Part shown: piece after piece, positions 1 through 64,000 of the stretch
How positions within the stretch are numbered: the stretch's first letter is position 1
How the letters are laid out: every line of letters begins with the position of its first letter
Assembly (NCBI GenBank): GCA_011391695.1
Contig: JAABQB010000011.1
Location: 1 to 64,000, forward strand
Origin: Desulfobacteraceae bacterium
Lineage (GTDB): Bacteria; Desulfobacterota; Desulfobacteria; Desulfobacterales; RPRI01
Direction: 5' to 3'
DNA: 64,000 nt
Translations under genes and position numbers: made by a program
Notes under the pieces: model-generated
What the model was told of the DNA's origin: nothing
The model's input: only the letters and a program-made list of their open reading frames with translations
Databases searched by the model: none

Positions 1-271
1 TGGCATCCTTGTAAAAATGATATGAGTATTGGATATAGGCGTATGTCAGTCGTGATTTTTCCGTTACGCCTCGCGGCGTCAAAAGATACTTGACTCTGTT
101 GCTCGGAATAGTTGTGATTTTCAGATAACCCTTGCGGGCAAGCCGCTTGAGGAAGGAATTTACTAGGCCGAGAGAAATACCGAGCTTTTTCGCTATCTCC
201 CGCTGGCTGGGAACCTCTCCGTTCCCGATCTCTTCGAGGATTTTGAGAGTATTTATCTCCTGATTATTCAA
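1..271 (-). CDS. Winged-helix transcriptional regulator, C-terminus cut by window edge
   Basis: The reverse strand stays open from a TTG at 269-271 to the window edge. The first 60 residues read as a winged helix-turn-helix: a helix around NTLKILEEIG, then SQREIAKKLGISLGLVNSFL as recognition helix, then RKGYLKI and a VKYLLTPRG wing. This resembles MarR-type regulators found beside exopolysaccharide genes, which fits the GDP-fucose genes a few kilobases away, but that link is inference. A TAA lies directly before the TTG, so no longer in-frame start is possible. A GGGA-type ribosome site lies about 12 bases upstream. The effector part is missing. Confidence 0.7.
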   Translation of the reverse strand, partial: MNNQEINTLKILEEIGNGEVPSQREIAKKLGISLGLVNSFLKRLARKGYLKITTIPSNRVKYLLTPRGVTEKSRLTYAYIQYSYHFYKDA

Positions 272-355
272 TTAGATTATTTTCCCTGTCTTATCTATTG
301 ACCAGTAAATTATGCCAGGTAATATTATTATTATTCATAATTTAAATATTTGATC

Positions 356-1066
356 CTATACTGCCAGAGTATTATGATTTCCATGCAGAATATCTTCTGC
401 AATCAGGTCCAGTTCTTTTTTAAAAACTCCATAATCAACTGGAGTCGTCCATTTCACATAAGAAAGTTCAGCTTCAGGAAATGATTTGAGAATTTCAAAA
501 ATAATAACCGGATCAACTGCACCCTCCTTGGTTTTTGCTTCCTCAACGATGCCCATCCAATCGAATTCCCTTTGCTTTGCAATTATCCATATATCCGCAA
601 CATCCTTTGCCTCGTAACGGAATATTGCAGCAAGCTTATTTGACAGTATATTCCGCCAGCTGTCTATTGCCCCAAGCATATCGTCGTAATGCAGATCACC
701 GTAGTGGACTGCGATATCATTAACAACATCGACCTTCAAACTTATATCTTCATCTTCAATTCTCTTTAGCAGCATGAATTGCGTATAATTTTCGAATTTT
801 TGCAAATGATTGTAATCAATAGAAAATTCGCCATTTTTCTGGGCTTTTTCAAACACTTTTAGTAACAGTTGAATATTATGCGAATAGTCATCATGCTGAT
901 TCATGAAAAGATCGAGATCATCCGAATACCTGTGGCCAAAATATCCTCTACTAAGAGCGGTACCACCTGTCAGATAAAAGTCTGTGTTTAATTTTTTCAC
1001 GATATTCAGGACTCCATCCTGAAAAGGATACAGTCTCTTTGTGTAATATTTTTCTTGCGAATTCAT
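356..1066 (-). CDS. AbiEii/AbiGii-family nucleotidyltransferase, toxin-like
   Basis: A 236-aa protein of the AbiEii/DUF1814 nucleotidyltransferase family. The diagnostic stretch is near residues 30-55: FYLTGGTALSRGYF followed by HRYSDDLDLF, that is the GG(T)-x-DxD nucleotidyltransferase signature. In characterised relatives this is the toxin of type IV abortive-infection systems and transfers nucleotides to RNA. Its first 116 bases overlap the end of the upstream gene in another frame. The N-terminal YYTKRLYPFQDGVL before the GG motif matches the usual family start, so ATG 1066 is kept. Its partner is the DUF6922-like protein rather than a classical AbiEi. Target and toxicity cannot be read from the sequence. 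Confidence 0.8.
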   Translation of the reverse strand: MNSQEKYYTKRLYPFQDGVLNIVKKLNTDFYLTGGTALSRGYFGHRYSDDLDLFMNQHDDYSHNIQLLLKVFEKAQKNGEFSIDYNHLQKFENYTQFMLLKRIEDEDISLKVDVVNDIAVHYGDLHYDDMLGAIDSWRNILSNKLAAIFRYEAKDVADIWIIAKQREFDWMGIVEEAKTKEGAVDPVIIFEILKSFPEAELSYVKWTTPVDYGVFKKELDLIAEDILHGNHNTLAV

Positions 1067-1340
1067 ATTTGTCCCTCAATTCTTTAATTCGGATGCGGGA
1101 AATTATCTCCTTTGTAAGCAGTTGTGCCAATCCGTCAATCCCAAGAAGGTTCACAAGATCATACCAGGAAAGACGTTCAAACATGCGAATCAAAGCTTTC
1201 GCCTGATCAAAGCTTCCTGTTCGGATTTTCTTTCCAATCGCAACTTCAAAAAAGTCGCAGGGATCAATCTGATAATCCCAGAGAATGGGCTTAATGGTTT
1301 TTTTGATTTGTTCCTGTTCCATTGAAAACGAGAAAGACAT
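951..1340 (-). CDS. DUF6922-like protein, probable partner or antitoxin of the AbiEii-like protein
   Basis: A 129-aa protein. It contains PILWDYQIDPCDFFEVAIG, then RMFERLSWYDLVNLLGIDGL, and ends in FSGWSPEYREKIKHRLLSDRWYRS-type sequence. I recognise this as the DUF6922-like family commonly encoded just before AbiEii nucleotidyltransferases. The last 116 bases overlap the next gene in a different frame. The C-terminal GWSPEYREKIKH...RWY motif is typical of the family, so the overlap appears genuine rather than a mis-called end. It presumably regulates or neutralises the partner. No HTH is obvious, so autoregulation is unproven. Confidence 0.6.
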   Translation of the reverse strand: MSFSFSMEQEQIKKTIKPILWDYQIDPCDFFEVAIGKKIRTGSFDQAKALIRMFERLSWYDLVNLLGIDGLAQLLTKEIISRIRIKELRDKYEFARKILHKETVSFSGWSPEYREKIKHRLLSDRWYRS

Positions 1341-1494
1341 GAGATGATTGGACGGCTCCGCCCCGTGAGTTACATGAGGGTTACCAAAAACTCACCAGGC
1401 GGCATAAAAATCAGTGTTGAAGTGCTTTATTAAACTGGAATTTAAAGTGTTCACGTTTTGAACATATTCTCGGGAAATTGTCAAGAATAAAAAG

Positions 1495-1700
1495 GCATGA
1501 GGTGGAAGGCACGAGGCGAGAGTAGCCTGGTTTCTGGTTACTGGTCTCTGGTCCGGGGTTCCTGGTTTACAATCTTTTTAATAGGTTGACCCCTCGAACA
1601 CTTGAATCCTCGAATCCTTTGAATTGCTTGAAACTTAATACTTCGCTTTTCACTTTTCGCTTTTCACTTTTCACTATTTACTGTTCACTATTTACTGTTC
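1495..1700. repeat. Composite of degenerate heptamer and octamer repeats
   Basis: Four consecutive blocks with strict short periods. 1495-1522 is four 7-mers of the GNNNGAG/GTGGAAG type. 1527-1568 is six 7-mers based on CTGGTTN. About 1590-1625 is 8-mers based on TCCTCGAA. 1647-1700 is eight 7-mers alternating TTTTCAC and TATTTAC. The last block abuts the stop codon of the 1701 gene. Related blocks lie at 4098-4172, 13372-13435, 46789-46851 and about 58070-58110. The remaining bases of this 360-bp gap (1341-1494) show nothing recognisable. Confidence 0.8.
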
Positions 1701-2246
1701 TTAAGGATTTCCCGCCCTGATATAATGACGGATGCCGTTGAATGTGCCCTGACCGATCCCTTCCACTTTCTTTATTTCGTCGATATCTTTAAAAAGCATA
1801 TGTGCTTTTCTGTATTCGACTATTTTAACAGCTACGACAGGCCCGATATTCGGAAGCATCACAAGTTCGGTAAGTTTTGCGTCATTAATATTTAACGGTT
1901 CCTTCAGTTCCTTCTTAATTATTTCGCTTTTGAATTTATCATAATGCTTCTCAAGGTGCTTTTTGGCTTCTTCCTTGTTTTTGATGTCGATCCAGGTCTC
2001 TTTATCAAAAACACCGAGCATGTATATAACCTGTTCGTTGTCAAGTTTACCTTCTGAATCATGATGGGGGCAATGACGAATTTTTTCGCCCTTCTTATTC
2101 TTTTCTATCACGGCAAAAGCTTCATCCGACAGGAATCGGAGATCTTTCTCTTTTGCATCTTTGCAGTAACCATTTGCAGCAAATAGAAAGAAAAATAAAA
2201 CTGCAAACAATCCGGCAGCATAATTTATATTCTTATGAATAATCAT
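1701..2246 (-). CDS. Secreted helix-hairpin-helix protein
   Basis: A 181-aa protein with an N-terminal signal sequence: a hydrophobic run near residues 8-26 ending FAANGYC, which could also serve as a lipobox-like cysteine. The C-terminal 65 residues hold a duplicated helix-hairpin-helix of ComEA type: LNINDAKLTELVMLPNIGPVVAVKI, then IKKVEGIGQGTFNGIRHYI. The middle (residues 35-110) is not recognised; it has HCPHHDSEG and a charged helical stretch. Two ATGs compete. The second (2246) has GGAGG five bases upstream and is preferred. Such proteins bind DNA non-specifically outside the cytoplasm, and ComEA relatives act in DNA uptake. A second HhH gene lies just upstream on the same strand. Confidence 0.65.
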   Translation of the reverse strand: MIIHKNINYAAGLFAVLFFFLFAANGYCKDAKEKDLRFLSDEAFAVIEKNKKGEKIRHCPHHDSEGKLDNEQVIYMLGVFDKETWIDIKNKEEAKKHLEKHYDKFKSEIIKKELKEPLNINDAKLTELVMLPNIGPVVAVKIVEYRKAHMLFKDIDEIKKVEGIGQGTFNGIRHYIRAGNP

Positions 2247-2383
2247 TGCATCCTCCATTTATGCAGAAATATTTAAAAACAGGGGTCCCTCTTTCGCTGA
2301 AATAAAGGAAAGGAAAGCGGGAACCCTAAATCAGAAATCTGAAATGGCGGTAGTGAAAATACCCGCCTGTTGTCGCGAAGCAG

Positions 2384-2674
2384 CTAAGGCTTGTCGCCTA
2401 CAATGATAATATCTTTGTTCTGTTCGAAGATTTTAGGACCGATGCCCGGTACTTTCATAATATCTTCAGGCTTTTTGAAGGGACCGTTCTTTTCCCTGAA
2501 ATCAACTATTTTTTCCGCAACTTTAGTGCCGACCTGTTTGAGCTTTTTAAGCTCCTTAACAGTCGCTTTGTTGATATTGATCTTCACATCATCTTTTGCA
2601 AGGACAGAAACTCCTGAAGCCAGAACAAATGCAATCGCAACAACAAGACCGATACACCGTTTCAAGTTTCTCAT
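2384..2674 (-). CDS. ComEA-like periplasmic helix-hairpin-helix protein
   Basis: A 96-aa protein: signal peptide (residues 1-26, hydrophobic, ending SVLAKD), then a single ComEA-type (HhH)2 domain. Key segments are ININKATVKELKKLKQVGTKVAEKIVDFR and then MKVPGIGPKIFEQNKDII. Family knowledge: ComEA is a periplasmic dsDNA-binding protein that pulls incoming DNA through the outer membrane during natural transformation; short stand-alone forms are common in Gram-negatives. A GGAGG ribosome site precedes the ATG. The gene is codirectional with the larger HhH protein downstream, but 137 bases separate them, so an operon is only possible. No other competence genes are in the window. Confidence 0.75.
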   Translation of the reverse strand: MRNLKRCIGLVVAIAFVLASGVSVLAKDDVKININKATVKELKKLKQVGTKVAEKIVDFREKNGPFKKPEDIMKVPGIGPKIFEQNKDIIIVGDKP

Positions 2675-2734
2675 GGTTCTCCTCCTTTGTTAAAGTGATC
2701 TGTAAAATAATGCTTGCGGCTTCATAAAAAGCTG

Positions 2735-2900
2735 ACTTATGCCTTTCCGACAACCCGTTTTTATACGAACATGTTGGAAGTCTTAATATGCTCTCTTAAT
2801 GAGCTTTTTGGGGAAATCTATTTCCCAAAAATCTCAAATCCGTTCGCATATGACTTCCAACTGGTTCATTAGAATTGACGTGTTCGTTGGAAGTAATGCT
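2735..2900. repeat. Interspersed intergenic repeat, copy A
   Basis: This segment resembles 5643-5765. Both have a TTTATGCC or CTTATGCC start, a CGACAACCCGTTT or CGGCAACCTGTTT block, and a shared TTAATGAGCTTTTTGGGGA core (2796-2815 and 5716-5734). Copy A also contains GTTGGAAGT twice. No ORF is conserved between the copies, so it looks like a non-coding dispersed repeat. Function unknown. Confidence 0.5.
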
Positions 2901-2913
2901 GCTGTGTTGCACT

Positions 2914-3963
2914 TCACCCTTCAGATTTTTTTAAATAGAATTCGTATGTACTCCGTATTCCTTCGGAAAGAGATATTGACGGCTGCCAACCAAGGGCTAT
3001 AATTCTTGAAATATCGAGTAGCTTCCTCGGAGTTCCGTCCGGCTTCGATGAATCGAAAAACATCCTTCCTTCGAAACCGACGATCTTTCTGACAAGTTCT
3101 GCCAGATCCTTTATGCTTATCTCTTTCCCGAAGCCGATATTCACAAGAGGCGCCGGGACGGACGTAACTATCGGAATGAATAATCTCTGTTCAAGACTCA
3201 TCAGAAACACGCAAGCATCAGCCAAATCGTCAACATGAAGAAATTCACGAAACGGTTTTCCTGTCCCCCAGATTGTGACAACTGTTTCACCCGGTGAATC
3301 TATTGCCTCTTTAAATGCAGGAGGAACAGGCCCGAAAAGCTTTTCATCTATTTCGATTTTTTCTCTTTTCCCGGATGATGCCAGGCGGGCAAGGTGGAAT
3401 TTCCGGATGAGAGCCGGCAGTACATGGCTGTTTTCAAGATCATAATTATCGTTCGGCCCGTAAAGATTTGTCGGCATCGCGGCAAGAAAGCTTGTGCCGT
3501 GCTGCCGGTTGTACGCTTCGCACATCTTTATACCTGCAATCTTAGAAATTGCATAAGGCTCGTTTGTAGCCTCAAGAGGGCCGGTCAGGAGATGCTCTTC
3601 CTTCATCGGCTGGGGACAATCTCTCGGATAGATGCATGAAGAACCCAGAAAGATGAGCCGCTTAACATTTGTTTTCCACGCCGAATGAATGACATTATTC
3701 TGAATTGCAAGGTTTCTGTATATGAATTCGGCCGAATATGCACTGTTTGCGTGAATTCCGCCGACTTTTGCCGCAGCCAGAAAAATGTATTCGGGGCGCT
3801 CTTTTTCGAAAAAATCTTCGACTTCCGACTGCCTCTCAAGGTCGAGCTCGGAATGACGGCGCAAAATCATGTTCGAACAGCCTTCTTTTTCAAGCCTTCG
3901 TACAAGGGCAGAACCCACAAGACCCGTATGTCCTGCTATATATATTTTAGAATTCTTATCCAT
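2914..3963 (-). CDS. fcl: GDP-L-fucose synthase
   Basis: A 349-aa NAD(P)-dependent epimerase/reductase of the extended SDR family. It converts GDP-4-keto-6-deoxymannose to GDP-L-fucose by 3,5-epimerisation and NADPH reduction in the cytoplasm. Visible signatures: IYIAGHTGLVGSALVRRL at residues 7-24 (Rossmann GxxGxxG), the catalytic Ser in LGSSCIYP, YAISKIAG with the YxxxK dyad (about residue 137), and NLYGPNDNYD. Length is slightly above the usual 310-325. It follows gmd on the same strand, the enzyme supplying its substrate, with a repeat array between them. It presumably feeds fucose into LPS or exopolysaccharide. Confidence 0.93.
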   Translation of the reverse strand: MDKNSKIYIAGHTGLVGSALVRRLEKEGCSNMILRRHSELDLERQSEVEDFFEKERPEYIFLAAAKVGGIHANSAYSAEFIYRNLAIQNNVIHSAWKTNVKRLIFLGSSCIYPRDCPQPMKEEHLLTGPLEATNEPYAISKIAGIKMCEAYNRQHGTSFLAAMPTNLYGPNDNYDLENSHVLPALIRKFHLARLASSGKREKIEIDEKLFGPVPPAFKEAIDSPGETVVTIWGTGKPFREFLHVDDLADACVFLMSLEQRLFIPIVTSVPAPLVNIGFGKEISIKDLAELVRKIVGFEGRMFFDSSKPDGTPRKLLDISRIIALGWQPSISLSEGIRSTYEFYLKKSEG

Positions 3964-4097
3964 TTTTAATTTAAATTATTACTTTATATATTTTAACTCA
4001 TGCTGTTGTTATTTATTGATATACAAATAGCTTAACACGGCCAGCTCATTACACCGGGAATTGACTTATGGTCCGAGTCTCCAGTTAACGGTTTTTA

Positions 4098-4172
4098 AGC
4101 ACTTGAACCCCCGAATCCTCGAACCCTTGCCCCCTTTTACTTTTCACTATTCACTTTTCACTATTTACTGTT
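4098..4172. repeat. Octamer plus heptamer repeat array ending at the gmd stop codon
   Basis: Four octamers (CACTTGAA, CCCCCGAA, TCCTCGAA, CCCTTGCC) at about 4100-4131 are followed by heptamers TTTTCAC/TATTCAC/TTTTCAC/TATTTAC at 4141-4168. The final TGTTCTA heptamer contains the reverse-strand stop codon of gmd. Same sequence family and same order (octamers, then heptamers, then a stop codon) as the array before 1701. Confidence 0.75.
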
Positions 4173-5327
4173 CTACATATTGGCTTCAAAAGATGCCGGA
4201 GTATCAAAGCCGTTTCTTAAGCATATATATTCCCGAACGGCCTCTTTGCAGTCATTTGCAACCATCTCTTTTATCATTTCCTCAAAGGAGATTTCAGGAG
4301 TCCATCCTAATTCTTTTTTTGCCTTCGAGGGGTCTCCCAGAAGAGTTTCAACTTCGGTTGGCCTGAAATAACGGGGATCAACCAGAACGACCGCCTGTCC
4401 TTTCCGAAGCCTGTTTGCGGGAAAATTTAATTCTTTTCTCCCGGGAATAATTACCGGTTCATAATTCGCAACAATACCCCTTTCTTTTTCGCCGCTTCCC
4501 TTCCACTTTAGCCTGATGCCTGCTGCCCCGAAAGCGTGCTCACAAAGTTCCCGCACCGAATGCTGGACCCCGGTTGCAATAACGTAATCGTCAGGTTTCT
4601 TCTGCTGCAAAATAAGCCATTGAGCCCGGACAAAATCCCTTGCATCACCCCAGTCACGAAGTGCATTCAGATTTCCCAGATAGAGGTTATTTTCAAGGCC
4701 AAGAGCAATTCGTGCGGCAGCCCGGGTTATTTTACGTGAAACGAATGTTTCACCTCTTTGGGGGGACTCATGGTTAAAAAGTATGCCGTTGCATCCGAAT
4801 ATGCCATATGCTTCCCTGTAATTTATTGTACACCAGTAAGCATAGAGTTTTGCGCATGCGTAAGGTGAGCGGGGATAAAACGGGGTGCGTTCTGATTGGG
4901 GAACCTCCTGTACTTTACCGTACAGCTCGCTGGTTGAGGCCTGATAAAAACGTGTTTTCTTTTCAAGGCCAAGAATTCTTATGGCCTCAAGAATTCTGAG
5001 TGTGCCGAGAGCATCAGTGTTTGCCGTATATTCAGGCGATTCGAAGGATACCTGAACATGGCTCTGAGCCGCAAGATTATATATTTCGTCAGGCCGGATT
5101 TCCTGGATAATTCGGATCAGATTTGTAGCATCCGTCATATCGCCGTAATGCATGAAAAATCTTACATACTGCTCATGTGGATCCTTATACAGGTGGTCGA
5201 CGCGTTGAGTGTTAAATGAAGATGCCCTCCGCTTGATCCCGTGGACAATATACCCCTTGCCTAAGAGCAATTCTGCAAGATAACTTCCGTCCTGCCCGGT
5301 AATCCCCGTAATTAGTGCGGTTTTCAT
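4173..5327 (-). CDS. gmd: GDP-mannose 4,6-dehydratase
   Basis: A 384-aa short-chain dehydrogenase/reductase that dehydrates GDP-D-mannose to GDP-4-keto-6-deoxy-D-mannose, the first step to GDP-L-fucose. It starts with the family-typical [20 protein letters not shown]. It also has [15 protein letters not shown], the active-site [26 protein letters not shown] carrying the YxxxK dyad, and [20 protein letters not shown] 15 bases upstream is in frame. ATG 5327 is chosen because it gives the canonical N-terminus and is preceded by AGGAG, though only 3 bases away. The neighbour fcl completes the pathway. The C-terminal residues run up to a heptamer repeat array. Confidence 0.93.
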
Positions 5328-5642
5328 ATTCTCCTGACTCACATAAGTTGTGATCGGTTATTTTATAACATTGAGAATACAGGCCTGTCCCCATTATTTC
5401 AATAATTATTTAGTTTCCATTCGGAAATGGCTCTTTTGTGCGATCTTAAGCGTCAATCTGCGGGATTTATTGTGCGGCGTACATTATGTAAGCCTCCTTG
5501 CAATCCCTTAATTTCCTTGAGCTTGCCCCAAATTACCGATTTCCGAATTGGAAACGTAATAATATCCATAATTTGTTTCCGGATTGACACCATTTATAGT
5601 TTAAGATGTTTTTCCTTATATTTAGAATAATAGATATAAGCC

Positions 5643-5765
5643 GAGTTTATGCCTCTTTACGGCAACCTGTTTACAACGAACTTGACAACTTAAACCGTTT
5701 GAAGCCAACGCTCACTTAATGAGCTTTTTGGGGATTTTTAAATCACAAGAAGTCATAAATGAACT
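5643..5765. repeat. Interspersed intergenic repeat, copy B
   Basis: Matches the 2735-2900 repeat over its core, including TTAATGAGCTTTTTGGGGA at 5716-5734. It lies in an 850-bp gene-free stretch (5328-6178). Besides this copy, the stretch holds a MITE-like element (5816-5948) and a terminator (6055-6091). No credible coding sequence was seen there. Confidence 0.5.
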
Positions 5766-5815
5766 ACCCAGCAGCAGAGCTGCAAGGTATCTGGAATAAA
5801 TAATACAGTAGTCAG

Positions 5816-5948
5816 GAGCCAATTGCATAAATCGTCATTCCCGTGCAAACGGGAATCCAGGAATTTTTGCAACATATTGAAAAGACTGGATTCCATCTTT
5901 CGTGGGAAAGACAGATTCTTCTCTTTTTAGGACTTTTGCAATTGGCTC
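5816..5948. mobile_element. MITE-like element, copy 1
   Basis: A 133-bp segment bounded by inverted repeats: GAGCCAATTGCA at the left end and TGCAATTGGCTC at the right, with further partial complementarity. It has no ORF of note. Its interior contains a palindrome of the CATTCCCGTG-CAAACGGGAATC type. A second element with the same ends but another interior lies at 53716-53868. Non-autonomous; no transposase with these ends is in the window. Confidence 0.6.
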
Positions 5949-6054
5949 ATAGGTATTGGATATATCACTCTTGAAATGTGCGAAGCTTTCAGGACCCTTG
6001 GAATTGAAGTTGATATGGTTAAGCCCCAGCCTGTTTTTATTCCATGGGATTAGG

Positions 6055-6091
6055 CAAAAAAAGCGCAGCTTTTCAGGTTGCGCTTTTTTTA
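6055..6091. terminator. Intrinsic terminator downstream of gdhA
   Basis: Perfect 12-bp stem: AAAAAAAGCGCA (6055-6066) pairs with TGCGCTTTTTTT (6079-6090) around a 12-base loop. With A and T runs on both sides it can act in both directions. It lies about 90 bases beyond the gdhA stop codon on the minus strand and most likely ends that transcript. Confidence 0.85.
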
Positions 6092-6178
6092 AAGAGTTAA
6101 TGCAGGTTTTGCCCCCCAATTGTAACAACGATATAAGTTGTTGAGTTGGACGCGACCTGCCTTTCGACTATTTTAAAC

Positions 6179-7528
6179 CTATACCAGACCCTGATCAATC
6201 ATGGCGTTAACGACCTTGACGAATCCGGCAATATTGGCACCGGCCATATAATTGCCGGGAGTGCCGTATTCGGCCGATGCATCCAGACAAGTTTTATGAA
6301 TGCTCTTCATTATGCCTTTAAGACGGCTGTCCACCTCTTCTTTTGGCCAACTGATTCGCATGCTGTTTTGTGCCATTTCAAGACCCGAAACCGCTACACC
6401 TCCGGCATTAGATGCCTTTCCCGGCGCATAGAGGATATTCTTGTCCAGAAAAATTTTGATGGCTTCCGGGGTGCTGGGCATATTTGCACCTTCACTGACC
6501 AGTTTAACAGAATTATTTATCAGTTTGTATGCATCCTTTTCACTGATTTCATTCTGTGTGGCACTGGGAAAAGCACAGTCTGCCCGATGGCTCCATAGTG
6601 GATTGTAATCGAGAGATGAGTCTGCTTCGGTATAAACAGCCTCTGAATATTTATCCACATATTCCCGAATCCTACCCCTGCGAATATTTTTCAATCTTTT
6701 TATGAATTCCAGTTTTCCTTTATCAATTCCTTCTTCATCAAAAATATATCCGGATGAATCTGACAAAGTTAGAACCTTTGCGCCCAGATCAATCAGTTTT
6801 TCAACTGTAAACTGAGCGACATTTCCGGATCCGGAAACCAGGCAGGTTTTTCCCTTCAATGGTTCGTCTCTGGTTGCCAGCATTTCAGAAGCAAAATAAA
6901 CATTCCCATATCCCGTAGCTTCCGGACGAATCAGACTGCCGCCCCAGCCCAGACTTTTTCCGGTTAGAACTCCTGAAAATTCATTTCGCAGTTTTTTATA
7001 CATGCCAAACAGGTATCCAATTTCCCGTGCCCCAACGCCTATATCACCGGCAGGCACATCGGTGTTGGGTCCGATATGACGAAACAGCTCTATCATAAAA
7101 CTCTGGCAGAATCGCATAATTTCATCATCAGAGCGGCCTTTGGGATCAAAATCGGAACCGCCTTTACCGCCTCCCATTGGGAGCGTGGTCAGTGCATTTT
7201 TGAATACCTGCTCAAAGGCCAGAAATTTCAGTATACTTAAATTAACCGATGGATGAAACCGAAGTCCGCCCTTATAGGGACCGATTGAGCTGTTCATCTG
7301 AATACGATAACCCCTGTTCACATGAACCTGTCCTTCATCATCCATCCATGAAACACGAAACTGAATGACACGCTCCGGCTCAATCAGTCTTTCAAGAATC
7401 GCTGCCTGCCGATAATCCGGATAACGGTCAAGAACGGGCTGTACAGTTTCAAAAACTTCTTCCACCGCTTGATGAAATTCCTTTTCATACGGATCTCGGT
7501 TTTTCATATAACGTATAATGTCTGTCAT
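6179..7528 (-). CDS. gdhA: NADP-dependent glutamate dehydrogenase
   Basis: A 449-aa hexameric-type glutamate dehydrogenase that aminates 2-oxoglutarate with ammonium; length is typical. Signatures: YKGGLRFHPSVN near residue 85, PMGGGKGGSDFDPKG carrying the catalytic Lys region (about 120-135), DVPAGDIGVGAREIGYLFG (160-180), the nucleotide-binding SGSGNVAQFTVEKL (230s), and SEGANMPSTPEA. NADP preference is inferred from resemblance to the biosynthetic bacterial enzymes. A GGAGATCC ribosome site precedes the ATG. It is downstream of, and codirectional with, the PEP-binding hybrid and the GltB-like gene, so the block gathers ammonium assimilation functions. A strong terminator follows. Confidence 0.95.
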   Translation of the reverse strand: MTDIIRYMKNRDPYEKEFHQAVEEVFETVQPVLDRYPDYRQAAILERLIEPERVIQFRVSWMDDEGQVHVNRGYRIQMNSSIGPYKGGLRFHPSVNLSILKFLAFEQVFKNALTTLPMGGGKGGSDFDPKGRSDDEIMRFCQSFMIELFRHIGPNTDVPAGDIGVGAREIGYLFGMYKKLRNEFSGVLTGKSLGWGGSLIRPEATGYGNVYFASEMLATRDEPLKGKTCLVSGSGNVAQFTVEKLIDLGAKVLTLSDSSGYIFDEEGIDKGKLEFIKRLKNIRRGRIREYVDKYSEAVYTEADSSLDYNPLWSHRADCAFPSATQNEISEKDAYKLINNSVKLVSEGANMPSTPEAIKIFLDKNILYAPGKASNAGGVAVSGLEMAQNSMRISWPKEEVDSRLKGIMKSIHKTCLDASAEYGTPGNYMAGANIAGFVKVVNAMIDQGLV

Positions 7529-7623
7529 GAGGATCTCCTTTTTTCATTTTTTTTGTTCTTGGTTATATTTTGGTCATATGTTTTTTGTTATATTTCAATT
7601 TCAACACTGATTACAATAATCGG

Positions 7624-10602
7624 TTATTTACAGTCCTGCGACTGATAAATGACACAAATTGATTTTTTCCCCTGAATTTTTATCGTTAAAGGATTATCAA
7701 CCCGGACATGCCTGATATATTGTGTTTCCTGAACCATGGGAAGTGATTCCAGGTAGCTCAAATCCAGAATATCGGTTGAATCCTCCACGACTGTAATATA
7801 TGGAATGCCCAAGGAGGTTATATTTTGAAAAAAATGAGACCCCTGAGACGGATCCGCATGAATATGACCATTTTTCAATTCTATAATTGCACCAACACCG
7901 GAAATATTCCGCCACTGAACTGGAATACCTAACCACCTGTCAGATGAACCCCATCGTCCCGGTCCCAATAATAGATACCGCCTCTTTTCCTTTGTCAGCA
8001 ACGTATTGATTTCGCCAATTTCTTCTGCCATCTGAAGCGTGGCATCGACTTTGAAACTATTTGGTTTGACATAAACGATATCGGATATATTCTCATATTT
8101 TCCGTTTCCCAGAGCATTTTGTGAAAAGCACAGAGCTTTTTTTATTTCCTCATCGGTAATTGCCACGTCATTTTGATCTATTTCCGTTGCCAATGGTCTC
8201 ATTTGCAGAAAGAAAAATTCATTTTTCCGCCGTTTTTCGGTGCCCAGATTTACAGAAAATTCGATCTCAATTGGGCATCCCATTCCTTTTCTTCCCAGCT
8301 CCAGAAGTTCATATAGCAGTCGAGGTAATGGAAAGAGATCATGTTTCATAACAGATGCAAATGTGGCTATTTTTGCTCCTGGAATATTGCCACTGTCCCG
8401 AACACGATGTTCATTCACGATATAGGTACTGCAAAGCAGCCTGATTGGAAGTTCGGTTTCCGCCTCATCAATTTCCCGCTTCTCCAAATTAGAATACCGG
8501 CTGAAATTAAGATGTTCCGGATAATTCTTTAATTTCAGGGCATAAAAATATCGCTGTGAATTGGTCAGGATATCTTCGACGGTTGTAAATTGAGGCAAAA
8601 TCCGCGGATGTCGGGGTGAAAAACGAAAGGCTTTTTCCCCTTCAACAACCATTTTCCCTAACCCTATTGCGATATGCGCAATCCCGTCTTCGGGTTTCAT
8701 GTGGGAAATAGGATAAAAATTATGGGATTGTGCAACGCCGGATATGGCCGGATAATAATAATCCCCGTATGCTTCCCCAACAAGTTTCTGAACAATCACA
8801 GCCATTGACTCTTCCTGGGGTTGACTGACCGAATGCATGGTGAATGATTTAGGATCTTCGTAATAGGTTGATGCATACACCAGTTTGATTGCATCTATAA
8901 GCTGCGAAAGCCTTATACCTATGTCCGGATTATTATTGGGTATCATATAGGTATGATAGAGTCCTGCGTATGGCTGATAATGTGCATCTTCAAGCAGACT
9001 CGAGGATCGGATAGAGAGGGGATAGTTGACCTGTTTCAAAAAAACTTCCAGATCCGAAACCAGCCAATCCGGCATTTTTGCCTGTAAAAAAATCCGAGCG
9101 ATATCCTCATCGGAAATATTAGTTTTTGATACATATTGCAGTTGATTCAACGTGATAAATGATTCAAATCCCTGGGTGGTGATGACCAGAGTCTTTGGAA
9201 TGTGGATCTCTATCTGGGGATAGGGATCACAAAGTCCGACATGCTGGTTTAGAAAGACGGACATGAATGCAAGTCCCCTGGCTTTTCCGCCAAGAGATCC
9301 ATCTCCTATCTTGACAAAATCCATTGTATCGGAATCGAACGTATTAGCATTGAATTGTGCTACCACTCCTTTTTGTTGAAGTTTTCTGAGTGTATGAAGG
9401 CCTGAAACTATGTAATCCCGCATTTCCGCTATGTTGGCAAAATCACCGGCCTGAACCTCCCTGAAGGTAGAGGCCAATGCAAATTCGGATCTTGCCATTA
9501 GCCAGTTGGAAAAATGATTCCGCGAAGCATGATACAGAAGTGATTCATCTGGTATGTTTGCTGCCTTGATCTCAAGCGTTCTAAGGTTTGATGCCCTGTC
9601 AATCTCCTTGCCGTCAGGTGTTCGAAAAATAAAATCTCCAAAGCCCAGGTGGTTCAGGAAAAACTGGTGAAGTTCAACCAGCAGATTGGGAGAATTTTTA
9701 TCCAGAAAAACAGCTGAGATATGCTCTGCTTTATGTCTGTTTTTGGATTCCGAGCTTAATAACAGAATCGGCAGATCCGGTATTTCCTGTTTGATCAATG
9801 CCAGAATCTCTAATCCTGCATTATCGTTCGGTTGACCGTTTCTGGGAATTCGGGTATCTGAAATTACACCAATCAGATAGTTCCGATATTTCTGATACAG
9901 ATTAATTGCTTCTTCGTAGGTTTCGGCCAGCATGATTTTGGGCCGGCTGCGCATCCGGAGAAGCCGATGCTCCTCATTCAAGCCAACACCGAGTACCGCC
10001 TGGGTCTGCTTAACAACCTCTTTGTAAATCAAAGGCAGAAATGTGGAATAATACTGTGGAGAATCCTCCACAAGAATAAGAACCCTAACCATGGCCAGCT
10101 GGGTGTCCCGGTCTATATTCAGACAATCTTCGGCGTTTTTAACCAAAGCAAGCAACAGATCAGAATTACCGGACCATATAAAGATTTTGTCAATGCCAGG
10201 GATTTTTTGATATTCGCCCTGGGGAAATATTGACCGTATGCTGTGACTTAGCAAAATGACCGGTAGATCCGGATATATATTCTTAATCTGTTTCCCCAAA
10301 GTTCGGGCATCCATGTCCTCCACATGCGGCATAGTGATGACCATGTCAAAATTTTTCCGCTCAAGAAGTGACAATGCCTCATGGCCTGAGAATGTACGAG
10401 TTACTCGGGGCGGAAGACTTAAATTCAGTCCGCTGTATTCATTTATGATCCGGGATGCCAGACTGCGATCCTCCTCCATGATATATGCATCATAAGAACT
10501 TGAAACCAAAAGTATTTCCCTGACTTTGATCGACATGATCTCATGAAACATTTTGAACTGGCAATAAAACTCGTTAGGAATTTCATTGGTTTTCAGGGTC
10601 AT
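7624..10602 (-). CDS. Receiver-like plus PEP/pyruvate-binding protein, PEP-synthase-related, no phosphohistidine domain seen
   Basis: A 992-aa protein. Residues 30-170 and 170-320 each resemble a degenerate response-regulator receiver (ILLVSSSYDAYIMEEDRS..., LILVEDSPQYYSTFL). From about 430 it has the ATP-grasp nucleotide-binding domain of PEP synthase and pyruvate phosphate dikinase: GDGSLGGKARGLAFM, later PLSIRSSSLLEDAHYQPYAG. Near the C-terminus is LLGPGRWGSSDRWLGIPV. The swivelling phosphohistidine domain (GGxTSHAA motif) and the PEP-forming barrel are not visible, so it is unlikely to be a complete PEP synthase. Lying between GltB-like and gdhA genes suggests a role in sensing or gating nitrogen-carbon balance. 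That is inference. Confidence 0.7.
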   Translation of the reverse strand: MTLKTNEIPNEFYCQFKMFHEIMSIKVREILLVSSSYDAYIMEEDRSLASRIINEYSGLNLSLPPRVTRTFSGHEALSLLERKNFDMVITMPHVEDMDARTLGKQIKNIYPDLPVILLSHSIRSIFPQGEYQKIPGIDKIFIWSGNSDLLLALVKNAEDCLNIDRDTQLAMVRVLILVEDSPQYYSTFLPLIYKEVVKQTQAVLGVGLNEEHRLLRMRSRPKIMLAETYEEAINLYQKYRNYLIGVISDTRIPRNGQPNDNAGLEILALIKQEIPDLPILLLSSESKNRHKAEHISAVFLDKNSPNLLVELHQFFLNHLGFGDFIFRTPDGKEIDRASNLRTLEIKAANIPDESLLYHASRNHFSNWLMARSEFALASTFREVQAGDFANIAEMRDYIVSGLHTLRKLQQKGVVAQFNANTFDSDTMDFVKIGDGSLGGKARGLAFMSVFLNQHVGLCDPYPQIEIHIPKTLVITTQGFESFITLNQLQYVSKTNISDEDIARIFLQAKMPDWLVSDLEVFLKQVNYPLSIRSSSLLEDAHYQPYAGLYHTYMIPNNNPDIGIRLSQLIDAIKLVYASTYYEDPKSFTMHSVSQPQEESMAVIVQKLVGEAYGDYYYPAISGVAQSHNFYPISHMKPEDGIAHIAIGLGKMVVEGEKAFRFSPRHPRILPQFTTVEDILTNSQRYFYALKLKNYPEHLNFSRYSNLEKREIDEAETELPIRLLCSTYIVNEHRVRDSGNIPGAKIATFASVMKHDLFPLPRLLYELLELGRKGMGCPIEIEFSVNLGTEKRRKNEFFFLQMRPLATEIDQNDVAITDEEIKKALCFSQNALGNGKYENISDIVYVKPNSFKVDATLQMAEEIGEINTLLTKEKRRYLLLGPGRWGSSDRWLGIPVQWRNISGVGAIIELKNGHIHADPSQGSHFFQNITSLGIPYITVVEDSTDILDLSYLESLPMVQETQYIRHVRVDNPLTIKIQGKKSICVIYQSQDCK

Positions 10603-10708
10603 GGAAGATATCGCGTTTTTGTGTTATGATTTATAAGACTCATCTTTGTATCATTCATATTAGGCTGAATATTGAAAAGATCAATATGATCAGCTATATT
10701 CGTACGGA

Positions 10709-12292
10709 TCACGCATCGATAATTGCCAGTGCCTCATCCCGAAATGCATCCATTACATAAGGAATACCGGTCACTTTTGTGCATTCCTCGGTCAATGAGA
10801 AAATGTCCTTTCGGCTGATGTACTTGACTTCCCAGTTTCTGGAACCTGCCATCAACTGCTGAAGCCCTACCTTGAGTTTATCAATGGCGCTGAAAATACC
10901 GATTGAACCCAAGGGGAAGGTTTCCACATCCACTCCATACTTTTGTTTTAGAACTTCATAATTCATAAAAATTTCTTCTTTGGTGGCTCCATAGCGGGCT
11001 ACAGAAGCAGGAAGACCTTTATCTTCTCCTTTAAGCCATTTTTCCGCATTTTTTCCAACCATTCCAGGAATCATCAGCGCCCTTCCCATGCAAACCGCCT
11101 TGCAGTATGGTGCTCCCATGGCCAATGCCTTGAATACATGATCTTCAGATGAAAAACCGCCTGCAAATGCAATATCCGGAACCCGTTTGCCCCGTTTAGC
11201 CAGACGATCACACAATTCATAGGCCATTGAATGAAGATAAATAGAGGGAATTCCCCATTCACACATCATTCTCCAGGGGCTCATTCCGGTTCCACCCGGT
11301 GCACCGTCAATGGTCAGCAGATCGATTCCGGCGTCACTGGACCAGCGGATAGCCATGGCCAGTTCTCTCATCGGATAGGCTCCGGTTTTCAGAGTAATCC
11401 GTTTTGCTCCCATTTTTCGAATCCGCTCCACTTCTTTCATAAAGCCTTCCTGATCAATAAATCCCAACCGGGAATGACGCTCAAACTGTTTTAATGGACC
11501 GGCCTTGAATGCTGCCTGAAAAGCGGGTACCTCGGGATCAGGGGTTACAATATAACCGCGCTTTTTCAGCTCCAGTGCCCGTGTTAGTGAATCTACCTTG
11601 ATCTCGCCGCCGATGCATTTGGCGCCCTGGCCCCATTTCAATTCTATTGTCTCGACACCCAGTTTTTCTATAACATATTCCGCAACACCATTTCGAGTAT
11701 CTTCAACATTCATTTGAACCAGTATATCACCGTACCCATCATAATATCTTCGATATTCACGAACCCTTCTGTCCATTTCCGGTGATTTGGAGACTTTGCC
11801 ATTCTTGTTCAGCTCAAGTTCCGGATCAATACCGCACACGTTCTCTCCGCATACCAGAACTATGCCGCTGATGGCTGCGCCAATCGCAAAATGCTCCCAG
11901 TTTTTTCTTGCAATATCAGTGCTTCCCAGTGCGCCTGTAAAAACGGGAACTTTCATTTTAATCTTTTCGGTCACACCAAAAGATGTTTCGGTATTTACAT
12001 TAGGAAATGTGGCCTGATCCGGGTCGGCAGCAACACCCTTTGCACCCATGGCATATCCCATGATATTGAGGTGGGAATAATCAACAGGATAATCCTTGTC
12101 GGCACCGGCGGTAATGCTTCCGAACGGAGATGGATAAAGAAGTTCTCTGCCTCTGAATGTGGCATGAAACATGTCACAGTTTCCGCGACAGCCGTCAAGG
12201 CATCGGCTGCAGATACCTGATTGTGGGGCAACATTGCGGGAACGGTTACTGGTCTGAAGGGCATCGTTTGAATTTGGATGGTGAAGGTTCAT
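10709..12292 (-). CDS. FMN-binding glutamate-synthase family protein (GltB synthase domain only)
   Basis: A 527-aa protein equivalent to the FMN/synthase half of glutamate synthase large subunit, without the N-terminal glutaminase domain. Motifs: GAPGGTGMSPWRMM in the FMN-barrel region, VQMNVEDTRNGVAEYVIEKLG, IELKWGQGAKCIGGEI, and FAGGFSSEDHVFKALAMGA. The N-terminus has a Cys-rich CSRCLDGCRGNC (about residues 28-39) that could hold a metal or iron-sulfur cluster. Such stand-alone proteins are common in anaerobes, and their amide donor and electron donor are often unknown. A GGAGAATAAAATG start region follows an ANTAR-type antitermination leader (12293-12422), so expression is probably switched by the adjacent GAF-ANTAR protein. 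Confidence 0.85.
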   Translation of the reverse strand: MNLHHPNSNDALQTSNRSRNVAPQSGICSRCLDGCRGNCDMFHATFRGRELLYPSPFGSITAGADKDYPVDYSHLNIMGYAMGAKGVAADPDQATFPNVNTETSFGVTEKIKMKVPVFTGALGSTDIARKNWEHFAIGAAISGIVLVCGENVCGIDPELELNKNGKVSKSPEMDRRVREYRRYYDGYGDILVQMNVEDTRNGVAEYVIEKLGVETIELKWGQGAKCIGGEIKVDSLTRALELKKRGYIVTPDPEVPAFQAAFKAGPLKQFERHSRLGFIDQEGFMKEVERIRKMGAKRITLKTGAYPMRELAMAIRWSSDAGIDLLTIDGAPGGTGMSPWRMMCEWGIPSIYLHSMAYELCDRLAKRGKRVPDIAFAGGFSSEDHVFKALAMGAPYCKAVCMGRALMIPGMVGKNAEKWLKGEDKGLPASVARYGATKEEIFMNYEVLKQKYGVDVETFPLGSIGIFSAIDKLKVGLQQLMAGSRNWEVKYISRKDIFSLTEECTKVTGIPYVMDAFRDEALAIIDA

Positions 12293-12422
12293 TTTATTCT
12301 CCTTATTGAAAAATTGAAAAGCGCCTATACCTCTGCTGCATGCGAAGTATAGACGCCATTGTCTTAACCCAAATAAATTTCCTTACGCCTTTGTAAGCCA
12401 ATTTATTTAAACTATTAAATTA
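12293..12422 (-). ncRNA. ANTAR-responsive antitermination leader of the GltB-like gene
   Basis: Read on the minus strand, the leader has two small hairpins with six-base loops. P1 (12382-12397) is CTTAC-AAAGGC-GTAAG. P2 (12351-12364) is AGAC-AATGGC-GTCT. Both loops have A at position 1 and G at position 4, the known ANTAR target signature. The 3' arm of P2 is also the 5' arm of the terminator stem (12321-12356), so P2 and the terminator exclude each other. A GAF-ANTAR protein gene lies directly upstream. This is the classic layout of EutV/NasR-type antitermination. The start of the leader depends on the proposed promoter. Confidence 0.8.
12309..12356 (-). terminator. Conditional intrinsic terminator in the leader
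   Basis: On the minus strand GCGTCTATAC (12356-12347) pairs with GTATAGGCGC (12330-12321) across a 16-base loop, with one mismatch in the ten-base-pair stem, and is followed by TTTTCAATTTTT (12320-12309). It sits about 17 bases before the GltB-like start codon. Bases 12351-12356 are shared with ANTAR hairpin P2. Confidence 0.8.
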
Positions 12423-12428
12423 TGGCTT

Positions 12429-12457
12429 TTTTTAGACACACTTAATAATATTGTCAA
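12429..12457 (-). promoter_or_regulatory. Sigma-70-like promoter for the GltB-like transcript
   Basis: On the minus strand a perfect -35 TTGACA (12457-12452) is followed after exactly 17 bases by TAAAAA (12434-12429), a 4/6 match to the -10 box. Transcription would begin just upstream of the two ANTAR hairpins. It lies after the stop codon of the GAF-ANTAR gene, so the target has its own start site. Confidence 0.6.
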
Positions 12458-12526
12458 GAAATTTTTATTCGAAAATTATCAAATATCAGTTTCGATCTAA
12501 ATGACTTATAAGCGGTGAATGAATTG

Positions 12527-13246
12527 CTATTGCTGATCAAGATCTTCTGAAAGCAGAATAGCTTCTGCGACATTGCGGAGGGATTTCCTTGTATCCATGC
12601 TTCGTTTCTGTATCCAGCGGTAGGCCTCTTCACCTGTTTTATTCCGACGGAGCATGAGAATTTCTTTGGCTCTATCCACAAGCTTGCGGGTTTCAAGCTC
12701 TTCCTGGATAATTTTTGTTTTTACCATCAATTCCGTGTTCATTATTGCGGCAGCAGCCTGGTTGGCAACAGTTCTTATAAGATTGACGTCTGTTTCAGAA
12801 AACAAGCGGGGGGTTGATGTGAAACAGTTTATGACACCAATAATTTTTTCGTCCTTTACTTCAAGCGGGACACCTACCATTGAAACAAGCCCCAGTTTTT
12901 TTGCCATCTCCTTTTCTTTGAACCTTTCATCTTTAAGGACATCTTCAATAATCAAAGGTTTTTTATGAGTGGCAACAAAACCGACCACGCCTTCATTCAT
13001 ATTCAATGAGCGATCCTTTACATAAACAGGATCAAGAGCCTGGGTTGCCTTAAGGCGGATCTTGTTCGGAGAAACACTTTCATCTATAAGCCAGAGTGAG
13101 CAGATTTCAACGCCTGTAACCTTCGCTGTAACCATCACGATAAGCTTAAGGATATCTTCGAGATAGAGATCTGAAGTAATGACCCTGCTGATATCCATGA
13201 GGGCTTTGATATATTTATTATAGGTTTCCTGAGATTCTATTTTCAT
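12527..13246 (-). CDS. GAF-ANTAR RNA-binding antiterminator
   Basis: A 239-aa cytoplasmic regulator. Residues about 20-165 form a GAF domain (LEDILKLIVMVTAKVTGVEICSLWL, then GEGVVGF-like and VGVPLEVKDEKIIGVINCF). A short coiled coil (MVKTKIIQEELETRKLVDRAKEIL) leads into a C-terminal ANTAR domain (about 170-235) with RAKEILMLRRNKTGEEAYRW and RKSLRNVAEAILL. ANTAR proteins bind paired hexaloop RNA hairpins and prevent terminator formation, usually after ligand- or kinase-driven dimerisation. A matching leader lies 100-200 bases downstream, before the GltB-like gene, making that gene the likely target. The GAF ligand is unknown; a nitrogen signal is plausible from context. Confidence 0.88.
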   Translation of the reverse strand: MKIESQETYNKYIKALMDISRVITSDLYLEDILKLIVMVTAKVTGVEICSLWLIDESVSPNKIRLKATQALDPVYVKDRSLNMNEGVVGFVATHKKPLIIEDVLKDERFKEKEMAKKLGLVSMVGVPLEVKDEKIIGVINCFTSTPRLFSETDVNLIRTVANQAAAAIMNTELMVKTKIIQEELETRKLVDRAKEILMLRRNKTGEEAYRWIQKRSMDTRKSLRNVAEAILLSEDLDQQ

Positions 13247-13371
13247 GGTATATTATTTTAACGGTTTATGGAAAAAGTGAGCGATTGCAATTATCGCGAT
13301 TTTGTATAAAATTGACTTTAATATGTATATGCAATGCACAGGAATGTGTCAATACCTTAAGAAATGGAGGA

Positions 13372-13435
13372 TTCAAGGGTTCAAGAGGTCAAGGATTCGA
13401 GTGAAAAGCACTTGAACCCTCAAAGCCTTGCCCCC
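13372..13435. repeat. Octamer repeat array
   Basis: Successive 8-mers such as GGATTCAA, GGGTTCAA, GAGGTCAA, GGATTCGA, then CACTTGAA, CCCTCAAA and GCCTTGCC. It is the same octamer family as at about 1590-1625 and 4100-4131. A TTG inside it is in frame with the downstream peptidase but is unlikely to be the real start. Confidence 0.6.
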
Positions 13436-13463
13436 TTTTCCCCAGCTAAATCAGGAGGAGTTA

Positions 13464-14582
13464 TTGGATAATATAATAAAAAAAAGAATAGCTTGTGTTA
13501 AAGAAAAGTTTTCAATACTGAATATTGACACTTTGATGGTGCTTGTAGATGAAAACCGACGTTATTTAAGCGGGTTCCGCGGTCACGATACCCAGTTCGA
13601 TGAATCAGCCGGGGCACTCTTTATTTCCAATTCAGGTCTTATTCTTGCAACTGATTCAAGATATGAGGAACAGGCCGTGAAAGAAGCCCCTCTTTATGAA
13701 GTTATATGCTGCAAGGAAGGACTTTTTAGACAGATTCCCGCAATACTTAAATCTCTTGGGACAAAAAAACTTGGGTTTGAAAGTGTACGTATTTCACATC
13801 TTGAATATAAAAAAATGGCAACGGTGATAAAATCAAGAAATATTAAAGTCAAATTTGTCGAAACTGAAAATGTTGTTGAAAGCCTCAGGGAAATAAAAAA
13901 TGAAGAAGAGATTGGATCAATAAAAAAGGCTCTTTTAATAGCAGAATCGGTTTTCAGAGGTATTCAGGGATATGTCAGAGCCGGGATTACCGAAAAAGAA
14001 GCAGCCTGGAAAATTGAAAAAGGAATCCGTGAAGCAGGAGCAGAAAGCATCTCTTTTCCGACAATCGTCGCATCCGGACCTAACAGCGCCCTTCCTCATG
14101 CAATACCTTCGGACCGTAAATTTAAAAAAGGTGAGCCGATTCTTTTCGACTGGGGGGCAAAGGTTGATGGATACTGTTCCGACATTTCAAGAACCATAGT
14201 AATCGGAAGGCCTGATGAGCTTTTTAGAAAGGTTTACAAAACGGTTCTTGATGCCCAATCCTTGGCAATAAAAGCAATAAAACCAGGGGCAGATTCCAGA
14301 TCTATTGACGGAGTTGCGCGCAGTCATATTGAAAAAATGGGCTTTAAAGGAAGATTCGGACACAGTCTCGGTCATGGCACAGGACTGTCAATCCATGAAC
14401 AACCAAGATTGAGTCCATTGAAAAATTCGATCCTGGAGTCTCAAATGGTATTTACAATTGAACCAGGGATATATATTCCCGGCTGGGGAGGAATAAGGCT
14501 TGAAAACATGGTTGTCGTCAGAAAAAATAAAGCCGAAGTTCTTAATAAGCTTGATTCCTCAAAATATTTAATTGGTGTTTAA
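13464..14582 (+). CDS. pepP: Xaa-Pro aminopeptidase (M24 family)
   Basis: A 372-aa metallopeptidase that removes an N-terminal residue before proline, in the cytoplasm. An N-terminal creatinase-like domain (to about residue 125) is followed by the pita-bread M24 domain. Metal and catalytic residues are visible: the HAIPSDRKFKKGEPILFDWGA segment with DWGAKVDGYCSDISRT (two Asp ligands), then GHSLGHGTGLSIHEQP, then FTIEPGIYIPGWGGIRLEN (Glu ligands). The open frame extends to a TTG at 13428 inside a repeat. TTG 13464 is preferred because a perfect AGGAGG (13453-13458) stands 5 bases before it. xerD follows 4 bases after the stop. Confidence 0.9.
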   Translation: MDNIIKKRIACVKEKFSILNIDTLMVLVDENRRYLSGFRGHDTQFDESAGALFISNSGLILATDSRYEEQAVKEAPLYEVICCKEGLFRQIPAILKSLGTKKLGFESVRISHLEYKKMATVIKSRNIKVKFVETENVVESLREIKNEEEIGSIKKALLIAESVFRGIQGYVRAGITEKEAAWKIEKGIREAGAESISFPTIVASGPNSALPHAIPSDRKFKKGEPILFDWGAKVDGYCSDISRTIVIGRPDELFRKVYKTVLDAQSLAIKAIKPGADSRSIDGVARSHIEKMGFKGRFGHSLGHGTGLSIHEQPRLSPLKNSILESQMVFTIEPGIYIPGWGGIRLENMVVVRKNKAEVLNKLDSSKYLIGV

Positions 14583-14586
14583 TCAG

Positions 14587-15483
14587 ATGCCATCCATTGA
14601 CTTTCTTGTCGATCAATATCTTAACTACCTGCTCGTTGAAAAGGGGCTCTCAAAAAAAACCCTCGAATCATACGGAAGCGATATCGCAAGATATACCGAA
14701 TTTCTTGATAAAAAGGGAATAAAAGATATTTCCGATGCCGATACTTCCGTAATCCTCAAGCATATAATTTCACTCAGAGATGAAGGAATGAAAGCAAGGT
14801 CAAGAGCCAGGCATCTTATAACCTTAAGAGGTTTTTACAAATTCCTGGCACAGGAGAAATTTATATCCCATGATCCAGCAAGGATGGTTGACCTTCCCAA
14901 AAGCGGGCTCCACCTTCCTCATGTACTATCGGTTGATGAGGTTAAAAATCTTCTGAGTGTTCCCGATATGAGCAAACCTTCGGGTTTAAGGGATTCTGCT
15001 ATGATTGAGCTACTTTATGCAGCAGGCCTCAGGGTTTCAGAACTTATTAACCTGAAACTTTTCGATGTCAATATTGATGCCTGCTTTGTAAGGGTGTTCG
15101 GAAAAGGTTCGAAAGAAAGAGTGGTTCCGATAGGTCTTTTCGCAAAAGAAAAAATTAATGAGTATATCAAAACTGCAAGACCGGTTCTGCTTAAAAAATA
15201 CATGAGCCATTTTTTATTTGTTGGAAGAAAAGGAAAGCCATTAACCCGTCAGGGATTCTGGAAATTGATAAAACGCTATGCGACCAGAGCCGATATCAGA
15301 AAAACAATCACCCCTCACAGTTTAAGGCACTCCTTTGCGACACATCTCCTTGAAGGGGGAGCCGATTTACGATCTGTTCAGGTTATGCTTGGGCATGTTG
15401 ATATCTCAACAACACAGATTTACACCCATGTCGTACGGGAACATTTAAAGAAGATACACAGTAAGTTTCATCCCAGAGGTTGA
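14587..15483 (+). CDS. xerD: Tyrosine recombinase XerD/XerC
   Basis: A 298-aa site-specific recombinase of the length usual for XerC/XerD, which resolve chromosome dimers at dif during division. The N-terminal SAM-like DNA-binding domain (residues 1-90, YLNYLLVEKGLSKKTLESYGSDI) precedes the catalytic domain with LLYAAGLRVSELINL (Arg), KGSKERVVPI (Lys), HSLRHSFATHLL (HxxR), GHVDISTTQIYTHV (His and nucleophilic Tyr). Upstream TTG and GTG codons are in frame but overlap pepP. ATG 14587 gives the canonical MPSIDFLVDQYLNYL start. XerD rather than XerC is an educated guess. It probably shares a transcript with pepP. Confidence 0.9.
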   Translation: MPSIDFLVDQYLNYLLVEKGLSKKTLESYGSDIARYTEFLDKKGIKDISDADTSVILKHIISLRDEGMKARSRARHLITLRGFYKFLAQEKFISHDPARMVDLPKSGLHLPHVLSVDEVKNLLSVPDMSKPSGLRDSAMIELLYAAGLRVSELINLKLFDVNIDACFVRVFGKGSKERVVPIGLFAKEKINEYIKTARPVLLKKYMSHFLFVGRKGKPLTRQGFWKLIKRYATRADIRKTITPHSLRHSFATHLLEGGADLRSVQVMLGHVDISTTQIYTHVVREHLKKIHSKFHPRG

Positions 15484-15504
15484 CACCGGAAAAACAATCC
15501 GTTC

Positions 15505-15526
15505 TTGACACAAAATCGTATTTTGT
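15505..15526 (+). promoter_or_regulatory. Possible -35 box with overlapping palindromic operator before the PfaD-like gene
   Basis: TTGACA at 15505-15510 is followed by ACAAAAT-CGT-ATTTTGT (15510-15526), a perfect 7-bp inverted repeat. A repressor bound there would cover the promoter spacer. The expected -10 position is poor (TAGGAG), so the promoter itself is uncertain. It stands 54 bases before the first Pfa gene and is the only obvious regulatory candidate for the Pfa-Ole locus. Confidence 0.35.
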
Positions 15527-15579
15527 TTAGGAGTAAAGTTTCTTAAGATATGGTAAAATTAAAAATCCCATAAGAAAGG

Positions 15580-17247
15580 GTGGATCCGGCTTTTTTTCAG
15601 ATGCAATTGATAAAAAAAAACAATAATTGTTCAGGCTGGTGGTCAGACTCTGGCAAGTCTCCGGAAAATGGGATGAAAGCCATAAGAGATGCCATGCTCG
15701 ATGTTACCCGGCCGGTGTATCTTGTGAGCATGAACGGCGATATTGCTGTAGGCAGAGGTGGAACAATATCTATAGGGAAGGATTTATCTTCTGTTTCGGA
15801 TTCTTATCCTCTTTCAGGGTATGCCCCACCCCTCCATCCTGAAAAGCTTGGAGATCCTTCCTTCAGGCAGAGATACAATGTTCGTTATGCTTACATAGTT
15901 GGAGCAATGGCAAACGGCATAACTTCAGTCAAAATGGTACAGGAAGCGGGACGTTCGGGATTCATGGGTTTTTTCGGAGCTGCCGGACTTTCACCGGATG
16001 AGATTGATTCAGCCATATGCAGCCTGAAGGAAAGCCTGGGAGATGTCCCCTTTGGATTTAATCTCATACACAGCCCGAATGACCCTGAACTTGAAAGTAA
16101 AGTGGTTGATCTTTATCTTAAACGGAAAATTCATCTTGTCAGCGCATCCGCTTTCATAGACCTCACCCTCCCGCTCATCTATTACAGGGTAAAGGGAATA
16201 CATATCAATAATGAAGGCTTTGTAATATGTCCCAACAGGATTATAGCGAAAGTATCAAGGCTTGAGACAGCAGGAAAATTTCTTTCCCCTCCCGCTCCCA
16301 AAATACTCGCGCAACTTGTTGCAAGAAAACTGATATCTGAAAAGGAAGCTCAACTTGCGGAACATATTCCGGTAGCGGAAGACTTGACTGCGGAAGCCGA
16401 TTCTGGAGGCCATACGGATAACAGGCCGGCCATTTCCCTTCTTCCCTCAATGATTGCTCTGAGAGACGAATTGGCGGACAAATATAAATACAAACAGATA
16501 CCTTCTGTTGGTCTTGGCGGTGGAATATCAACTCCCCATTCAACCGCGGCAGCATTTGCCATGGGAGCTTCCTATGTTTTAACAGGCTCGATAAACCAGT
16601 CCTGCGCGGAAGCAGGAACTTCTGAAACGGTACGCAAAATGCTGTCGGAAGCAGGTTATGCTGACGTCATGATGGCCCCTTCCGCCGACATGTTTGAAAT
16701 GGGAGTTAAAGTCCAGGTTTTGAAACGCGGAACCATGTTTCCCTTCAGGGCTGCAAAACTATACGATATTTATTCCAGATATGATTGCTATGATGATGTT
16801 CCGGTGAGTGAACGTACAATTCTTGAGAGGGATATATTAAGAAACAATTTTGATGAGGAATGGGAACAAACCAAAAAATTTTTTATTAACCGCGATCCGA
16901 TCCAGATAGACCGGGCTGAAAAAAACCCCAAGCACAAGATGGCTCTTGTTTTCAGATCCTATCTGGGCAAGTCATCAAACTGGGCAAAGGACGGCGACCC
17001 ATCAAGAAAAATTGATTACCAGATCTGGTGCGGACCTTCTATGGGAGCTTTTAACCAGTGGGTTAAAGGGTCCTTTCTCGAAAAACCCGAGAACAGAAAA
17101 ACAGTCACTGTTGCCATGAATCTTCTTTTCGGAGCCGCGGTGATAACACGTGTCGCATGGATTTCAAACCAGGGAATAGCTCTGCCTCATGAGGCAAAAA
17201 AGCACTCTCCCATGGAATTATCAGAATTGTCGAAATATATTATTTAA
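15580..17247 (+). CDS. pfaD: PfaD-like trans-acting enoyl reductase of a PUFA-synthase system
   Basis: A 555-aa FMN-dependent 2-nitropropane-dioxygenase-like protein of the PfaD family, the stand-alone enoyl reductase for Pfa and related polyketide synthases. Recognised segments: NGDIAVGRGG near residue 48, YIVGAMANGITSVKMVQEAG, GFMGFFGAAGLSPDEI (about 130-145), SVGLGGGISTPHSTAAAFAMGASYVLTGSINQ (FMN-binding barrel, 305-340), and the C-terminal YQIWCGPSMGAFNQWVKGS typical of PfaD. The start is uncertain: GTG 15580 has AGAAAGG directly against it, while ATG 15601 lacks a clear ribosome site. It precedes the PfaA-like gene by 50-70 bases and should supply reducing steps to it. Confidence 0.9.
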   Translation: MDPAFFQMQLIKKNNNCSGWWSDSGKSPENGMKAIRDAMLDVTRPVYLVSMNGDIAVGRGGTISIGKDLSSVSDSYPLSGYAPPLHPEKLGDPSFRQRYNVRYAYIVGAMANGITSVKMVQEAGRSGFMGFFGAAGLSPDEIDSAICSLKESLGDVPFGFNLIHSPNDPELESKVVDLYLKRKIHLVSASAFIDLTLPLIYYRVKGIHINNEGFVICPNRIIAKVSRLETAGKFLSPPAPKILAQLVARKLISEKEAQLAEHIPVAEDLTAEADSGGHTDNRPAISLLPSMIALRDELADKYKYKQIPSVGLGGGISTPHSTAAAFAMGASYVLTGSINQSCAEAGTSETVRKMLSEAGYADVMMAPSADMFEMGVKVQVLKRGTMFPFRAAKLYDIYSRYDCYDDVPVSERTILERDILRNNFDEEWEQTKKFFINRDPIQIDRAEKNPKHKMALVFRSYLGKSSNWAKDGDPSRKIDYQIWCGPSMGAFNQWVKGSFLEKPENRKTVTVAMNLLFGAAVITRVAWISNQGIALPHEAKKHSPMELSELSKYII

Positions 17248-17315
17248 ACTTTAATGCCGCGTCATTTGAGCGGGATTAAACATGTTACGTATGCCAAGTG
17301 GTAAAGGATTTTGTA

Positions 17316-20300
17316 TTGAAATCTGTTAATAAAACAAAAAAACATGACGGGTCTGTCGCAATAATAGGAATAGGCTGCTTCTTTCCGGGATCTGCCGGAG
17401 TCAAAGAATACTGGCACATGCTTTTCCATGGAAAAGACGGAATAACCGATGTGCCTGAAACGCACTGGTCGCCTGAGGACTATTTTGACAAAGATCCGGC
17501 GAAACCGGATCATGTATATTGCAAACGGGGAGGCTTTCTTTCTCCGGTACTGTTTGACCCCACTGAATTCGGCATACCTCCTGCTTCTCTTGAAGCAACA
17601 GACAGCTCGCAGGTGCTTGCCCTGATAGCTGCAAAAAGCGCGCTTGAAGATTCAGGCTATTACGGCAATAAATCATTTAACAGAGACAAGACCAGCGTGA
17701 TTCTCGGCGCAACAGGCACCCAGGAATTATCAATCCCCCTGGGTTCAAGGCTCGGCCATCCAAAATGGAGAAAAGCCCTTTCCGATTCCGGGATACCATC
17801 CGATAAGGCCGAGGAAGTTATCAGAAGAATTTCCGATTCTTTTGTCTCATGGCAGGAGAATTCTTTTCCCGGACTATTGGGAAATGTGATAGCTGGCAGG
17901 ATATGCAACCGCCTCGATCTTGGAGGATCAAACTGCGTTGTTGATGCCGCGTGCGCAAGCTCTTTAAGCGCAATTCACCTTGCTGTTATGGAACTTGCTG
18001 CCGGCAGAAGCGATATGGTTATTACCGGCGGAGTTGATGCGTTAAATGATATTTTCATGCACATGTGTTTTTCAAAAACCCGTATTCTCTCTCCCACAGG
18101 AGATATCAGGCCTTTCTCAAAAGACGCTGATGGCACAGTTCTCGGGGAAGGAATAGGTATTCTTGTATTAAAAAGACTGATGGATGCCGAAAGGGATGGA
18201 GACAAAATATATGCTGTAATAAAAGGAATCGGGACTTCGAGTGATGGAAAGGCTCAAAGCATATACGCTCCAAGAAAAGAAGGCCAGGTAAAGGCATTAA
18301 ATCTGGCATACGCAAATGCCCAGGTTGATCCTTCAAGCATAGACCTTATAGAGGCGCACGGTACAGGAACGCGTGTCGGAGATCTGGTGGAATTTCAGGC
18401 TTTAACCGAGGTTTTCGGAAACCCTGACGGAAAGCTTCAAAAATGCGCCATAGGCTCCGTGAAATCAATGATCGGCCATACAAAAGCTGCGGCAGGATCA
18501 GCAGGATTAATCAAGGCGGCTCTTTCCGTTTATCACAAAACGCTTCTCCCAACACTTAAAGCCGACATCCCTGACCCCGCCTTAAATATATACGAAAGCC
18601 CTTTTTATCTGAATTCATCCAGGCGACCCTGGTTTTCAAGAAAAGAGCATCCACGCCGTTGCGGGGTCAGCTCTTTTGGTTTCGGGGGAAGCAATTTTCA
18701 TGCTGTAATTGAAGAATACAAAGAATCCAAACAGGAGGCTGCGTGGGACGGATCTGTTGAAATAATAGCATTATCCGCCCCCACATATCCTGAACTTGTA
18801 AAACGCGTTTCCGATTTCAGGTATAGAATCGAAGAAGATTTTTCGAAAGACAAGTTTGCCTTTGAAGCTTCAGAAACAAGAAAAAGTTTTTCTTCAGAAG
18901 ATCCTCACAGGATTCTTTTTATTGCGGAACGGGGCAGAAAACTTCAGGATAAGGCATTTGGGGAGCTCTCTGGGTTGTTGGAAAACAGCTTTGATATCAT
19001 GGAACGCAACCGTGATAAAACTTCATGGAACACGAATAACATCTTTTACGGCGGACCCGCAAAAAAAGGCAAAATCGCGTTTGCTTTTCCCGGTCAGGGA
19101 AGCCAGTATGTAGGTATGGGGCGTGATATCATATGCATTTTCCCTGAAGCCCTTGAAGCCATGGAAAATGCCAACAGAATTTTCAGCAACAAGAGATTGC
19201 TTACCGACTTTATTTATCCCATTCCGGCACAAACTGAAGCTGAAAAAAAAATCCAGGAAGAACATCTGCGCCAAACAGAGTTTGCCCAGCCAGCCATCGG
19301 GGCGGTAAGCATGGCTATGCTTGAAGTTCTCAGAAAATTCGGCATAAAGCCTGACGCTGCATGTGGTCATAGTTTTGGAGAAGTTACGGCCCTTTTTGCT
19401 GCCGGATGGATTGATTCGGAAACATTTATCAGGCTCTCTGTCTCAAGGGGCCGCCATATGGCGAAATCATCAACCGGGAATGGCGCCATGATGGCTGTCA
19501 GTGCCCCGGTTTCAGAGCTTCATCATATTATACAGGATGCAAAGGTTATCATTGCAAATATAAACAGCCCTGATCAGACTGTTCTCTCCGGGCCGGCAGA
19601 ATCAATTAATAAGGTGCAGCTGATATGCAATGAGAAGGGTCTTTCAACCAGAATTCTTCCTGTTTCAGCCGCTTTTCACACGAACCAGGTCAAAGATTCA
19701 TTAAAACCTTTTAAGCGGACATTAATGGATGTCTGCATCAATCCAACGGATATAGCAGTTTATTCGAATACAACGGGGAAACCGTATCCCGCCGATCACA
19801 AATCTGTCAAAAAATTACTTGGCGAACAGCTTTTAAACCAGGTAAACTTTGAAGGTCAAATCAAAAACATGTTTGATATCGGCATAAGCACATTTATCGA
19901 GATCGGCCCCAGATCAGTATTAACAGGACTTGTAAAATCAATTTTAAAAGGACGGGGATTCAATGCGGTTTCCATGGACAGCTCTTCCGGAAGAAATTTC
20001 GGATTGACAGATCTTGCAAAAGTCTTGTGTAACATTGCATCAACTGGACACTATGTAGACCTTTGCAAATGGGAGCAACCACCATTAAAAATTGAAAAGC
20101 GATCCATGAGCATTCCCGTTTCAGGCGCAAATTACTGGAAACAAAAAGTTGATAATGCAACCCCTGTATATTCTCAAAAAAAGCCGCCTGAAGAGAATCA
20201 GGTTAAACGTGAGATAAGATCAGACGAACCTATGAGAAAAGATGAAATATCACCATGCAATACAAATAAGTCCGATTTTCTTGAACATGCTTTTAAAATA

Positions 20301-23300
20301 GTTGAGGAAGGACTCAAAACGATGCAGTCTCTTCAGATACAGACTGCCGAAACCCACATGAAATTTTTGGAAACCCAGGCTGAAGCAGGTCGTGCCCTCC
20401 AGAAGATAATGGAAAGCACAAAACATTTTCTCGGAACTTCTTCCATCATTGATAAAAATAGAGCTGTTATTGCAAATTCAGATCAAAATCATTCTTCTGA
20501 AGAGATAAAACAAGATCTTATTATCCGCCGGGAAGAGACTGTTTCTTCTAATAATGACGCTCTATTCTGTCATAAAGGAAGCGACATTCAAAAGGCCTTG
20601 TTGTCAACAGTAAGCCACCTGACAGGATACCCGGTCGAAACACTGGGACTTGATATGGATCTTGAAGCCGATCTTGGCATCGATTCAATAAAAAGAGTTG
20701 AAATTTTCTCATCGCTTGAAGAAAATATTCCGGGAATACGGTCAATACTGCCCGAAACCATGGGATCACTCAAAACGCTTGGTAAAATAATAGAATATTT
20801 ATCAGGCGTTACTTCAGGCAATAATACTCCGGAGGCAAAAGCCGATAAAGCCATTTTAGATGGAAATAATAATAAGCATGATAAGGAAGAACTTTTTGAA
20901 AACATCATAAAGGAAACTCTTATTGAGACAGTAAGCCATCTGACAGGATACCCGGTCGAAACACTGGGACTTGATATGGATCTTGAAGCCGACCTTGGCA
21001 TCGATTCAATAAAAAGAGTTGAAATTTTCTCATCGCTTGAAGAAAAAATTCCGGGAATACGGTCCATACCGCCCGAGGCCATGGGATCACTTAAAACGCT
21101 CGGCAATATAATAGATTACCTTAATAAATCAAGTTCGCCGGATATATCATCTCCTGTTCCTTGTTTTGATACGTTATCTGCCGATATAGTTTCAATTGAA
21201 CCGGAACAACAAGTGCAATCTATTCTGCTTCCAACGAGAAACATTATCTCAATCGTTGAAAAGCCTTTACTTTCAGATGACGGGCTTTTTCCTCCGAGCG
21301 GCAAAATATTTATAACCGATGATAAGGGGGGCCTTTCAAAAACTATTATTGATGAACTCTCCTCTCTTAATATCGGGGCTGAGCTTGTCAGCCTGAAAAA
21401 TTTCATAAATATTTCGGATCTATCCGACATGGGCGGTCTTGTAATTATACCTGAAAATAAGCATAATGATTATTCTCTGATAGAAGATGCTTTTCTTGCC
21501 GCGCGGCATGCCTCGCGCGATTTAATCTCTTCCGGTAAAAAAGGCAGAGCAATATTCGCAACCATATCCCGCCTTGACGGCGCCTTCGGATTTAAAGGCC
21601 GTGGAATCGAATATCCATTCCAGGGAGGACTTGCCGGACTTGCTAAAACTGCCGCTGTCGAATGGCCGGGGGTTATCTGCCGAGCTATAGATGTTGAGCC
21701 GGAATGGAATGACAACATCAAAATAGCAAGAGCGCTCATAAACGAGCTTTTATCATCGGAGCAAACCGGTCCGGTTGAATCGGGCATTGGTCCTGAAACA
21801 CGCCTCATTCTTGAATTAAGGCCGTCTCCATACCCTGAAGGTAAAATAAATCTTGTCACGGGAGATGTTGTTATAATCACGGGAGGCGCAAGAGGTATAA
21901 CCGCTTCAGCGGCACTGGCTCTTGCGCAAATTGCAAAACCTGTGATCGTGCTTCTTGGAAGATCTCCTGCGCCATCACCTGAACCTTTATGGCTTTCAGA
22001 TCTTGAGGATGAAACCTCCATCAAAAAAGCTGTAATTTCAAACCATTTTAGCGAAAACAATGCTTCCCCCAGGGAAATAGAAACAATGTTCCGAAAGTAT
22101 ATGACGAACAGGGAGGTTTCAAGAAACCTCGAAAAGCTGAAAAAGGAATGCCAAGATATAGCATACTACTCTGTTGATGTTCGTGACAAAGACTCGGTCG
22201 AAGGAGTAATCAGCCAGGTTCGCTCAAAATATGGTCGAATAAAAGCAATCATTCATGGAGCTGGAGTTCTTGAAGACCGACTTATTATAGATAAAACACC
22301 GGATCAATTTAAAAGAGTTTTTGATACCAAGGTGAAAGGGTTGAGTCTTCTTCTTTCAGCAACAAGAGATGAACCGCTTCAATACATAGTAATTTTTTCA
22401 TCAATTACCGCCCGAATCGGGAACAAAGGACAGGTTGATTATGCAATGGGGAATGAGGTGCTGAACAAGATTGCACAGCATGAAGCCATAACCCGGCCAG
22501 ATTGCCGCGTAATCTCTATAAATTGGGGCCCATGGGATGGCGGAATGGTATCGGAAACTTTAAAACGGGAATTTAAAAGAAACCATATTGATTTGATCCC
22601 GGTTGAAAAAGGAGCAAAATGCATGCTTCTTGAAATGATGGGAGATAAAAGGAATCCTGTTGAAGTTGTAATAGGATCAAATATTATTTCAAAAGAAGAA
22701 AATCACGCCCTTTCTTTTAAACGTGAAATTGATGTCAAGGCTTACCCTATTCTTGAATCCCATATTATAGGCGGTAAACCGGTCGTTCCTTTTGCGCTTA
22801 TGGCCGAGTGGATAGGGCATGGAGCTCTCCATGTAAACCCCGGGCTTTTTTTCTATGGCCTTGATGATATCAGGCTTTTAAAAGGAATAAAGCTGGATAA
22901 CGATAAAAAGCTGATTCGCCTTTTAACAGGTAAGCCTGTTAAAAAAGAGTCTTTCTTCGAAGTAAACGTTGAAATAAGAGACGGAATGAAAGACGGAGTC
23001 GAAATTATACATACGCGTGCAAAAGCAATCCTTGCGGATTCGATTATTATGAATCCTCCCGCATATGGCATTCCTGAGAATATTTCCTCGAAAACTTATA
23101 AACGGAGCATGGATGAAGTATATGATAAAATTCTCTTTCACGGATCAGAGTTGCGTGGAATAAAAGAAATTATCGGTTATTCATCAAAGGGAATGGTTGC
23201 GCGCATCTCCCCTGCCCCGCATCCGGATAAATGGGTGAAAGATCCTTTAAGGAACCGGTGGATATCCGATCCGCTCGCACTTGATTCGGCATTCCAGATG

Positions 23301-23549
23301 GCCATTCTATGGAGCTATGAGGAGTTGCAGCAGTTATCTCTCCCAAGCTACTGCCGGACTTATCGCCAGTACTGCAGCAACTTTCCATCCGCTGGAGTTA
23401 CTGCAGTTCTTGAAATAAGGGAAGCCTTAAAGCATAAAATAAAATGTGACATTACATTCCTTGATGCCGATAACATCGTTGTTGCAATGTTAAATGGGTA
23501 CGAAGCAGTTATAAGTAATTCCCTTTTCAAATCATTCAGACCGCAATGA
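17316..23549 (+). CDS. pfaA: PfaA-like polyunsaturated fatty-acid synthase (KS-AT-ACP-ACP-KR-DH)
   Basis: A 2077-aa iterative type I synthase. Order seen: ketosynthase (residues 10-450, active Cys about 213 in DAACASSLSA, then EAHGTGT and IGHTKAAAG); malonyl acyltransferase (590-880, FAFPGQGSQY and nucleophile Ser about 686 in GHSFGEV); a helical linker; two acyl-carrier domains with phosphopantetheine Ser in LGIDSIKR (about 1124 and 1231); ketoreductase (about 1510-1760, ITGGARGITAS and FSSITARIGNKGQVDYAMGNE); C-terminal DH-like domain with HIIGGKPVVP. TTG 17316, with AAAGGA 7 bases upstream, is preferred to GTG 17298. Two ACPs is fewer than in most marine PfaA. Overlaps the next gene by 4 bases. 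Confidence 0.92.
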   Translation: MKSVNKTKKHDGSVAIIGIGCFFPGSAGVKEYWHMLFHGKDGITDVPETHWSPEDYFDKDPAKPDHVYCKRGGFLSPVLFDPTEFGIPPASLEATDSSQVLALIAAKSALEDSGYYGNKSFNRDKTSVILGATGTQELSIPLGSRLGHPKWRKALSDSGIPSDKAEEVIRRISDSFVSWQENSFPGLLGNVIAGRICNRLDLGGSNCVVDAACASSLSAIHLAVMELAAGRSDMVITGGVDALNDIFMHMCFSKTRILSPTGDIRPFSKDADGTVLGEGIGILVLKRLMDAERDGDKIYAVIKGIGTSSDGKAQSIYAPRKEGQVKALNLAYANAQVDPSSIDLIEAHGTGTRVGDLVEFQALTEVFGNPDGKLQKCAIGSVKSMIGHTKAAAGSAGLIKAALSVYHKTLLPTLKADIPDPALNIYESPFYLNSSRRPWFSRKEHPRRCGVSSFGFGGSNFHAVIEEYKESKQEAAWDGSVEIIALSAPTYPELVKRVSDFRYRIEEDFSKDKFAFEASETRKSFSSEDPHRILFIAERGRKLQDKAFGELSGLLENSFDIMERNRDKTSWNTNNIFYGGPAKKGKIAFAFPGQGSQYVGMGRDIICIFPEALEAMENANRIFSNKRLLTDFIYPIPAQTEAEKKIQEEHLRQTEFAQPAIGAVSMAMLEVLRKFGIKPDAACGHSFGEVTALFAAGWIDSETFIRLSVSRGRHMAKSSTGNGAMMAVSAPVSELHHIIQDAKVIIANINSPDQTVLSGPAESINKVQLICNEKGLSTRILPVSAAFHTNQVKDSLKPFKRTLMDVCINPTDIAVYSNTTGKPYPADHKSVKKLLGEQLLNQVNFEGQIKNMFDIGISTFIEIGPRSVLTGLVKSILKGRGFNAVSMDSSSGRNFGLTDLAKVLCNIASTGHYVDLCKWEQPPLKIEKRSMSIPVSGANYWKQKVDNATPVYSQKKPPEENQVKREIRSDEPMRKDEISPCNTNKSDFLEHAFKIVEEGLKTMQSLQIQTAETHMKFLETQAEAGRALQKIMESTKHFLGTSSIIDKNRAVIANSDQNHSSEEIKQDLIIRREETVSSNNDALFCHKGSDIQKALLSTVSHLTGYPVETLGLDMDLEADLGIDSIKRVEIFSSLEENIPGIRSILPETMGSLKTLGKIIEYLSGVTSGNNTPEAKADKAILDGNNNKHDKEELFENIIKETLIETVSHLTGYPVETLGLDMDLEADLGIDSIKRVEIFSSLEEKIPGIRSIPPEAMGSLKTLGNIIDYLNKSSSPDISSPVPCFDTLSADIVSIEPEQQVQSILLPTRNIISIVEKPLLSDDGLFPPSGKIFITDDKGGLSKTIIDELSSLNIGAELVSLKNFINISDLSDMGGLVIIPENKHNDYSLIEDAFLAARHASRDLISSGKKGRAIFATISRLDGAFGFKGRGIEYPFQGGLAGLAKTAAVEWPGVICRAIDVEPEWNDNIKIARALINELLSSEQTGPVESGIGPETRLILELRPSPYPEGKINLVTGDVVIITGGARGITASAALALAQIAKPVIVLLGRSPAPSPEPLWLSDLEDETSIKKAVISNHFSENNASPREIETMFRKYMTNREVSRNLEKLKKECQDIAYYSVDVRDKDSVEGVISQVRSKYGRIKAIIHGAGVLEDRLIIDKTPDQFKRVFDTKVKGLSLLLSATRDEPLQYIVIFSSITARIGNKGQVDYAMGNEVLNKIAQHEAITRPDCRVISINWGPWDGGMVSETLKREFKRNHIDLIPVEKGAKCMLLEMMGDKRNPVEVVIGSNIISKEENHALSFKREIDVKAYPILESHIIGGKPVVPFALMAEWIGHGALHVNPGLFFYGLDDIRLLKGIKLDNDKKLIRLLTGKPVKKESFFEVNVEIRDGMKDGVEIIHTRAKAILADSIIMNPPAYGIPENISSKTYKRSMDEVYDKILFHGSELRGIKEIIGYSSKGMVARISPAPHPDKWVKDPLRNRWISDPLALDSAFQMAILWSYEELQQLSLPSYCRTYRQYCSNFPSAGVTAVLEIREALKHKIKCDITFLDADNIVVAMLNGYEAVISNSLFKSFRPQ

Positions 23550-23974
23550 AATCTCTTGGAGTGGTAAATATTTTATTCAAATGGCTTGCTCTCACAGCAT
23601 CAATCATGACAACTTCTTATCTTGTAGACGGAATACAAATTGCTGATATTTCATCAGCCTTTCTTGCCGCAGCAGTTCTCGGGATTTTGAATCTTTTTCT
23701 GCGACCCATTGCAATAATCCTTACACTTCCTTTAAATATTCTTAGTTTTGGTTTATTTACCTTTGCAATAAATGCGCTCATGTTGATGATAACTTCAAAA
23801 ACCATATCAGGTTTTGAAGTTAAAGGGTTTTGGGCAGCAGTAATCGGATCGCTTATTATAAGCATTATAAGCTGGGTTATTAATACCCTTGTCAGAAAAA
23901 AAGTAACAATAAAAGTTGAGAACGATCAGGCATTTATAGACCTCAAGAATAAAGGTGATGATAAATGGGAGTAA
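23546..23974 (+). CDS. Four-helix membrane protein of the phage-holin-IV (mycobacterial 4TM) superfamily
   Basis: A 142-aa inner-membrane protein with four predicted helices: residues 8-28, 35-58 (ending LRPIAIILTLPLNIL, the diagnostic NLFLRPIxxxLTLPLNxLxxGLF motif), 63-85, and 98-118. A charged cytoplasmic tail follows. Despite the family name it is widespread in bacterial chromosomes and is not evidence of a prophage; the function is unknown. ATG 23546 overlaps the PfaA stop by 4 bases, which implies translational coupling. A role in membrane handling of the lipid product is conceivable but unproven. Confidence 0.8.
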   Translation: MKSLGVVNILFKWLALTASIMTTSYLVDGIQIADISSAFLAAAVLGILNLFLRPIAIILTLPLNILSFGLFTFAINALMLMITSKTISGFEVKGFWAAVIGSLIISIISWVINTLVRKKVTIKVENDQAFIDLKNKGDDKWE

Positions 23975-24077
23975 GTATATTACTCAAGTAAAATTATTCG
24001 TTTTTTTGCTTGACGCTTAAAATATTTTATTATAAACGGAACGAAGAATGTGAATACAATTCACTAGTCACTTTACC

Positions 24078-24108
24078 ACATGCAAAGGTTTAGAGATCTT
24101 TGGCATGT
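24078..24108 (+). other. Hairpin in the cspA leader
   Basis: ACATGCAAAG (24078-24087) pairs with CTTTGGCATGT (24098-24108), with one bulged G, around a 10-base loop. It lies about 20 bases before the ribosome site of cspA. cspA leaders often fold differently with temperature, and this hairpin could take part in that. The role is inferred. Confidence 0.4.
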
Positions 24109-24140
24109 AACATGAAACAGTATTTAAAAGGAGATTTATT

Positions 24141-24341
24141 TTGGCGACAGGTATTGTAAAATGGTTCAACGATAAAAAAGGATTTGGTTTTATCGAAAAG
24201 GAAGAAGGCGGAGACGTATTTGTTCATCATTCAGCTATCACAATGTCAGGTTTCAGAACCCTTGCAGAAGGAGACCGTGTTTCCTTTGATGTTGAGCAGG
24301 GTAAACAAGGTCCTGCAGCAAAGAACGTGGTAAAAATCTAG
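24141..24341 (+). CDS. cspA: Cold-shock protein, CspA family
   Basis: A 66-aa single OB-fold RNA and DNA chaperone. RNP1 is KGFGFIE (residues 13-19) and RNP2 is VFVHHSAI (29-36); the family-typical [15 protein letters not shown] start is present. Translation starts at TTG 24141, with AAAGGAG 7 bases upstream; no ATG is available in frame nearby. A leader of more than 100 bases precedes it, including a hairpin, with TTGACG near 24011 as a possible -35. A strong terminator follows, so it is a separate transcript within the Pfa region. Confidence 0.95.
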
Positions 24342-24353
24342 TTTCTCATGGCT

Positions 24354-24402
24354 TAAAAAAAGGGCATCTTGTTAACACAAAATAAAAGGTGCCCTTTTTT
24401 TA
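24354..24402 (+). terminator. Intrinsic terminator of cspA
   Basis: AAAAAAAGGGCATCTT (24355-24370) pairs with AAGGTGCCCTTTTTTT (24386-24401), with one G-T pair, around a 15-base loop and with a T run. The A-rich left arm could let it work in the opposite direction too, for the converging gene at 24481-25101. Confidence 0.85.
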
Positions 24403-24480
24403 TTTCAAACTTTCCGCAGCAAAGATAGGTTCGGTCCAGGTGTATTCAACTGCAAGGAATTGAGTCTGTTTTTCATCAGC

Positions 24481-25101
24481 TCATATTCCCCGCATTTTTT
24501 TTACACGTAACAGTCCGGGGCTGTTATGCATGTACATTAGAGGCGAATAGGGGCCGACTGCCATGAAATAGCTTTCAATTTCATCAAACAAGACAGGCCT
24601 GTCCGGCCATGTAAAGGTTTTTTCTTTCTTTTTCAATGCTTCCCATTCTCTCATCCGCTTTGGGCTTCCATGAAGTGCCTGCTTTTTCGCGGTGTCACAT
24701 ATGAACATTTCGCAGACTACGGGCTTTATCTTCCACATGCAGCCCTTTTCTCCAAGGTAAACGCATTTAAAACCCTCGTTTGGTTTTTCTAAAGCAGCAC
24801 TCAGAATATCTATATCTTCCGGATCAGACATGATAACATTTATGACAACGTCGGCAAAGAAGGTTATTATTCCTTCCTTTGAACAGCATGCGCTAAGGTG
24901 GCTTTTATAACATTTCACAGTGCATACATCTCCAAGATACCTTGTAAGAAAATCATCTACTTCTGCACGAAAAATCAGATAATCGCCTATTTTGTTTAGG
25001 AGTTCATGCCTTATGCGTGAAGAAGATTCATTAAGATGACGGACAATCAGGGACAATGCTTCTGCTTGTTCTTCCTGATAGGATTTATAGGGTGTGGTCA
25101 T
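24481..25101 (-). CDS. YkgJ-type cysteine-cluster protein
   Basis: A 206-aa cytoplasmic protein of the zinc/iron-chelating YkgJ-like (CxxxCxxxxC) family. Conserved cysteines are in VCTVKCYKSHLSACCSKEG (about residues 58-76), FKCVYLGEKGCMWKIKPVVCEMFICD (about 118-143). The pattern of Cys-rich segments followed by RPxxCxxF-like sequence is typical of the family, whose biochemical role is not established. It is transcribed against its neighbours, between cspA and the TauE/SafE gene, and diverges from the latter by about 85 bases. No clear link to the lipid genes around it. Confidence 0.7.
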   Translation of the reverse strand: MTTPYKSYQEEQAEALSLIVRHLNESSSRIRHELLNKIGDYLIFRAEVDDFLTRYLGDVCTVKCYKSHLSACCSKEGIITFFADVVINVIMSDPEDIDILSAALEKPNEGFKCVYLGEKGCMWKIKPVVCEMFICDTAKKQALHGSPKRMREWEALKKKEKTFTWPDRPVLFDEIESYFMAVGPYSPLMYMHNSPGLLRVKKMRGI

Positions 25102-25187
25102 TTATAAATAAACCTGTTTTGTGTTGCATTTTTAGACTTTTAATATATTCATTACCAGAAATATCTTCATTTTTCCAAAGGATTATT

Positions 25188-25955
25188 TTGAATTTTGATC
25201 ATACAACAATAACGATTATTTTATCGGCTGTTTCTTTTCTTGCCGGATTTATTGACAGCATTGCAGGCGGCGGTGGTCTTCTTCTGCTGCCCTCCTTAAT
25301 GGTTGCCGGGATCCCTCCCCAGGTTGCCCTTGGAACTAATAAATTCGCCTCTTCAATAGGAACCGGTACCGCTCTGATTAATTTTATCCTTAAAAAAAAG
25401 GTTGTCTGGAAAATTGCCGCTTCGGGTATTGCCTTTTCACTGATCGGTTCATTTGTCGGCACTAAGACAATCCTTATTTTTAGCAACGAAACCGCAGGAA
25501 AAATTATTATATTTCTTCTTCCGCTTGCGATGCTGATCACACTGATACCGCAAAAAGAGCGGGCGACCGGAAAGAAACCGTCAGTATTTGATCTTACCGT
25601 AAAGATACCTGCCATCTGCCTTCTAATCGGATTTTATGACGGTTTTTTCGGCCCCGGAACCGGGAGTTTCCTGATAATCGCCTTCCACATATTCATAGGA
25701 CTCGGCCTTGTTCAATCTTCAGCCACGGCAAAAGTTTTCAATCTTGCCTCCAATTTAGGCGCTCTTGCGATTTTCGTCTCAGGGGGTAAAGTCATCTATA
25801 TGATCGGAATACCGCTTGCCATTGCCAATATCCTTGGAAATTATCTGGGCAGCAGTCTCGCGATAAAAAAAGGCGCAAACACAGTAAAATTTTTTCTTCT
25901 ACTCTCGCTTACCATCTTAATGGTATCGCTGATCTGGAAGTATGCTGTCAAATAA
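25188..25955 (+). CDS. TauE/SafE-family membrane exporter
   Basis: A 255-aa integral membrane protein with about eight hydrophobic helices. The family hallmarks are the two repeats AGFIDSIAGGGGLLLLPSL (residues 17-35) with GTNKFASSIGTG, and LIGFYDGFFGPGTGSFL with SATAKVFNLASNLGA. The family exports sulfite, sulfoacetate or related organosulfur anions; the substrate here cannot be told. The open frame extends 132 bases upstream, but TTG 25188 has AAAGGA 5 bases before it and gives the normal length. It lies between the two halves of the Pfa cluster, codirectional with them. Confidence 0.85.
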   Translation: MNFDHTTITIILSAVSFLAGFIDSIAGGGGLLLLPSLMVAGIPPQVALGTNKFASSIGTGTALINFILKKKVVWKIAASGIAFSLIGSFVGTKTILIFSNETAGKIIIFLLPLAMLITLIPQKERATGKKPSVFDLTVKIPAICLLIGFYDGFFGPGTGSFLIIAFHIFIGLGLVQSSATAKVFNLASNLGALAIFVSGGKVIYMIGIPLAIANILGNYLGSSLAIKKGANTVKFFLLLSLTILMVSLIWKYAVK

Positions 25956-26154
25956 ACTGCCATCGGCTGTTACAGTCCGGAGATTTTTATTCAGATCCAA
26001 TATCGATGGCCTGTAATATAAATTTTGGCTCTTGCCTAAAAAACATTTGTCGGATATAAATTTTTGCTCTGAATTTTACAGAATCGGCCTGAAGTATCGC
26101 TTCTGTTTTTAATCGGGTGCAATAATAAATAAAGGTGTTTTTTCAAAGTGGGCA

Positions 26155-29100
26155 ATGAATAAAAATCATGCAATAGCGGTTGTTGGAATGGCAGGCCTGT
26201 TTCCGGGAGCATTGAATATTAGTTGCTTCTGGCATAATATTGTCAATAAAATTGGCACCACATCTGAAATACCCGAAGACAGATGGAAAGTCCATTCCGC
26301 TTTTATGTATGAAAAAAGTTTCATGCCGGATAAAGCCTATTCCAAAAAGGCCTGTCTGATAAATAATTTCAGATTCGATCCTGCCGGAATTGACATAGAC
26401 AAAAACATATTAAAAGAGCTTGACCCTCTTTATCAGTTTGTTCTTCATACCGGCAGGGAAGCTTTCTTATCCTGCAACACAAAAAACCTTGACAGAAAAA
26501 AAACCGGCGTCGCGCTTGCCGCAATATCTCTTCCTACCGACTCATCTTCCGGGCTGGCACGAAGAGTCATCGGCCGGTCATACCGGGAAAACCTATCCGG
26601 CAAATCTTTTTCTTCTGATGACATGTATATAAGTACAGCAGAGGCTCTTTCTGCCAGGGTAACAAGCCTCCCGGCCGCAATCCTGGCAGCGGGTCTTGGC
26701 TTAGGCGGCGGCAGCTTCACCCTGGATGCAGCATGCGCCTCTTCCATATACGCTGTCAAGCTTGCTTGTGACGAACTTAATTCACATAACGCGGATGCCA
26801 TGCTGGCAGGAGGCGTATCAAGGCCCGACTGCTTGTACACGCAGGTTGGATTCAGCCAGCTGCGTGCTCTTTCTCCTTCGGGGCGCTGCGCGCCTTTTGA
26901 TCAAAAAGCCGACGGCCTTGTAGTTGGAGAAGGCGCCGGGATTCTTGTTTTAAAAAGGCTTGAAGATGCCATAAGAGATAATGACACAATATACGGCCTC
27001 ATCGGCGGCATAGGACTTTCAAATGATATTGGCGGAAATCTTCTCTCTCCCGATTCGGAAGGTCAGGTGCGTGCCATGAGAATGGCCTATGAATCTGCGG
27101 GATGGAATCCATGGGATGTTGATCTTATCGAATGCCATGGTACCGGCACCCTTGCTGGAGACGCAACTGAACTTGCGAGCCTTGTGGAGTTATGGGGAAA
27201 ATCCGGCTGGTCCGAAGCCCAATGCCCGATCGGTTCCGTGAAATCGATGATCGGCCACCTGCTCACAGGCGCCGGCGCTGCAGGAATGATAAAAACGCTT
27301 CTTGCAATAAAAAACAAAACTCTCCCGCCATCTCTTAATTTCACAAAAGCGCCTGAAAAAAGCCCGATCCACGGCAGCCCTTTCAGGGTTCAGACGGATA
27401 CCGGAAAGTGGGAAAGAAAAAGTGAAAACACACCATTTCGCGCGGCAGTTAGCGCTTTCGGATTTGGCGGAATTAACGGCCATCTTCTTTTTGAAGAATG
27501 GCTCCCCGGTAAAAATTACCCGCATTTGAAATCTTCCGGAACCGGAAGAAACATGGCCCGGACAGCAGATGAGAAATTGACGCCCCCCGTTGCAATTGTG
27601 GGAATGGATGCTCATTTTGGAACCTTTACATCCCTTAAGGAATTTCAGGAAGGAATATTCAACGGTGATTCAGCCATATGCAAAAGGCCGGAAGATCGGT
27701 GGAAAGGATGTGATGAACTTGCAAATAAGTTTCTTCACGGCCGCGGTTCATGGGGAGCTTATATAAAAAAGATTGAATTTGATTCCGGCTCGTTTCATAT
27801 TCCGCCTATTGAAATTCCCGATATTCTCATTCAACATCTGCTTATTCTTAACGTGGCGGCAAAGGCAATGAAAGATGCTGGGCTGCCTGCAAGAAAAATC
27901 CGCAATCGAATGGGAGTTATTATCGGAGCGGACTTTGACTACGAAGCAACAAATTTTCAGCTCCGGTGGGAGCTGTTGAATTCTTCAGAGGGACAAAAAG
28001 CAAATTCAGAATTGAAAGCCGCTCAGGATGCCTGTTCCCCGCCGCTAACATCTTCAAGAACGCTCGGAGCCCTTGGCGGCATCATAGCAAGCAGGATTGC
28101 CAGGGAATTCCGTTTTGGAGGACCGAGCTTTGTAGTTTCATGTGATTCTTCATCCGGCCTTAAGGCTGTTGAAATCGGTGTAAGAGCTATCCGGCAGAAT
28201 GAAGCCGATATGATGCTTATAGGCGCTGTTGATCTATCCGGAGATATACGAAACATAATAATCTCTGACAGGTTACAGTGTTATTCAAAAAGCTGCAGGA
28301 TCGCTCCTTTCGACGTTTTATCAGAAGGAACCTTGCCCGGTGAAGGGGCTGCCGCAATAATTCTGAAAAATTTTGACCAGGCGATTAAAGATAACGACAG
28401 AATTTATGCTGTTATTGATGGTGTCGGCAAGGCATCTGCAAACGGGCACAACTCATGCCTTCCCCTGAAGGAGGCTTATTCTCTTTCTCTTGAAAGAGCA
28501 TTAAATGATGCTTCTGTTTCACCGTTTTCCATAAGCTATTTCGAAGCGCACGGCAGCGGAAATCCTTCTGAAGACACCTTCGAAATAGAAACATTAAATC
28601 AATTATTCAAAAATTCATCCGCCAGATGCGCTATAGGTTCTGTCAAACCAAATATCGGTAATGCCGGGTCAGCATCAGGACTTGCTTCCCTTATAAAGAC
28701 CTGCCTTTGTCTGTACCACGAAATCATACCGCCGCTGGTAAATTTTTCGGAACCGGCCATCGCCATTGAAAACAATCTCCACTTTCCCGTATCACCTCAA
28801 TTCTGGTACAGGAACAGGATAGATGGTCCCCGTAAGGCATGCATATCTTCAATATCAAATGACGGGAACTGTATGCATGTTGTTATTAAAGGCAATGAAT
28901 ACATAGCCCCGACCGCCGTTTCTGAAAAAATTTCCATGGAAAGAAAAAACCCGCTGGGACAAAGACATTTCTGTCTTTTCATTGTTGACGGCGAGACAAA
29001 GAATGAACTCATGGACGGCATTAATTCCCTTTCCGGTAAAATAATTAATAGAAACGATATAATCGAATGCGCATATAATTGGTTGCAGCATAAAAAACCC

Positions 29101-32100
29101 GACAGTAAAAAAAAATATGCCCTGTCTATTGCAGCAGGAGATATCAGTTATCTTCAACAATGGATAAAAGATGCAAAATATATTGTTGAAACAGACATTC
29201 ATAAAAAAATGAACGGGCCGGGTGGAATCTACTATTCACCGAACCCGCTCGGACAAAAACATAAAACGGCTTTTGTTTTCCCCGGTTCCGGAAATCACTA
29301 TCTTGGAATGGGCAGAGGAACAGGAGTCTATTTTCCGGATATACTGCGGAAAATGGATGAGAGGACAGAAAGACTTCAAACACAAATTGTTCCGGAATGC
29401 TTTGTTCCATGGCGAAGCTCATGGGGAAAAGGGTGGGAAAATGACGCCAGTCAAAAAATTGCCGCCAGTCCCTTGAACATGATTTTCGGACAAGTCGCAT
29501 ACAGCGGGATTATCGCCAAACTTCTGATGAGTTTCGGGATTAAGCCTTCTGCTGTCATAGGATACAGCCTCGGAGAGTCTGCCGGCAATTTTGCAATGAA
29601 TGTATGGCCTGATTACGGTGAAATGCTCGACAGAATGCTCAAAACAGAATTGTTTACTTCAGAACTTGCAGGCACATACAATTCCGCCCGTAAGGCATGG
29701 AATATATCTGCCAGTGAAAACATAGACTGGTGTGCCGCGGTAGTAAATCGCCCGGCAAAGAATGTAATCAAAACCCTCGCAGCTTTCCCATATGTAAGGC
29801 TTTTGATAGTCAACACACCCGATGAATGTGTAATAGGAGGAGTGAAAAAACAGGTTGAGGCCTTAGTAAGAGAGCTTTCATGCGAAGCGGTTTATCTTGA
29901 GGGTGTTGTGACGGTGCACTGCGATGCCGTCAACCCAGTAGCCGATAAATATGAAGAGCTTCACCTTTTCCCGGTCAATCCGCCTGAAGGAATTACCTTT
30001 TACAGTTGTGCACTTGGACGTTCATATAAAATAACAAGCGCAAATGCCGCTTCTTCCATATTGAAACAGGGGATTCACGGCTTTGACTTCACTGCAACGA
30101 TAGAACAGGCTTATAAAGATGGGATACGCATTTTTATTGAAACCGGACCTCTTTCTTCATGCACAAGAATGATAGACAGGATTCTTCAGGACAGACCTCA
30201 CTTTGCCGCTTCCGCATCTGCCAAAGGCGAGGATGAATATATTACATTCATTAAATTCATGGGATCCCTGATAGGTGAAAGAATTCCTGTCGATACAGAT
30301 AGGATTTACAAAGAATTCTCTCCGGGAATAAATGTTTTATCTGAAAATAAAGGCCGCGGGTTGGTACTGTCTACCGGAGGCAAGGCTCCTGCGCCTTCAG
30401 TGATGAATATAGAACAAGATGATGATAAGGAACCTAATAAGACAAATGCAACCGAGGAAAACAGAATTGCCCCTGCTTTAGACAAAAAGATTCATAAAAA
30501 TACCGGTCATACCGCGACAGATTATATCGGATTGATAAAGTCCATCAAAAACAACATTGAATCAACCATCAGAGCGCATGAAAAATATCTTGATTTTTCA
30601 AATGAGCTGGCAAAAAATTTTGCTGATACTTTTGCTTTCCAGATAAACCTTCTTGAAAAGATGACTTCAGGCAGCAGATCAACTGAAAATAAGGAAGCCC
30701 TCTTCCCCCGCGAGATGTGCATGGAATTTGCCGCAGGATCGGTAGCAAAAGTGCTTGGGAATGAATTTGCAGAGGTTGACAATTACAGGGCAAGAGTACG
30801 TCTTCCCGATGAACCGCTGATGCTTGTTGACAGAATAATTTCAATAGAGGGAGAAAAGTGTTCTCTGGGATCAGGATGTATTGTAACCGAGCACGATGTT
30901 CTGCCCGGAGCATGGTATCTTGACGGTGGACACGCACCGGTATGTATCTCTGTTGAAGCAGGACAGGCAGATCTTTTTCTCTCTTCTTACCTCGGAATCG
31001 ATCTTGCGGTAAAAGGTGAAAGAACTTACAGGCTGCTTGATGCAACGGTAAAGTTTCACCGCGGTTTGCCTGAACCCGGTGATGTAATCCGCTACGTAAT
31101 AAATATAGAAAGGTTCGTGAAACAAAAAGAGACTTATCTTTTCTTTTTTAATTTTGAGGGGTATATCGGGGAAACCCATCTTATAAGCATGTATAACGGA
31201 TGTGCCGGATTTTTTACCGAAGAGGAAGTTAATAATTCAGGGGGAATTATCCTTACGGAAAAAGATGCTCTCCCGGCTGAAGGCAAAAAGCCTTCTGACT
31301 GGAAAGAGCTGGTACCTTTTCACGCGGAAAGTTTTGATGAAAATACATTGGACCTCCTCAGGCATGGGAACCTTTCAGGGTGTTTCGGGCCATCTTTCGA
31401 AGGAATCAAGCTGACAGATTCCCTGTGGCTTCCCGGCGGAAGAATGAAACTGATTGACAGAATTCTTTCTGTAGATTCCGAAGGCGGACGTTTCGGCCTC
31501 GGCATCGTAAGGGCTGAAGCCGATATCCATCCCGACGACTGGTTCCTTACCTGCCATTTCATGGATGACATGGTAATGCCGGGAACTCTAATGTATGAAT
31601 GCTGCTCGCATGCCTTGCGGGTCTTTATTATGAGAATGGGCTGGGTCACGGGAAAATCCGGCGTGTATCTCGAACCAGTTGCCGGAATAGAAAGCATTTT
31701 GAAATGCCGCGGGCCGGTAACCCCGAAAACACGCAAAGTGATATACGAAGTTGAAATAAAGGAGATCGGATACAATCCGGAACCTTATGTGATTGCCGAT
31801 GCTCACATTTATGCGGACGGACACCGGATAGTCTTTTTCAAAGATATGTCGATGAAAATGACAGGAATATCCCGTAATGAAATCGAGTATCAATGGAAAT
31901 CAAAAAAGATAATTACAAGAAGAAAGAAAGCTCTTTTCGACCATGACAGGATACTTGCATTTTCAATCGGAAAGCCCTCGGAGGCTTTCGGAGATAAATA
32001 CAAGATATTCGATTCAGAAAGGCGTATAGCAAGACTGCCCGGGCCGCCGTATCTTTTTATGGACAGGATTACGTCCGTTGAGCCTGAAGCATGGGCGCTG

Positions 32101-33090
32101 AAGCCGGGAGGCTGGATAGAGGCAGAATATGACGTCCCGCATGATGCATGGTATTTCAAAGCAAACCGTTCACCGTCGATGCCTTTTGCAGTCCTTCTTG
32201 AATTGGCGCTTCAACCGTGCGGCTGGCTTGCCGCGTATATGGGCTCAGCGCTGAAAAGCAGCAATGATTTAAAATTCAGAAATCTTGGCGGAAATGCTGT
32301 ACAGCACTCTGAAGTTATGCCGGATTCGGGTACTCTGACAATGCGGGCGCGCGCAAAAAAAATCTCCGGGGCGGGAGATATGATCATTGAAGAATTTGAG
32401 ATGCAGGTTCTTCAGACAGGCAGGATCATCTATGAAGGAGATACCGTATTCGGCTTTTTCTCTGATGAGGCCCTTTCAAAACAGGTTGGAATCCGTGAAA
32501 TAGATAAAGAGATATACAAATTATCACCGGAAGAAATTAATACCTGTACTTCACATACATTCCCCGATGAAGCGCCTCTGTCACCCGAAGACAGCACTAT
32601 TGAGCCGTCACCATTACTGGGAATGCCGTCAAAGGCTTTTCGTATGATAGATGCTATCGACATATTTGCTGAAAAAGGCGGTCCTTCAGGACTCGGTTAT
32701 GTCCGGGGAATAAAAAATGTTAATCCGGAGGAATGGTTTTTCAAGGCCCATTTTTTTCAGGATCCTGTTTGTCCCGGCTCTCTCGGAATAGAATCTTTCC
32801 TGCAGACAATAAAGTTCATTGCAATCAAACGATGGGAACATCTTGCTGAAACGCACAGATTTTCTCCGGTTACCGGAAAATCTCATAACTGGATTTACCG
32901 CGGACAGATAATTCCGGAAAACAGAAGGGTTGAAGTTGAAACAATTGTAACCGAAATCAGGGATGAACCCATACCCTGCATAATGGCAGACGGTTATTTG
33001 AAGGTTGACGGGCTGTACATATACAAAATGAAGAACTTTGGTATAAAACTGATTCCCGGTCGTCACTCCCGTGAAAACGGGAGTCCATAA
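26155..33090 (+). CDS. pfaC: PfaC-like megasynthase with fused AT and four hot-dog domains (KS-CLF-AT-DHx4)
   Basis: A 2311-aa iterative synthase. Ketosynthase (residues 5-440; active Cys 194 in DAACASSIYA). Second ketosynthase-like domain (480-870), where the active position reads SCDSSSG, Ser 665 by alignment, so it is a chain-length-factor-type subunit. PfaB-like acyltransferase (1030-1350; FVFPGSGNHY, nucleophile Ser 1138 in GYSLGES). Then four FabA-like hot-dog units starting near 1548, 1763, 1959 and 2157. The second and fourth keep the catalytic pattern CHFMDDMVMPG and AHFFQDPVCPG. Such dehydratase pairs install the cis double bonds in polyunsaturated chains. The last ten residues come from a dispersed repeat. 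oleA starts 17 bases later. Confidence 0.9.
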   Translation: MNKNHAIAVVGMAGLFPGALNISCFWHNIVNKIGTTSEIPEDRWKVHSAFMYEKSFMPDKAYSKKACLINNFRFDPAGIDIDKNILKELDPLYQFVLHTGREAFLSCNTKNLDRKKTGVALAAISLPTDSSSGLARRVIGRSYRENLSGKSFSSDDMYISTAEALSARVTSLPAAILAAGLGLGGGSFTLDAACASSIYAVKLACDELNSHNADAMLAGGVSRPDCLYTQVGFSQLRALSPSGRCAPFDQKADGLVVGEGAGILVLKRLEDAIRDNDTIYGLIGGIGLSNDIGGNLLSPDSEGQVRAMRMAYESAGWNPWDVDLIECHGTGTLAGDATELASLVELWGKSGWSEAQCPIGSVKSMIGHLLTGAGAAGMIKTLLAIKNKTLPPSLNFTKAPEKSPIHGSPFRVQTDTGKWERKSENTPFRAAVSAFGFGGINGHLLFEEWLPGKNYPHLKSSGTGRNMARTADEKLTPPVAIVGMDAHFGTFTSLKEFQEGIFNGDSAICKRPEDRWKGCDELANKFLHGRGSWGAYIKKIEFDSGSFHIPPIEIPDILIQHLLILNVAAKAMKDAGLPARKIRNRMGVIIGADFDYEATNFQLRWELLNSSEGQKANSELKAAQDACSPPLTSSRTLGALGGIIASRIAREFRFGGPSFVVSCDSSSGLKAVEIGVRAIRQNEADMMLIGAVDLSGDIRNIIISDRLQCYSKSCRIAPFDVLSEGTLPGEGAAAIILKNFDQAIKDNDRIYAVIDGVGKASANGHNSCLPLKEAYSLSLERALNDASVSPFSISYFEAHGSGNPSEDTFEIETLNQLFKNSSARCAIGSVKPNIGNAGSASGLASLIKTCLCLYHEIIPPLVNFSEPAIAIENNLHFPVSPQFWYRNRIDGPRKACISSISNDGNCMHVVIKGNEYIAPTAVSEKISMERKNPLGQRHFCLFIVDGETKNELMDGINSLSGKIINRNDIIECAYNWLQHKKPDSKKKYALSIAAGDISYLQQWIKDAKYIVETDIHKKMNGPGGIYYSPNPLGQKHKTAFVFPGSGNHYLGMGRGTGVYFPDILRKMDERTERLQTQIVPECFVPWRSSWGKGWENDASQKIAASPLNMIFGQVAYSGIIAKLLMSFGIKPSAVIGYSLGESAGNFAMNVWPDYGEMLDRMLKTELFTSELAGTYNSARKAWNISASENIDWCAAVVNRPAKNVIKTLAAFPYVRLLIVNTPDECVIGGVKKQVEALVRELSCEAVYLEGVVTVHCDAVNPVADKYEELHLFPVNPPEGITFYSCALGRSYKITSANAASSILKQGIHGFDFTATIEQAYKDGIRIFIETGPLSSCTRMIDRILQDRPHFAASASAKGEDEYITFIKFMGSLIGERIPVDTDRIYKEFSPGINVLSENKGRGLVLSTGGKAPAPSVMNIEQDDDKEPNKTNATEENRIAPALDKKIHKNTGHTATDYIGLIKSIKNNIESTIRAHEKYLDFSNELAKNFADTFAFQINLLEKMTSGSRSTENKEALFPREMCMEFAAGSVAKVLGNEFAEVDNYRARVRLPDEPLMLVDRIISIEGEKCSLGSGCIVTEHDVLPGAWYLDGGHAPVCISVEAGQADLFLSSYLGIDLAVKGERTYRLLDATVKFHRGLPEPGDVIRYVINIERFVKQKETYLFFFNFEGYIGETHLISMYNGCAGFFTEEEVNNSGGIILTEKDALPAEGKKPSDWKELVPFHAESFDENTLDLLRHGNLSGCFGPSFEGIKLTDSLWLPGGRMKLIDRILSVDSEGGRFGLGIVRAEADIHPDDWFLTCHFMDDMVMPGTLMYECCSHALRVFIMRMGWVTGKSGVYLEPVAGIESILKCRGPVTPKTRKVIYEVEIKEIGYNPEPYVIADAHIYADGHRIVFFKDMSMKMTGISRNEIEYQWKSKKIITRRKKALFDHDRILAFSIGKPSEAFGDKYKIFDSERRIARLPGPPYLFMDRITSVEPEAWALKPGGWIEAEYDVPHDAWYFKANRSPSMPFAVLLELALQPCGWLAAYMGSALKSSNDLKFRNLGGNAVQHSEVMPDSGTLTMRARAKKISGAGDMIIEEFEMQVLQTGRIIYEGDTVFGFFSDEALSKQVGIREIDKEIYKLSPEEINTCTSHTFPDEAPLSPEDSTIEPSPLLGMPSKAFRMIDAIDIFAEKGGPSGLGYVRGIKNVNPEEWFFKAHFFQDPVCPGSLGIESFLQTIKFIAIKRWEHLAETHRFSPVTGKSHNWIYRGQIIPENRRVEVETIVTEIRDEPIPCIMADGYLKVDGLYIYKMKNFGIKLIPGRHSRENGSP
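33061..33089. repeat. Dispersed palindromic repeat supplying the PfaC stop codon
   Basis: CACTCCCGTG-AAAA-CGGGAGTCC is a near-palindrome of the same type as at 5833-5860 inside MITE-like copy 1. Read in frame it encodes GRHSRENGSP, and the TAA immediately follows. These residues look like read-through into an inserted repeat rather than native protein sequence. Confidence 0.6.
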
Positions 33091-33107
33091 TTCGGAGTTT
33101 AAATTAA

Positions 33108-34148
33108 ATGCTCTATTCAAAAGTTTATATTGAATCGCTCGGGTATGAGCTTGCGCCTAATGTAATAACGTCGGATGACATCGAAAAGCGCCTTGAACCA
33201 CTGTATGATCACCTCCATTTTCAAAAAGGCCAGCTTGAAATAATTACAGGCATACGCGAGAGACGCTTCTGGGATGAAGGGTATACAATGCATGAGGGAG
33301 CAACATCGGCCGGCCGCAAGGCAATAAACGACTCTAATATAGACATAAAGGATATCGGCATGCTTGTTTATGGCGGAGTATGCAGGGATAATTTGGAACC
33401 TGCAACAGCCTGTGCAGTTGCAGATGGTCTCGGGCTTTCACGCGAAACCCATATTTTTGATGTTTCAAATGCATGCCTTGGAGTACTCAACGGCATGATA
33501 CAAATTGCAAATGCCATAGAACTTGGCCAGATCAAGGCCGGTCTTGTTGTGTCATGCGAATCCGCCCGTCAGATAGTTGATTATACAATAAAACGTCTCC
33601 TTAAAGAAAAAAACATGGATATATTCAGAAAAACCATTGCAACCCTTACAGGCGGATCGGGTGCAGCAGCCGTGCTTCTGGCGGATGGATCCATATCAAA
33701 AAGGGAACACCGTCTTATTGGGGGCATGATACGGAGCGCTACCGAGCATCATAAACTCTGCAGATGGGGCCCTGATACCGGAATACCTGCAAGCGGTCTT
33801 CACATAATGGAAACAGATTCTGTAGGTGTTCTTAAAAACGGGGTGGTTCTCGGCATAGAGACTTTTAAGGCTTTTAAGAAAGAACTCTCATGGCCGGCGG
33901 ATAAACCGGACAAGATAATCTGCCATCAGGTTGGTTCAGCGCATCAGAAAACTATTCTGGAATCAATCGGGATACCGAAAGAAAAAGATTTTACCACTTA
34001 TCAGTATCTTGGAAATATAGGGACTGTATCTCTTCCCTTGACGGCTGCCATTGCTTATGAACGTGAATTTCTGAAAAATGGTGATCTTGTCGGATTCCTT
34101 GGAATAGGAAGCGGGCTCAACTGCCTGATGCTTGGTATAGAATGGTAA
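33108..34148 (+). CDS. oleA: OleA, head-to-head acyl-CoA condensing enzyme
   Basis: A 346-aa thiolase-fold enzyme of the OleA group (KAS III relatives). It joins two fatty acyl thioesters to a 2-alkyl-3-keto acid, the first step of long-chain olefin synthesis. The catalytic Cys is in FDVSNACLGVLNGM (about residue 127). The KAS III His and Asn are in ICHQVGSAHQK (about 268) and GNIGTVSLPLT (about 303). The early REFR-like GIRERRFWDEG segment is characteristic of OleA. It sits directly behind the PfaC-like gene and is followed by oleB, oleC and oleD in order, which strongly supports the assignment over an ordinary KAS III. Confidence 0.92.
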   Translation: MLYSKVYIESLGYELAPNVITSDDIEKRLEPLYDHLHFQKGQLEIITGIRERRFWDEGYTMHEGATSAGRKAINDSNIDIKDIGMLVYGGVCRDNLEPATACAVADGLGLSRETHIFDVSNACLGVLNGMIQIANAIELGQIKAGLVVSCESARQIVDYTIKRLLKEKNMDIFRKTIATLTGGSGAAAVLLADGSISKREHRLIGGMIRSATEHHKLCRWGPDTGIPASGLHIMETDSVGVLKNGVVLGIETFKAFKKELSWPADKPDKIICHQVGSAHQKTILESIGIPKEKDFTTYQYLGNIGTVSLPLTAAIAYEREFLKNGDLVGFLGIGSGLNCLMLGIEW

Positions 34149-34167
34149 GTAAATACGGGATGGATAA

Positions 34168-35082
34168 GTGGCAAAAGAAAAACATATCGATATTTCCGGT
34201 ATAAAACATCTTTACCCGTTTAAGTCCAATTATATTGAGATAAGAGGGATAAAATACCATTATATCGACGAGGGGTCTGGAAATCCTGTTCTGATGATTC
34301 ACGGGAACCCTACCTGGTCTTTCTATTTCCGCTCCCTTATAAAGGATTTGTCACCCAATTTCCGCACAATAGCGCCTGATCACATAGGCTGCGGCCTTTC
34401 CGGAAAACCTGATGAATCCGATTATGATTTCAGGTTAAAAAGCCGTATCGAAGATATCGATTCATTTCTCGGTCATCTTAAATTAAACGGCAAGATAACT
34501 CTTATTCTTCATGACTGGGGCGGAATGATAGGCATGGCATACGCGGTAAAAAATCCTGAGAAGATAAACTCTGTTGTTATTATGAATACTGCGGCCTTCT
34601 TCCCGCTCGGTGAAAAAATAAAGATACCGTTGAGACTGAGAGTGATACGGAACATCGGCCCTTTCGCAAACATCACCGTTCTCGGATTCAACCTGTTTGC
34701 AAAAGCGGCTCTTTATATGGCATCATACAGGGGCCTTTCGAAGGATGCAAAAAAGGGGCTGATTGCTCCATACAATTCCTGGAGGAATCGAATTGCAACC
34801 TTAAAATTTGTTCAGGATATTCCTCTTGAAAAGAATGATCCGAGCTATGATACAGTAAAATATGTTGATGATAGCCTCTACATGCTTGCGCATATCCCTT
34901 TGCTCATCTGCTGGGGGAAGCATGATTTTGTCTTTACGGAAAACTATCTTGCCGAATGGCAGAAACGCTTTCCAAAAGCCGAAACTCATATTTTTGAAAA
35001 TGCAGGACATTACGTGCTTGAAGACGAACCAGAAAAAACAGCTTCTGTTATTAAGGATTTCTTGAACAGACATATGCTTTAA
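34168..35082 (+). CDS. oleB: OleB, beta-lactone decarboxylase (alpha/beta hydrolase)
   Basis: A 304-aa alpha/beta hydrolase of the haloalkane-dehalogenase-like OleB family, which decarboxylates the cis-beta-lactone made by OleC to the final cis-olefin. Oxyanion segment MIHGNPTWSFYFRSL (about residues 42-56). The nucleophile is Asp in LHDWGGMIGMAYA (about 114), as expected for OleB rather than a serine esterase. The general acid region CWGKHDFVFTE and the C-terminal NAGHYVLEDEPE supply Asp and His. It starts with GTG after GGATGGATAA. Spacing from oleA is 19 bases, to oleC 4-16 bases; clearly one operon. Confidence 0.9.
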   Translation: MAKEKHIDISGIKHLYPFKSNYIEIRGIKYHYIDEGSGNPVLMIHGNPTWSFYFRSLIKDLSPNFRTIAPDHIGCGLSGKPDESDYDFRLKSRIEDIDSFLGHLKLNGKITLILHDWGGMIGMAYAVKNPEKINSVVIMNTAAFFPLGEKIKIPLRLRVIRNIGPFANITVLGFNLFAKAALYMASYRGLSKDAKKGLIAPYNSWRNRIATLKFVQDIPLEKNDPSYDTVKYVDDSLYMLAHIPLLICWGKHDFVFTENYLAEWQKRFPKAETHIFENAGHYVLEDEPEKTASVIKDFLNRHML

Positions 35083-35098
35083 TGCAGTGAAGGATGCC

Positions 35099-36772
35099 AT
35101 GCAACAGTCAAAAGATGATTTTGTAAATGTATCATCCCATCTTGAAAGAATGGCGGAAATCCAGCCGTATAAGAGAGCTGTTGTCTATCCTGTTGCACGG
35201 GACAATAACGGCCATATAGGATATGCCCATCTTACTTTTCATCAGCTCGCCGCCGAATCTGACCGGATAGCCCACGGGCTTGATAAGGCTGGAATAAGTA
35301 AGGGAATAAGAACCGTCCTTATGGTAAAACCCGGAGCTGATTTTTTTTCACTTGTTTTTGCCCTCTTTAAAATCGGCGCGGTCCCCGTAGTGGTCGATCC
35401 CGGCATGGGCATAAAGAGGATGCTTTCCTGCCTTGAATCAACCAGGCCCGAAGCCTTTATCGGGATACCGCTTGCCCATGTGTTCAGAACATTATTCCCG
35501 CATTTCTTCAAAACAGTCAAAGTTTGTATAACTGTGGGACGGCGCCTCTTCTGGGGAGGACATACTCTTGATATAATAAAGAGGATAAACTTTACAGAAC
35601 CGTATCCGGCAGCTGAAACAAGAAAAGACGATACCGCGGCCGTACTCTTTACTACCGGCAGCACCGGGCCTGCAAAAGGCGCGATTTACACCCACGGCAA
35701 TTTCGACGCCCAGGTCAGGCAGATTAAAGAGCATTTCAGTATAGGAGCAGATGAAATAGATCTTCCGACATTTCCCCTCTTTGCCCTTTTTGATCCGGCC
35801 ATAGGAATGACTGCCGTTATTCCGGATATGGATCCCACGAAACCGGCCCTGGTCAACCCGGAAAAAATAATCGAAGCGGTTATCAACCAGGGCGTAACAA
35901 ACATGTTCGCCTCCCCTGCCCTTTTAAACCGTGTCGGAAGATACGGCAAAAGCAGAGGAATAATACTTCCCTCATTAAAAAGAGTCGTATCCGCAGGAGC
36001 CCCTGTTTCGCTTTCAAATATAAAATGCTTTTCCTCCATGCTCACCGGTGAAGCTGAAATACATACCCCATACGGCGCCACGGAGGCAGTTCCGATAATA
36101 TCGATCGGAAGCAGAGAGATTCTGTCCGAAACAGGCAGGTTGAGCGAGCAGGGTCTTGGAATCTGCGTGGGAACTCCTTTAAACGGAATAGATGTTAAGA
36201 TAATAAAAATTATCGATGACCCGGTAAATGGATGGTCTGATGATATTATTACAGCAGACGGCGAGGCCGGTGAAATAACGGTCAAAGGCGAACTTGTTAC
36301 AAAAAATTACTTCGAAAATCCTGAAGCCGACGCTCTTTCAAAAATAAAAGACGGAAACAGCACATGGCACAGGATGGGAGATCTCGGGAGAAAAGATGAA
36401 AAAGGGAGAATATGGTTTCTCGGCCGGAAAAGCCACCGTGTAATAACTTCTAACGGGACTCTTTTTACGATTCCGTGCGAGGCGATATTCAATAACCATC
36501 CGGAGGTCTTCAGAAGCGCCCTTGTAGGAATCGGGAAAAAACCGAATCAGGTTCCGGTCATATGCATTGAGCCTGAACATGAAGTAAATTTCGATAAGGA
36601 AAAAATTGAAAAGGAACTTCTTGTGATTGCCGGTAAACATGAACTGACAAAAAATATAAAGACTATCCTTTTTCACAAATCATTCCCGGTTGACATCAGG
36701 CATAACTCCAAGATCTTCAGGGAAAAGCTCGCTGCATGGGCTGAAAAACAGATTAAAAGGCGGGACGGATAA
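35099..36772 (+). CDS. oleC: OleC, beta-lactone synthetase (AMP-forming ligase family)
   Basis: A 557-aa member of the ANL adenylating superfamily. OleC uses ATP to close a 2-alkyl-3-hydroxy acid into a beta-lactone. The P-loop-like AMP motif is AAVLFTTGSTGPAKGAIYTHGNFDAQ (around residues 180-205). HTPYGATEAVPI (about 320) and MGDLGRKDEKGRIWFLGRKSHRV (about 422-445) are the other core motifs. It also has PMVDPGMG-like VVVDPGMGIKRM. Start: GTG 35087 has no ribosome site, whereas ATG 35099 has GAAGGA 4 bases before it and is preferred. Gene order confirms OleC over a generic acyl-CoA synthetase. Confidence 0.9.
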   Translation: MQQSKDDFVNVSSHLERMAEIQPYKRAVVYPVARDNNGHIGYAHLTFHQLAAESDRIAHGLDKAGISKGIRTVLMVKPGADFFSLVFALFKIGAVPVVVDPGMGIKRMLSCLESTRPEAFIGIPLAHVFRTLFPHFFKTVKVCITVGRRLFWGGHTLDIIKRINFTEPYPAAETRKDDTAAVLFTTGSTGPAKGAIYTHGNFDAQVRQIKEHFSIGADEIDLPTFPLFALFDPAIGMTAVIPDMDPTKPALVNPEKIIEAVINQGVTNMFASPALLNRVGRYGKSRGIILPSLKRVVSAGAPVSLSNIKCFSSMLTGEAEIHTPYGATEAVPIISIGSREILSETGRLSEQGLGICVGTPLNGIDVKIIKIIDDPVNGWSDDIITADGEAGEITVKGELVTKNYFENPEADALSKIKDGNSTWHRMGDLGRKDEKGRIWFLGRKSHRVITSNGTLFTIPCEAIFNNHPEVFRSALVGIGKKPNQVPVICIEPEHEVNFDKEKIEKELLVIAGKHELTKNIKTILFHKSFPVDIRHNSKIFREKLAAWAEKQIKRRDG

Positions 36773-36778
36773 TAATTC

Positions 36779-37801
36779 ATGTCTGTTAAATCTCCACGAA
36801 AGGTTCTTGTTACCGGAGGAGGCGGATTCCTTGGATATGCAATTTCAAAGCTTCTTTCAGAAAGAGGAGACAATGTATCAAGTTTTTCAAGAAGATTTTA
36901 TCCAGAACTCGAACCGTTTAATGTAAAGCAGATACTGGGTGACATAAGCGATAAAAAAGCCGTTGAAAATGCCTGTGAAGGAAAAGAGATCGTTTTCCAT
37001 ACAGCTGCAAAACCGGGGGTATGGGGCGATTACAGGGAATATTACAGAACCAACGTGGAAGGAACAATAAATGTCATTGAAGGATGCCGGAGACACGATG
37101 TTTCCTGCCTGGTCCACACAAGTTCTCCGAGTGTTGTTTTCGATGGGAATGACATGGAGGGTGTCGATGAATCTGTTCCGTATTCGAAGGTTTTCCACAC
37201 CCATTATCCTAAGACAAAAGCGATAGCGGAACAGTGTGTCTTAAAAGCTTCCATGTCAGGTCTCAAAACAATCATATTGAGACCGCATCTCATATGGGGC
37301 CCGCGCGACAAGCATTTTGTCCCAAGGATAATTGAAAGGGCGAAACGGCTCCGTGTAGTCGGAAGCGGGAAAAACATGGTTGACACGATTTATATAGACA
37401 ACGCGGCATATGCACATCTCCTTGCAGCCGATGCCCTTGAAAAAAATAACGCCCTTTCGGGAAAAATATACTTTATCAGCCAGGGAAAACCTGAGCCCTT
37501 GTGGGAGATGGTAAACAATATTTTAAAAGCCGGAGGACTTCCACCGGTTACCCGCACTGTACATCCGAAAGTTGCCGCGCTTGCGGGAACTTTTCTTGAA
37601 ACTTTATACGGGATGCTTAATATCGACAGCGAACCACCCATGACAAAATTTGTTGCAAAAGAGCTTGCAACTTCCCACTGGTTCGATATAACCGCTGCGA
37701 AAAGGGATCTCGGATATGCTCCGATAGTCTCAACCGAAGAAGGACTCGGGTACCTTGAAGAATGGCTGAAAAATTCCGCTATAAAAGGAACAGAAATATG
37801 A
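36779..37801 (+). CDS. oleD: OleD, NAD(P)H-dependent 2-alkyl-3-ketoacid reductase
   Basis: A 340-aa extended short-chain dehydrogenase. OleD reduces the OleA product to the 2-alkyl-3-hydroxy acid that OleC uses. Rossmann motif VLVTGGGGFLGYAISKLL (residues 9-26), HTAAKPGVWGDY (about 76), active-site HTSSPSVVFDG (about 113), YPKTKAIAEQ carrying the YxxxK dyad (about 143), and LRPHLIWGPRDKHFVPRII. Length and motifs match OleD from gammaproteobacteria. It starts 6 bases after oleC stops and overlaps the PocR gene by 4 bases, so the sensor gene is translationally coupled to the hydrocarbon genes. Confidence 0.9.
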   Translation: MSVKSPRKVLVTGGGGFLGYAISKLLSERGDNVSSFSRRFYPELEPFNVKQILGDISDKKAVENACEGKEIVFHTAAKPGVWGDYREYYRTNVEGTINVIEGCRRHDVSCLVHTSSPSVVFDGNDMEGVDESVPYSKVFHTHYPKTKAIAEQCVLKASMSGLKTIILRPHLIWGPRDKHFVPRIIERAKRLRVVGSGKNMVDTIYIDNAAYAHLLAADALEKNNALSGKIYFISQGKPEPLWEMVNNILKAGGLPPVTRTVHPKVAALAGTFLETLYGMLNIDSEPPMTKFVAKELATSHWFDITAAKRDLGYAPIVSTEEGLGYLEEWLKNSAIKGTEI

Positions 37802-38298
37802 AACTTACGGATATTTTACCTCTTGAAAAATGGATTGAACTCGAAAAGGAAATATACAAAAGATCGGGGCTTAACTCCAACGTTTTTGATGTTAAGGGAA
37901 TCAGGATAAGCGATTTTCAGAAATGGCCCAACGACCTCTGCCCGACCATCAAGGCTAACGACAAGGGCCAAAGCTTCATATGCGCCGTTGCACATATGAA
38001 CCTGGCTGCCCAGGCCAGGCAGACGGGAAAAGCCGTTATAGAAGAGTGTGATGCAGGATTGTTCAAGGTCGTTTACCCTGTATTCGCCCAAGGTGAATTT
38101 CTCGGCGTTGTCGCCGGCTGCGGGCTGCTGCTTGACGATGGAGCGACCGACTCGTTTCTAATCAATAAGATAACCGATATCGATGAGGAAACAGTTGAAG
38201 AGCTTTCAAATGGCATCGAAAGGAGAAGCAGATCTGAGATAGAAAAATTGGCGAATTATATGAAAGAAGAGGTTGACAAAATAACAGGCAATTTATAA
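37798..38298 (+). CDS. Stand-alone PocR-domain sensor protein
   Basis: A 166-aa soluble protein consisting of one PocR ligand-binding domain. Seen: WPNDLCPTIKAND, ICAVAHMNLAAQARQTGKAVIEECDAGLFKVVYPVF, then GEFLGVVAGCG. The Cys pairs and the CxAGLxxxxxPV segment are the family pattern. PocR is a PAS-like domain predicted to sense small hydrocarbon derivatives and is usually fused to a kinase or AraC output; here no output domain is present. ATG 37798 overlaps the oleD stop (ATGA) and has AAAGGAA upstream, so the 12 upstream in-frame residues are not native. It may report on hydrocarbon or intermediate levels, which is inference from position. Confidence 0.8.
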   Translation: MKLTDILPLEKWIELEKEIYKRSGLNSNVFDVKGIRISDFQKWPNDLCPTIKANDKGQSFICAVAHMNLAAQARQTGKAVIEECDAGLFKVVYPVFAQGEFLGVVAGCGLLLDDGATDSFLINKITDIDEETVEELSNGIERRSRSEIEKLANYMKEEVDKITGNL

Positions 38299-38359
38299 CC
38301 ATTTTCTTCCTTTTGACCTTTTTATATATGCATCCGGTACCGGGAGATAAAAATTCAAA

Positions 38360-39418
38360 ATGGACTCTTCAAATGTTCTTGTCATCGGCGGCGGGATCGC
38401 TGGGCTTACGACAGCCCATGAACTTTCAAAACTTGGCGTAAAAGTCGAGCTTGTTGAAAAAGAGCCTTTTCTCGGAGGTCATGCTATCCAGTTTACCTGC
38501 AAGGCCATCGAAAGCTGCGCAAAATGCGGCGCATGCATGGCGGAAGAGAAACTCAATAATGTAATTCATAATGAAAATATCAAAATACTTACAGGCGCAA
38601 ACTTAAACAGAATATCGAAAAACGACCGCTTTCATTATAATATTCAATTAAATCCTGATGATAAAAATCAGTCAAAATGTACAGGCTATTCCTCCTCTGC
38701 TGATGCTGTTATCATGGCAACCGGATTCGAGCCGTTTGATCCTGTGAAAAAACCTTACGGATACAGGGTTTTTAAAAATGTAATAACAAACCTCGATCTT
38801 GAAAGGATGTTAAAAACAAACGGCATTGCCTTAAAGCCTTCGGACGGCATGCCGCCTTCTAAAATTGCTTTTATACAGTGCGTTGGAAGCAGGGATTCAA
38901 AACTCAACCACCTTTGGTGTTCCAAAATATGCTGTGCATCGGCCCTTCGCATGGCACATGTCATAAAATCAAGAAAGCCCGAAACATCCGTAACCTTCTT
39001 TTACATAGATATCCAGGGTTCAGGAAAAGATTTTGAAGCGCTTTACCAGAAGGCAAAAGAAGATTTTCAGATGATAAGGGCAATTCCCGGGGATATTTAT
39101 AAAACGGAAGACGACTGGCTTAAAATAAACTACTTTGATAACCTGTCAAAAGCGAGCATCGAGGAAGTTTACGACATGGTTGTTCTCTCTGTAGCAATGA
39201 TTCCTGGAAGCAAAACAAAAGAGCTTGCGGAAATACTCGGCATAATTCCATGTGATACAGGTTTTGTCGGATCATGTAAAAACAACGGCATTGCAGGGTC
39301 AGGCGGAGTTTTTGTTGCCGGTACGGCGGGAGGCCCTTTATCAATAGCTGAAAGTATCACCCATGCGGTAAAAACGGCATGGGATGTCGCGAAATATTTA
39401 AAAACCAGGGGGCGCTGA
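38360..39418 (+). CDS. hdrA: HdrA-like FAD/iron-sulfur subunit (short form)
   Basis: A 352-aa flavoprotein of the heterodisulfide reductase A family. FAD-binding VLVIGGGIAGLTTAHELSKLG (residues 6-26) with EKEPFLGGHA; a Cys-rich cluster-binding stretch CKAIESCAKCGACMAEEK (about 48-65); CVGSRDSKLNHLWCSKICCASALRMA (about 175-200, the HdrA core cluster region); C-terminal second FAD contact GGVFVAGTAGGPLSIAESI. It is about half the length of a classical HdrA; the next gene continues the HdrA theme. HdrA proteins bifurcate or confurcate electrons among ferredoxin, NADH/H2-type donors and a disulfide-type acceptor. It lies 61 bases after the PocR gene, so it may share the Pfa-Ole transcript. Confidence 0.87.
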   Translation: MDSSNVLVIGGGIAGLTTAHELSKLGVKVELVEKEPFLGGHAIQFTCKAIESCAKCGACMAEEKLNNVIHNENIKILTGANLNRISKNDRFHYNIQLNPDDKNQSKCTGYSSSADAVIMATGFEPFDPVKKPYGYRVFKNVITNLDLERMLKTNGIALKPSDGMPPSKIAFIQCVGSRDSKLNHLWCSKICCASALRMAHVIKSRKPETSVTFFYIDIQGSGKDFEALYQKAKEDFQMIRAIPGDIYKTEDDWLKINYFDNLSKASIEEVYDMVVLSVAMIPGSKTKELAEILGIIPCDTGFVGSCKNNGIAGSGGVFVAGTAGGPLSIAESITHAVKTAWDVAKYLKTRGR

Positions 39419-39425
39419 TTCGGAG

Positions 39426-41018
39426 ATGAAAACTCTTATTATTGGAAGCAGTCCTTGTGCTGTAAATAGTGCCAAAGAGCTTCTTGAAAGCGGAAACGAA
39501 ATCCTCATCTCATTAAATAAGAATGAAGATTCATCTGCAATTGACGAATTCAAGGCCGCAGGCATTGATCCGGCGTTTATATTAACGGATACAAACATCC
39601 TTTCCTGCCGGGGATGTGCCGGGGATTTTACGATTCTCATGGCAAGCGGCGGGAAAACCGTTTCAAAAAAAATATCCGGTGTCATTATAGCCGAAGAATA
39701 CGAGAAAAAGCCCAACTTTGCAGCTTACGGTTTAAAACCAGCCCCCGGAGTTTTGCCCCTCTCCTTTCTTACCGGAACAGGAATTTATGGAATAAATGCC
39801 TCTAAAAAGATTCCGCATGCCGGCAAAATAGCATTCCTTACAGGCCTTGGATATGAAAGCAATCCGGTTATAGCAGAAGAAGTTATGCTCGCTTCCCTGA
39901 AGTTCCAGACTGACTTAAATCTGCAAACCTACATATTGACCGGCAATCTGAAGGTTGCGGGTAACGGCCTCGAAAAATTATACAGGGAAACAAAAACAGC
40001 CGGAACAGTATATTTTAAATTCACAGATACCAGTCCCCGGATTCTGCAGGATAATGAAGGAAAAGTTACGATTGAACTGGTTGACGAGATAACCCGGCTT
40101 AATTTCAGAATTACGCCGGCGCTTACCGTTGTCGATGAAATCATATCTCCGTCCGCTTATATGAAAGAGCTTGCAGCGGTTTTCGGACTTCATACCGGGG
40201 CAGACGGATTCCTTCAATCCGGAAATCTGCATCGAACAGGCATATATACAAACAGGAAAGGAATTTTTGTTGCAGGGCCCTCAAGAAGCATTCTGAATGT
40301 CGCAGGTAATATAACTGATTCCGCTAATGCGGCAATTCTTACTTCCCGCATACCGGATGATAATATAAAACAGGAAGCAAAAGCCGAAATAAAAAGCGGC
40401 TCATGCATCAGATGCCTTACCTGCTACAGGTGCTGCCCTTACCGGGCTATTGACCTTGATATCAGGCCTTCCGTCATGCCTGACGCGTGCGAAGGATGCG
40501 GGATCTGTTTTGCGGAATGCCCGAGAGGCGCCATTTCCTTGAATTTTCCGGACAACAGAAATGTAGCAGATGCAATCAGGCGGGTTTCAGACATCGGCAA
40601 AACATCCCCGCTTGTCATTGCTTTCTGCTGCGGCCGTTCGGCAGGCCGTGCAAAAGAACTTGCCATCTGCATGGGATATAGACTGCCTCAGAACCTGAAG
40701 GTAATAGAGGTCCCTTGTTCCGGGTTTGTCTCCATGGAATACGTACTATCAGCCTTTCAGAATAACGCCGATGGCGTGCTTGTACTCACATGTCACGCGG
40801 GTAACTGCCATTCGGAAGACGGAAATATTTTTGCCCGGCGGAGGGTCGAACAGTTAAAGGAAACTTTTTCACAAATGAATTTTGAGAAAGAGCGCCTTGA
40901 GATCAAAACACTTGCCTCAAACATGGGATATGAATTTGCGCAGATAACCAATATGTTTGAAAATACTTTAAAGGTTCTTGGTTCAGGCAATTTAAAAATA
41001 CTGAAGGTGCAAAAATGA
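39426..41018 (+). CDS. HdrA-like / ferredoxin / MvhD fusion
   Basis: A 530-aa protein in three parts. Residues 1-310 are a degenerate HdrA-type flavin fold: LIIGSSPCAVNSAKELLESG, and GIYTNRKGIFVAGPSRSIL near 270-290. About 326-372 is a two-cluster ferredoxin, CIRCLTCYRCCPYRAI and CEGCGICFAECPRGAI. About 393-510 is an MvhD/FlpD domain with FCCGRSAGRAKELA, VPCSGFVSMEYVL and LTCHAGNCHSEDG, which binds a 2Fe-2S cluster. MvhD domains pass electrons from a hydrogenase, formate dehydrogenase or NADH module into HdrA. It starts 7 bases after hdrA and overlaps the next gene by 4 bases. The external electron donor is not encoded nearby. Confidence 0.88.
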   Translation: MKTLIIGSSPCAVNSAKELLESGNEILISLNKNEDSSAIDEFKAAGIDPAFILTDTNILSCRGCAGDFTILMASGGKTVSKKISGVIIAEEYEKKPNFAAYGLKPAPGVLPLSFLTGTGIYGINASKKIPHAGKIAFLTGLGYESNPVIAEEVMLASLKFQTDLNLQTYILTGNLKVAGNGLEKLYRETKTAGTVYFKFTDTSPRILQDNEGKVTIELVDEITRLNFRITPALTVVDEIISPSAYMKELAAVFGLHTGADGFLQSGNLHRTGIYTNRKGIFVAGPSRSILNVAGNITDSANAAILTSRIPDDNIKQEAKAEIKSGSCIRCLTCYRCCPYRAIDLDIRPSVMPDACEGCGICFAECPRGAISLNFPDNRNVADAIRRVSDIGKTSPLVIAFCCGRSAGRAKELAICMGYRLPQNLKVIEVPCSGFVSMEYVLSAFQNNADGVLVLTCHAGNCHSEDGNIFARRRVEQLKETFSQMNFEKERLEIKTLASNMGYEFAQITNMFENTLKVLGSGNLKILKVQK

Positions 41019-42238
41019 ATCAAACTGAAAAGACAATCGGAATCGGGGAATTAAATCACGGCAGATTTAAAACATTACCTTTTTCTCATGATTTCTGCAT
41101 AACATGCGGACTCTGCTCAAGTTCCTGCCCTGCTTCCGGCATAGACGGATTCGATCCGAGAATGCTTGTCAGGATGGTGGGATTAGGCCTTGAAGATGAT
41201 GTTGTAAATGCAAGGTGGCCGTGGATATGCACCATGTGCGGCAAATGCGAGTATGTCTGCCCCATGGATATCCGGATTCCGGATCTCGTAAGAAGCATAA
41301 GGGGTTTGCGCGAAAAGGCAAAAATTCCGGGGATACTTCAGAAGGGTCTTGAAGCGGCTCTTAAAACCGGAAATAATCTTGCACTTCCGAAAGAAGACTT
41401 CATTTATATAGTTGAGGATGTTGCAGGTGAGATTGCTGAAGAGCCGGGATTTGAGGGTTTTAAAGTTCCGATAGACAAAAAAGGCGCCAACCTTTTATCG
41501 ACAATTCACAACAAGCTGGTAAATACACATACAGAGGACTTGAAATACTGGTGGAAAATCTTTCATGCCGCTAAAGAGGACTGGACAATAACCTCGGAGA
41601 ACTGGGAGGGAACAAGCTGGGGTCTTTTTACCGGAGACGATGAAGCCGTTAAAGTAATGGCCGGAAGAATCATGGAGCAGATGAAGAGGCTGGAAATAAA
41701 AAATCTCCTCTGGCCCGAGTGAGGGCACGCATATCTTGCGACCAGGTCTGGTCTGCAAAAATGGTATCCCAAAGAGCTTGAAAAGATCGGAACATATACC
41801 GTCTTTGATCTTCTCATAAAATACATAAAGGAAGGAAGAATCAGGCTTGATAGGTCAAGATTCAAGGTTCCTGCCACATATCATGATCCCTGCAATTACG
41901 GCAGGAAAGCCGAAAAGATATTTGGTCACGGTTTTTTTGACGAACCGAGATGGATACTTGATCAGTGCATGGAAAACTGGATCGATCTTTACCCCGCGAA
42001 AGAGAACCAGTTGTGCTGCGGAGGAGGAGGCGGTACACTCACAACCGGTTACAATGCTGAACGGATACTTTACGGCAAAAGAAAAATCGATCAGATAAAG
42101 GCTGCCGGCGTCGAAATGGTGGTTGTCCCCTGCCATAGCTGCCACGGACAACTGAACAGCATCAAAAAAGAATACGGCATGGAGAATCTTACCGTCAAAT
42201 ACCTCTGGGAGCTTGTCGCTGACTGCCTGGTCTTATAA
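41015..42238 (+). CDS. HdrC-HdrB (HdrD-like) selenoprotein with in-frame UGA
   Basis: Read as one 407-aa protein with selenocysteine at residue 236 (TGA 41720-41722). HdrC part: CITCGLCSSSC and CTMCGKCEYVCPMDI, two 4Fe-4S clusters (residues 28-85). HdrB-like CCG part: the UGA falls in LLWPE-U-GHAY, where relatives read PECGHAY. HDPC (Cys 293), CCGGGGG (Cys 334-335) and PCHSC (Cys 373 and 376) complete one CCG set. Sequence after TGA stays in frame, without a start of its own, to TAA 42238. A hairpin with AGGUCU loop follows the TGA. The protein would reduce a disulfide-type acceptor with electrons from HdrA. A plain nonsense mutation is much less likely. Confidence 0.85.
41736..41758 (+). promoter_or_regulatory. 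Bacterial SECIS hairpin
   Basis: Starting 13 bases after the UGA, TTGC-GACC (41736-41743) pairs with GGTC-T-GCAA (41750-41758), with one bulged U, leaving AGGTCT (41744-41749) as the apical loop. The E. coli fdhF SECIS presents the same AGGUCU loop to SelB, 17 bases from its UGA; here the distance is 21 bases. The bulged U is on the 3' side here, unlike fdhF. Confidence 0.8.
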
Positions 42239-42283
42239 TTTCGGATTATTTGTGCGCTTCTTTGAAAGTCTTGAGAAAACGCC

Positions 42284-42442
42284 TTAACAGCTTGTTCCTG
42301 CGAAGGTATTTCTTGCTTTCCAATGGCCGCGTTTGGCAGGCCCAACCCGTTTCATATAGCCCTGGGATTTCAGTACCTGAATGTTTTTGTCCGCTGCGGT
42401 CCTACTGCTGTTCAGAGCTGCGGAAACAGCGAACCAATAATG
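42284..42442 (-). pseudogene. Winged-helix fragment, decayed gene remnant
   Basis: On the minus strand a short frame reads SAALNSSRTAADKNIQVLK then SQGYMKRVGPAKRGHWK before a stop. This resembles the C-terminal winged helix of Fic or RecG/AAA-type proteins, which end in a similar RVGPxKxGYW motif. It has no start, no ribosome site and no remaining domain upstream, and the preceding bases belong to a direct repeat. I read it as a decayed remnant. The rest of the 42239-42603 gap holds only that repeat. Confidence 0.4.
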
Positions 42443-42457
42443 TCTTATCCCTCTTTC

Positions 42458-42544
42458 ATATGTTCCTTTTCCAATGAAAAGGCGGATAAATATTTGATTC
42501 TTGACGGCAAGTTTAAAAGTTTAGGACGTCACCTAAAAATCTCC
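42458..42544. repeat. 87-bp direct repeat, left copy, flanking the AbrB/PIN pair
   Basis: ATATGTTCCTTTTCCAAT... through TTTAGGACGTCACCTAAAA...CTCCC. It aligns without gaps to 43634-43720 at clear but incomplete identity, same orientation, 1176 bases apart. The toxin-antitoxin pair lies between them. Confidence 0.65.
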
Positions 42545-42603
42545 CACGTTTTCGCTCTGTTTTGTTCTCAATATATTTAGCCTTTATTTGCAGCAGATCT
42601 TCT

Positions 42604-43053
42604 TTAACGAAGTATTTCCTGTAAAACTTTTTCGAGGAACTCTGCAGGAGTTACGATTTGAAATGGGTATTTTCCGCTCTCTTTTGGCTTGGCAAAATCT
42701 TTTTTGTCTCCGGTCACAAGATAATCGGCATTGCAGGAAATAGCCGAAGCCAGGACTGGAATATCTTTATCTGCAATCTGTCCGGACATGCTCATAATTG
42801 TTTCGCGCGATGGCAATGGAACAATCTCAAGATCAAGCAGCGGCATATATTTCATACATATAGGAATGACAGCCGGCATCTTCTTTTCAAGGTTGCGCTC
42901 GATTTCGATAATATTGTATCTTCCCGTTGCCGCACATATCTCAGACAATCTGAGCGTAAGCAGATCCAGGATAATACGTGGCGCCCCTTTGTCTGACAGG
43001 AAACCGGACAACAACACATTCGAATCAAGAAAAACCTTAATCTTTTTCCCCAT
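42604..43053 (-). CDS. PIN-domain toxin (VapC-like ribonuclease)
   Basis: A 149-aa PIN-fold protein of the putative toxin PIN family. Acidic metal-binding residues: Asp in KVFLDSNVLLSGFLS (residue about 8), Glu in YNIIEIERNL, Asp in ADKDIPVLASAI, and Asp in LVTGDKKDF. These match the four-acid PIN centre for Mg-dependent RNA cleavage. The frame extends upstream, but ATG 43053 has AGGAG 5 bases before it and gives MGKKIKVFLDSN. It overlaps the antitoxin gene by 17 bases, the usual coupling of such pairs. Target RNA unknown. Confidence 0.85.
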   Translation of the reverse strand: MGKKIKVFLDSNVLLSGFLSDKGAPRIILDLLTLRLSEICAATGRYNIIEIERNLEKKMPAVIPICMKYMPLLDLEIVPLPSRETIMSMSGQIADKDIPVLASAISCNADYLVTGDKKDFAKPKESGKYPFQIVTPAEFLEKVLQEILR

Positions 43054-43321
43054 AGGTCTCCTGATACAGGTTGTCTCTTTCCTCCCTGAGCCCATCCATG
43101 AGTTCTTCGATGGTCATCTTTGAAGACTTGAGCACTTTCCGTATCTCCCTGCGCGCCTCGTCAAGTTCCAATCTTTTAGGTGTAATGATAAGAGAATCAC
43201 CCAAAGAGATAATGGAAACAGCCTGCCCCTCTTCAAAATGGCTTCTCTCCCTGATTTTTTTGGGAATAGTGAGCTGTCCGCGGGCTTTTATTTCAGCTGT
43301 TGCTACACTGGCAGTATCCAC
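43037..43321 (-). CDS. AbrB/MazE-type antitoxin
   Basis: A 94-aa protein with an N-terminal SpoVT-AbrB swapped-hairpin DNA-binding domain (residues 5-48: ATAEIKARGQLTIPKKIRER, then FEEGQAVSIISLGDSLIITPK). A helical acidic C-terminus (ELDEARREIRKVLKSSK...) probably wraps the PIN toxin. It is encoded before the toxin, as is usual. It should repress its own promoter; a palindrome (43337-43360) stands directly upstream. A GGAGG ribosome site precedes the ATG. Confidence 0.87.
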   Translation of the reverse strand: MDTASVATAEIKARGQLTIPKKIRERSHFEEGQAVSIISLGDSLIITPKRLELDEARREIRKVLKSSKMTIEELMDGLREERDNLYQETYGEKD

Positions 43322-43336
43322 AATGCACCTCCTTTT

Positions 43337-43360
43337 ATTCTGATTTCAGAATATCAGAAT
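43337..43360 (-). promoter_or_regulatory. Palindromic operator upstream of the antitoxin gene
   Basis: ATTCTGAT (43337-43344) and ATCAGAAT (43353-43360) form a perfect 8-bp inverted repeat with an 8-base spacer, 15 bases before the antitoxin start codon. AbrB-type antitoxins commonly bind such sites, so this is a likely autoregulatory operator. Confidence 0.5.
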
Positions 43361-43408
43361 TCGGATTGATGTGCAACAAGGTTATTTATTATAATCGTTT
43401 TTTGAACC

Positions 43409-43454
43409 GAAACAGCGAGTGCATTCCCCGCTGCTTGCGGCGGGGTTAGTGAGC
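43409..43454 (+). repeat. Dispersed repeat, copy at the left side of the TRAP/pxp block
   Basis: AACAGCGAGTGCATTCCCCG, then a GCTTGCGG hairpin and CGGGGTTAGTGAGC. The reverse complement of 49594-49656 carries the same outer parts with a different loop. The two copies face each other around the TRAP/pxpABC genes. The remaining 43361-43925 gap holds the right 87-bp direct repeat (43634-43720), a CG-rich hairpin near 43497-43515 and the dctP promoter. Confidence 0.55.
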
Positions 43455-43633
43455 GAATTAAAAACAGATGATATTCCTTACGGTGAAGATTCCTCGCCCG
43501 CTCTGCGGCGGGGAGCTTCAATTACAGGTAAGAGGCCGGCCTTCTGAAAAGATAAATGAACTTTCAGATGTATAGAGCATTTCGGATACTGCCAAGATAT
43601 CAGTATGTTTGGCTGTTCCATATGGAGCCTTTG

Positions 43634-43720
43634 ATATGTTCCTTTCCCAATAAAAAGGCAAATAAATGTTTGATTATTGGTATAAAGTTTAAATGTTTAA
43701 GATGTCCCCTAAAATTCTCC
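43634..43720. repeat. 87-bp direct repeat, right copy
   Basis: Counterpart of 42458-42544 in the same orientation. The core AAAGGCAAATAAATGTTTGATT aligns base for base with AAAGGCGGATAAATATTTGATT of the left copy. No protein frame is conserved between the two. Confidence 0.65.
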
Positions 43721-43829
43721 CGAATCTCCTGCAACAACTCTGTCCGTCTCATCTGTCACCTCCATCGGTGACTATATCAAAGCGGACAGATCGTGTGCTA
43801 TAAACCCGGACAGTTTACTTGCTTCTAAC

Positions 43830-43875
43830 ACTTCTAGAAGTTCCCATTGACAAACAAAATCTTTCTTCATACAGT
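43830..43875 (+). promoter_or_regulatory. dctP promoter with upstream palindrome
   Basis: TTGACA (43847-43852) and TACAGT (43870-43875) are separated by exactly 17 bases. Just upstream is a perfect 12-bp palindrome ACTTCTAGAAGT (43830-43841), a candidate site for a regulator of the TRAP/pxp block. No regulator gene lies beside it. Confidence 0.55.
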
Positions 43876-43925
43876 CGCTCATAAATCGAAAAGGATTCTA
43901 ATCAAACAGAAAAGGAAAGAACAGA

Positions 43926-44918
43926 ATGAAAAAACTGACATATCTGATTTTGGCACTGGCATTGGTAATTGGAATTTGCATTAGCGACTCTCTGGCAAAA
44001 ACAACATGGAATGCAAACTCGGTTTGGCCCCCAAACAATCACCAGACCATGGGGCTTGATGAGTTCGCGGCAAAAGTGAAAGCTGCGACAGGCGGCGAAC
44101 TGGAAATCATTGTAAGCAGCGGCGGAGCGTTGGGTTACAAAGGACCCGAATTGTTGAAAGTGGTTCGTGACGGACTGGTTCCGCTGTCCGACATGCTTAT
44201 AAGTGGCGTGGCCGGCGAGGAAAAAATCTTTCAGATTGTAACTTTGCCGTTTCTCGCTCTGAACTTTGAAGAAGCCCGAGTACTTAATGACACGGCGCGC
44301 CCCTATTTTGACAAAATGGCCGAGAAATGGGGACAAAAAATTCTGTTCATTTCTCCATGGCCCGGTGCTGGCCTCTGGACCAAAAAAAAGGTGGCCTCAA
44401 CAGCAGACATGAAAGGACTGAAGACCCGAACCTATGACAAAAATGGCGCTTTGGTGGTCGAAGCAGCCGGCGGAACGCCCTATGCTCTGCCCTTCAGCGA
44501 AGTATATTCATCTCTGGCAACCGGCGTGATCGACTCGGTTATTACTTCCACTCCCACAGCGGTTGATGCCAAATTCTGGGAAGTCCTCAAGTATTATCAG
44601 CCTCTCAATATCACCATCGCCACAAACATGATCAACGTCAACTTGAAAGCCTTTAACAAGCTGGATAAAAAAACTCAGGATGCCCTTGTCGTGGCCGGAA
44701 AAGAAATGGAAGAGATCATGTGGAAAAAAGTGGCGGCTTTGGATAAGGAGAAAGAAGCTCTGTGTATAAAAAACGGAATGGAGACTGTTCCCCCATCCAG
44801 AGAGTTCATGAAGGAGCTCAATGCCATTACCGAAAAAATTCGTGCGGACTGGCTGAAGGATGCCTCCCCGGATGCGAAGGCCATGTACGACGGGTTCTTG
44901 AAAAAAGTGAAAAGATAA
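43926..44918 (+). CDS. dctP: TRAP transporter substrate-binding protein (DctP family)
   Basis: A 330-aa periplasmic binding protein. Signal peptide residues 1-22 (KKLTYLILALALVIGICISDSLA). The mature part follows the DctP fold: MGLDEFAAKVKAATGGELEIIV, then SDMLISGVAGEEKIFQI, KMAEKWGQKILFI, and MKGLKTRTYDKNGALVVEAAGGTPYALPFSEVYSSLATGVIDSVITS, whose Arg usually clamps a substrate carboxylate. The ligand is therefore probably an organic acid. The downstream pxpABC genes make 5-oxoproline a reasonable guess, no more. It is followed 16 bases later by dctQ. Confidence 0.92.
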   Translation: MKKLTYLILALALVIGICISDSLAKTTWNANSVWPPNNHQTMGLDEFAAKVKAATGGELEIIVSSGGALGYKGPELLKVVRDGLVPLSDMLISGVAGEEKIFQIVTLPFLALNFEEARVLNDTARPYFDKMAEKWGQKILFISPWPGAGLWTKKKVASTADMKGLKTRTYDKNGALVVEAAGGTPYALPFSEVYSSLATGVIDSVITSTPTAVDAKFWEVLKYYQPLNITIATNMINVNLKAFNKLDKKTQDALVVAGKEMEEIMWKKVAALDKEKEALCIKNGMETVPPSREFMKELNAITEKIRADWLKDASPDAKAMYDGFLKKVKR

Positions 44919-44934
44919 CCGACCGGAGAACGGC

Positions 44935-45471
44935 ATGAAGAGGCTTGTTCGAACCATTGACGGGATTTCTGCATTCAGCGGCGGATTATCCGGTGTAATT
45001 CTCTGTACAGGGCTGATACTGGCCTTTATCGAGATCATCCTGCGAACCGCGTTCAGCAGCACTCTGTTCATTACAGAAGAATATTCCGGATATCTGATGT
45101 GCGGACTCACCTTCTGCGGCCTGGGATATACGCTGCGTGAAAAGGGGCACATTCGAATGATCTTTCTGCATCGAATTGTCACGGGAAAGCATCGCGGATA
45201 TCTGGACATGGTCTGTTATGTCGTCGGATGCCTTTTCTGCGGGGCCATAACCTTTTTTTCCGGAGAATTTTTCTGGGATTCGGTGGTAACCCGGTCCCAA
45301 TCAATGCAGATATCGGAAACCTATCTGGCCATACCCCAGTTTTTCATGCCGTTTGGGGCATCCATCATGACGCTGCAGTTTCTGGGAGAACTCCTGAAAA
45401 CCATCCTTGTGTTAAAAGGAGATGCCGGAGGACTTGCCATTCGTGAAGAGGCGAAAGACCTGGGAAGATAA
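44935..45471 (+). CDS. dctQ: TRAP transporter small membrane subunit (DctQ)
   Basis: A 178-aa inner-membrane protein with four hydrophobic helices (about residues 14-35, 50-70, 88-110, 128-150). It has the DctQ-typical EIILRTAFSSTLFITEEYSGYLMCGLTFCGLGYTLREKGHIRM stretch. It connects the binding protein to the large channel subunit. GGAGAACGGC stands before the ATG. Spacing of 16-18 bases on both sides shows one operon with dctP and dctM. Confidence 0.9.
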   Translation: MKRLVRTIDGISAFSGGLSGVILCTGLILAFIEIILRTAFSSTLFITEEYSGYLMCGLTFCGLGYTLREKGHIRMIFLHRIVTGKHRGYLDMVCYVVGCLFCGAITFFSGEFFWDSVVTRSQSMQISETYLAIPQFFMPFGASIMTLQFLGELLKTILVLKGDAGGLAIREEAKDLGR

Positions 45472-45489
45472 GATTGAAGGAGTTATATT

Positions 45490-46788
45490 GTGGAGCTTGC
45501 TAGTATTTCGCTGACCCTGTGTGCGCTGTTGATTCTTTTCATGGGTGGAACCGTCTGGATTGGATTCTCTCTTTTCCTGGTGGGACTTGGCGGATTTCTT
45601 TTTTTTACGGATTTGCCGTTCGGCTCAATATTGGCAACAACCGCCTGGAACAACACCAGCGGCTCCGCCATGATGGCATTACCCATGTTCGTGTGGATGG
45701 GCGAAATTCTGTTCAGGAGCCGCATTTCCCAGAACCTGTTTAAAGGATTGACTCCCTGGATGGATCGAATTCCAGGGAGACTGCTCCATGTCAATATTCT
45801 TGCCTGCACTTTTTTTGCGGCAGTAAGCGGATCATCGGCTGCCACAACAGCCACCGTGGGTAAAATTACCGTTCCTGAACTTAAAAGCCGCGGTTATGAT
45901 AAGGGCCTTTCAGTAGGATCCCTGGCCGGCGCCGGAACCCTGGGCTTTATGATACCTCCCAGTATGATGATGCTGGTATACGGCATTATCGGGGAAGTCA
46001 GCATAGGGAAACTGTTCATTGCCGGTATCATTCCAGGACTGGCACTGGCCGCTGTTTTCAGCCTGTACATCATGGGACGTTGTCTGATTAATCCTGATCT
46101 GGCTCCGGCGGGCGCCGACCGGCATTCCTGGAGTCAGAGGATTAAGGCTATTCCGGAAATTTTACCTGTCCTGCTTCTGATCCTGGCGGTATTGGGCAGC
46201 CTGTACGCGGGATGGGCCACCCCGACAGAGGCCGGCGCCGTTGGTGTCATCGGATCCATGGTCTTTGCCGTCATGACCCGCAGCATGAGCTGGGAGGTCT
46301 TCCGATCCAGCTTGATGGGCGCTGTCAAAACCACCAGCATGATCATGCTGATCGTCATGGGCGCTTCCTTTCTTTCTATTGTCGTAGGATATCTGGGCAT
46401 AACACGGAAATTAACCCTTTTTGTAACCGAAATGGGACTGTCGCCATTAATGCTTATTTTAATACTGAGCGTTCTGTATCTTATTCTGGGGTGTCTTGTT
46501 GACGGTTTTTCCATGATCGTCATGACCACGCCCATCGTGCTGCCCATGGTTACCGCGTCCGGATTCGATACGGTATGGTTCGGCATTTATCTGGTTCTGA
46601 TGATCGAAATATCTCAGATCACACCGCCCGTCGGATTCAACCTGTTCGTGATCAGTTCATTAAATAACGATGATATATTCGTAATTGCCAAAGACGCGTT
46701 TCCGTTTTTTGTCCTGATGCTACTTGTAACCTTCCTGATAACGGTATTTCCCCAGATTGTTCTGTATTTGCCCAATCTGATGAAGTGA
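45490..46788 (+). CDS. dctM: TRAP transporter large membrane subunit (DctM)
   Basis: A 432-aa channel subunit with about twelve membrane segments, driving uptake by the sodium or proton gradient. Family motifs: ALPMFVWMGEILFRS, AAVSGSSAATTATVGKITVPELKSRGYDKGLSVGSLAGAGTLGFMIPPS (residues about 110-160), YAGWATPTEAGAVGVIGS, and EISQITPPVGFNLFVI. It starts with GTG 45490 behind AAGGAG. A heptamer array begins at the first base after the stop codon and separates it from pxpA. Confidence 0.93.
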   Translation: MELASISLTLCALLILFMGGTVWIGFSLFLVGLGGFLFFTDLPFGSILATTAWNNTSGSAMMALPMFVWMGEILFRSRISQNLFKGLTPWMDRIPGRLLHVNILACTFFAAVSGSSAATTATVGKITVPELKSRGYDKGLSVGSLAGAGTLGFMIPPSMMMLVYGIIGEVSIGKLFIAGIIPGLALAAVFSLYIMGRCLINPDLAPAGADRHSWSQRIKAIPEILPVLLLILAVLGSLYAGWATPTEAGAVGVIGSMVFAVMTRSMSWEVFRSSLMGAVKTTSMIMLIVMGASFLSIVVGYLGITRKLTLFVTEMGLSPLMLILILSVLYLILGCLVDGFSMIVMTTPIVLPMVTASGFDTVWFGIYLVLMIEISQITPPVGFNLFVISSLNNDDIFVIAKDAFPFFVLMLLVTFLITVFPQIVLYLPNLMK

Positions 46789-46851
46789 TGAGAAGGCAGA
46801 AGGCGTTAAAAGTGAGGTGGAAGGTAGAAGGCTGAAGGTTGAATGTAAAGG
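46789..46851. repeat. Heptamer array between dctM and pxpA
   Basis: Nine consecutive 7-mers based on GNNGAAG (TGAGAAG, GCAGAAG, GCGTTAA, AAGTGAG, GTGGAAG, GTAGAAG, GCTGAAG, GTTGAAT, GTAAAGG). The array starts directly after the dctM stop codon. It is the same style as 1495-1522 and fills almost the whole intergenic gap. Confidence 0.7.
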
Positions 46852-46863
46852 AATATGTGACAG

Positions 46864-47637
46864 ATGAAAATAGATCTGAACTGCGACATGGGGGAAAGCT
46901 TCGGCGCTTACACCCTGGGAATGGATGCCGAAATCATATCTTCAATCTCTTCGGCCAATATTGCCTGCGGGTTTCATGCAGGGGATCCTTCAGTTATGGA
47001 CCGCACCGTCAAACTGGCTGCCGATAACGGGGTTGGGATAGGAGCGCATCCCGGATTTCCGGATCTGATGGGTTTTGGACGGCGGAACATGGACTGCGGC
47101 ACGGATGAAATCAGGGATTATCTGATCTATCAAATCGGCGCACTTCAGGCATTCTGTACTGCTCATGGCGTTCGATTGCGCCATGTAAAACCTCATGGAG
47201 CGCTGTACAACATGGCAGTAGTAAATGAATCCATCGTCCGGACCATTGCACAGGCCATTTCAAGAATTGACAGGAATCTCTTCATGGTCGCTTTGGCCGG
47301 CAAATATGCCGGACGTATGGCCTCAATCGCTCAAGAGGAAGGAATTAAAATGATTTTTGAGGCATTTCCGGACCGTGCCTATACTCCTGAAGGAACCCTT
47401 GTATCTCGGCGACAGCCCGGAGCGGTCATTCATGATCCCGATGAAGCTGCTGAAAGAGCACTGCGCATGGCAACCGAAGGAGTGGTGATAGCCATTGACG
47501 GAACACGGGTACCGATTTCGGTATCTACCCTGTGTGTTCATGGAGACAACCCGAGTGCCGTAGCACTGACGAAAGCCATACGAAACCGTCTCGAAGCATC
47601 CGGTGTCACCATAGCTCCGATGTCGGCGCAAGAATGA
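46864..47637 (+). CDS. pxpA: 5-oxoprolinase subunit A (LamB/YcsF family)
   Basis: A 257-aa cytoplasmic protein, one of three subunits of the bacterial ATP-dependent 5-oxoprolinase that opens pyroglutamate to glutamate. Recognised by the N-terminal MKIDLNCDMGESFGAY, IACGFHAGDPSVM, GAHPGFPDLMGFGRR, and VKPHGALYNMA. C-terminal VSTLCVHGDNPSA is also typical. Next to pxpB and pxpC, so the complex is complete. The product glutamate links to the nitrogen metabolism seen elsewhere in the window. Confidence 0.95.
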   Translation: MKIDLNCDMGESFGAYTLGMDAEIISSISSANIACGFHAGDPSVMDRTVKLAADNGVGIGAHPGFPDLMGFGRRNMDCGTDEIRDYLIYQIGALQAFCTAHGVRLRHVKPHGALYNMAVVNESIVRTIAQAISRIDRNLFMVALAGKYAGRMASIAQEEGIKMIFEAFPDRAYTPEGTLVSRRQPGAVIHDPDEAAERALRMATEGVVIAIDGTRVPISVSTLCVHGDNPSAVALTKAIRNRLEASGVTIAPMSAQE

Positions 47638-47695
47638 TCCGAATAATCCCGAAGTATTTTTGGAGCCGGGACAGAAGGCCGGGAGCATTTTTGAA

Positions 47696-48403
47696 ATGAC
47701 TGCAAACCTGTATGAGCGGGCACGATTTCGAATCAGCGGGGATCGCTCCATTTTGGCTGTGTACGGAACCGGTGTCGATCAGGCCGTAAACGACAAGGTC
47801 AGGCGGATAGCAACCCTCATCGTGAATCAGAAACCGGCCGGCATTGACGCCGCTGTGCCTTCCTATTGCACTCTTTCCATTCACTACAATCCCATGAAGA
47901 CAGACTTTTCAGAGTTGAGGGATATTTTGTGGTCGCTGGAAAATGATCTTAACAAAGCCGATATTCCGGAACCACTAACAATTGACATTCCCGTCTGCTA
48001 TGGGGAAGAGTTTGGGCCGGATATTGATTTTGTGGCACAGCACAATGGCATCAGCGTGGATGATGTGATTCAGATTCATACCTGCTCTGCCTATCACATC
48101 TTTGCCATCGGTTTCGCGCCCGGATTTTGCTATCTTGGAGGACTTGATCCAAGGCTGCATGCCCCACGACTTGAAACACCGCGTGTTCGGGTGGCCGCCG
48201 GCTCAGTAGGTATTGCCGGGGCCCAGACCGGCGTCTATCCGTTGGCCAGTCCGGGGGGGTGGCGCCTTATAGGCCGTACCCCGCTTCGGCTTTTTGCACC
48301 TGAACGCCCACATCCGATCCTTTATCAGGCCGGCGACAAGATCCGGTTCCGATCTGTGTCGTCCGATGAATTTCACCACATAAGCCGGATTGAAAACCCA
48401 TGA
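47696..48403 (+). CDS. pxpB: 5-oxoprolinase subunit B (KipI family)
   Basis: A 235-aa subunit with the allophanate-hydrolase subunit 1 fold. Motifs: VPSYCTLSIHYNP, IDIPVCYGEEFGPDI, ICSAYHIFAIGFAPGFCYLGGLD-type core (about residues 125-155), and GSVGIAGAQTGVYPLASPGGWRLIGRTPLRLF. KipI relatives were first seen as kinase inhibitors, but next to pxpA and pxpC the 5-oxoprolinase role is far more likely. The open frame runs upstream to a TTG at 47660; ATG 47696 gives the usual N-terminus. It overlaps pxpC by 4 bases. Confidence 0.93.
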   Translation: MTANLYERARFRISGDRSILAVYGTGVDQAVNDKVRRIATLIVNQKPAGIDAAVPSYCTLSIHYNPMKTDFSELRDILWSLENDLNKADIPEPLTIDIPVCYGEEFGPDIDFVAQHNGISVDDVIQIHTCSAYHIFAIGFAPGFCYLGGLDPRLHAPRLETPRVRVAAGSVGIAGAQTGVYPLASPGGWRLIGRTPLRLFAPERPHPILYQAGDKIRFRSVSSDEFHHISRIENP

Positions 48404-49341
48404 CAGATGCCCTTCATATCCTTTCACCCGGATCATATACCACTGTCCAGGACATGGGAAGATTCCACGCTTATCACATGGGCGTTCCGGTCTCGGGTTC
48501 ACTGGATGACTTTGCCCATCGAATCGCCAACTGGCTGGTAGGAAATTCACAAGATTCAGCGGTTCTTGAAATGTCCATGATCGGCGCGAAATTCGATGTT
48601 ATCTGTGAAACCGACATGGCCGTTACCGGCGCCCGCATGAACCTGCGGGTGAACGGAAGCCCATGCCCTGGATGGACATCCATTCGGGTGCAATCGGGTG
48701 ATCTGGTTGAACTGAGCACAGTGGAAAATGGATGCCGGGCATACCTTGCCGTCACAGGAGGGATAGACGTACCACTCGTTATGGGAAGCCGCTCCACCTA
48801 TGTGGGAGGGCAGTTGGGCGGGCTGAAGGGGCGGATCCTTCTATCCGAAGACATACTGCGGCGCGGTGAAGGCCGACTACTGAGCAAGCCGCGGAGTCTG
48901 CCCTGGTTTCCTATCTATCCTGAAAATATATTCGTTCGTGCCATACCCGGGCCGCATGACGACTTTTTCAGGAATCACCTGGATCGGTTTTTTGCATCGA
49001 ACTTTACCGTAACCGCACAGAGCAACCGGATGGGATGCCGGCTTGCAGGGCCGGAAATTCTTCGGGACACGGACGCTCCTCAAAGTATTATTTCCGAGCC
49101 CATCGTGCCGGGCAACGTCCAGGTTCCGGCCGATGGTCAGCCCATCGTTCTTTTGAAAGAACAGACCATCGGTGGATACACGAATATCGCCACCGTGATT
49201 TCACCGGATATTTTTCGAATGGCTCAGGCCGGACCCGGCGATACGATTCAATTCATACATGTCACACTGGATGAGGCACATAAGATTTATCGGGACTGGA
49301 TGCGTTTTCTGCATGAGATAGAAGAACTCCTCACTCTTTGA
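48400..49341 (+). CDS. pxpC: 5-oxoprolinase subunit C (KipA family)
   Basis: A 313-aa subunit with the allophanate-hydrolase subunit 2 fold, completing the PxpABC complex. Motifs: ILSPGSYTTVQDMGRFHAYHMGVPVSGSLD (residues 7-36), LEMSMIGAKF, VTGGIDVPLVMGSRSTYVGGQLGG (about 117-140), RAIPGPHDDFF, SNRMGCRLAGPEI, and GQPIVLLKEQTIGGYTNIATV. Its ATGA overlap with pxpB indicates coupled translation. No terminator is obvious after it; the following 340 bases carry only a dispersed repeat. Confidence 0.94.
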   Translation: MTDALHILSPGSYTTVQDMGRFHAYHMGVPVSGSLDDFAHRIANWLVGNSQDSAVLEMSMIGAKFDVICETDMAVTGARMNLRVNGSPCPGWTSIRVQSGDLVELSTVENGCRAYLAVTGGIDVPLVMGSRSTYVGGQLGGLKGRILLSEDILRRGEGRLLSKPRSLPWFPIYPENIFVRAIPGPHDDFFRNHLDRFFASNFTVTAQSNRMGCRLAGPEILRDTDAPQSIISEPIVPGNVQVPADGQPIVLLKEQTIGGYTNIATVISPDIFRMAQAGPGDTIQFIHVTLDEAHKIYRDWMRFLHEIEELLTL

Positions 49342-49593
49342 TTGAAGATCCCCGCAAAACCCGTTCCGGACACTTCTTCCAAACAAACTGCTGATCCTCA
49401 TCCCGTCTCTAATGGGTGTGTAACACAAGATTAGTTTAAAAGATTTTCAATTTAACTGATTATTCCTTTACATATAATTGCAAAAGAGAAGGACAAATAC
49501 AAGGGAAACATAGAAATCATGAGCGGTTATATGCCGATGCGGAAGACGAAATTTAAGGTTTAAAGAAGAATCAGGAACTTCTGTTGTTTATCT

Positions 49594-49656
49594 GCTCGCT
49601 AACCCCGCTGCAAGTCCACCATGGCGGACCTTCGGCGGGAATGCGCTCGCTGTTTG
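49594..49656 (-). repeat. Dispersed repeat, inverted copy at the right side of the TRAP/pxp block
   Basis: Reverse complement of the 43409-43454 repeat in its outer parts: GCTCGCTAACCCCGCTG at the left and GGGAATGCGCTCGCTGTTTG at the right. Here the loop is an 18-base palindromic insert containing GTCCACCATGG. The rest of the gap 49342-49683 shows no feature. Confidence 0.55.
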
Positions 49657-49683
49657 GGTACAATGAAGAATGGATTATCCTGT

Positions 49684-50982
49684 CTAATCCGGCAGCATGT
49701 CATAAAAATAGAGCATTGAATCTGATCTTGTGATAATGCCGATAATGCGCCCGTCTTCAACGACCGGCAAACGTCCTATGTCATGCTTTACCATTATACG
49801 CGCTGCTTGAATCGGGCTCTTTCCCGGTTCGATTGTCATGACATTTGTGTTCATGAATGCCTTTACAGGAGACTTTAACTGGGATTCTCGCTTAATTTTT
49901 TTAAAATCCCTTCTCGAAATTATGCCTACAAGCTTTTCTCCTTTTACAACGGGAAGACCTGTACAGCCTTTTTCCTTGAGTATTGAGGCAACTTTTTCCA
50001 TTTTCGTATCCGATTCAACAGTAAACACCGGGAATGACATTATGTCGCTTATCTGCACTGATGCCTGCTGATTACCTTCTATAAGTTCTCTTATCCATTC
50101 CTCAACCGCATCAGGATTAACCGATTTGAGCATTGCCGAAGAAGCGCCCGGATGCCCTCCCCCGCCCATGCTGCGCATGATTGCCCCCACGTCAATGCCT
50201 TCCGCATTGCTGCGCGCAATGACCATGCTTTTTTCTTTATCCCTGCTTGTAAAGATTCCGAATGCGGCCTCTACATTCAGTATTTCCCTGTACATTCCGA
50301 CAACAACCGCGAGACTGTTCACATGACCGTCTATTTTCAGCTTGTTAATACTCACGCTATAGCCGTTGATTTTTTCTCTATTTGCGTTCTGCAACATCTG
50401 AAAAAGTATGTTTTTCTGTTTTTCACCGTAGGCCTGGCGTAGAAAATTACCGATAACATTGATGTCTGCCTTGTTTTCAAGAAGAAAGCCTGCCGCGTAA
50501 GCATCTTCTGCCGTCGATGACGGGAAAGTAAGGTTTCCTGTATCCTCATAAAGCCCGGTCAGAAAAAGGGTAGCTTGTATCGGAGTAATATATTTCTTTT
50601 CTTTTTTCAGACTTCGCACCATAAGGGTTATATTTGCGCCTGTTTCTTCCTGACAACTCCATGTCGCTTTTATATCCCCTGAATCCTTGTGGTGATCCCA
50701 CATAATAATCTCAAGATCATCTCTTTTTGAAAGTGCGCTCATACGGTCAAGGCGACACCAGTTGTTCGTATCAACAACTACAAAACTTGTTACTTCAGCC
50801 ATATCAATATCTTCCGGGGAACGCAGATCAAGTACATCCTTATGTATGGAAATAAAAGCCCTGACATTTGGATTTACCGTTTTAGGAAGAATGCAAACTG
50901 CTCCGGGATATAAAACCGTCGCCGCAACCATGGATGCGAGTGCATCAAAGTCTGTGTTTTTGTGAGTTGTGATAATACGCAT
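49684..50982 (-). CDS. DHH-family phosphoesterase with tandem CBS domains
   Basis: A 432-aa cytoplasmic protein. Residues 1-310 form a DHH-DHHA1 phosphoesterase: THKNTDFDALASMVAA (metal site), VVVDTNNW, the WDHHKDSGDI DHH motif (about 98), and the DHHA1 MGGGGHPGASSAM (about 280). A CBS pair follows (about 315-430; ISDIMSFPVFTVESD, GIISRRDFKKI, IGRLPVVEDGRIIGIITRSD) and would bind adenine nucleotides. It resembles the N-terminal part of archaeal/CCA-type enzymes but lacks the nucleotidyltransferase domain. Substrate is perhaps short RNA, pAp or a cyclic dinucleotide. ATG 50982 is preferred to the upstream 51024, which adds 14 atypical residues. Confidence 0.82.
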   Translation of the reverse strand: MRIITTHKNTDFDALASMVAATVLYPGAVCILPKTVNPNVRAFISIHKDVLDLRSPEDIDMAEVTSFVVVDTNNWCRLDRMSALSKRDDLEIIMWDHHKDSGDIKATWSCQEETGANITLMVRSLKKEKKYITPIQATLFLTGLYEDTGNLTFPSSTAEDAYAAGFLLENKADINVIGNFLRQAYGEKQKNILFQMLQNANREKINGYSVSINKLKIDGHVNSLAVVVGMYREILNVEAAFGIFTSRDKEKSMVIARSNAEGIDVGAIMRSMGGGGHPGASSAMLKSVNPDAVEEWIRELIEGNQQASVQISDIMSFPVFTVESDTKMEKVASILKEKGCTGLPVVKGEKLVGIISRRDFKKIKRESQLKSPVKAFMNTNVMTIEPGKSPIQAARIMVKHDIGRLPVVEDGRIIGIITRSDSMLYFYDMLPD

Positions 50983-51120
50983 GATAAATGGCACCCTTTG
51001 AGTATATTGATTTTGCAAGGACATTATGATATTGAATCAATCAAATCAACAAAATATGCGCTTGCAAATAACACTTTTTTCAGTAATATTAAAATCATTG
51101 TTTAAACGGAGAAAAATAAT

Positions 51121-51675
51121 ATGAATAAATCTGTAATTTCAGTTCTGGGCCAGGACAGGCCGGGCATCATAGCGGCGGTCACATCCATACTGTTTAAACT
51201 TGACTGCAATATTGAAAATATCAACCAGACAATCCTCCAGTCAGAATTCTCGGGAATATTTATTGCTTCAATCCCTTTGGATTTAACCAACGACATATTA
51301 TGCTCACAATTAACAGGAGCCCTCGCTCATCTTGATCTTTGTGTATATGTAAAGCCTCTCAAGCATAAAGAAGAAGGTTTTAACGCGGCCGGATGTGAGC
51401 CTTTTATAATAACTACCATAGGGCCTGACAGAAAAGGGCTTGTTGCGGGAATAACCGAAATAATTGCGAAACACGGTGTAAATGTTACCAATCTTAAGGC
51501 CATATTCAAAGGCGGTGACAATCCCACAGACAACGTAATGATTTATGAAGTCGATATTCCAAATGAGATTGATCAGCAGATACTCCGGAAGGAGTTAATC
51601 AAGAGGGCTTCCGAACTCGGACTTGACATAAGCATCCAGCACAGGAATATTTTTATGTCAATAAACAGAATATGA
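51121..51675 (+). CDS. Tandem ACT-domain regulatory protein
   Basis: A 184-aa protein with two ACT domains: residues 1-75 (SVLGQDRPGIIAAVTSILFKLDCNIENINQT) and about 95-180 (ITTIGPDRKGLVAGITEIIAKHGVNVTNLKA). The GxDRxGI/L loops are the usual amino-acid-binding positions. It resembles GcvR-type and UPF0237 proteins. The gene for UPF0210 follows 19 bases later, a pairing conserved across many bacteria. A small-molecule sensing role is likely; ligand unknown. Confidence 0.85.
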   Translation: MNKSVISVLGQDRPGIIAAVTSILFKLDCNIENINQTILQSEFSGIFIASIPLDLTNDILCSQLTGALAHLDLCVYVKPLKHKEEGFNAAGCEPFIITTIGPDRKGLVAGITEIIAKHGVNVTNLKAIFKGGDNPTDNVMIYEVDIPNEIDQQILRKELIKRASELGLDISIQHRNIFMSINRI

Positions 51676-51693
51676 TCTTGATGAGGGATTATT

Positions 51694-53067
51694 ATGCTCA
51701 GTGAAAATGAAATCATATCGACACTTGAGATGCTCAAGAATGAACATCTCGATGTCAGAACAGTAACACTCGGGATAAACCTTTTCGACTGCGTCAGCCA
51801 TGATCTGAACACGCTGAAAAAAAACATACACAATAAGATAATAAAAGTAGCTGGAAATCTCGTTAATGTATGTGACAGGATTGGTGAAAAATACGGGATC
51901 CCGGTTGTTAACAAGAGAATCTCTGTAAGTCCTGCTGCCGTTTTCGGAGCACCCTTTTCAACTTCCCAGTTTGTCGAAATAGCCATAGCTCTGAATCTTG
52001 CTGCAACAGAAGCAAATGTTGACTTCATAGGAGGTTTTACAGCGCTTGTCGAAAAAGGAATATCAAAAGGTGATAGGGCGCTGATTGAAGCCATTCCGGA
52101 AGCTCTTACAGAAACAGATCGCGTATGCTCTTCTATTAATGTCGCTTCATCACGTGCCGGAATCAACATGGACGCGGTACTTATAATGGGAAAAATCATT
52201 AAAAAAGCGGCACAGCTCACATCCGATAAAGACGGCCTCGCATGTGCCAAATTGTGCGTTTTTGCCAACATTCCCCAGGACATACCCTTTATGGCAGGAG
52301 CATACCTCGGGATAGGAGAGGCTGAAGCGGTAATCAATGTGGGTGTAAGTGGTCCGGGTGTTGTTAAAAAAGCAATTGACAGGGCTATAGCCTCCGATCC
52401 CGACATAGATCTGGGGCGTATAGCCGAACTGATTAAACGGACATCATACAAGGTAACACGTATCGGCGAGTTAATAGGCAGGGAGGTCGCCGATCATCTT
52501 AAGATCCGTTTTGGAGTGGTTGATCTTTCACTTGCACCGACTCCAAATGTCGGGGACAGCGTTGGAGAAATATTCCAGAGTCTCGGCCTTTTGAGCATAG
52601 GAGTACCCGGCTCAACAGCCGCATTGGCACTTCTTAATAATGCCGTTAAAACAGGGGGAGCCTTTGCAAGCTCTCATGTCGGAGGTTTGAGCGGAGCATT
52701 TATACCTGTCAGTGAAGATTTGAATATATCTGAGTCTGTAAGGGCCGGCTATCTTTCCCTTGAAAAGCTTGAAGCATTGACAAGCGTATGTTCGGTAGGA
52801 TTAGACATGGTGGCAATTCCCGGCAATACTTCCGAAGACACTATTGCCGCCATAATAGCGGATGAAATGGCAATAGGAGTCATAAACAAGAAGACGACTG
52901 CGGCAAGGCTCATCCCTGTGCCGGGTAAAAAAGCCGGTGAAAGCGCTTATTTCGGGGGGCTTTTGGGTAAAGCCACTATTATGCATGTTAATAATGCCGA
53001 TGGCTCGAACAGATTCATCAGATTCGGAGGACTTATCCCGGCACCGATCCAGAATCTTACAAACTGA
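51694..53067 (+). CDS. UPF0210 (DUF711, PFL-family) protein
   Basis: A 457-aa protein of the UPF0210 family, related in fold to pyruvate formate-lyase-type barrels but without the glycyl radical motif. Typical segments: EIISTLEMLKNEHLDVRTVTLGINLFDC at the N-terminus, VVNKRISVSPAAVFGAPFS, DFIGGFTALVEKG, GVSGPGVVKKAI, VDLSLAPTPNVGDSVGEI, and GGAFASSHVGGLSGAFIPVSEDL. Biochemical function is not established. The tandem ACT protein upstream is presumably its regulator, as in other genomes. Confidence 0.93.
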   Translation: MLSENEIISTLEMLKNEHLDVRTVTLGINLFDCVSHDLNTLKKNIHNKIIKVAGNLVNVCDRIGEKYGIPVVNKRISVSPAAVFGAPFSTSQFVEIAIALNLAATEANVDFIGGFTALVEKGISKGDRALIEAIPEALTETDRVCSSINVASSRAGINMDAVLIMGKIIKKAAQLTSDKDGLACAKLCVFANIPQDIPFMAGAYLGIGEAEAVINVGVSGPGVVKKAIDRAIASDPDIDLGRIAELIKRTSYKVTRIGELIGREVADHLKIRFGVVDLSLAPTPNVGDSVGEIFQSLGLLSIGVPGSTAALALLNNAVKTGGAFASSHVGGLSGAFIPVSEDLNISESVRAGYLSLEKLEALTSVCSVGLDMVAIPGNTSEDTIAAIIADEMAIGVINKKTTAARLIPVPGKKAGESAYFGGLLGKATIMHVNNADGSNRFIRFGGLIPAPIQNLTN

Positions 53068-53214
53068 TTATGAGGTCTTTGCATAACACCCCCTTTTGCC
53101 CGATTACTGCGTCAGGCTCAAATTTCAATCCTCGAAATACCAAATGTATTCCTGTGGTTAAAATTTTCGCCTTCCTTGTACTTGACCAAAATTGGATGTT
53201 CTTCAAAGACTTCA

Positions 53215-53607
53215 TCATTTAACGGTCACTACAGGGCAATGCGCTTCCAGAATAACATACTGTGCAGTCGATCCAAAAATAAGTTTCCCGACTTTTGATC
53301 TTCTTTTAACTCCGATTATGATTTCATCTATCTTTTGTTCATTTGCAAAAGAGACCAGATCCTCTCCCGGTGTTACTCCGCGAATCATAAGATGAGTTTT
53401 GCAGGATATTTTCTCTTTCTCAAAATATTGCTTTATCTTTTCAAGGCCTTTTTCCGCTTTTGAAATATCCTTAATATCATTTTCTGTTCCCTCTTCAAGC
53501 GATGTCAAAACATCAACTTCTGCATCAAAAGCTTTTGCATGTTTTAAAGCAAGAGCTATGGCGCCGCTAACAGCACCCAGTTCATCATATCCTACCAGTA
53601 TCTTCAT
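53215..53607 (-). CDS. Universal stress protein (UspA family)
   Basis: A 130-aa single-domain protein. KILVGYDELGAVSGAIALALKHAK at the start, then a C-terminal IIIGVKRRSKVGKLIFGSTAQYVILEAHCPVVTVK, carrying the G-2x-G-9x-G(S/T) ATP-binding pattern (GVKRRSKVGKLIFGST). It probably binds ATP. ATG 53607 follows AAAGGAAAA and gives the standard MKILVGYD start; a longer frame to 53637 is unlikely. It is alone, between UPF0210 and repeat-rich DNA. Confidence 0.9.
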   Translation of the reverse strand: MKILVGYDELGAVSGAIALALKHAKAFDAEVDVLTSLEEGTENDIKDISKAEKGLEKIKQYFEKEKISCKTHLMIRGVTPGEDLVSFANEQKIDEIIIGVKRRSKVGKLIFGSTAQYVILEAHCPVVTVK

Positions 53608-53715
53608 GCCGGTTTTCCTTTCATAAAATAAGTTCAAATCACTTAATCTTTTTCGACCTCCAACTAAAGCATCAGGATTTTATTACAAAATATATTAATA
53701 AAATTCAAGATATTT

Positions 53716-53868
53716 GAGCCTATTGCAAAAGTATGTTTCCCCTCCCTTGATAGGAGGGGATTAAGGGGAGGGTGATATAAAACTCATTGATAATTATTGT
53801 TTTTCCCCCTCACCCTAACCCTCTCCCGCAAGGGGAGAGGGGATTTTTGATACTTTTGCAATTGGCTC
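53716..53868. mobile_element. MITE-like element, copy 2
   Basis: A 153-bp element with 19-bp terminal inverted repeats: GAGCCTATTGCAAAAGTAT at the left and ATACTTTTGCAATTGGCTC at the right, one mismatch. The interior is a second inverted structure of CCCTCCC...GGGAGGG and CCCTCTCCCGCAAGGGGAGAGG type. It shares its ends with 5816-5948 but not its interior. It lies in the 53638-54049 gap, which otherwise holds only AT-rich sequence and a short AACCGAAACAG match to the 43409 repeat. Confidence 0.7.
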
Positions 53869-54049
53869 ATAAGGTTATTATTATGCAAAATACATTTTAA
53901 TCGGAATCATAATTATCACTTTTTTAACCGAAACAGACAGAGAATAAAATTCCCTGTTTACTAAACGGTTTCTTTACGATATTATCTGAAAATGAAAATC
54001 TGAAATATTATCTTTTCATCATATGTTAATATTCATTGAGAGGTGATTT

Positions 54050-54613
54050 ATGAAAGGAAAAGAAGAACATTATTTCACGGCACTTTATGAAGTCGCAAAG
54101 GTTGTAAATGCTTCGCTGTCACCTTCCCAGGTCCTCGAGAAGATCGTCTCCTGTGTAGCCGAAGCAATGAATGTCAAGGCTTGCTCCATAAGACTTCTTG
54201 AAAGCCGCCGCAAAAAACTGCTGATGGGCGCGCAGTTCGGACTATCGGACGGTTATATACGCAAAGGCCCCGTGCTTGTAGAGGAAAGCGGTCTTGACAA
54301 GAGAGCCCTTAAAGGCAAAACCATCTGGCTGAAAAATGCCCAGAGGGACAAGGACTTCCAGTATAAGGATAAGGCAAAAGCAGAGGGTATCATGTCGGTG
54401 CTTGTAGTCCCTCTCATGGTTGGAAAAAAGGCTGTCGGAGTCCTGAGAGTTTACACAAAAGATGAAAGAAAATTTGATGCGGATGAAATTAGATTCCTGG
54501 AGGCCGTCGGAAACTTAAGCGCAATTGCGCTTGAAAAGGCAAGGCTTCACCAGGCCCTCCGCAAGGACTATGATCTGCTTGTAGCTCACAAATACCGGAT
54601 TGACGATAATTAA
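54050..54613 (+). CDS. GAF-domain protein
   Basis: A 187-aa cytoplasmic protein consisting of one GAF domain (residues about 18-170): LSPSQVLEKIVSCVAEAMNVKACSIRLL, LLMGAQFGLSDGYIRKG, IMSVLVVPLMVGKKAVGVLRVYT, and FLEAVGNLSAIALEKARLH. No output domain is present. It begins with ATG behind GAGAGGTG and ends 19 bases before gap; both are probably on one transcript. It may sense a metabolite or redox state related to glycolysis, but this is only positional. Confidence 0.83.
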   Translation: MKGKEEHYFTALYEVAKVVNASLSPSQVLEKIVSCVAEAMNVKACSIRLLESRRKKLLMGAQFGLSDGYIRKGPVLVEESGLDKRALKGKTIWLKNAQRDKDFQYKDKAKAEGIMSVLVVPLMVGKKAVGVLRVYTKDERKFDADEIRFLEAVGNLSAIALEKARLHQALRKDYDLLVAHKYRIDDN

Positions 54614-54632
54614 CCAATAAATGAGGTGATAT

Positions 54633-55643
54633 ATGATTCGTATAGGCATAAACGGATTCGGAAGAATAGGCCGCCAAGTAATGAAAGCTGTTATTGAAAG
54701 ACATCCCAAGAAGCTGGCAGTCGTGGCAATTAACGATCTTTTTGACGTGGAAACCAATGCTCATCTCTTTAAATACGATACAAATTATGGCCGTTTTCCA
54801 GGCAATGTCAATGTCGCAAAAGAGAGCATAGTAATTAATGGAAAGACTATAAAGAGTTTTTCCTTCCGCGACCCCTCTGAAATACCCTGGGATGAAGAAG
54901 GTGTTGACATAGTAATCGAAAGCACCGGTCTTTTCAAAACAGGCCCCAAAGCCTCGGCTCACATCGAGGCAGGAGCCAAAAAAGTCATTATTTCTGCTCC
55001 TGCAAAAGAAGAAGATCTTACCGTGGTAATGGGAGTTAATCATAAGGAATACCGCCCGAAAGACCATCACATTATTTCCAATGCCTCATGTACCACGAAC
55101 TGCCTTGCGCCTCCCGCTCTCGTAATACACAGAGCCTTTGGTATTGAAAAAGCTTTGATGACAACTGTCCACTCTTATACCGCTGACCAGCGCCTGATGG
55201 ATCTGGCTCACAAGGATCTGAGACGAGCACGTGCAGCTGCCATGAATATCATTCCAACTACAACCGGCGCTGCAAAGGCGATCGCGCTTGTAATACCTGA
55301 ACTCGTAGGGCGCTTTGATGGCTACTCTCTGAGAGTGCCAACACCGACTGTATCTGTTGTTGACTTTGTTGCGATCCTGCAGAAAAAAACCGATACTGAT
55401 TTGTTAAGAGCTGAGCTGAGAAAAGCTGCCGAAACGGATCTGAAGGGAATCATGGCATGCGAGGATGAACCTCTCGTGTCAATAGACTTTAAGGGGGATT
55501 CCAACTCGTCAATAGTGGACATGGAATTTACTCAGATACTTGGCGGAAATATGGCAAAGGTTGTTACCTGGTATGACAATGAATGGGGCTACTCCTGCAG
55601 GATTGCAGACCTTGCGGCCTACATGGCCGAAAAAGGCTTTTAA
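54633..55643 (+). CDS. gap: Glyceraldehyde-3-phosphate dehydrogenase, type I
   Basis: A 336-aa NAD-dependent [25 protein letters not shown] (Rossmann), the active-site [12 protein letters not shown] with the nucleophilic Cys (about residue 152), [31 protein letters not shown], and the C-terminal [15 protein letters not shown]. Length is normal. Asp in AINDLFD, close to the usual NAD-selecting position, supports NAD. GAGGTG precedes the ATG. Confidence 0.96.
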
Positions 55644-55675
55644 CGAATAAACTTCTGTCATTTTATTAACGCAGG

Positions 55676-56170
55676 TTGTTTGATTTTTGGCATAATAAAT
55701 TGATCGACAAAAACAGCTTTACTGTCGGGATAATTTCAGATACTCATGGCCGGCTTCCGGATTCTGCAGTAACCGCGCTTGCCGGCTCAAAGCTTATTAT
55801 CCATGCCGGGGATATCGGAGAACCGTCTGTTCTTGAAATACTGGAAACAATTGCACCTGTTTTCCCGGTTAAGGGAAACATGGACAAAGGGGTTTGGGCG
55901 CGTGAAATACCCAATTCAGAAATAGTCAATCACGGCGCTGTTTCCATTTATATACTTCATGATATTTCAGAAATTGACCTTGATCCGGCTGCTTCCGGAT
56001 TCAGTGCCGTAATTTTCGGGCATACGCACAGACCCTTTATCGAAAAGCAAAACGGGGTTCTTTTTATAAACCCGGGAAGTGCCACCCGGCCAAGAAGCAA
56101 TTATCTCCCGTCAGTTGCTCTTCTTAAGGTGACAGGCAAGTTACTTGAGGTTCAGCTCGTAACTCTTTAA
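55676..56170 (+). CDS. YfcE/MJ0936-type metallophosphoesterase
   Basis: A 164-aa calcineurin-like phosphoesterase. Metal-binding motifs in order: GIISDTHGRLP (DxH, about residue 21), IIHAGDIGE (GD), VKGNMDKG (GNxD variant of GNH), and VIFGHTHRPFIEKQNGVLFINPGSATRPR (GHTH plus NPGS). The substrate is unknown; YfcE-type enzymes hydrolyse phosphodiesters in vitro. The start is weakly supported: TTG 55676 touches GCAGG, and TTG 55700 is the alternative. It converges with typA, only 7 bases apart, with no terminator between. Confidence 0.85.
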   Translation: MFDFWHNKLIDKNSFTVGIISDTHGRLPDSAVTALAGSKLIIHAGDIGEPSVLEILETIAPVFPVKGNMDKGVWAREIPNSEIVNHGAVSIYILHDISEIDLDPAASGFSAVIFGHTHRPFIEKQNGVLFINPGSATRPRSNYLPSVALLKVTGKLLEVQLVTL

Positions 56171-56177
56171 CACAGCT

Positions 56178-58019
56178 TTATTGTTCAATCTTAAGCTTTG
56201 CCGACCGCATTGCATGTCTTTTATGCGCGGAAAGAACCGATTTTCTGATACGAATTGAAACAGGTGTGACCTCCACCATTTCATCCTCGCGGATGAAATT
56301 TATTGCGCGTTCAAGCGTCAGGGGCCTGACCGGTGAAAGGATGACATTATCATCCTTTCCGGCTGCCCTCATGTTTGATAACTTTTTCTCCTTGCATGGA
56401 TTTACGTTTATATCCCCTTCCTTGTTATGCTCTCCCACAACCATCCCTTCATATACCGGGTCACCGGGCGCTATTAAAAGATGCCCACGTGGCTCTAAAT
56501 TAAAAAGGGCGTAAGGCACTGCATTGCCCTGCCGGTCGGATACTATGGAGCCGGTAAATCTTACCGGAAAATTACCCCTGTACGGCTCATAGCCAGTAAA
56601 ATATGAATTCATGATACCGGTTCCCTTGGTATCAGTAAGAAACTCGTCTCTGTAGCCTATGAGGGATCTTGAAGGAATGGAGAATTCCATCCTTATTCTG
56701 CCTCTTCCGTTGTTAACAAGATTGGTCATCCTTCCCTTCTTCGAGGAAAGTTTTTCTGAAACAATTCCAAGAAAATTTTCATCGCAATCTATAAAAAGAT
56801 GTTCCACGGGCTCAAGTTTTTCACCGTTTCTGTATTTTACAATTACCTCGGGACGCCCTACGCAAAGTTCAAATCCCTCTCTGCGCATCGTTTCAATCAC
56901 TATTGCGAGCTGGAACTCTCCCCTTCCCTTGACAATCAATGAGTCCCTCTCTCCGGTATCCTCCACCTGGACAGCAACATTTCTTAATGTCTCCTTGTTG
57001 AGACGCTCACGTATCCTGCTCGACTGAACATGTTTACCCTCCATTCCCGAGAAAGGAGACGTGTTTATGGTAAATTTCATTGAAACCGTAGGTTCATCCA
57101 CTGAAATTCTTTTGAGGGGTTTCGGGAATTCTTTCGTACATATGGTATCGCCGATTTTAACATTTTCAATCCCGGAAAGAACTATGATATCCCCCGGCTC
57201 GGTATTTTCAATTTCAGCGAATTTCAGACCCGCGTAAGTCTGCAGTTTTGATACCTTGAGCGGATTATGTTTTCCCTCACTGTCAATGCAGACAAGACTT
57301 ATATTGTGGCCGGTTTTCCCGTTAAATACTTTACCAATGGCAAGTCTCCCGAGGTAATCGGAATAACCAAGATCAGAGACTAGCATCTGGAAAGGCTCGT
57401 TTGTGTCATAAGCCGGGGGAGGTATCTCCTTTATTATGGTATCAAGAAGCAGATGGAGATCTTTTCCCTTTTCTTCCAGATTTTCTTGTGCAATCCCTTC
57501 CCGGCCGATTGCATAAAGAAGCGGGAACTCGAGCTGCTCCTCGGTCGCATCAAGATCTATCATAAGATCATATATTTCATCGAGAACCTCATCGGAACGA
57601 GCATCTTTCCTGTCTATTTTATTTATAACCACAATTATTTTGAGGCCTGCTGCAAGTGCTTTCTTCAGTACAAAACGGGTTTGCGGAAGGGGGCCTTCAG
57701 ATGCATCGACCAGAAGGAGAGCCCCGTCGGCCATTGAAATAGCCCTTTCAACTTCTCCGCCAAAGTCTGCGTGGCCGGGAGTATCAATAATATTTATTTT
57801 AACTCCTCTCCAGACTACCGAGCAGTTTTTTGCGGCAATGGTAATGCCCCTTTCACGTTCAAGATCCATTGAGTCCATTATTCTTTCATCAACTTCCTGA
57901 CCGACCCTGAACAGACCACTCTGCTTGAACATCGCATCAACAAGGGTTGTTTTTCCGTGGTCAACGTGAGCGATAATTGCAATATTTCTTATTCTTTCAT
58001 TGTTACTAAGTTTTGGCAT
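56178..58019 (-). CDS. typA: Translational GTPase TypA/BipA
   Basis: A 613-aa ribosome-binding GTPase. G1 AHVDHGKTTLVDAM (residues 14-27), G3 DTPGHADFGGEVER, G4 NKIDRKDAR, then EF-G-like domains II, III and V. The BipA-specific C-terminal domain has GRGELQLAI-like GRGEFQLAIVIETMRREGFEL and RTLTLERAINFIREDEMVEVTPVSIRIRK. It assists 50S assembly and stress adaptation. Length is typical. An octamer-repeat remnant lies upstream at about 58070-58110. Confidence 0.95.
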   Translation of the reverse strand: MPKLSNNERIRNIAIIAHVDHGKTTLVDAMFKQSGLFRVGQEVDERIMDSMDLERERGITIAAKNCSVVWRGVKINIIDTPGHADFGGEVERAISMADGALLLVDASEGPLPQTRFVLKKALAAGLKIIVVINKIDRKDARSDEVLDEIYDLMIDLDATEEQLEFPLLYAIGREGIAQENLEEKGKDLHLLLDTIIKEIPPPAYDTNEPFQMLVSDLGYSDYLGRLAIGKVFNGKTGHNISLVCIDSEGKHNPLKVSKLQTYAGLKFAEIENTEPGDIIVLSGIENVKIGDTICTKEFPKPLKRISVDEPTVSMKFTINTSPFSGMEGKHVQSSRIRERLNKETLRNVAVQVEDTGERDSLIVKGRGEFQLAIVIETMRREGFELCVGRPEVIVKYRNGEKLEPVEHLFIDCDENFLGIVSEKLSSKKGRMTNLVNNGRGRIRMEFSIPSRSLIGYRDEFLTDTKGTGIMNSYFTGYEPYRGNFPVRFTGSIVSDRQGNAVPYALFNLEPRGHLLIAPGDPVYEGMVVGEHNKEGDINVNPCKEKKLSNMRAAGKDDNVILSPVRPLTLERAINFIREDEMVEVTPVSIRIRKSVLSAHKRHAMRSAKLKIEQ

Positions 58020-58069
58020 CAGTTTTTCCTGTCTTTTAATTTAAGGCTCTTCTTCCAAATTAGTTGGGC

Positions 58070-58110
58070 GAAAGGGGCCAAGGATTCGAGGATTCAATCC
58101 GCCAAACTGT
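58070..58110. repeat. Octamer-repeat remnant
   Basis: GGCCAAGG, ATTCGAGG and ATTCAATC steps with period 8, the same family as 13372-13435, followed by CGCCAAACTG...GGCGG, which can fold into a small hairpin. It occupies the gap between rsmG and typA. Confidence 0.45.
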
Positions 58111-58130
58111 GTGGCGGAAAGGGTTTGTTT

Positions 58131-58805
58131 CTAACGATTTCTTCTCATGATAATCAAACTTCGTTCCGAATCGATATAAGGAATTGAATATTTAATTATT
58201 TCTGTATTATATAATAGTCCTTCATCTTTATTATCATTGTCCAAAAGCCTTCCTGGCCCAGTTTCCTTATAGCTTGTTTTCCCCTTTAAGGCGATCATTA
58301 TTCCATTTTCTGCAAGAACCGGTAATGCCGACTCAATAAATTTATCAAGAGATGAAAAGGCGCGGCAAATTACAACATCAAAGCGTTCTTTATTTTCAGA
58401 TAAATCTTCCACTCTCGCCTGACAGGCATTAATACCTTCAAGACTGAGAGTCCTTATTACATGCTTCAAAAAAGATATTTTTTTCCGGGAAGAATCCGCC
58501 AGAGTTACCGAAAGAGACGGAAGAATAATCTTGAGCGGAATCCCCGGGAACCCTCCTCCGGAACCTATATCCAGCATTGATGATCCTGGAGGTATTATGC
58601 GGGCAGGAGCCAATGAATCAAGAAAATGTTTGACTGCAACTTCAAGGGGATCGGTTATCGCGGTTAAATTTGTTTTTGAATTCCACTTTATAAGTTCCCC
58701 TGCATGTTTTGAAAATTGCCCGGCTTCTTTTGAACCGACCTTAACATCGAAATATTTTGCACCGTTGATTATTATCTCTTCCCATTCTGCCGAGCCTATT
58801 TGCAT
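58131..58805 (-). CDS. rsmG: 16S rRNA (guanine-527-N7) methyltransferase
   Basis: A 224-aa SAM-dependent methyltransferase that modifies G527 of 16S rRNA. Motif I is MLDIGSGGGFPGIPLKI. LTAITDPLEVAVKHFLDSLA, then ISFLKHVIRTLSLEG and RAFSSLDKFIESALPVL are the other family segments. The open frame extends to 58901, overlapping the upstream gene; ATG 58805 gives the usual length and removes the overlap, leaving 4 bases between the genes. The two are probably cotranscribed. Confidence 0.92.
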   Translation of the reverse strand: MQIGSAEWEEIIINGAKYFDVKVGSKEAGQFSKHAGELIKWNSKTNLTAITDPLEVAVKHFLDSLAPARIIPPGSSMLDIGSGGGFPGIPLKIILPSLSVTLADSSRKKISFLKHVIRTLSLEGINACQARVEDLSENKERFDVVICRAFSSLDKFIESALPVLAENGIMIALKGKTSYKETGPGRLLDNDNKDEGLLYNTEIIKYSIPYIDSERSLIIMRRNR

Positions 58806-58809
58806 ATTT

Positions 58810-60699
58810 TTATTTTTGTTCTTCAATCTTATCATGCTTGACATCAGCAAAATCCATAATGATCTCGACATCACTTCCACTGCTTGCGGATATTTTCGCA
58901 TCCGGATACTTTTTCTTAAATATGTGAATCATGGTTGGATTTTCCCGTAAAACCGTTGCCGAAAAACCTTTATAATTATTCTCCCTCGCAATCTTTTCAA
59001 GAATATCAAGAAGAAAGGAGGCAACGCCTTTACCCTGATAATCCTCGCGCACAACAAAAGCAACTTCCGCCCTGTCCGGCTCATCCATCGCATATGAAGC
59101 GATTGCAATAATCTCCTGATGCCCGCCCTTTTGAACAAGGCCGATAACTGACATGTTCTTTCTGTAATCGATGCTGGCCCATTGCTTCTGTATTACTTCA
59201 TGGGAAAATATTTTCATCTTGTAAAAAAATCTTAGGTAGATCGTCTTCTCCTGGAGAGAGTAGAAAAAATTCCTGTATGCAAACTCATCGGAAGGCAGGA
59301 GCGGCCTGAAATCGACCGTCTTCCCGTTTTTTAATTTGAAACTGTATTTATAGCCCTCGAGAAACAGCAGATCGTCCGGTATGGGAGCTAACTGGTCTGA
59401 AAATATATAGTGGCGTTTCTTTGCCGTCTCTATAAGTTCCTCCCGGAATTTCGGATGAGCAATCTGCGCCAGCTCTATTACCCTCTGATAAATGCTCTTG
59501 CCCTGGAGTTCCGCGATTCCGTACTCGGTAATGACGAAGTTGACATCTCCCCTTGTTGTTGCCACACCCGCGCCTTCGCTCAGGTGCGGAACAATTCTTG
59601 ATGATTTCCCGTTCTGGGCGGTTGAAGGAAGAGCAATAATTGAAAAACCGCCTTTTGACATGGCGCTTCCACGCAAGAAATCCACCTGGTCACCTATCCC
59701 GCTGTAGAAAAGATAGCCCATTGAATCGGAGCAGACCTGACCTGTTAAATCTACTTCGAGAGCGGAACTTATCGAAATAAGATTATCGTTTCGTGCTATA
59801 ACCGTAGGATCATTAACAAATTCTGAAGAACGGAAATAGAAAAATGGGTTATTATCAACAAACCTGTAAATTTTCTCGGATCCCATGCATAAGGAAGCAA
59901 CAACTTTGCCCGGAAGAAGTGTCTTTTTTTTGTTCGTGATAACTTTTTTTTCAAAAAGCGGTAAAAACCCGTCTGTAATAAGCTGTGTATGTACCCCGAG
60001 GTCTTTTTTATTATCAAGATATTTAAGTATTGCATAGGGAAGATGGCCGAAACCTATCTGGAGCGTTGACCCGTCATCAACAAGCTGTGAAACATAATGC
60101 CCTATTCTCATCGCTATCACGTCATCCTTTGTGCCGGGAAGCGCTTCAACAAGAGGTTCTTCATTTATTACGAAATAATCAATCTCGTCAACATGAACAA
60201 AGCTGTCTCCCCAGGTCCTTGGCATTTTCGGATTTACCTGGGCAATAACAAGTTTGGCATTTTCCATCCCCGACCTTGTTATATCAACCGACACGCCAAG
60301 GCTGCAATAACCGAACTTGTCCGGAGGGCTTACCTGGATCATCGCCACGTCAAGTCCTATGCGCTGGCTGGAGAAAAGGCGTGGAATCTGTGAAAGATAT
60401 GTCGGTATATAATCTATTTTACCTTCAAAAGCGGCTTTTCTCATCGTGCTGCTTATAAAAAAAAGTTTCAGGGAAAAACGCCGGAGAAATGAAGGATCAT
60501 CAACAAACTGGGCAAATGTCGATGAAAGCATCTGATAAACCATTATATCCTGAAGCCTGCTGTCATTTACCATTGTCCTTATAAGATGCTGGGGTTCACC
60601 GCACCCTGTTCCGATAAAAACACGGCTTCCTCTTTTTATTTTTGAAACGGCTTCCCCGGCAGAAACTATCTTTCCCGGAGAGAAAGTATTTAAATCCAA
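58810..60699 (-). CDS. Acetyl-CoA hydrolase/transferase fused to a GNAT acetyltransferase
   Basis: A 629-aa fusion. Residues 1-440 are a CoA-transferase of the acetyl-CoA hydrolase/4-hydroxybutyrate CoA-transferase type: SRVFIGTGCGEPQHLIRTM, QIGFGHLPYAILKYLDNKKDLGVHTQLI, EVDLTGQVCSDS, and VITEYGIAELQGKSIYQRV. Residues about 455-615 are a GNAT domain (DFRPLLPSDEFAYRNFFYSL, then VREDYQGKGVASFLLDIL, the acetyl-CoA loop Q/RxxGxG/A). The pairing suggests CoA-transfer activity coupled to protein acetylation or acyl handling; substrates are unproven. Such fusions are known in deltaproteobacteria. Confidence 0.88.
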   Translation of the reverse strand: MDLNTFSPGKIVSAGEAVSKIKRGSRVFIGTGCGEPQHLIRTMVNDSRLQDIMVYQMLSSTFAQFVDDPSFLRRFSLKLFFISSTMRKAAFEGKIDYIPTYLSQIPRLFSSQRIGLDVAMIQVSPPDKFGYCSLGVSVDITRSGMENAKLVIAQVNPKMPRTWGDSFVHVDEIDYFVINEEPLVEALPGTKDDVIAMRIGHYVSQLVDDGSTLQIGFGHLPYAILKYLDNKKDLGVHTQLITDGFLPLFEKKVITNKKKTLLPGKVVASLCMGSEKIYRFVDNNPFFYFRSSEFVNDPTVIARNDNLISISSALEVDLTGQVCSDSMGYLFYSGIGDQVDFLRGSAMSKGGFSIIALPSTAQNGKSSRIVPHLSEGAGVATTRGDVNFVITEYGIAELQGKSIYQRVIELAQIAHPKFREELIETAKKRHYIFSDQLAPIPDDLLFLEGYKYSFKLKNGKTVDFRPLLPSDEFAYRNFFYSLQEKTIYLRFFYKMKIFSHEVIQKQWASIDYRKNMSVIGLVQKGGHQEIIAIASYAMDEPDRAEVAFVVREDYQGKGVASFLLDILEKIARENNYKGFSATVLRENPTMIHIFKKKYPDAKISASSGSDVEIIMDFADVKHDKIEEQK

Positions 60700-60746
60700 A
60701 TTGGTTCTCCTGTTTTTAAGGCATTAAAAATTTTCGTAGTTCTATC

Positions 60747-61073
60747 CTATTTGAAAATTATGTCAAGAAGCCAGTAAAGCCCCATTCCCGTCACCACTGT
60801 ACCGCCTAGTGATTTTGTTTTAACTGCAACAAGAAAGGTTGGTACGGCAACAATCATTCCCGGGCTGTAAAGCGAAAAAGTTCCCGGGGTTCCGGTTTTC
60901 ACAAGGGCCGGCAGAAGCAGCGCACTCAGGACGGCAGCAGGAATAAGATCAAGCCATTCGATAAACCAGCGCGGAAGAGTTCGTCCGGAAAGGAAATAAA
61001 CCGGAAGCAGACGCGGAATAAAAGTGACAAAACCCATCCCGAGAACAATATAATAATACTCTCTTTCAATCAT
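60747..61073 (-). CDS. azlD: Branched-chain amino-acid exporter small subunit AzlD
   Basis: A 108-aa membrane protein with three to four hydrophobic helices (YYIVLGMGFVTFIPRLLPVYFLSG, WLDLIPAAVLSALLLPALV, MIVAVPTFLVAVKTKSLGGTVVTGMGLYWLLD). The FxPRxLP and SALLAP-like segments are family hallmarks. The frame extends upstream to 61127 over azlC, but ATG 61073 follows AAGG and starts 10 bases after the azlC stop. It forms the exporter with AzlC. Confidence 0.87.
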   Translation of the reverse strand: MIEREYYYIVLGMGFVTFIPRLLPVYFLSGRTLPRWFIEWLDLIPAAVLSALLLPALVKTGTPGTFSLYSPGMIVAVPTFLVAVKTKSLGGTVVTGMGLYWLLDIIFK

Positions 61074-61083
61074 AATAACAACC

Positions 61084-61776
61084 TTATCTCCTGATCTTTT
61101 TGATAAATACCCCCGCCCCGGCCGCAAAAACGGAGGCTATTATAATATATGAATTCCCCGAAAGGCAAAGAGAGAGCAGAACGGCGGATATTCCTCCAAC
61201 CAGAGCAGTAAAAACATATACCCGCCCCTTAAGCTGGAATACGAGAAGGCATATAAACATTGCTATGAGAGCGTAATCCATACCGAACGAATGCGGCTTT
61301 ATAAATTGCCCGCCGTATCCGCCTGCAACCGTGCTTAAAATCCACATTATATTCGCGGAAAAATTGACAGCCAGAGCACGGTTGATATCCCAGTCTCCAT
61401 TTTTGAATTTTGAAATGTTGACGGCAAAACTTTCATCCGTTATTCCATAGGCAAATGCAAAAAGCTTTTTCCTGCCAGAACTGCCCAGGAAAAGAGCAAG
61501 GGAGGAGCTCATAAGAAGGTGCCTCAAGTTGACGACAAATGTGGTTGCGATTATCGAAACCGCTCCCGCGCCGGCTGAAAGCATGGAAATCGCTATAAAC
61601 TGCGAGCTTCCGGCAAAAACCATCAGGGACATAAGTCCTGTTTCTAAAGGACTTAAACCTGCCTTCTGGGCAAGCACTCCGAAAGCAATGCCGATCGGGA
61701 TATATCCGAGGCATACAGGCCCTGAAGCCATAAGCCCGGCAGATAAATATCCGCGTGCATTATTTTTATCACTCAT
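61084..61776 (-). CDS. azlC: Branched-chain amino-acid exporter large subunit AzlC
   Basis: A 230-aa inner-membrane protein with about six helices. The AzlC signature includes GPVCLGYIPIGIAFGVLAQKAGLSPLETGLMSLMVFAGSSQFIAI (residues 16-60), FVVNLRHLLMSSSLALFL, and AYGITDESFAVN. It exports branched-chain amino acids or analogues together with AzlD, 10 bases downstream. No regulator gene is adjacent. Confidence 0.92.
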   Translation of the reverse strand: MSDKNNARGYLSAGLMASGPVCLGYIPIGIAFGVLAQKAGLSPLETGLMSLMVFAGSSQFIAISMLSAGAGAVSIIATTFVVNLRHLLMSSSLALFLGSSGRKKLFAFAYGITDESFAVNISKFKNGDWDINRALAVNFSANIMWILSTVAGGYGGQFIKPHSFGMDYALIAMFICLLVFQLKGRVYVFTALVGGISAVLLSLCLSGNSYIIIASVFAAGAGVFIKKIRR

Positions 61777-61854
61777 TTCAAGTTCCAGTCTTTATTATCC
61801 ATCCGGAAATAAATTTTAGATACTGGTCAGTTTCCAATTTAAATGATAATTTGC

Positions 61855-61957
61855 TTGACAAGTAATTATTAAATTTATAAAAGGGCAAACTTCATTAAAG
61901 CTTTGCTTAAATCCCCCACTTGGCAACGGGTTTCCATGTGAGGGATTTTTTATTTTT
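61855..61957 (+). ncRNA. Candidate small RNA or attenuator upstream of the EF-G paralogue
   Basis: TTGACA (61855-61860), 17 bases, then TAAAAG (61878-61883) would start transcription near 61889. After roughly 20 bases comes a long hairpin: AATCCC-C-CAC-T-TGG (61910-61923) pairs with CCA-T-GTG-A-GGGATT (61934-61947), followed by TTTTTATTTTT. The product would be about 65-70 bases. It could be a free sRNA or a terminated leader of the EF-G gene 220 bases on. No known riboswitch class was matched. 61958-62173 shows no other clear feature. Confidence 0.45.
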
Positions 61958-62173
61958 ATAATTCCCAACAAGACGACTTTGCGCAATACTTCCATCGCGC
62001 TGCATGCAAATCTTGTGGAATGAAAAAACCAACCAGTCTATTGCAATACTTAAAAAGCTGGTGCATCATAAATGAAAAAGGGGCTTACAAGCAAGCCGCA
62101 TTAAAATATTGTTTTAAAATACATAATTTTGGGATATCCTAGGTAAAAGGGTTAAGTTAAAAAGGATTTTAAA

Positions 62174-64000
62174 ATGAAAGACAACACATCAAGAGTCCGG
62201 AATATCGGCATAAGCGCTCACATAGATTCCGGCAAAACAACGCTTACCGAAAGAATTCTTTTTTATACCAAGCGGATACATGCTATTCATGATGTAAAAG
62301 GGAAAGACGGTGTTGGCGCAACCATGGATTCCATGGAACTGGAAAAGGAAAGAGGCATAACCATCGCTTCCGCAGCCACATTTTGTGAATGGCTCGACCA
62401 TGAAATCAATATTATAGATACTCCTGGGCATGTAGATTTTACAATCGAAGTTGAACGGTCTCTGAGGGTTCTGGACGGAGCGGTACTGGTCCTTTGTTCG
62501 GTCGGCGGTGTTCAATCGCAATCGATAACAGTCGATCAGCAGATGAAAAGATACAAGGTTCCCTGCCTTGCCTTCATCAATAAATGTGACAGGAGCGGGG
62601 CGAATCCGGATAGAGTAATCAAGCAATTGAAAGAAAAGCTGGGACATAACGCGGTTTCTTTACAACTCCCCATAGGTCTTGAAGCCGATTTCAGCGGGGT
62701 AATTGATCTGTTATCCATGAAGGCAGTATACTTTGACGGTAAAAACGGGGAAATAATCCGCACGGAAGATATTCCGGAGAGCCTTAAGGATGAAGCCGCC
62801 CGGAAAAGGGAAGAGCTGATCGATACGGCATCAATTTTTTCGGATGAACTTACCGAGGCAATCCTTGAAGAAAAGGAGATAAGCGAATCTTTGATCATTG
62901 CAGCTCTGCGCAACGGCACCCTGTCCCGGAAGATAACCCCTGTATTGTTAGGCTCTGCCTATAAAAATAAAGGCGTCCAGCTGCTTCTCGACGCAGTGAC
63001 CAGATTGCTCCCCTGCCCTTCAGATATTGAAAACGAAGCACTTGATATGGATAACGAAGAAACGCCTGTCATTTTGACGGCCGACCCGAAGCAGCCGCTG
63101 GTGGCGCTTGCCTTCAAGCTTGAGGAAGGTCAATACGGCCAGTTAACTTACATCCGCGTGTATCAGGGTACATTGGCAAAAGGAGACACCATAATAAATG
63201 TGCGCACAGGCCGGAAAGTTAAAGTCGGCCGTGTAGTGCGCATGCATGCCAACCAGATGGAAGAGATCGAGTCAATTCCCGGGGGATATATAGGCGCACT
63301 GTTCGGTATTGACTGCGCATCAGGCGATACATTTGTTTCACAGGGAATCAGCTACACAATGACATCAATGTATGTCCCGAAACCGGTTATATCACTTGCA
63401 ATTGCTCCCAAAGACAGCAAGTCTGAAACCAACATATCAAAGGCGCTTAACAGGTTCACGAAGGAAGATCCGACTTTTAAGACATATGTAAGCGAAGAGA
63501 CCGGAGACACCATAATTTCCGGCATGGGAGAACTTCATCTCGAGGTTTATATTGAAAGGATGCGCCGCGAATATAATGCGGAAGTATCGGCAGGAAAGCC
63601 CAAGGTGGCCTACAGGGAAACAATTACCAGAAAGGCTGAGTTCAACTATACTCATAAAAAACAGACAGGCGGTGCAGGCCAGTATGGCCGTATTGCGGGT
63701 TATCTGGAACCTGCCGAAGAGGATTTCATATTTGATAACCAGGTAAGAGGCGGATCTATCCCGACCCAGTACATTCCCGCATGTGAGAAAGGTTTCAGAA
63801 ATTGCCTCGCTAAAGGCCCCAAGATGGAGTTTCCGGTAACAGGAATAAAAGTTGTCATTAATGACGGCGCCTCACATGCTGTGGATTCATCCGAAATGGC
63901 TTTTCAGGCTGCGGCACGGGGAGCTTTTCTTGAAGGATATGCAAAAGCAAAACCGACTATACATGAACCGATAATGAAGGTGGTTGTCGAAACGCCGACC
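62174..64000 (+). CDS. fusA: Elongation factor G paralogue, C-terminus beyond the window
   Basis: 609 residues are visible and the frame is still open at the window end. G1 [18 protein letters not shown] (residues 12-29), switch region [17 protein letters not shown]3 [22 protein letters not shown]4 [10 protein letters not shown], then domain II ([17 protein letters not shown]), domain III ([22 protein letters not shown]) and domain IV ([12 protein letters not shown], then [21 protein letters not shown]). It resembles the class of second EF-G-like factors more than a str-operon EF-G, and no rps/tuf genes precede it. It could be an alternative translocase or a ribosome-recycling form. AAAGGA lies 8 bases before the ATG. 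Confidence 0.92.

Follow-up and report, generated by a model that had tools for sequence, protein, structure and literature searches.

Selenocysteine (Sec) has been reported before in iron-sulfur proteins of the kind considered here. Zhang and Gladyshev (2006) listed Syntrophobacter, Desulfotalea and Desulfovibrio, of the Deltaproteobacteria, as carrying an 'Fe-S oxidoreductase (GlpC)' with Sec, noted Cys-to-Sec events, and found the genes in operons that also contain hdrA and frhD (PMC1794560). A 2026 review lists an 'Fe-S oxidoreductase-like protein, PTHR43551' with the motif UGH (PMC13188914), and Strittmatter et al. (2009) found a Sec-containing HdrD4 in Desulfobacterium autotrophicum HRM2, HdrD being a protein homologous to HdrCB (PMC2702500). 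Hdr/Mvh complexes in sulfate reducers are discussed in PMC5109826 and PMC2702500. The gene that we consider here, Sec-HdrCB, lies in a stretch of 64,000 nucleotides from a Desulfobacteraceae bacterium (hereafter the window) and belongs to this already described selenoprotein family of sulfate-reducing bacteria rather than representing a new kind.

Standard gene calling breaks the locus into a gene that ends at a TGA codon (41015-41722) and a small later ORF that starts at 41847 or 41969, and the truncated call is where the original prediction had begun. Translation, as that prediction had also claimed, runs on: the TGA at 41720-41722 is the sole interruption of the frame that opens at 41015 and closes with the TAA at 42236-42238. 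Reading through it yields 407 amino acids, with the UGA as residue 236 within LLWPE-U-GHAYLATR. Pfam places a 4Fe-4S dicluster domain (residues 26-86) N-terminal to the UGA and the expected HdrB-like half, a CCG domain (288-380), C-terminal to it, giving in a single chain the HdrD-type order of two HdrC-type 4Fe-4S motifs followed by an HdrB-type CCG fold. Reassignment of TGA across the whole genome can be ruled out because TGA is the true stop of the gene directly upstream (41016-41018) and of several further long ORFs in the window. One gene, seemingly split by a stop codon, almost certainly encodes a single Fe-S redox selenoprotein in which UGA is read as Sec. Since standard gene calling splits the gene and drops its CCG half, the electron-transfer inventory of these sulfate reducers is wrong at this point.

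Features of the Sec-HdrCB locus, in window coordinates
Feature	Position	Strand	Remarks
PfaA-like synthase, OleA, OleB, OleC and OleD genes	26155..37801	+	adjacent here, outside the conserved cassette
Stand-alone PocR-domain protein that opens the cassette; true start maybe downstream of 37762	37762..38298	+	near the cassette at about 30 loci
HdrA-like FAD/NAD-binding protein (N-terminal part of HdrA)	38360..39418	+	conserved upstream
HdrA C-terminal part with 4Fe-4S domain, fused to MvhD/FlpD	39426..41018	+	adjoins the Sec gene at most orthologous loci
Sec-containing HdrC-HdrB fusion (HdrD-type), 407 aa, one in-frame UGA	41015..42238	+	read-through, Pfam, alignment, tree
UGA almost certainly read as selenocysteine, residue 236	41720..41722	+	TGA at all 77 loci that cover it; distant homologues have Cys
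Bacterial SECIS-type hairpin	41736..41758; conserved core 41740-41753 (5 bp stem, GGUC loop)	+	synonymous-shuffle test, paired changes

To survey the site we scanned one genome per species with peptide patterns placed away from residue 236, so that the search was unbiased toward any codon there, and recovered 80 orthologous loci at 49-94% identity. All 77 that cover the site (most of them at 61-92%) carry TGA, always in P-E-U-G-H, and none has a Cys or any other codon. The other three either end ahead of the site (L085, L097) or, in the case of L095 (6001-7088), encode an orthologue without some 34 residues around it, be it through deletion or an assembly fault. Because independent genomes show the same TGA, a sequencing error that converted TGC or TGT into TGA is excluded. 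With a limit of E 1e-95, 61 of 345 genomes of the phylum contain a homologue, and most of the top-ranking ones show the UGA; TGA is present down to about 50% identity, and stop-free forms are found below that. These counts, along with the family already described in Deltaproteobacteria (PMC1794560, PMC13188914; HdrD4 in PMC2702500), are at odds with the view, part of the original prediction, that Sec in an HdrC-HdrB fusion is unusual.

In the remaining homologues the alignment puts Cys at the Sec site, variously in PECGHAY, PDCGG, NTECGH, TECGHAHR (the DsrK-like form), GECGHAFR (the HmcF/TmcB-like form) and SPHCYHTF. That homologues would have Cys at residue 236, in PECGHAY, had been foreseen, and both the alignments and a tree bear it out. 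The tree, computed with the Sec site masked from 88 rows (63 Sec and 25 Cys), implies at least six changes between Sec and Cys; the clade of the window's gene comprises 29 rows, all Sec, with an SH-aLRT support of 98%. With a single site that occurs in nature as both Sec and Cys, the family offers a ready comparison for the role of selenium beside a CCG-type cluster. The same genome encodes a second HdrCB homologue with an in-frame TGA, 37% identical (contig C32; L153 4062-5297, minus strand), which adjoins MetF, MetV, MvhD and response-regulator genes.

Behind the UGA, at exactly the coordinates originally proposed (41736-41758), the window folds as TTGC-GACCA-GGUC-UGGUC-(U)-GCAA, with a GU-containing apical loop 22 nt from the UGA. 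The core varies among orthologues between GACCAGGUCUGGUC, GACCCGGUCGGGUC and AACCCGGUCCGGGUU; the changes affect both arms of the stem, at synonymous as well as Leu/Phe codons, and include paired exchanges of G-C for A-U and of A-U for C-G. Averaged over 73 distinct orthologues the best stem measures 4.77 bp, compared to 1.36 bp in 200 synonymous-codon shuffles, where the highest mean was 1.89. Judged by this comparison of sequences, the hairpin is retained far beyond synonymous-codon chance. Stems are short (3 bp or fewer) in seven of the 73, and Rfam returned no SECIS family match at the hairpin at either the gathering or a relaxed threshold. Overall, the core of the original prediction, a Sec-containing HdrC-HdrB fusion hidden by a UGA and equipped with a SECIS-type hairpin, is strongly supported.

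The genome that carries the window encodes selA (628 bits, L017), selB (386 bits, L009) and selD (374 bits), all above curated cut-offs. The selD gene (L129, C39:18285-19208) contains one in-frame TGA that is read through and probably encodes a selenoprotein too. A tRNA-Sec gene was found in this 98%-complete draft neither by covariance model nor by an anticodon-stem pattern nor with same-genus DNA. A lone match to the tRNA-Sec pattern (L098) was discarded, as ARAGORN finds no tRNA there and the match looks to sit inside a coding gene. At two loci from the same genus (L138, L140), tRNA-Sec adjoins a peptidase-like gene, which we identified by reading the sequence; matching the draft against this tRNA-Sec and its neighbour returned short repeats only. 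Because the flanking peptidase gene is missing as well, the simplest reading of the absent tRNA-Sec would be that the stretch carrying selC is missing from the assembly. Of selA, selB, selC and selD, which the original prediction had named as genes to look for, three are present; selC, whose absence it had listed among its refuting conditions, is formally absent from the draft, yet the missing stretch takes in a neighbouring gene and five of nine same-genus genomes carry tRNA-Sec, at 75-76 bits. What the sequences show is the open frame, the conservation of the UGA, the SECIS-type hairpin and the presence of selA, selB and selD; that Sec is inserted here in the cell is what we infer.

Might the UGA nevertheless mean something else? 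Imagine it were a real stop, separating an HdrC gene from a CCG protein started downstream, which is how standard gene calling divides the locus. Translation of the CCG protein could then resume at 41847 at the earliest. However, the residues ahead of that point, 237-276, rank with the best-conserved of the family (G237, H238, G246, I271, G274), which argues that they are translated. Moreover, the Cys homologues are single unbroken proteins, and all 77 orthologues hold exactly TGA where a mere stop might have been TAA or TAG, neither of which occurs. We give a genuine stop next to no credence. The same goes for a reading of the UGA as Cys by selC*/SelB*, a system of some Deltaproteobacteria, reviewed in PMC7609411, in which a tRNA-Cys is built like tRNA-Sec. 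This system is present in 13 of 116 genomes of the order and in some is linked to HdrCB genes, but the genome at hand has no match to selC* and only one full-length SelB, it does have selA and selD, and ordinary tRNA-Sec is found in genomes of the same genus. Decoding as Cys is accordingly hard to credit, and Sec remains the preferred reading.

In other Desulfobacterales the selC*/selB* system, already known (PMC7609411), turns up in the vicinity of HdrCB. Six of 13 loci examined (L240, L246, L247, L248, L249 and L250) combine a gene for such a tRNA-Sec-like tRNA-Cys, in most cases with anticodon UCA, and a Cys-form HdrCB gene no more than about 11 kb away; five of these six also have a second selB-like gene. 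A tRNA shaped like tRNA-Sec with the Cys anticodon GCA (L148 1501-1592, equivalent to L118 1157-1248) precedes a Cys-form HdrCB gene by some 250 bases. The HdrCB homologue at L250 (5624-6760, minus strand), from a genome that has selC*/selB*, contains an in-frame stop at CGACS*GCP, off the Sec site, and L248 shows an in-frame TGA on the plus strand at 4832, in FVUATELAAV, in what looks like a selenocysteine peroxiredoxin.

We modelled the structure of the protein from a 61-row alignment (mean pLDDT 92.8). By VIA-align, the closest solved fold is EtfD of Mycobacterium smegmatis (9ojn; Z 26.7, rmsd 2.7, 366 residues), and the model also matches HdrB from three methanogens, at Z 20-21 over some 240 residues; amino-acid racemases (Z 6-7) were taken to reflect a common arrangement and set aside. 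Invariant in 61 homologues are C28/31/34/38, C72/75/78/82, C236, C293, C334/335 and C373/376. While HdrB is known to hold two CCG clusters, of the two CCG cysteine motifs in this protein the second alone is complete (C293-C334C335-C373-C376), and between residues 156 and 262 position 236 is the lone invariant Cys/Sec position in the 61 homologues. Because of this pattern of cysteines, we suggest that the protein holds a single CCG cluster and that Sec236 is a leftover from the ligand set of the other CCG domain. A profile alignment places C236 on the first Cys of the CPHC motif of EtfD. In the model, 236 sits between strand 230-232 and helix 237-250 and C373 between strand 368-371 and helix 374-387, a placement that would fit a pseudo-twofold relation; when the profiles of the two CCG halves are compared, the match is weak (probability 6%, E 0.006) and does not by itself establish the equivalence of Sec236 and C373.

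Upstream of the Sec gene the window encodes, in order, PfaA-like, OleA, OleB, OleC, OleD, PocR, HdrA-like and HdrA/MvhD proteins, and the TGA stop of the last overlaps the Sec-gene start by 4 bases. At most of the orthologous loci the Sec gene again has the HdrA and HdrA/MvhD genes as neighbours, and the PocR-domain gene is found near the Hdr cassette in about 30, mostly upstream; reverse-strand frames opposite the Sec gene aside, no other neighbour family is widely shared across these loci. As judged from gene order, then, the conserved unit is PocR - HdrA-like - HdrA/MvhD - Sec-HdrCB.

How might such a protein work? SelB would bind the hairpin that follows codon 236 and deliver Sec-tRNA at the UGA to give one 407-aa protein, which would combine an HdrC-like two-cluster ferredoxin part with an HdrB-like CCG part and so make an HdrD-type subunit. 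The two proteins encoded directly upstream, the HdrA-like flavoprotein and HdrA/MvhD, would join this subunit in a soluble complex; because the partner genes point there, we consider it probable that Sec-HdrCB forms the HdrD-type end subunit of such an HdrA-MvhD complex. The layout HdrA-MvhD-HdrCB is known for flavin-based electron bifurcation or confurcation. Electrons would enter via MvhD/HdrA and travel along both [4Fe-4S] clusters in the HdrC part to the single CCG cluster (C293, C334, C335, C373, C376), the direction of flow being our presumption. Sec236 would take the place of the first CxxC cysteine in a first CCG domain whose remaining ligands are lost and, facing the remaining cluster at the domain interface, may, as nucleophile or as cluster ligand, help to reduce or form a disulfide. 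Whether Sec236 has a catalytic role at all we regard as evenly balanced; among the possible roles we rank redox partner of the CCG cluster first and cluster ligand second. A disulfide-reducing site with lower potential, as originally put forward, is a reasonable guess. More specifically, Sec236 could lie in the vestigial first CCG domain directly against the remaining noncubane cluster, as its selenium ligand or selenenylsulfide partner. This last proposal is distinctly doubtful; if true, the family would constitute a natural selenium probe of disulfide breaking by noncubane clusters.

Two other views of the protein's role deserve consideration. DsrK/HmcF/TmcB-type subunits of transmembrane complexes are thought to relay electrons to another subunit, and the window's protein may likewise do no more than pass electrons on, or Sec236 may chiefly be a structural Fe-S ligand. 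Indeed, EtfD has a CxxC cysteine at the aligned position, and the DsrK- and HmcF/TmcB-like proteins of the same genome have a Cys there. However, the other cysteines of the first CCG domain are lost, making a full second cluster there unlikely, and alternation between Sec and Cys, as seen in this family, is typical of redox-active sites. On balance we find a structural or relay role rather unlikely. A further scenario derives from the position of the Sec gene behind pfa and ole genes, which had led the original prediction to see it as the end of a lipid-hydrocarbon operon: Sec-HdrCB might serve hydrocarbon or polyunsaturated lipid synthesis. The ole genes are adjacent in the window and run in the same direction, and one other orthologous locus (L029), near the window's gene on the tree, also shows OleC and OleD upstream. 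It is the only one to do so. Of 40 relatives 34 have OleC, but outside the genome at hand it lies on contigs other than that of the Sec cassette wherever both are found, bearing in mind that the contigs of the closest relatives are too short to judge linkage; one genome of the same genus (G006) has the cassette and no OleC; and most orthologous loci with full flanks contain no ole gene. The companions with which the cassette does travel are PocR, HdrA and MvhD genes. We consider a role in lipid or hydrocarbon synthesis very improbable, and because ole genes sit on other contigs in relatives and G006 lacks OleC, the hydrocarbon context appears to be local to this lineage, a local accident. A subunit of a soluble HdrA-MvhD complex is the function that we favour.

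How, finally, does Sec-HdrCB compare with the systems described to date? With the Sec GlpC family it shares Sec in U-G-H, a CCG-type Fe-S protein, hdrA and frhD/mvhD genes alongside and an origin in Deltaproteobacteria; an in-frame UGA in the U-G-H of a CCG protein and homologues with Cys, the marks of the UGH-type Sec Fe-S oxidoreductases, are both in evidence. Unlike the GlpC operons of 2006, which contain the hydrogenase genes frhG-frhA, the window cassette has no adjacent hydrogenase gene, and it comprises PocR and two HdrA-like genes with a fused MvhD. HdrD4 of D. autotrophicum HRM2, compared by description, is likewise a Sec-containing HdrC-HdrB fusion without a transmembrane segment from a Desulfobacteraceae sulfate reducer. 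The best curated neighbours over the whole length are HmcF (1e-53), TmcB (1e-49) and DsrK (9e-42), with scores that fall far short of the NCBIfam equivalog cut-offs (183/750, 169/735 and 143/400 bits, respectively); all three have Cys where the window protein has Sec and belong to transmembrane complexes, whereas the window gene has HdrA/MvhD partners. Fold and HdrC-HdrB domain order are shared with methanogen HdrB/HdrC and Mycobacterium EtfD, although EtfD is longer (1042 residues versus 407) and, in contrast to HdrB, the second CCG motif alone is complete, with no CoM/CoB pathway implied. What is new here is a survey of UGA conservation and of the SECIS element broader than we found in PMC1794560, PMC13188914 and PMC2702500.
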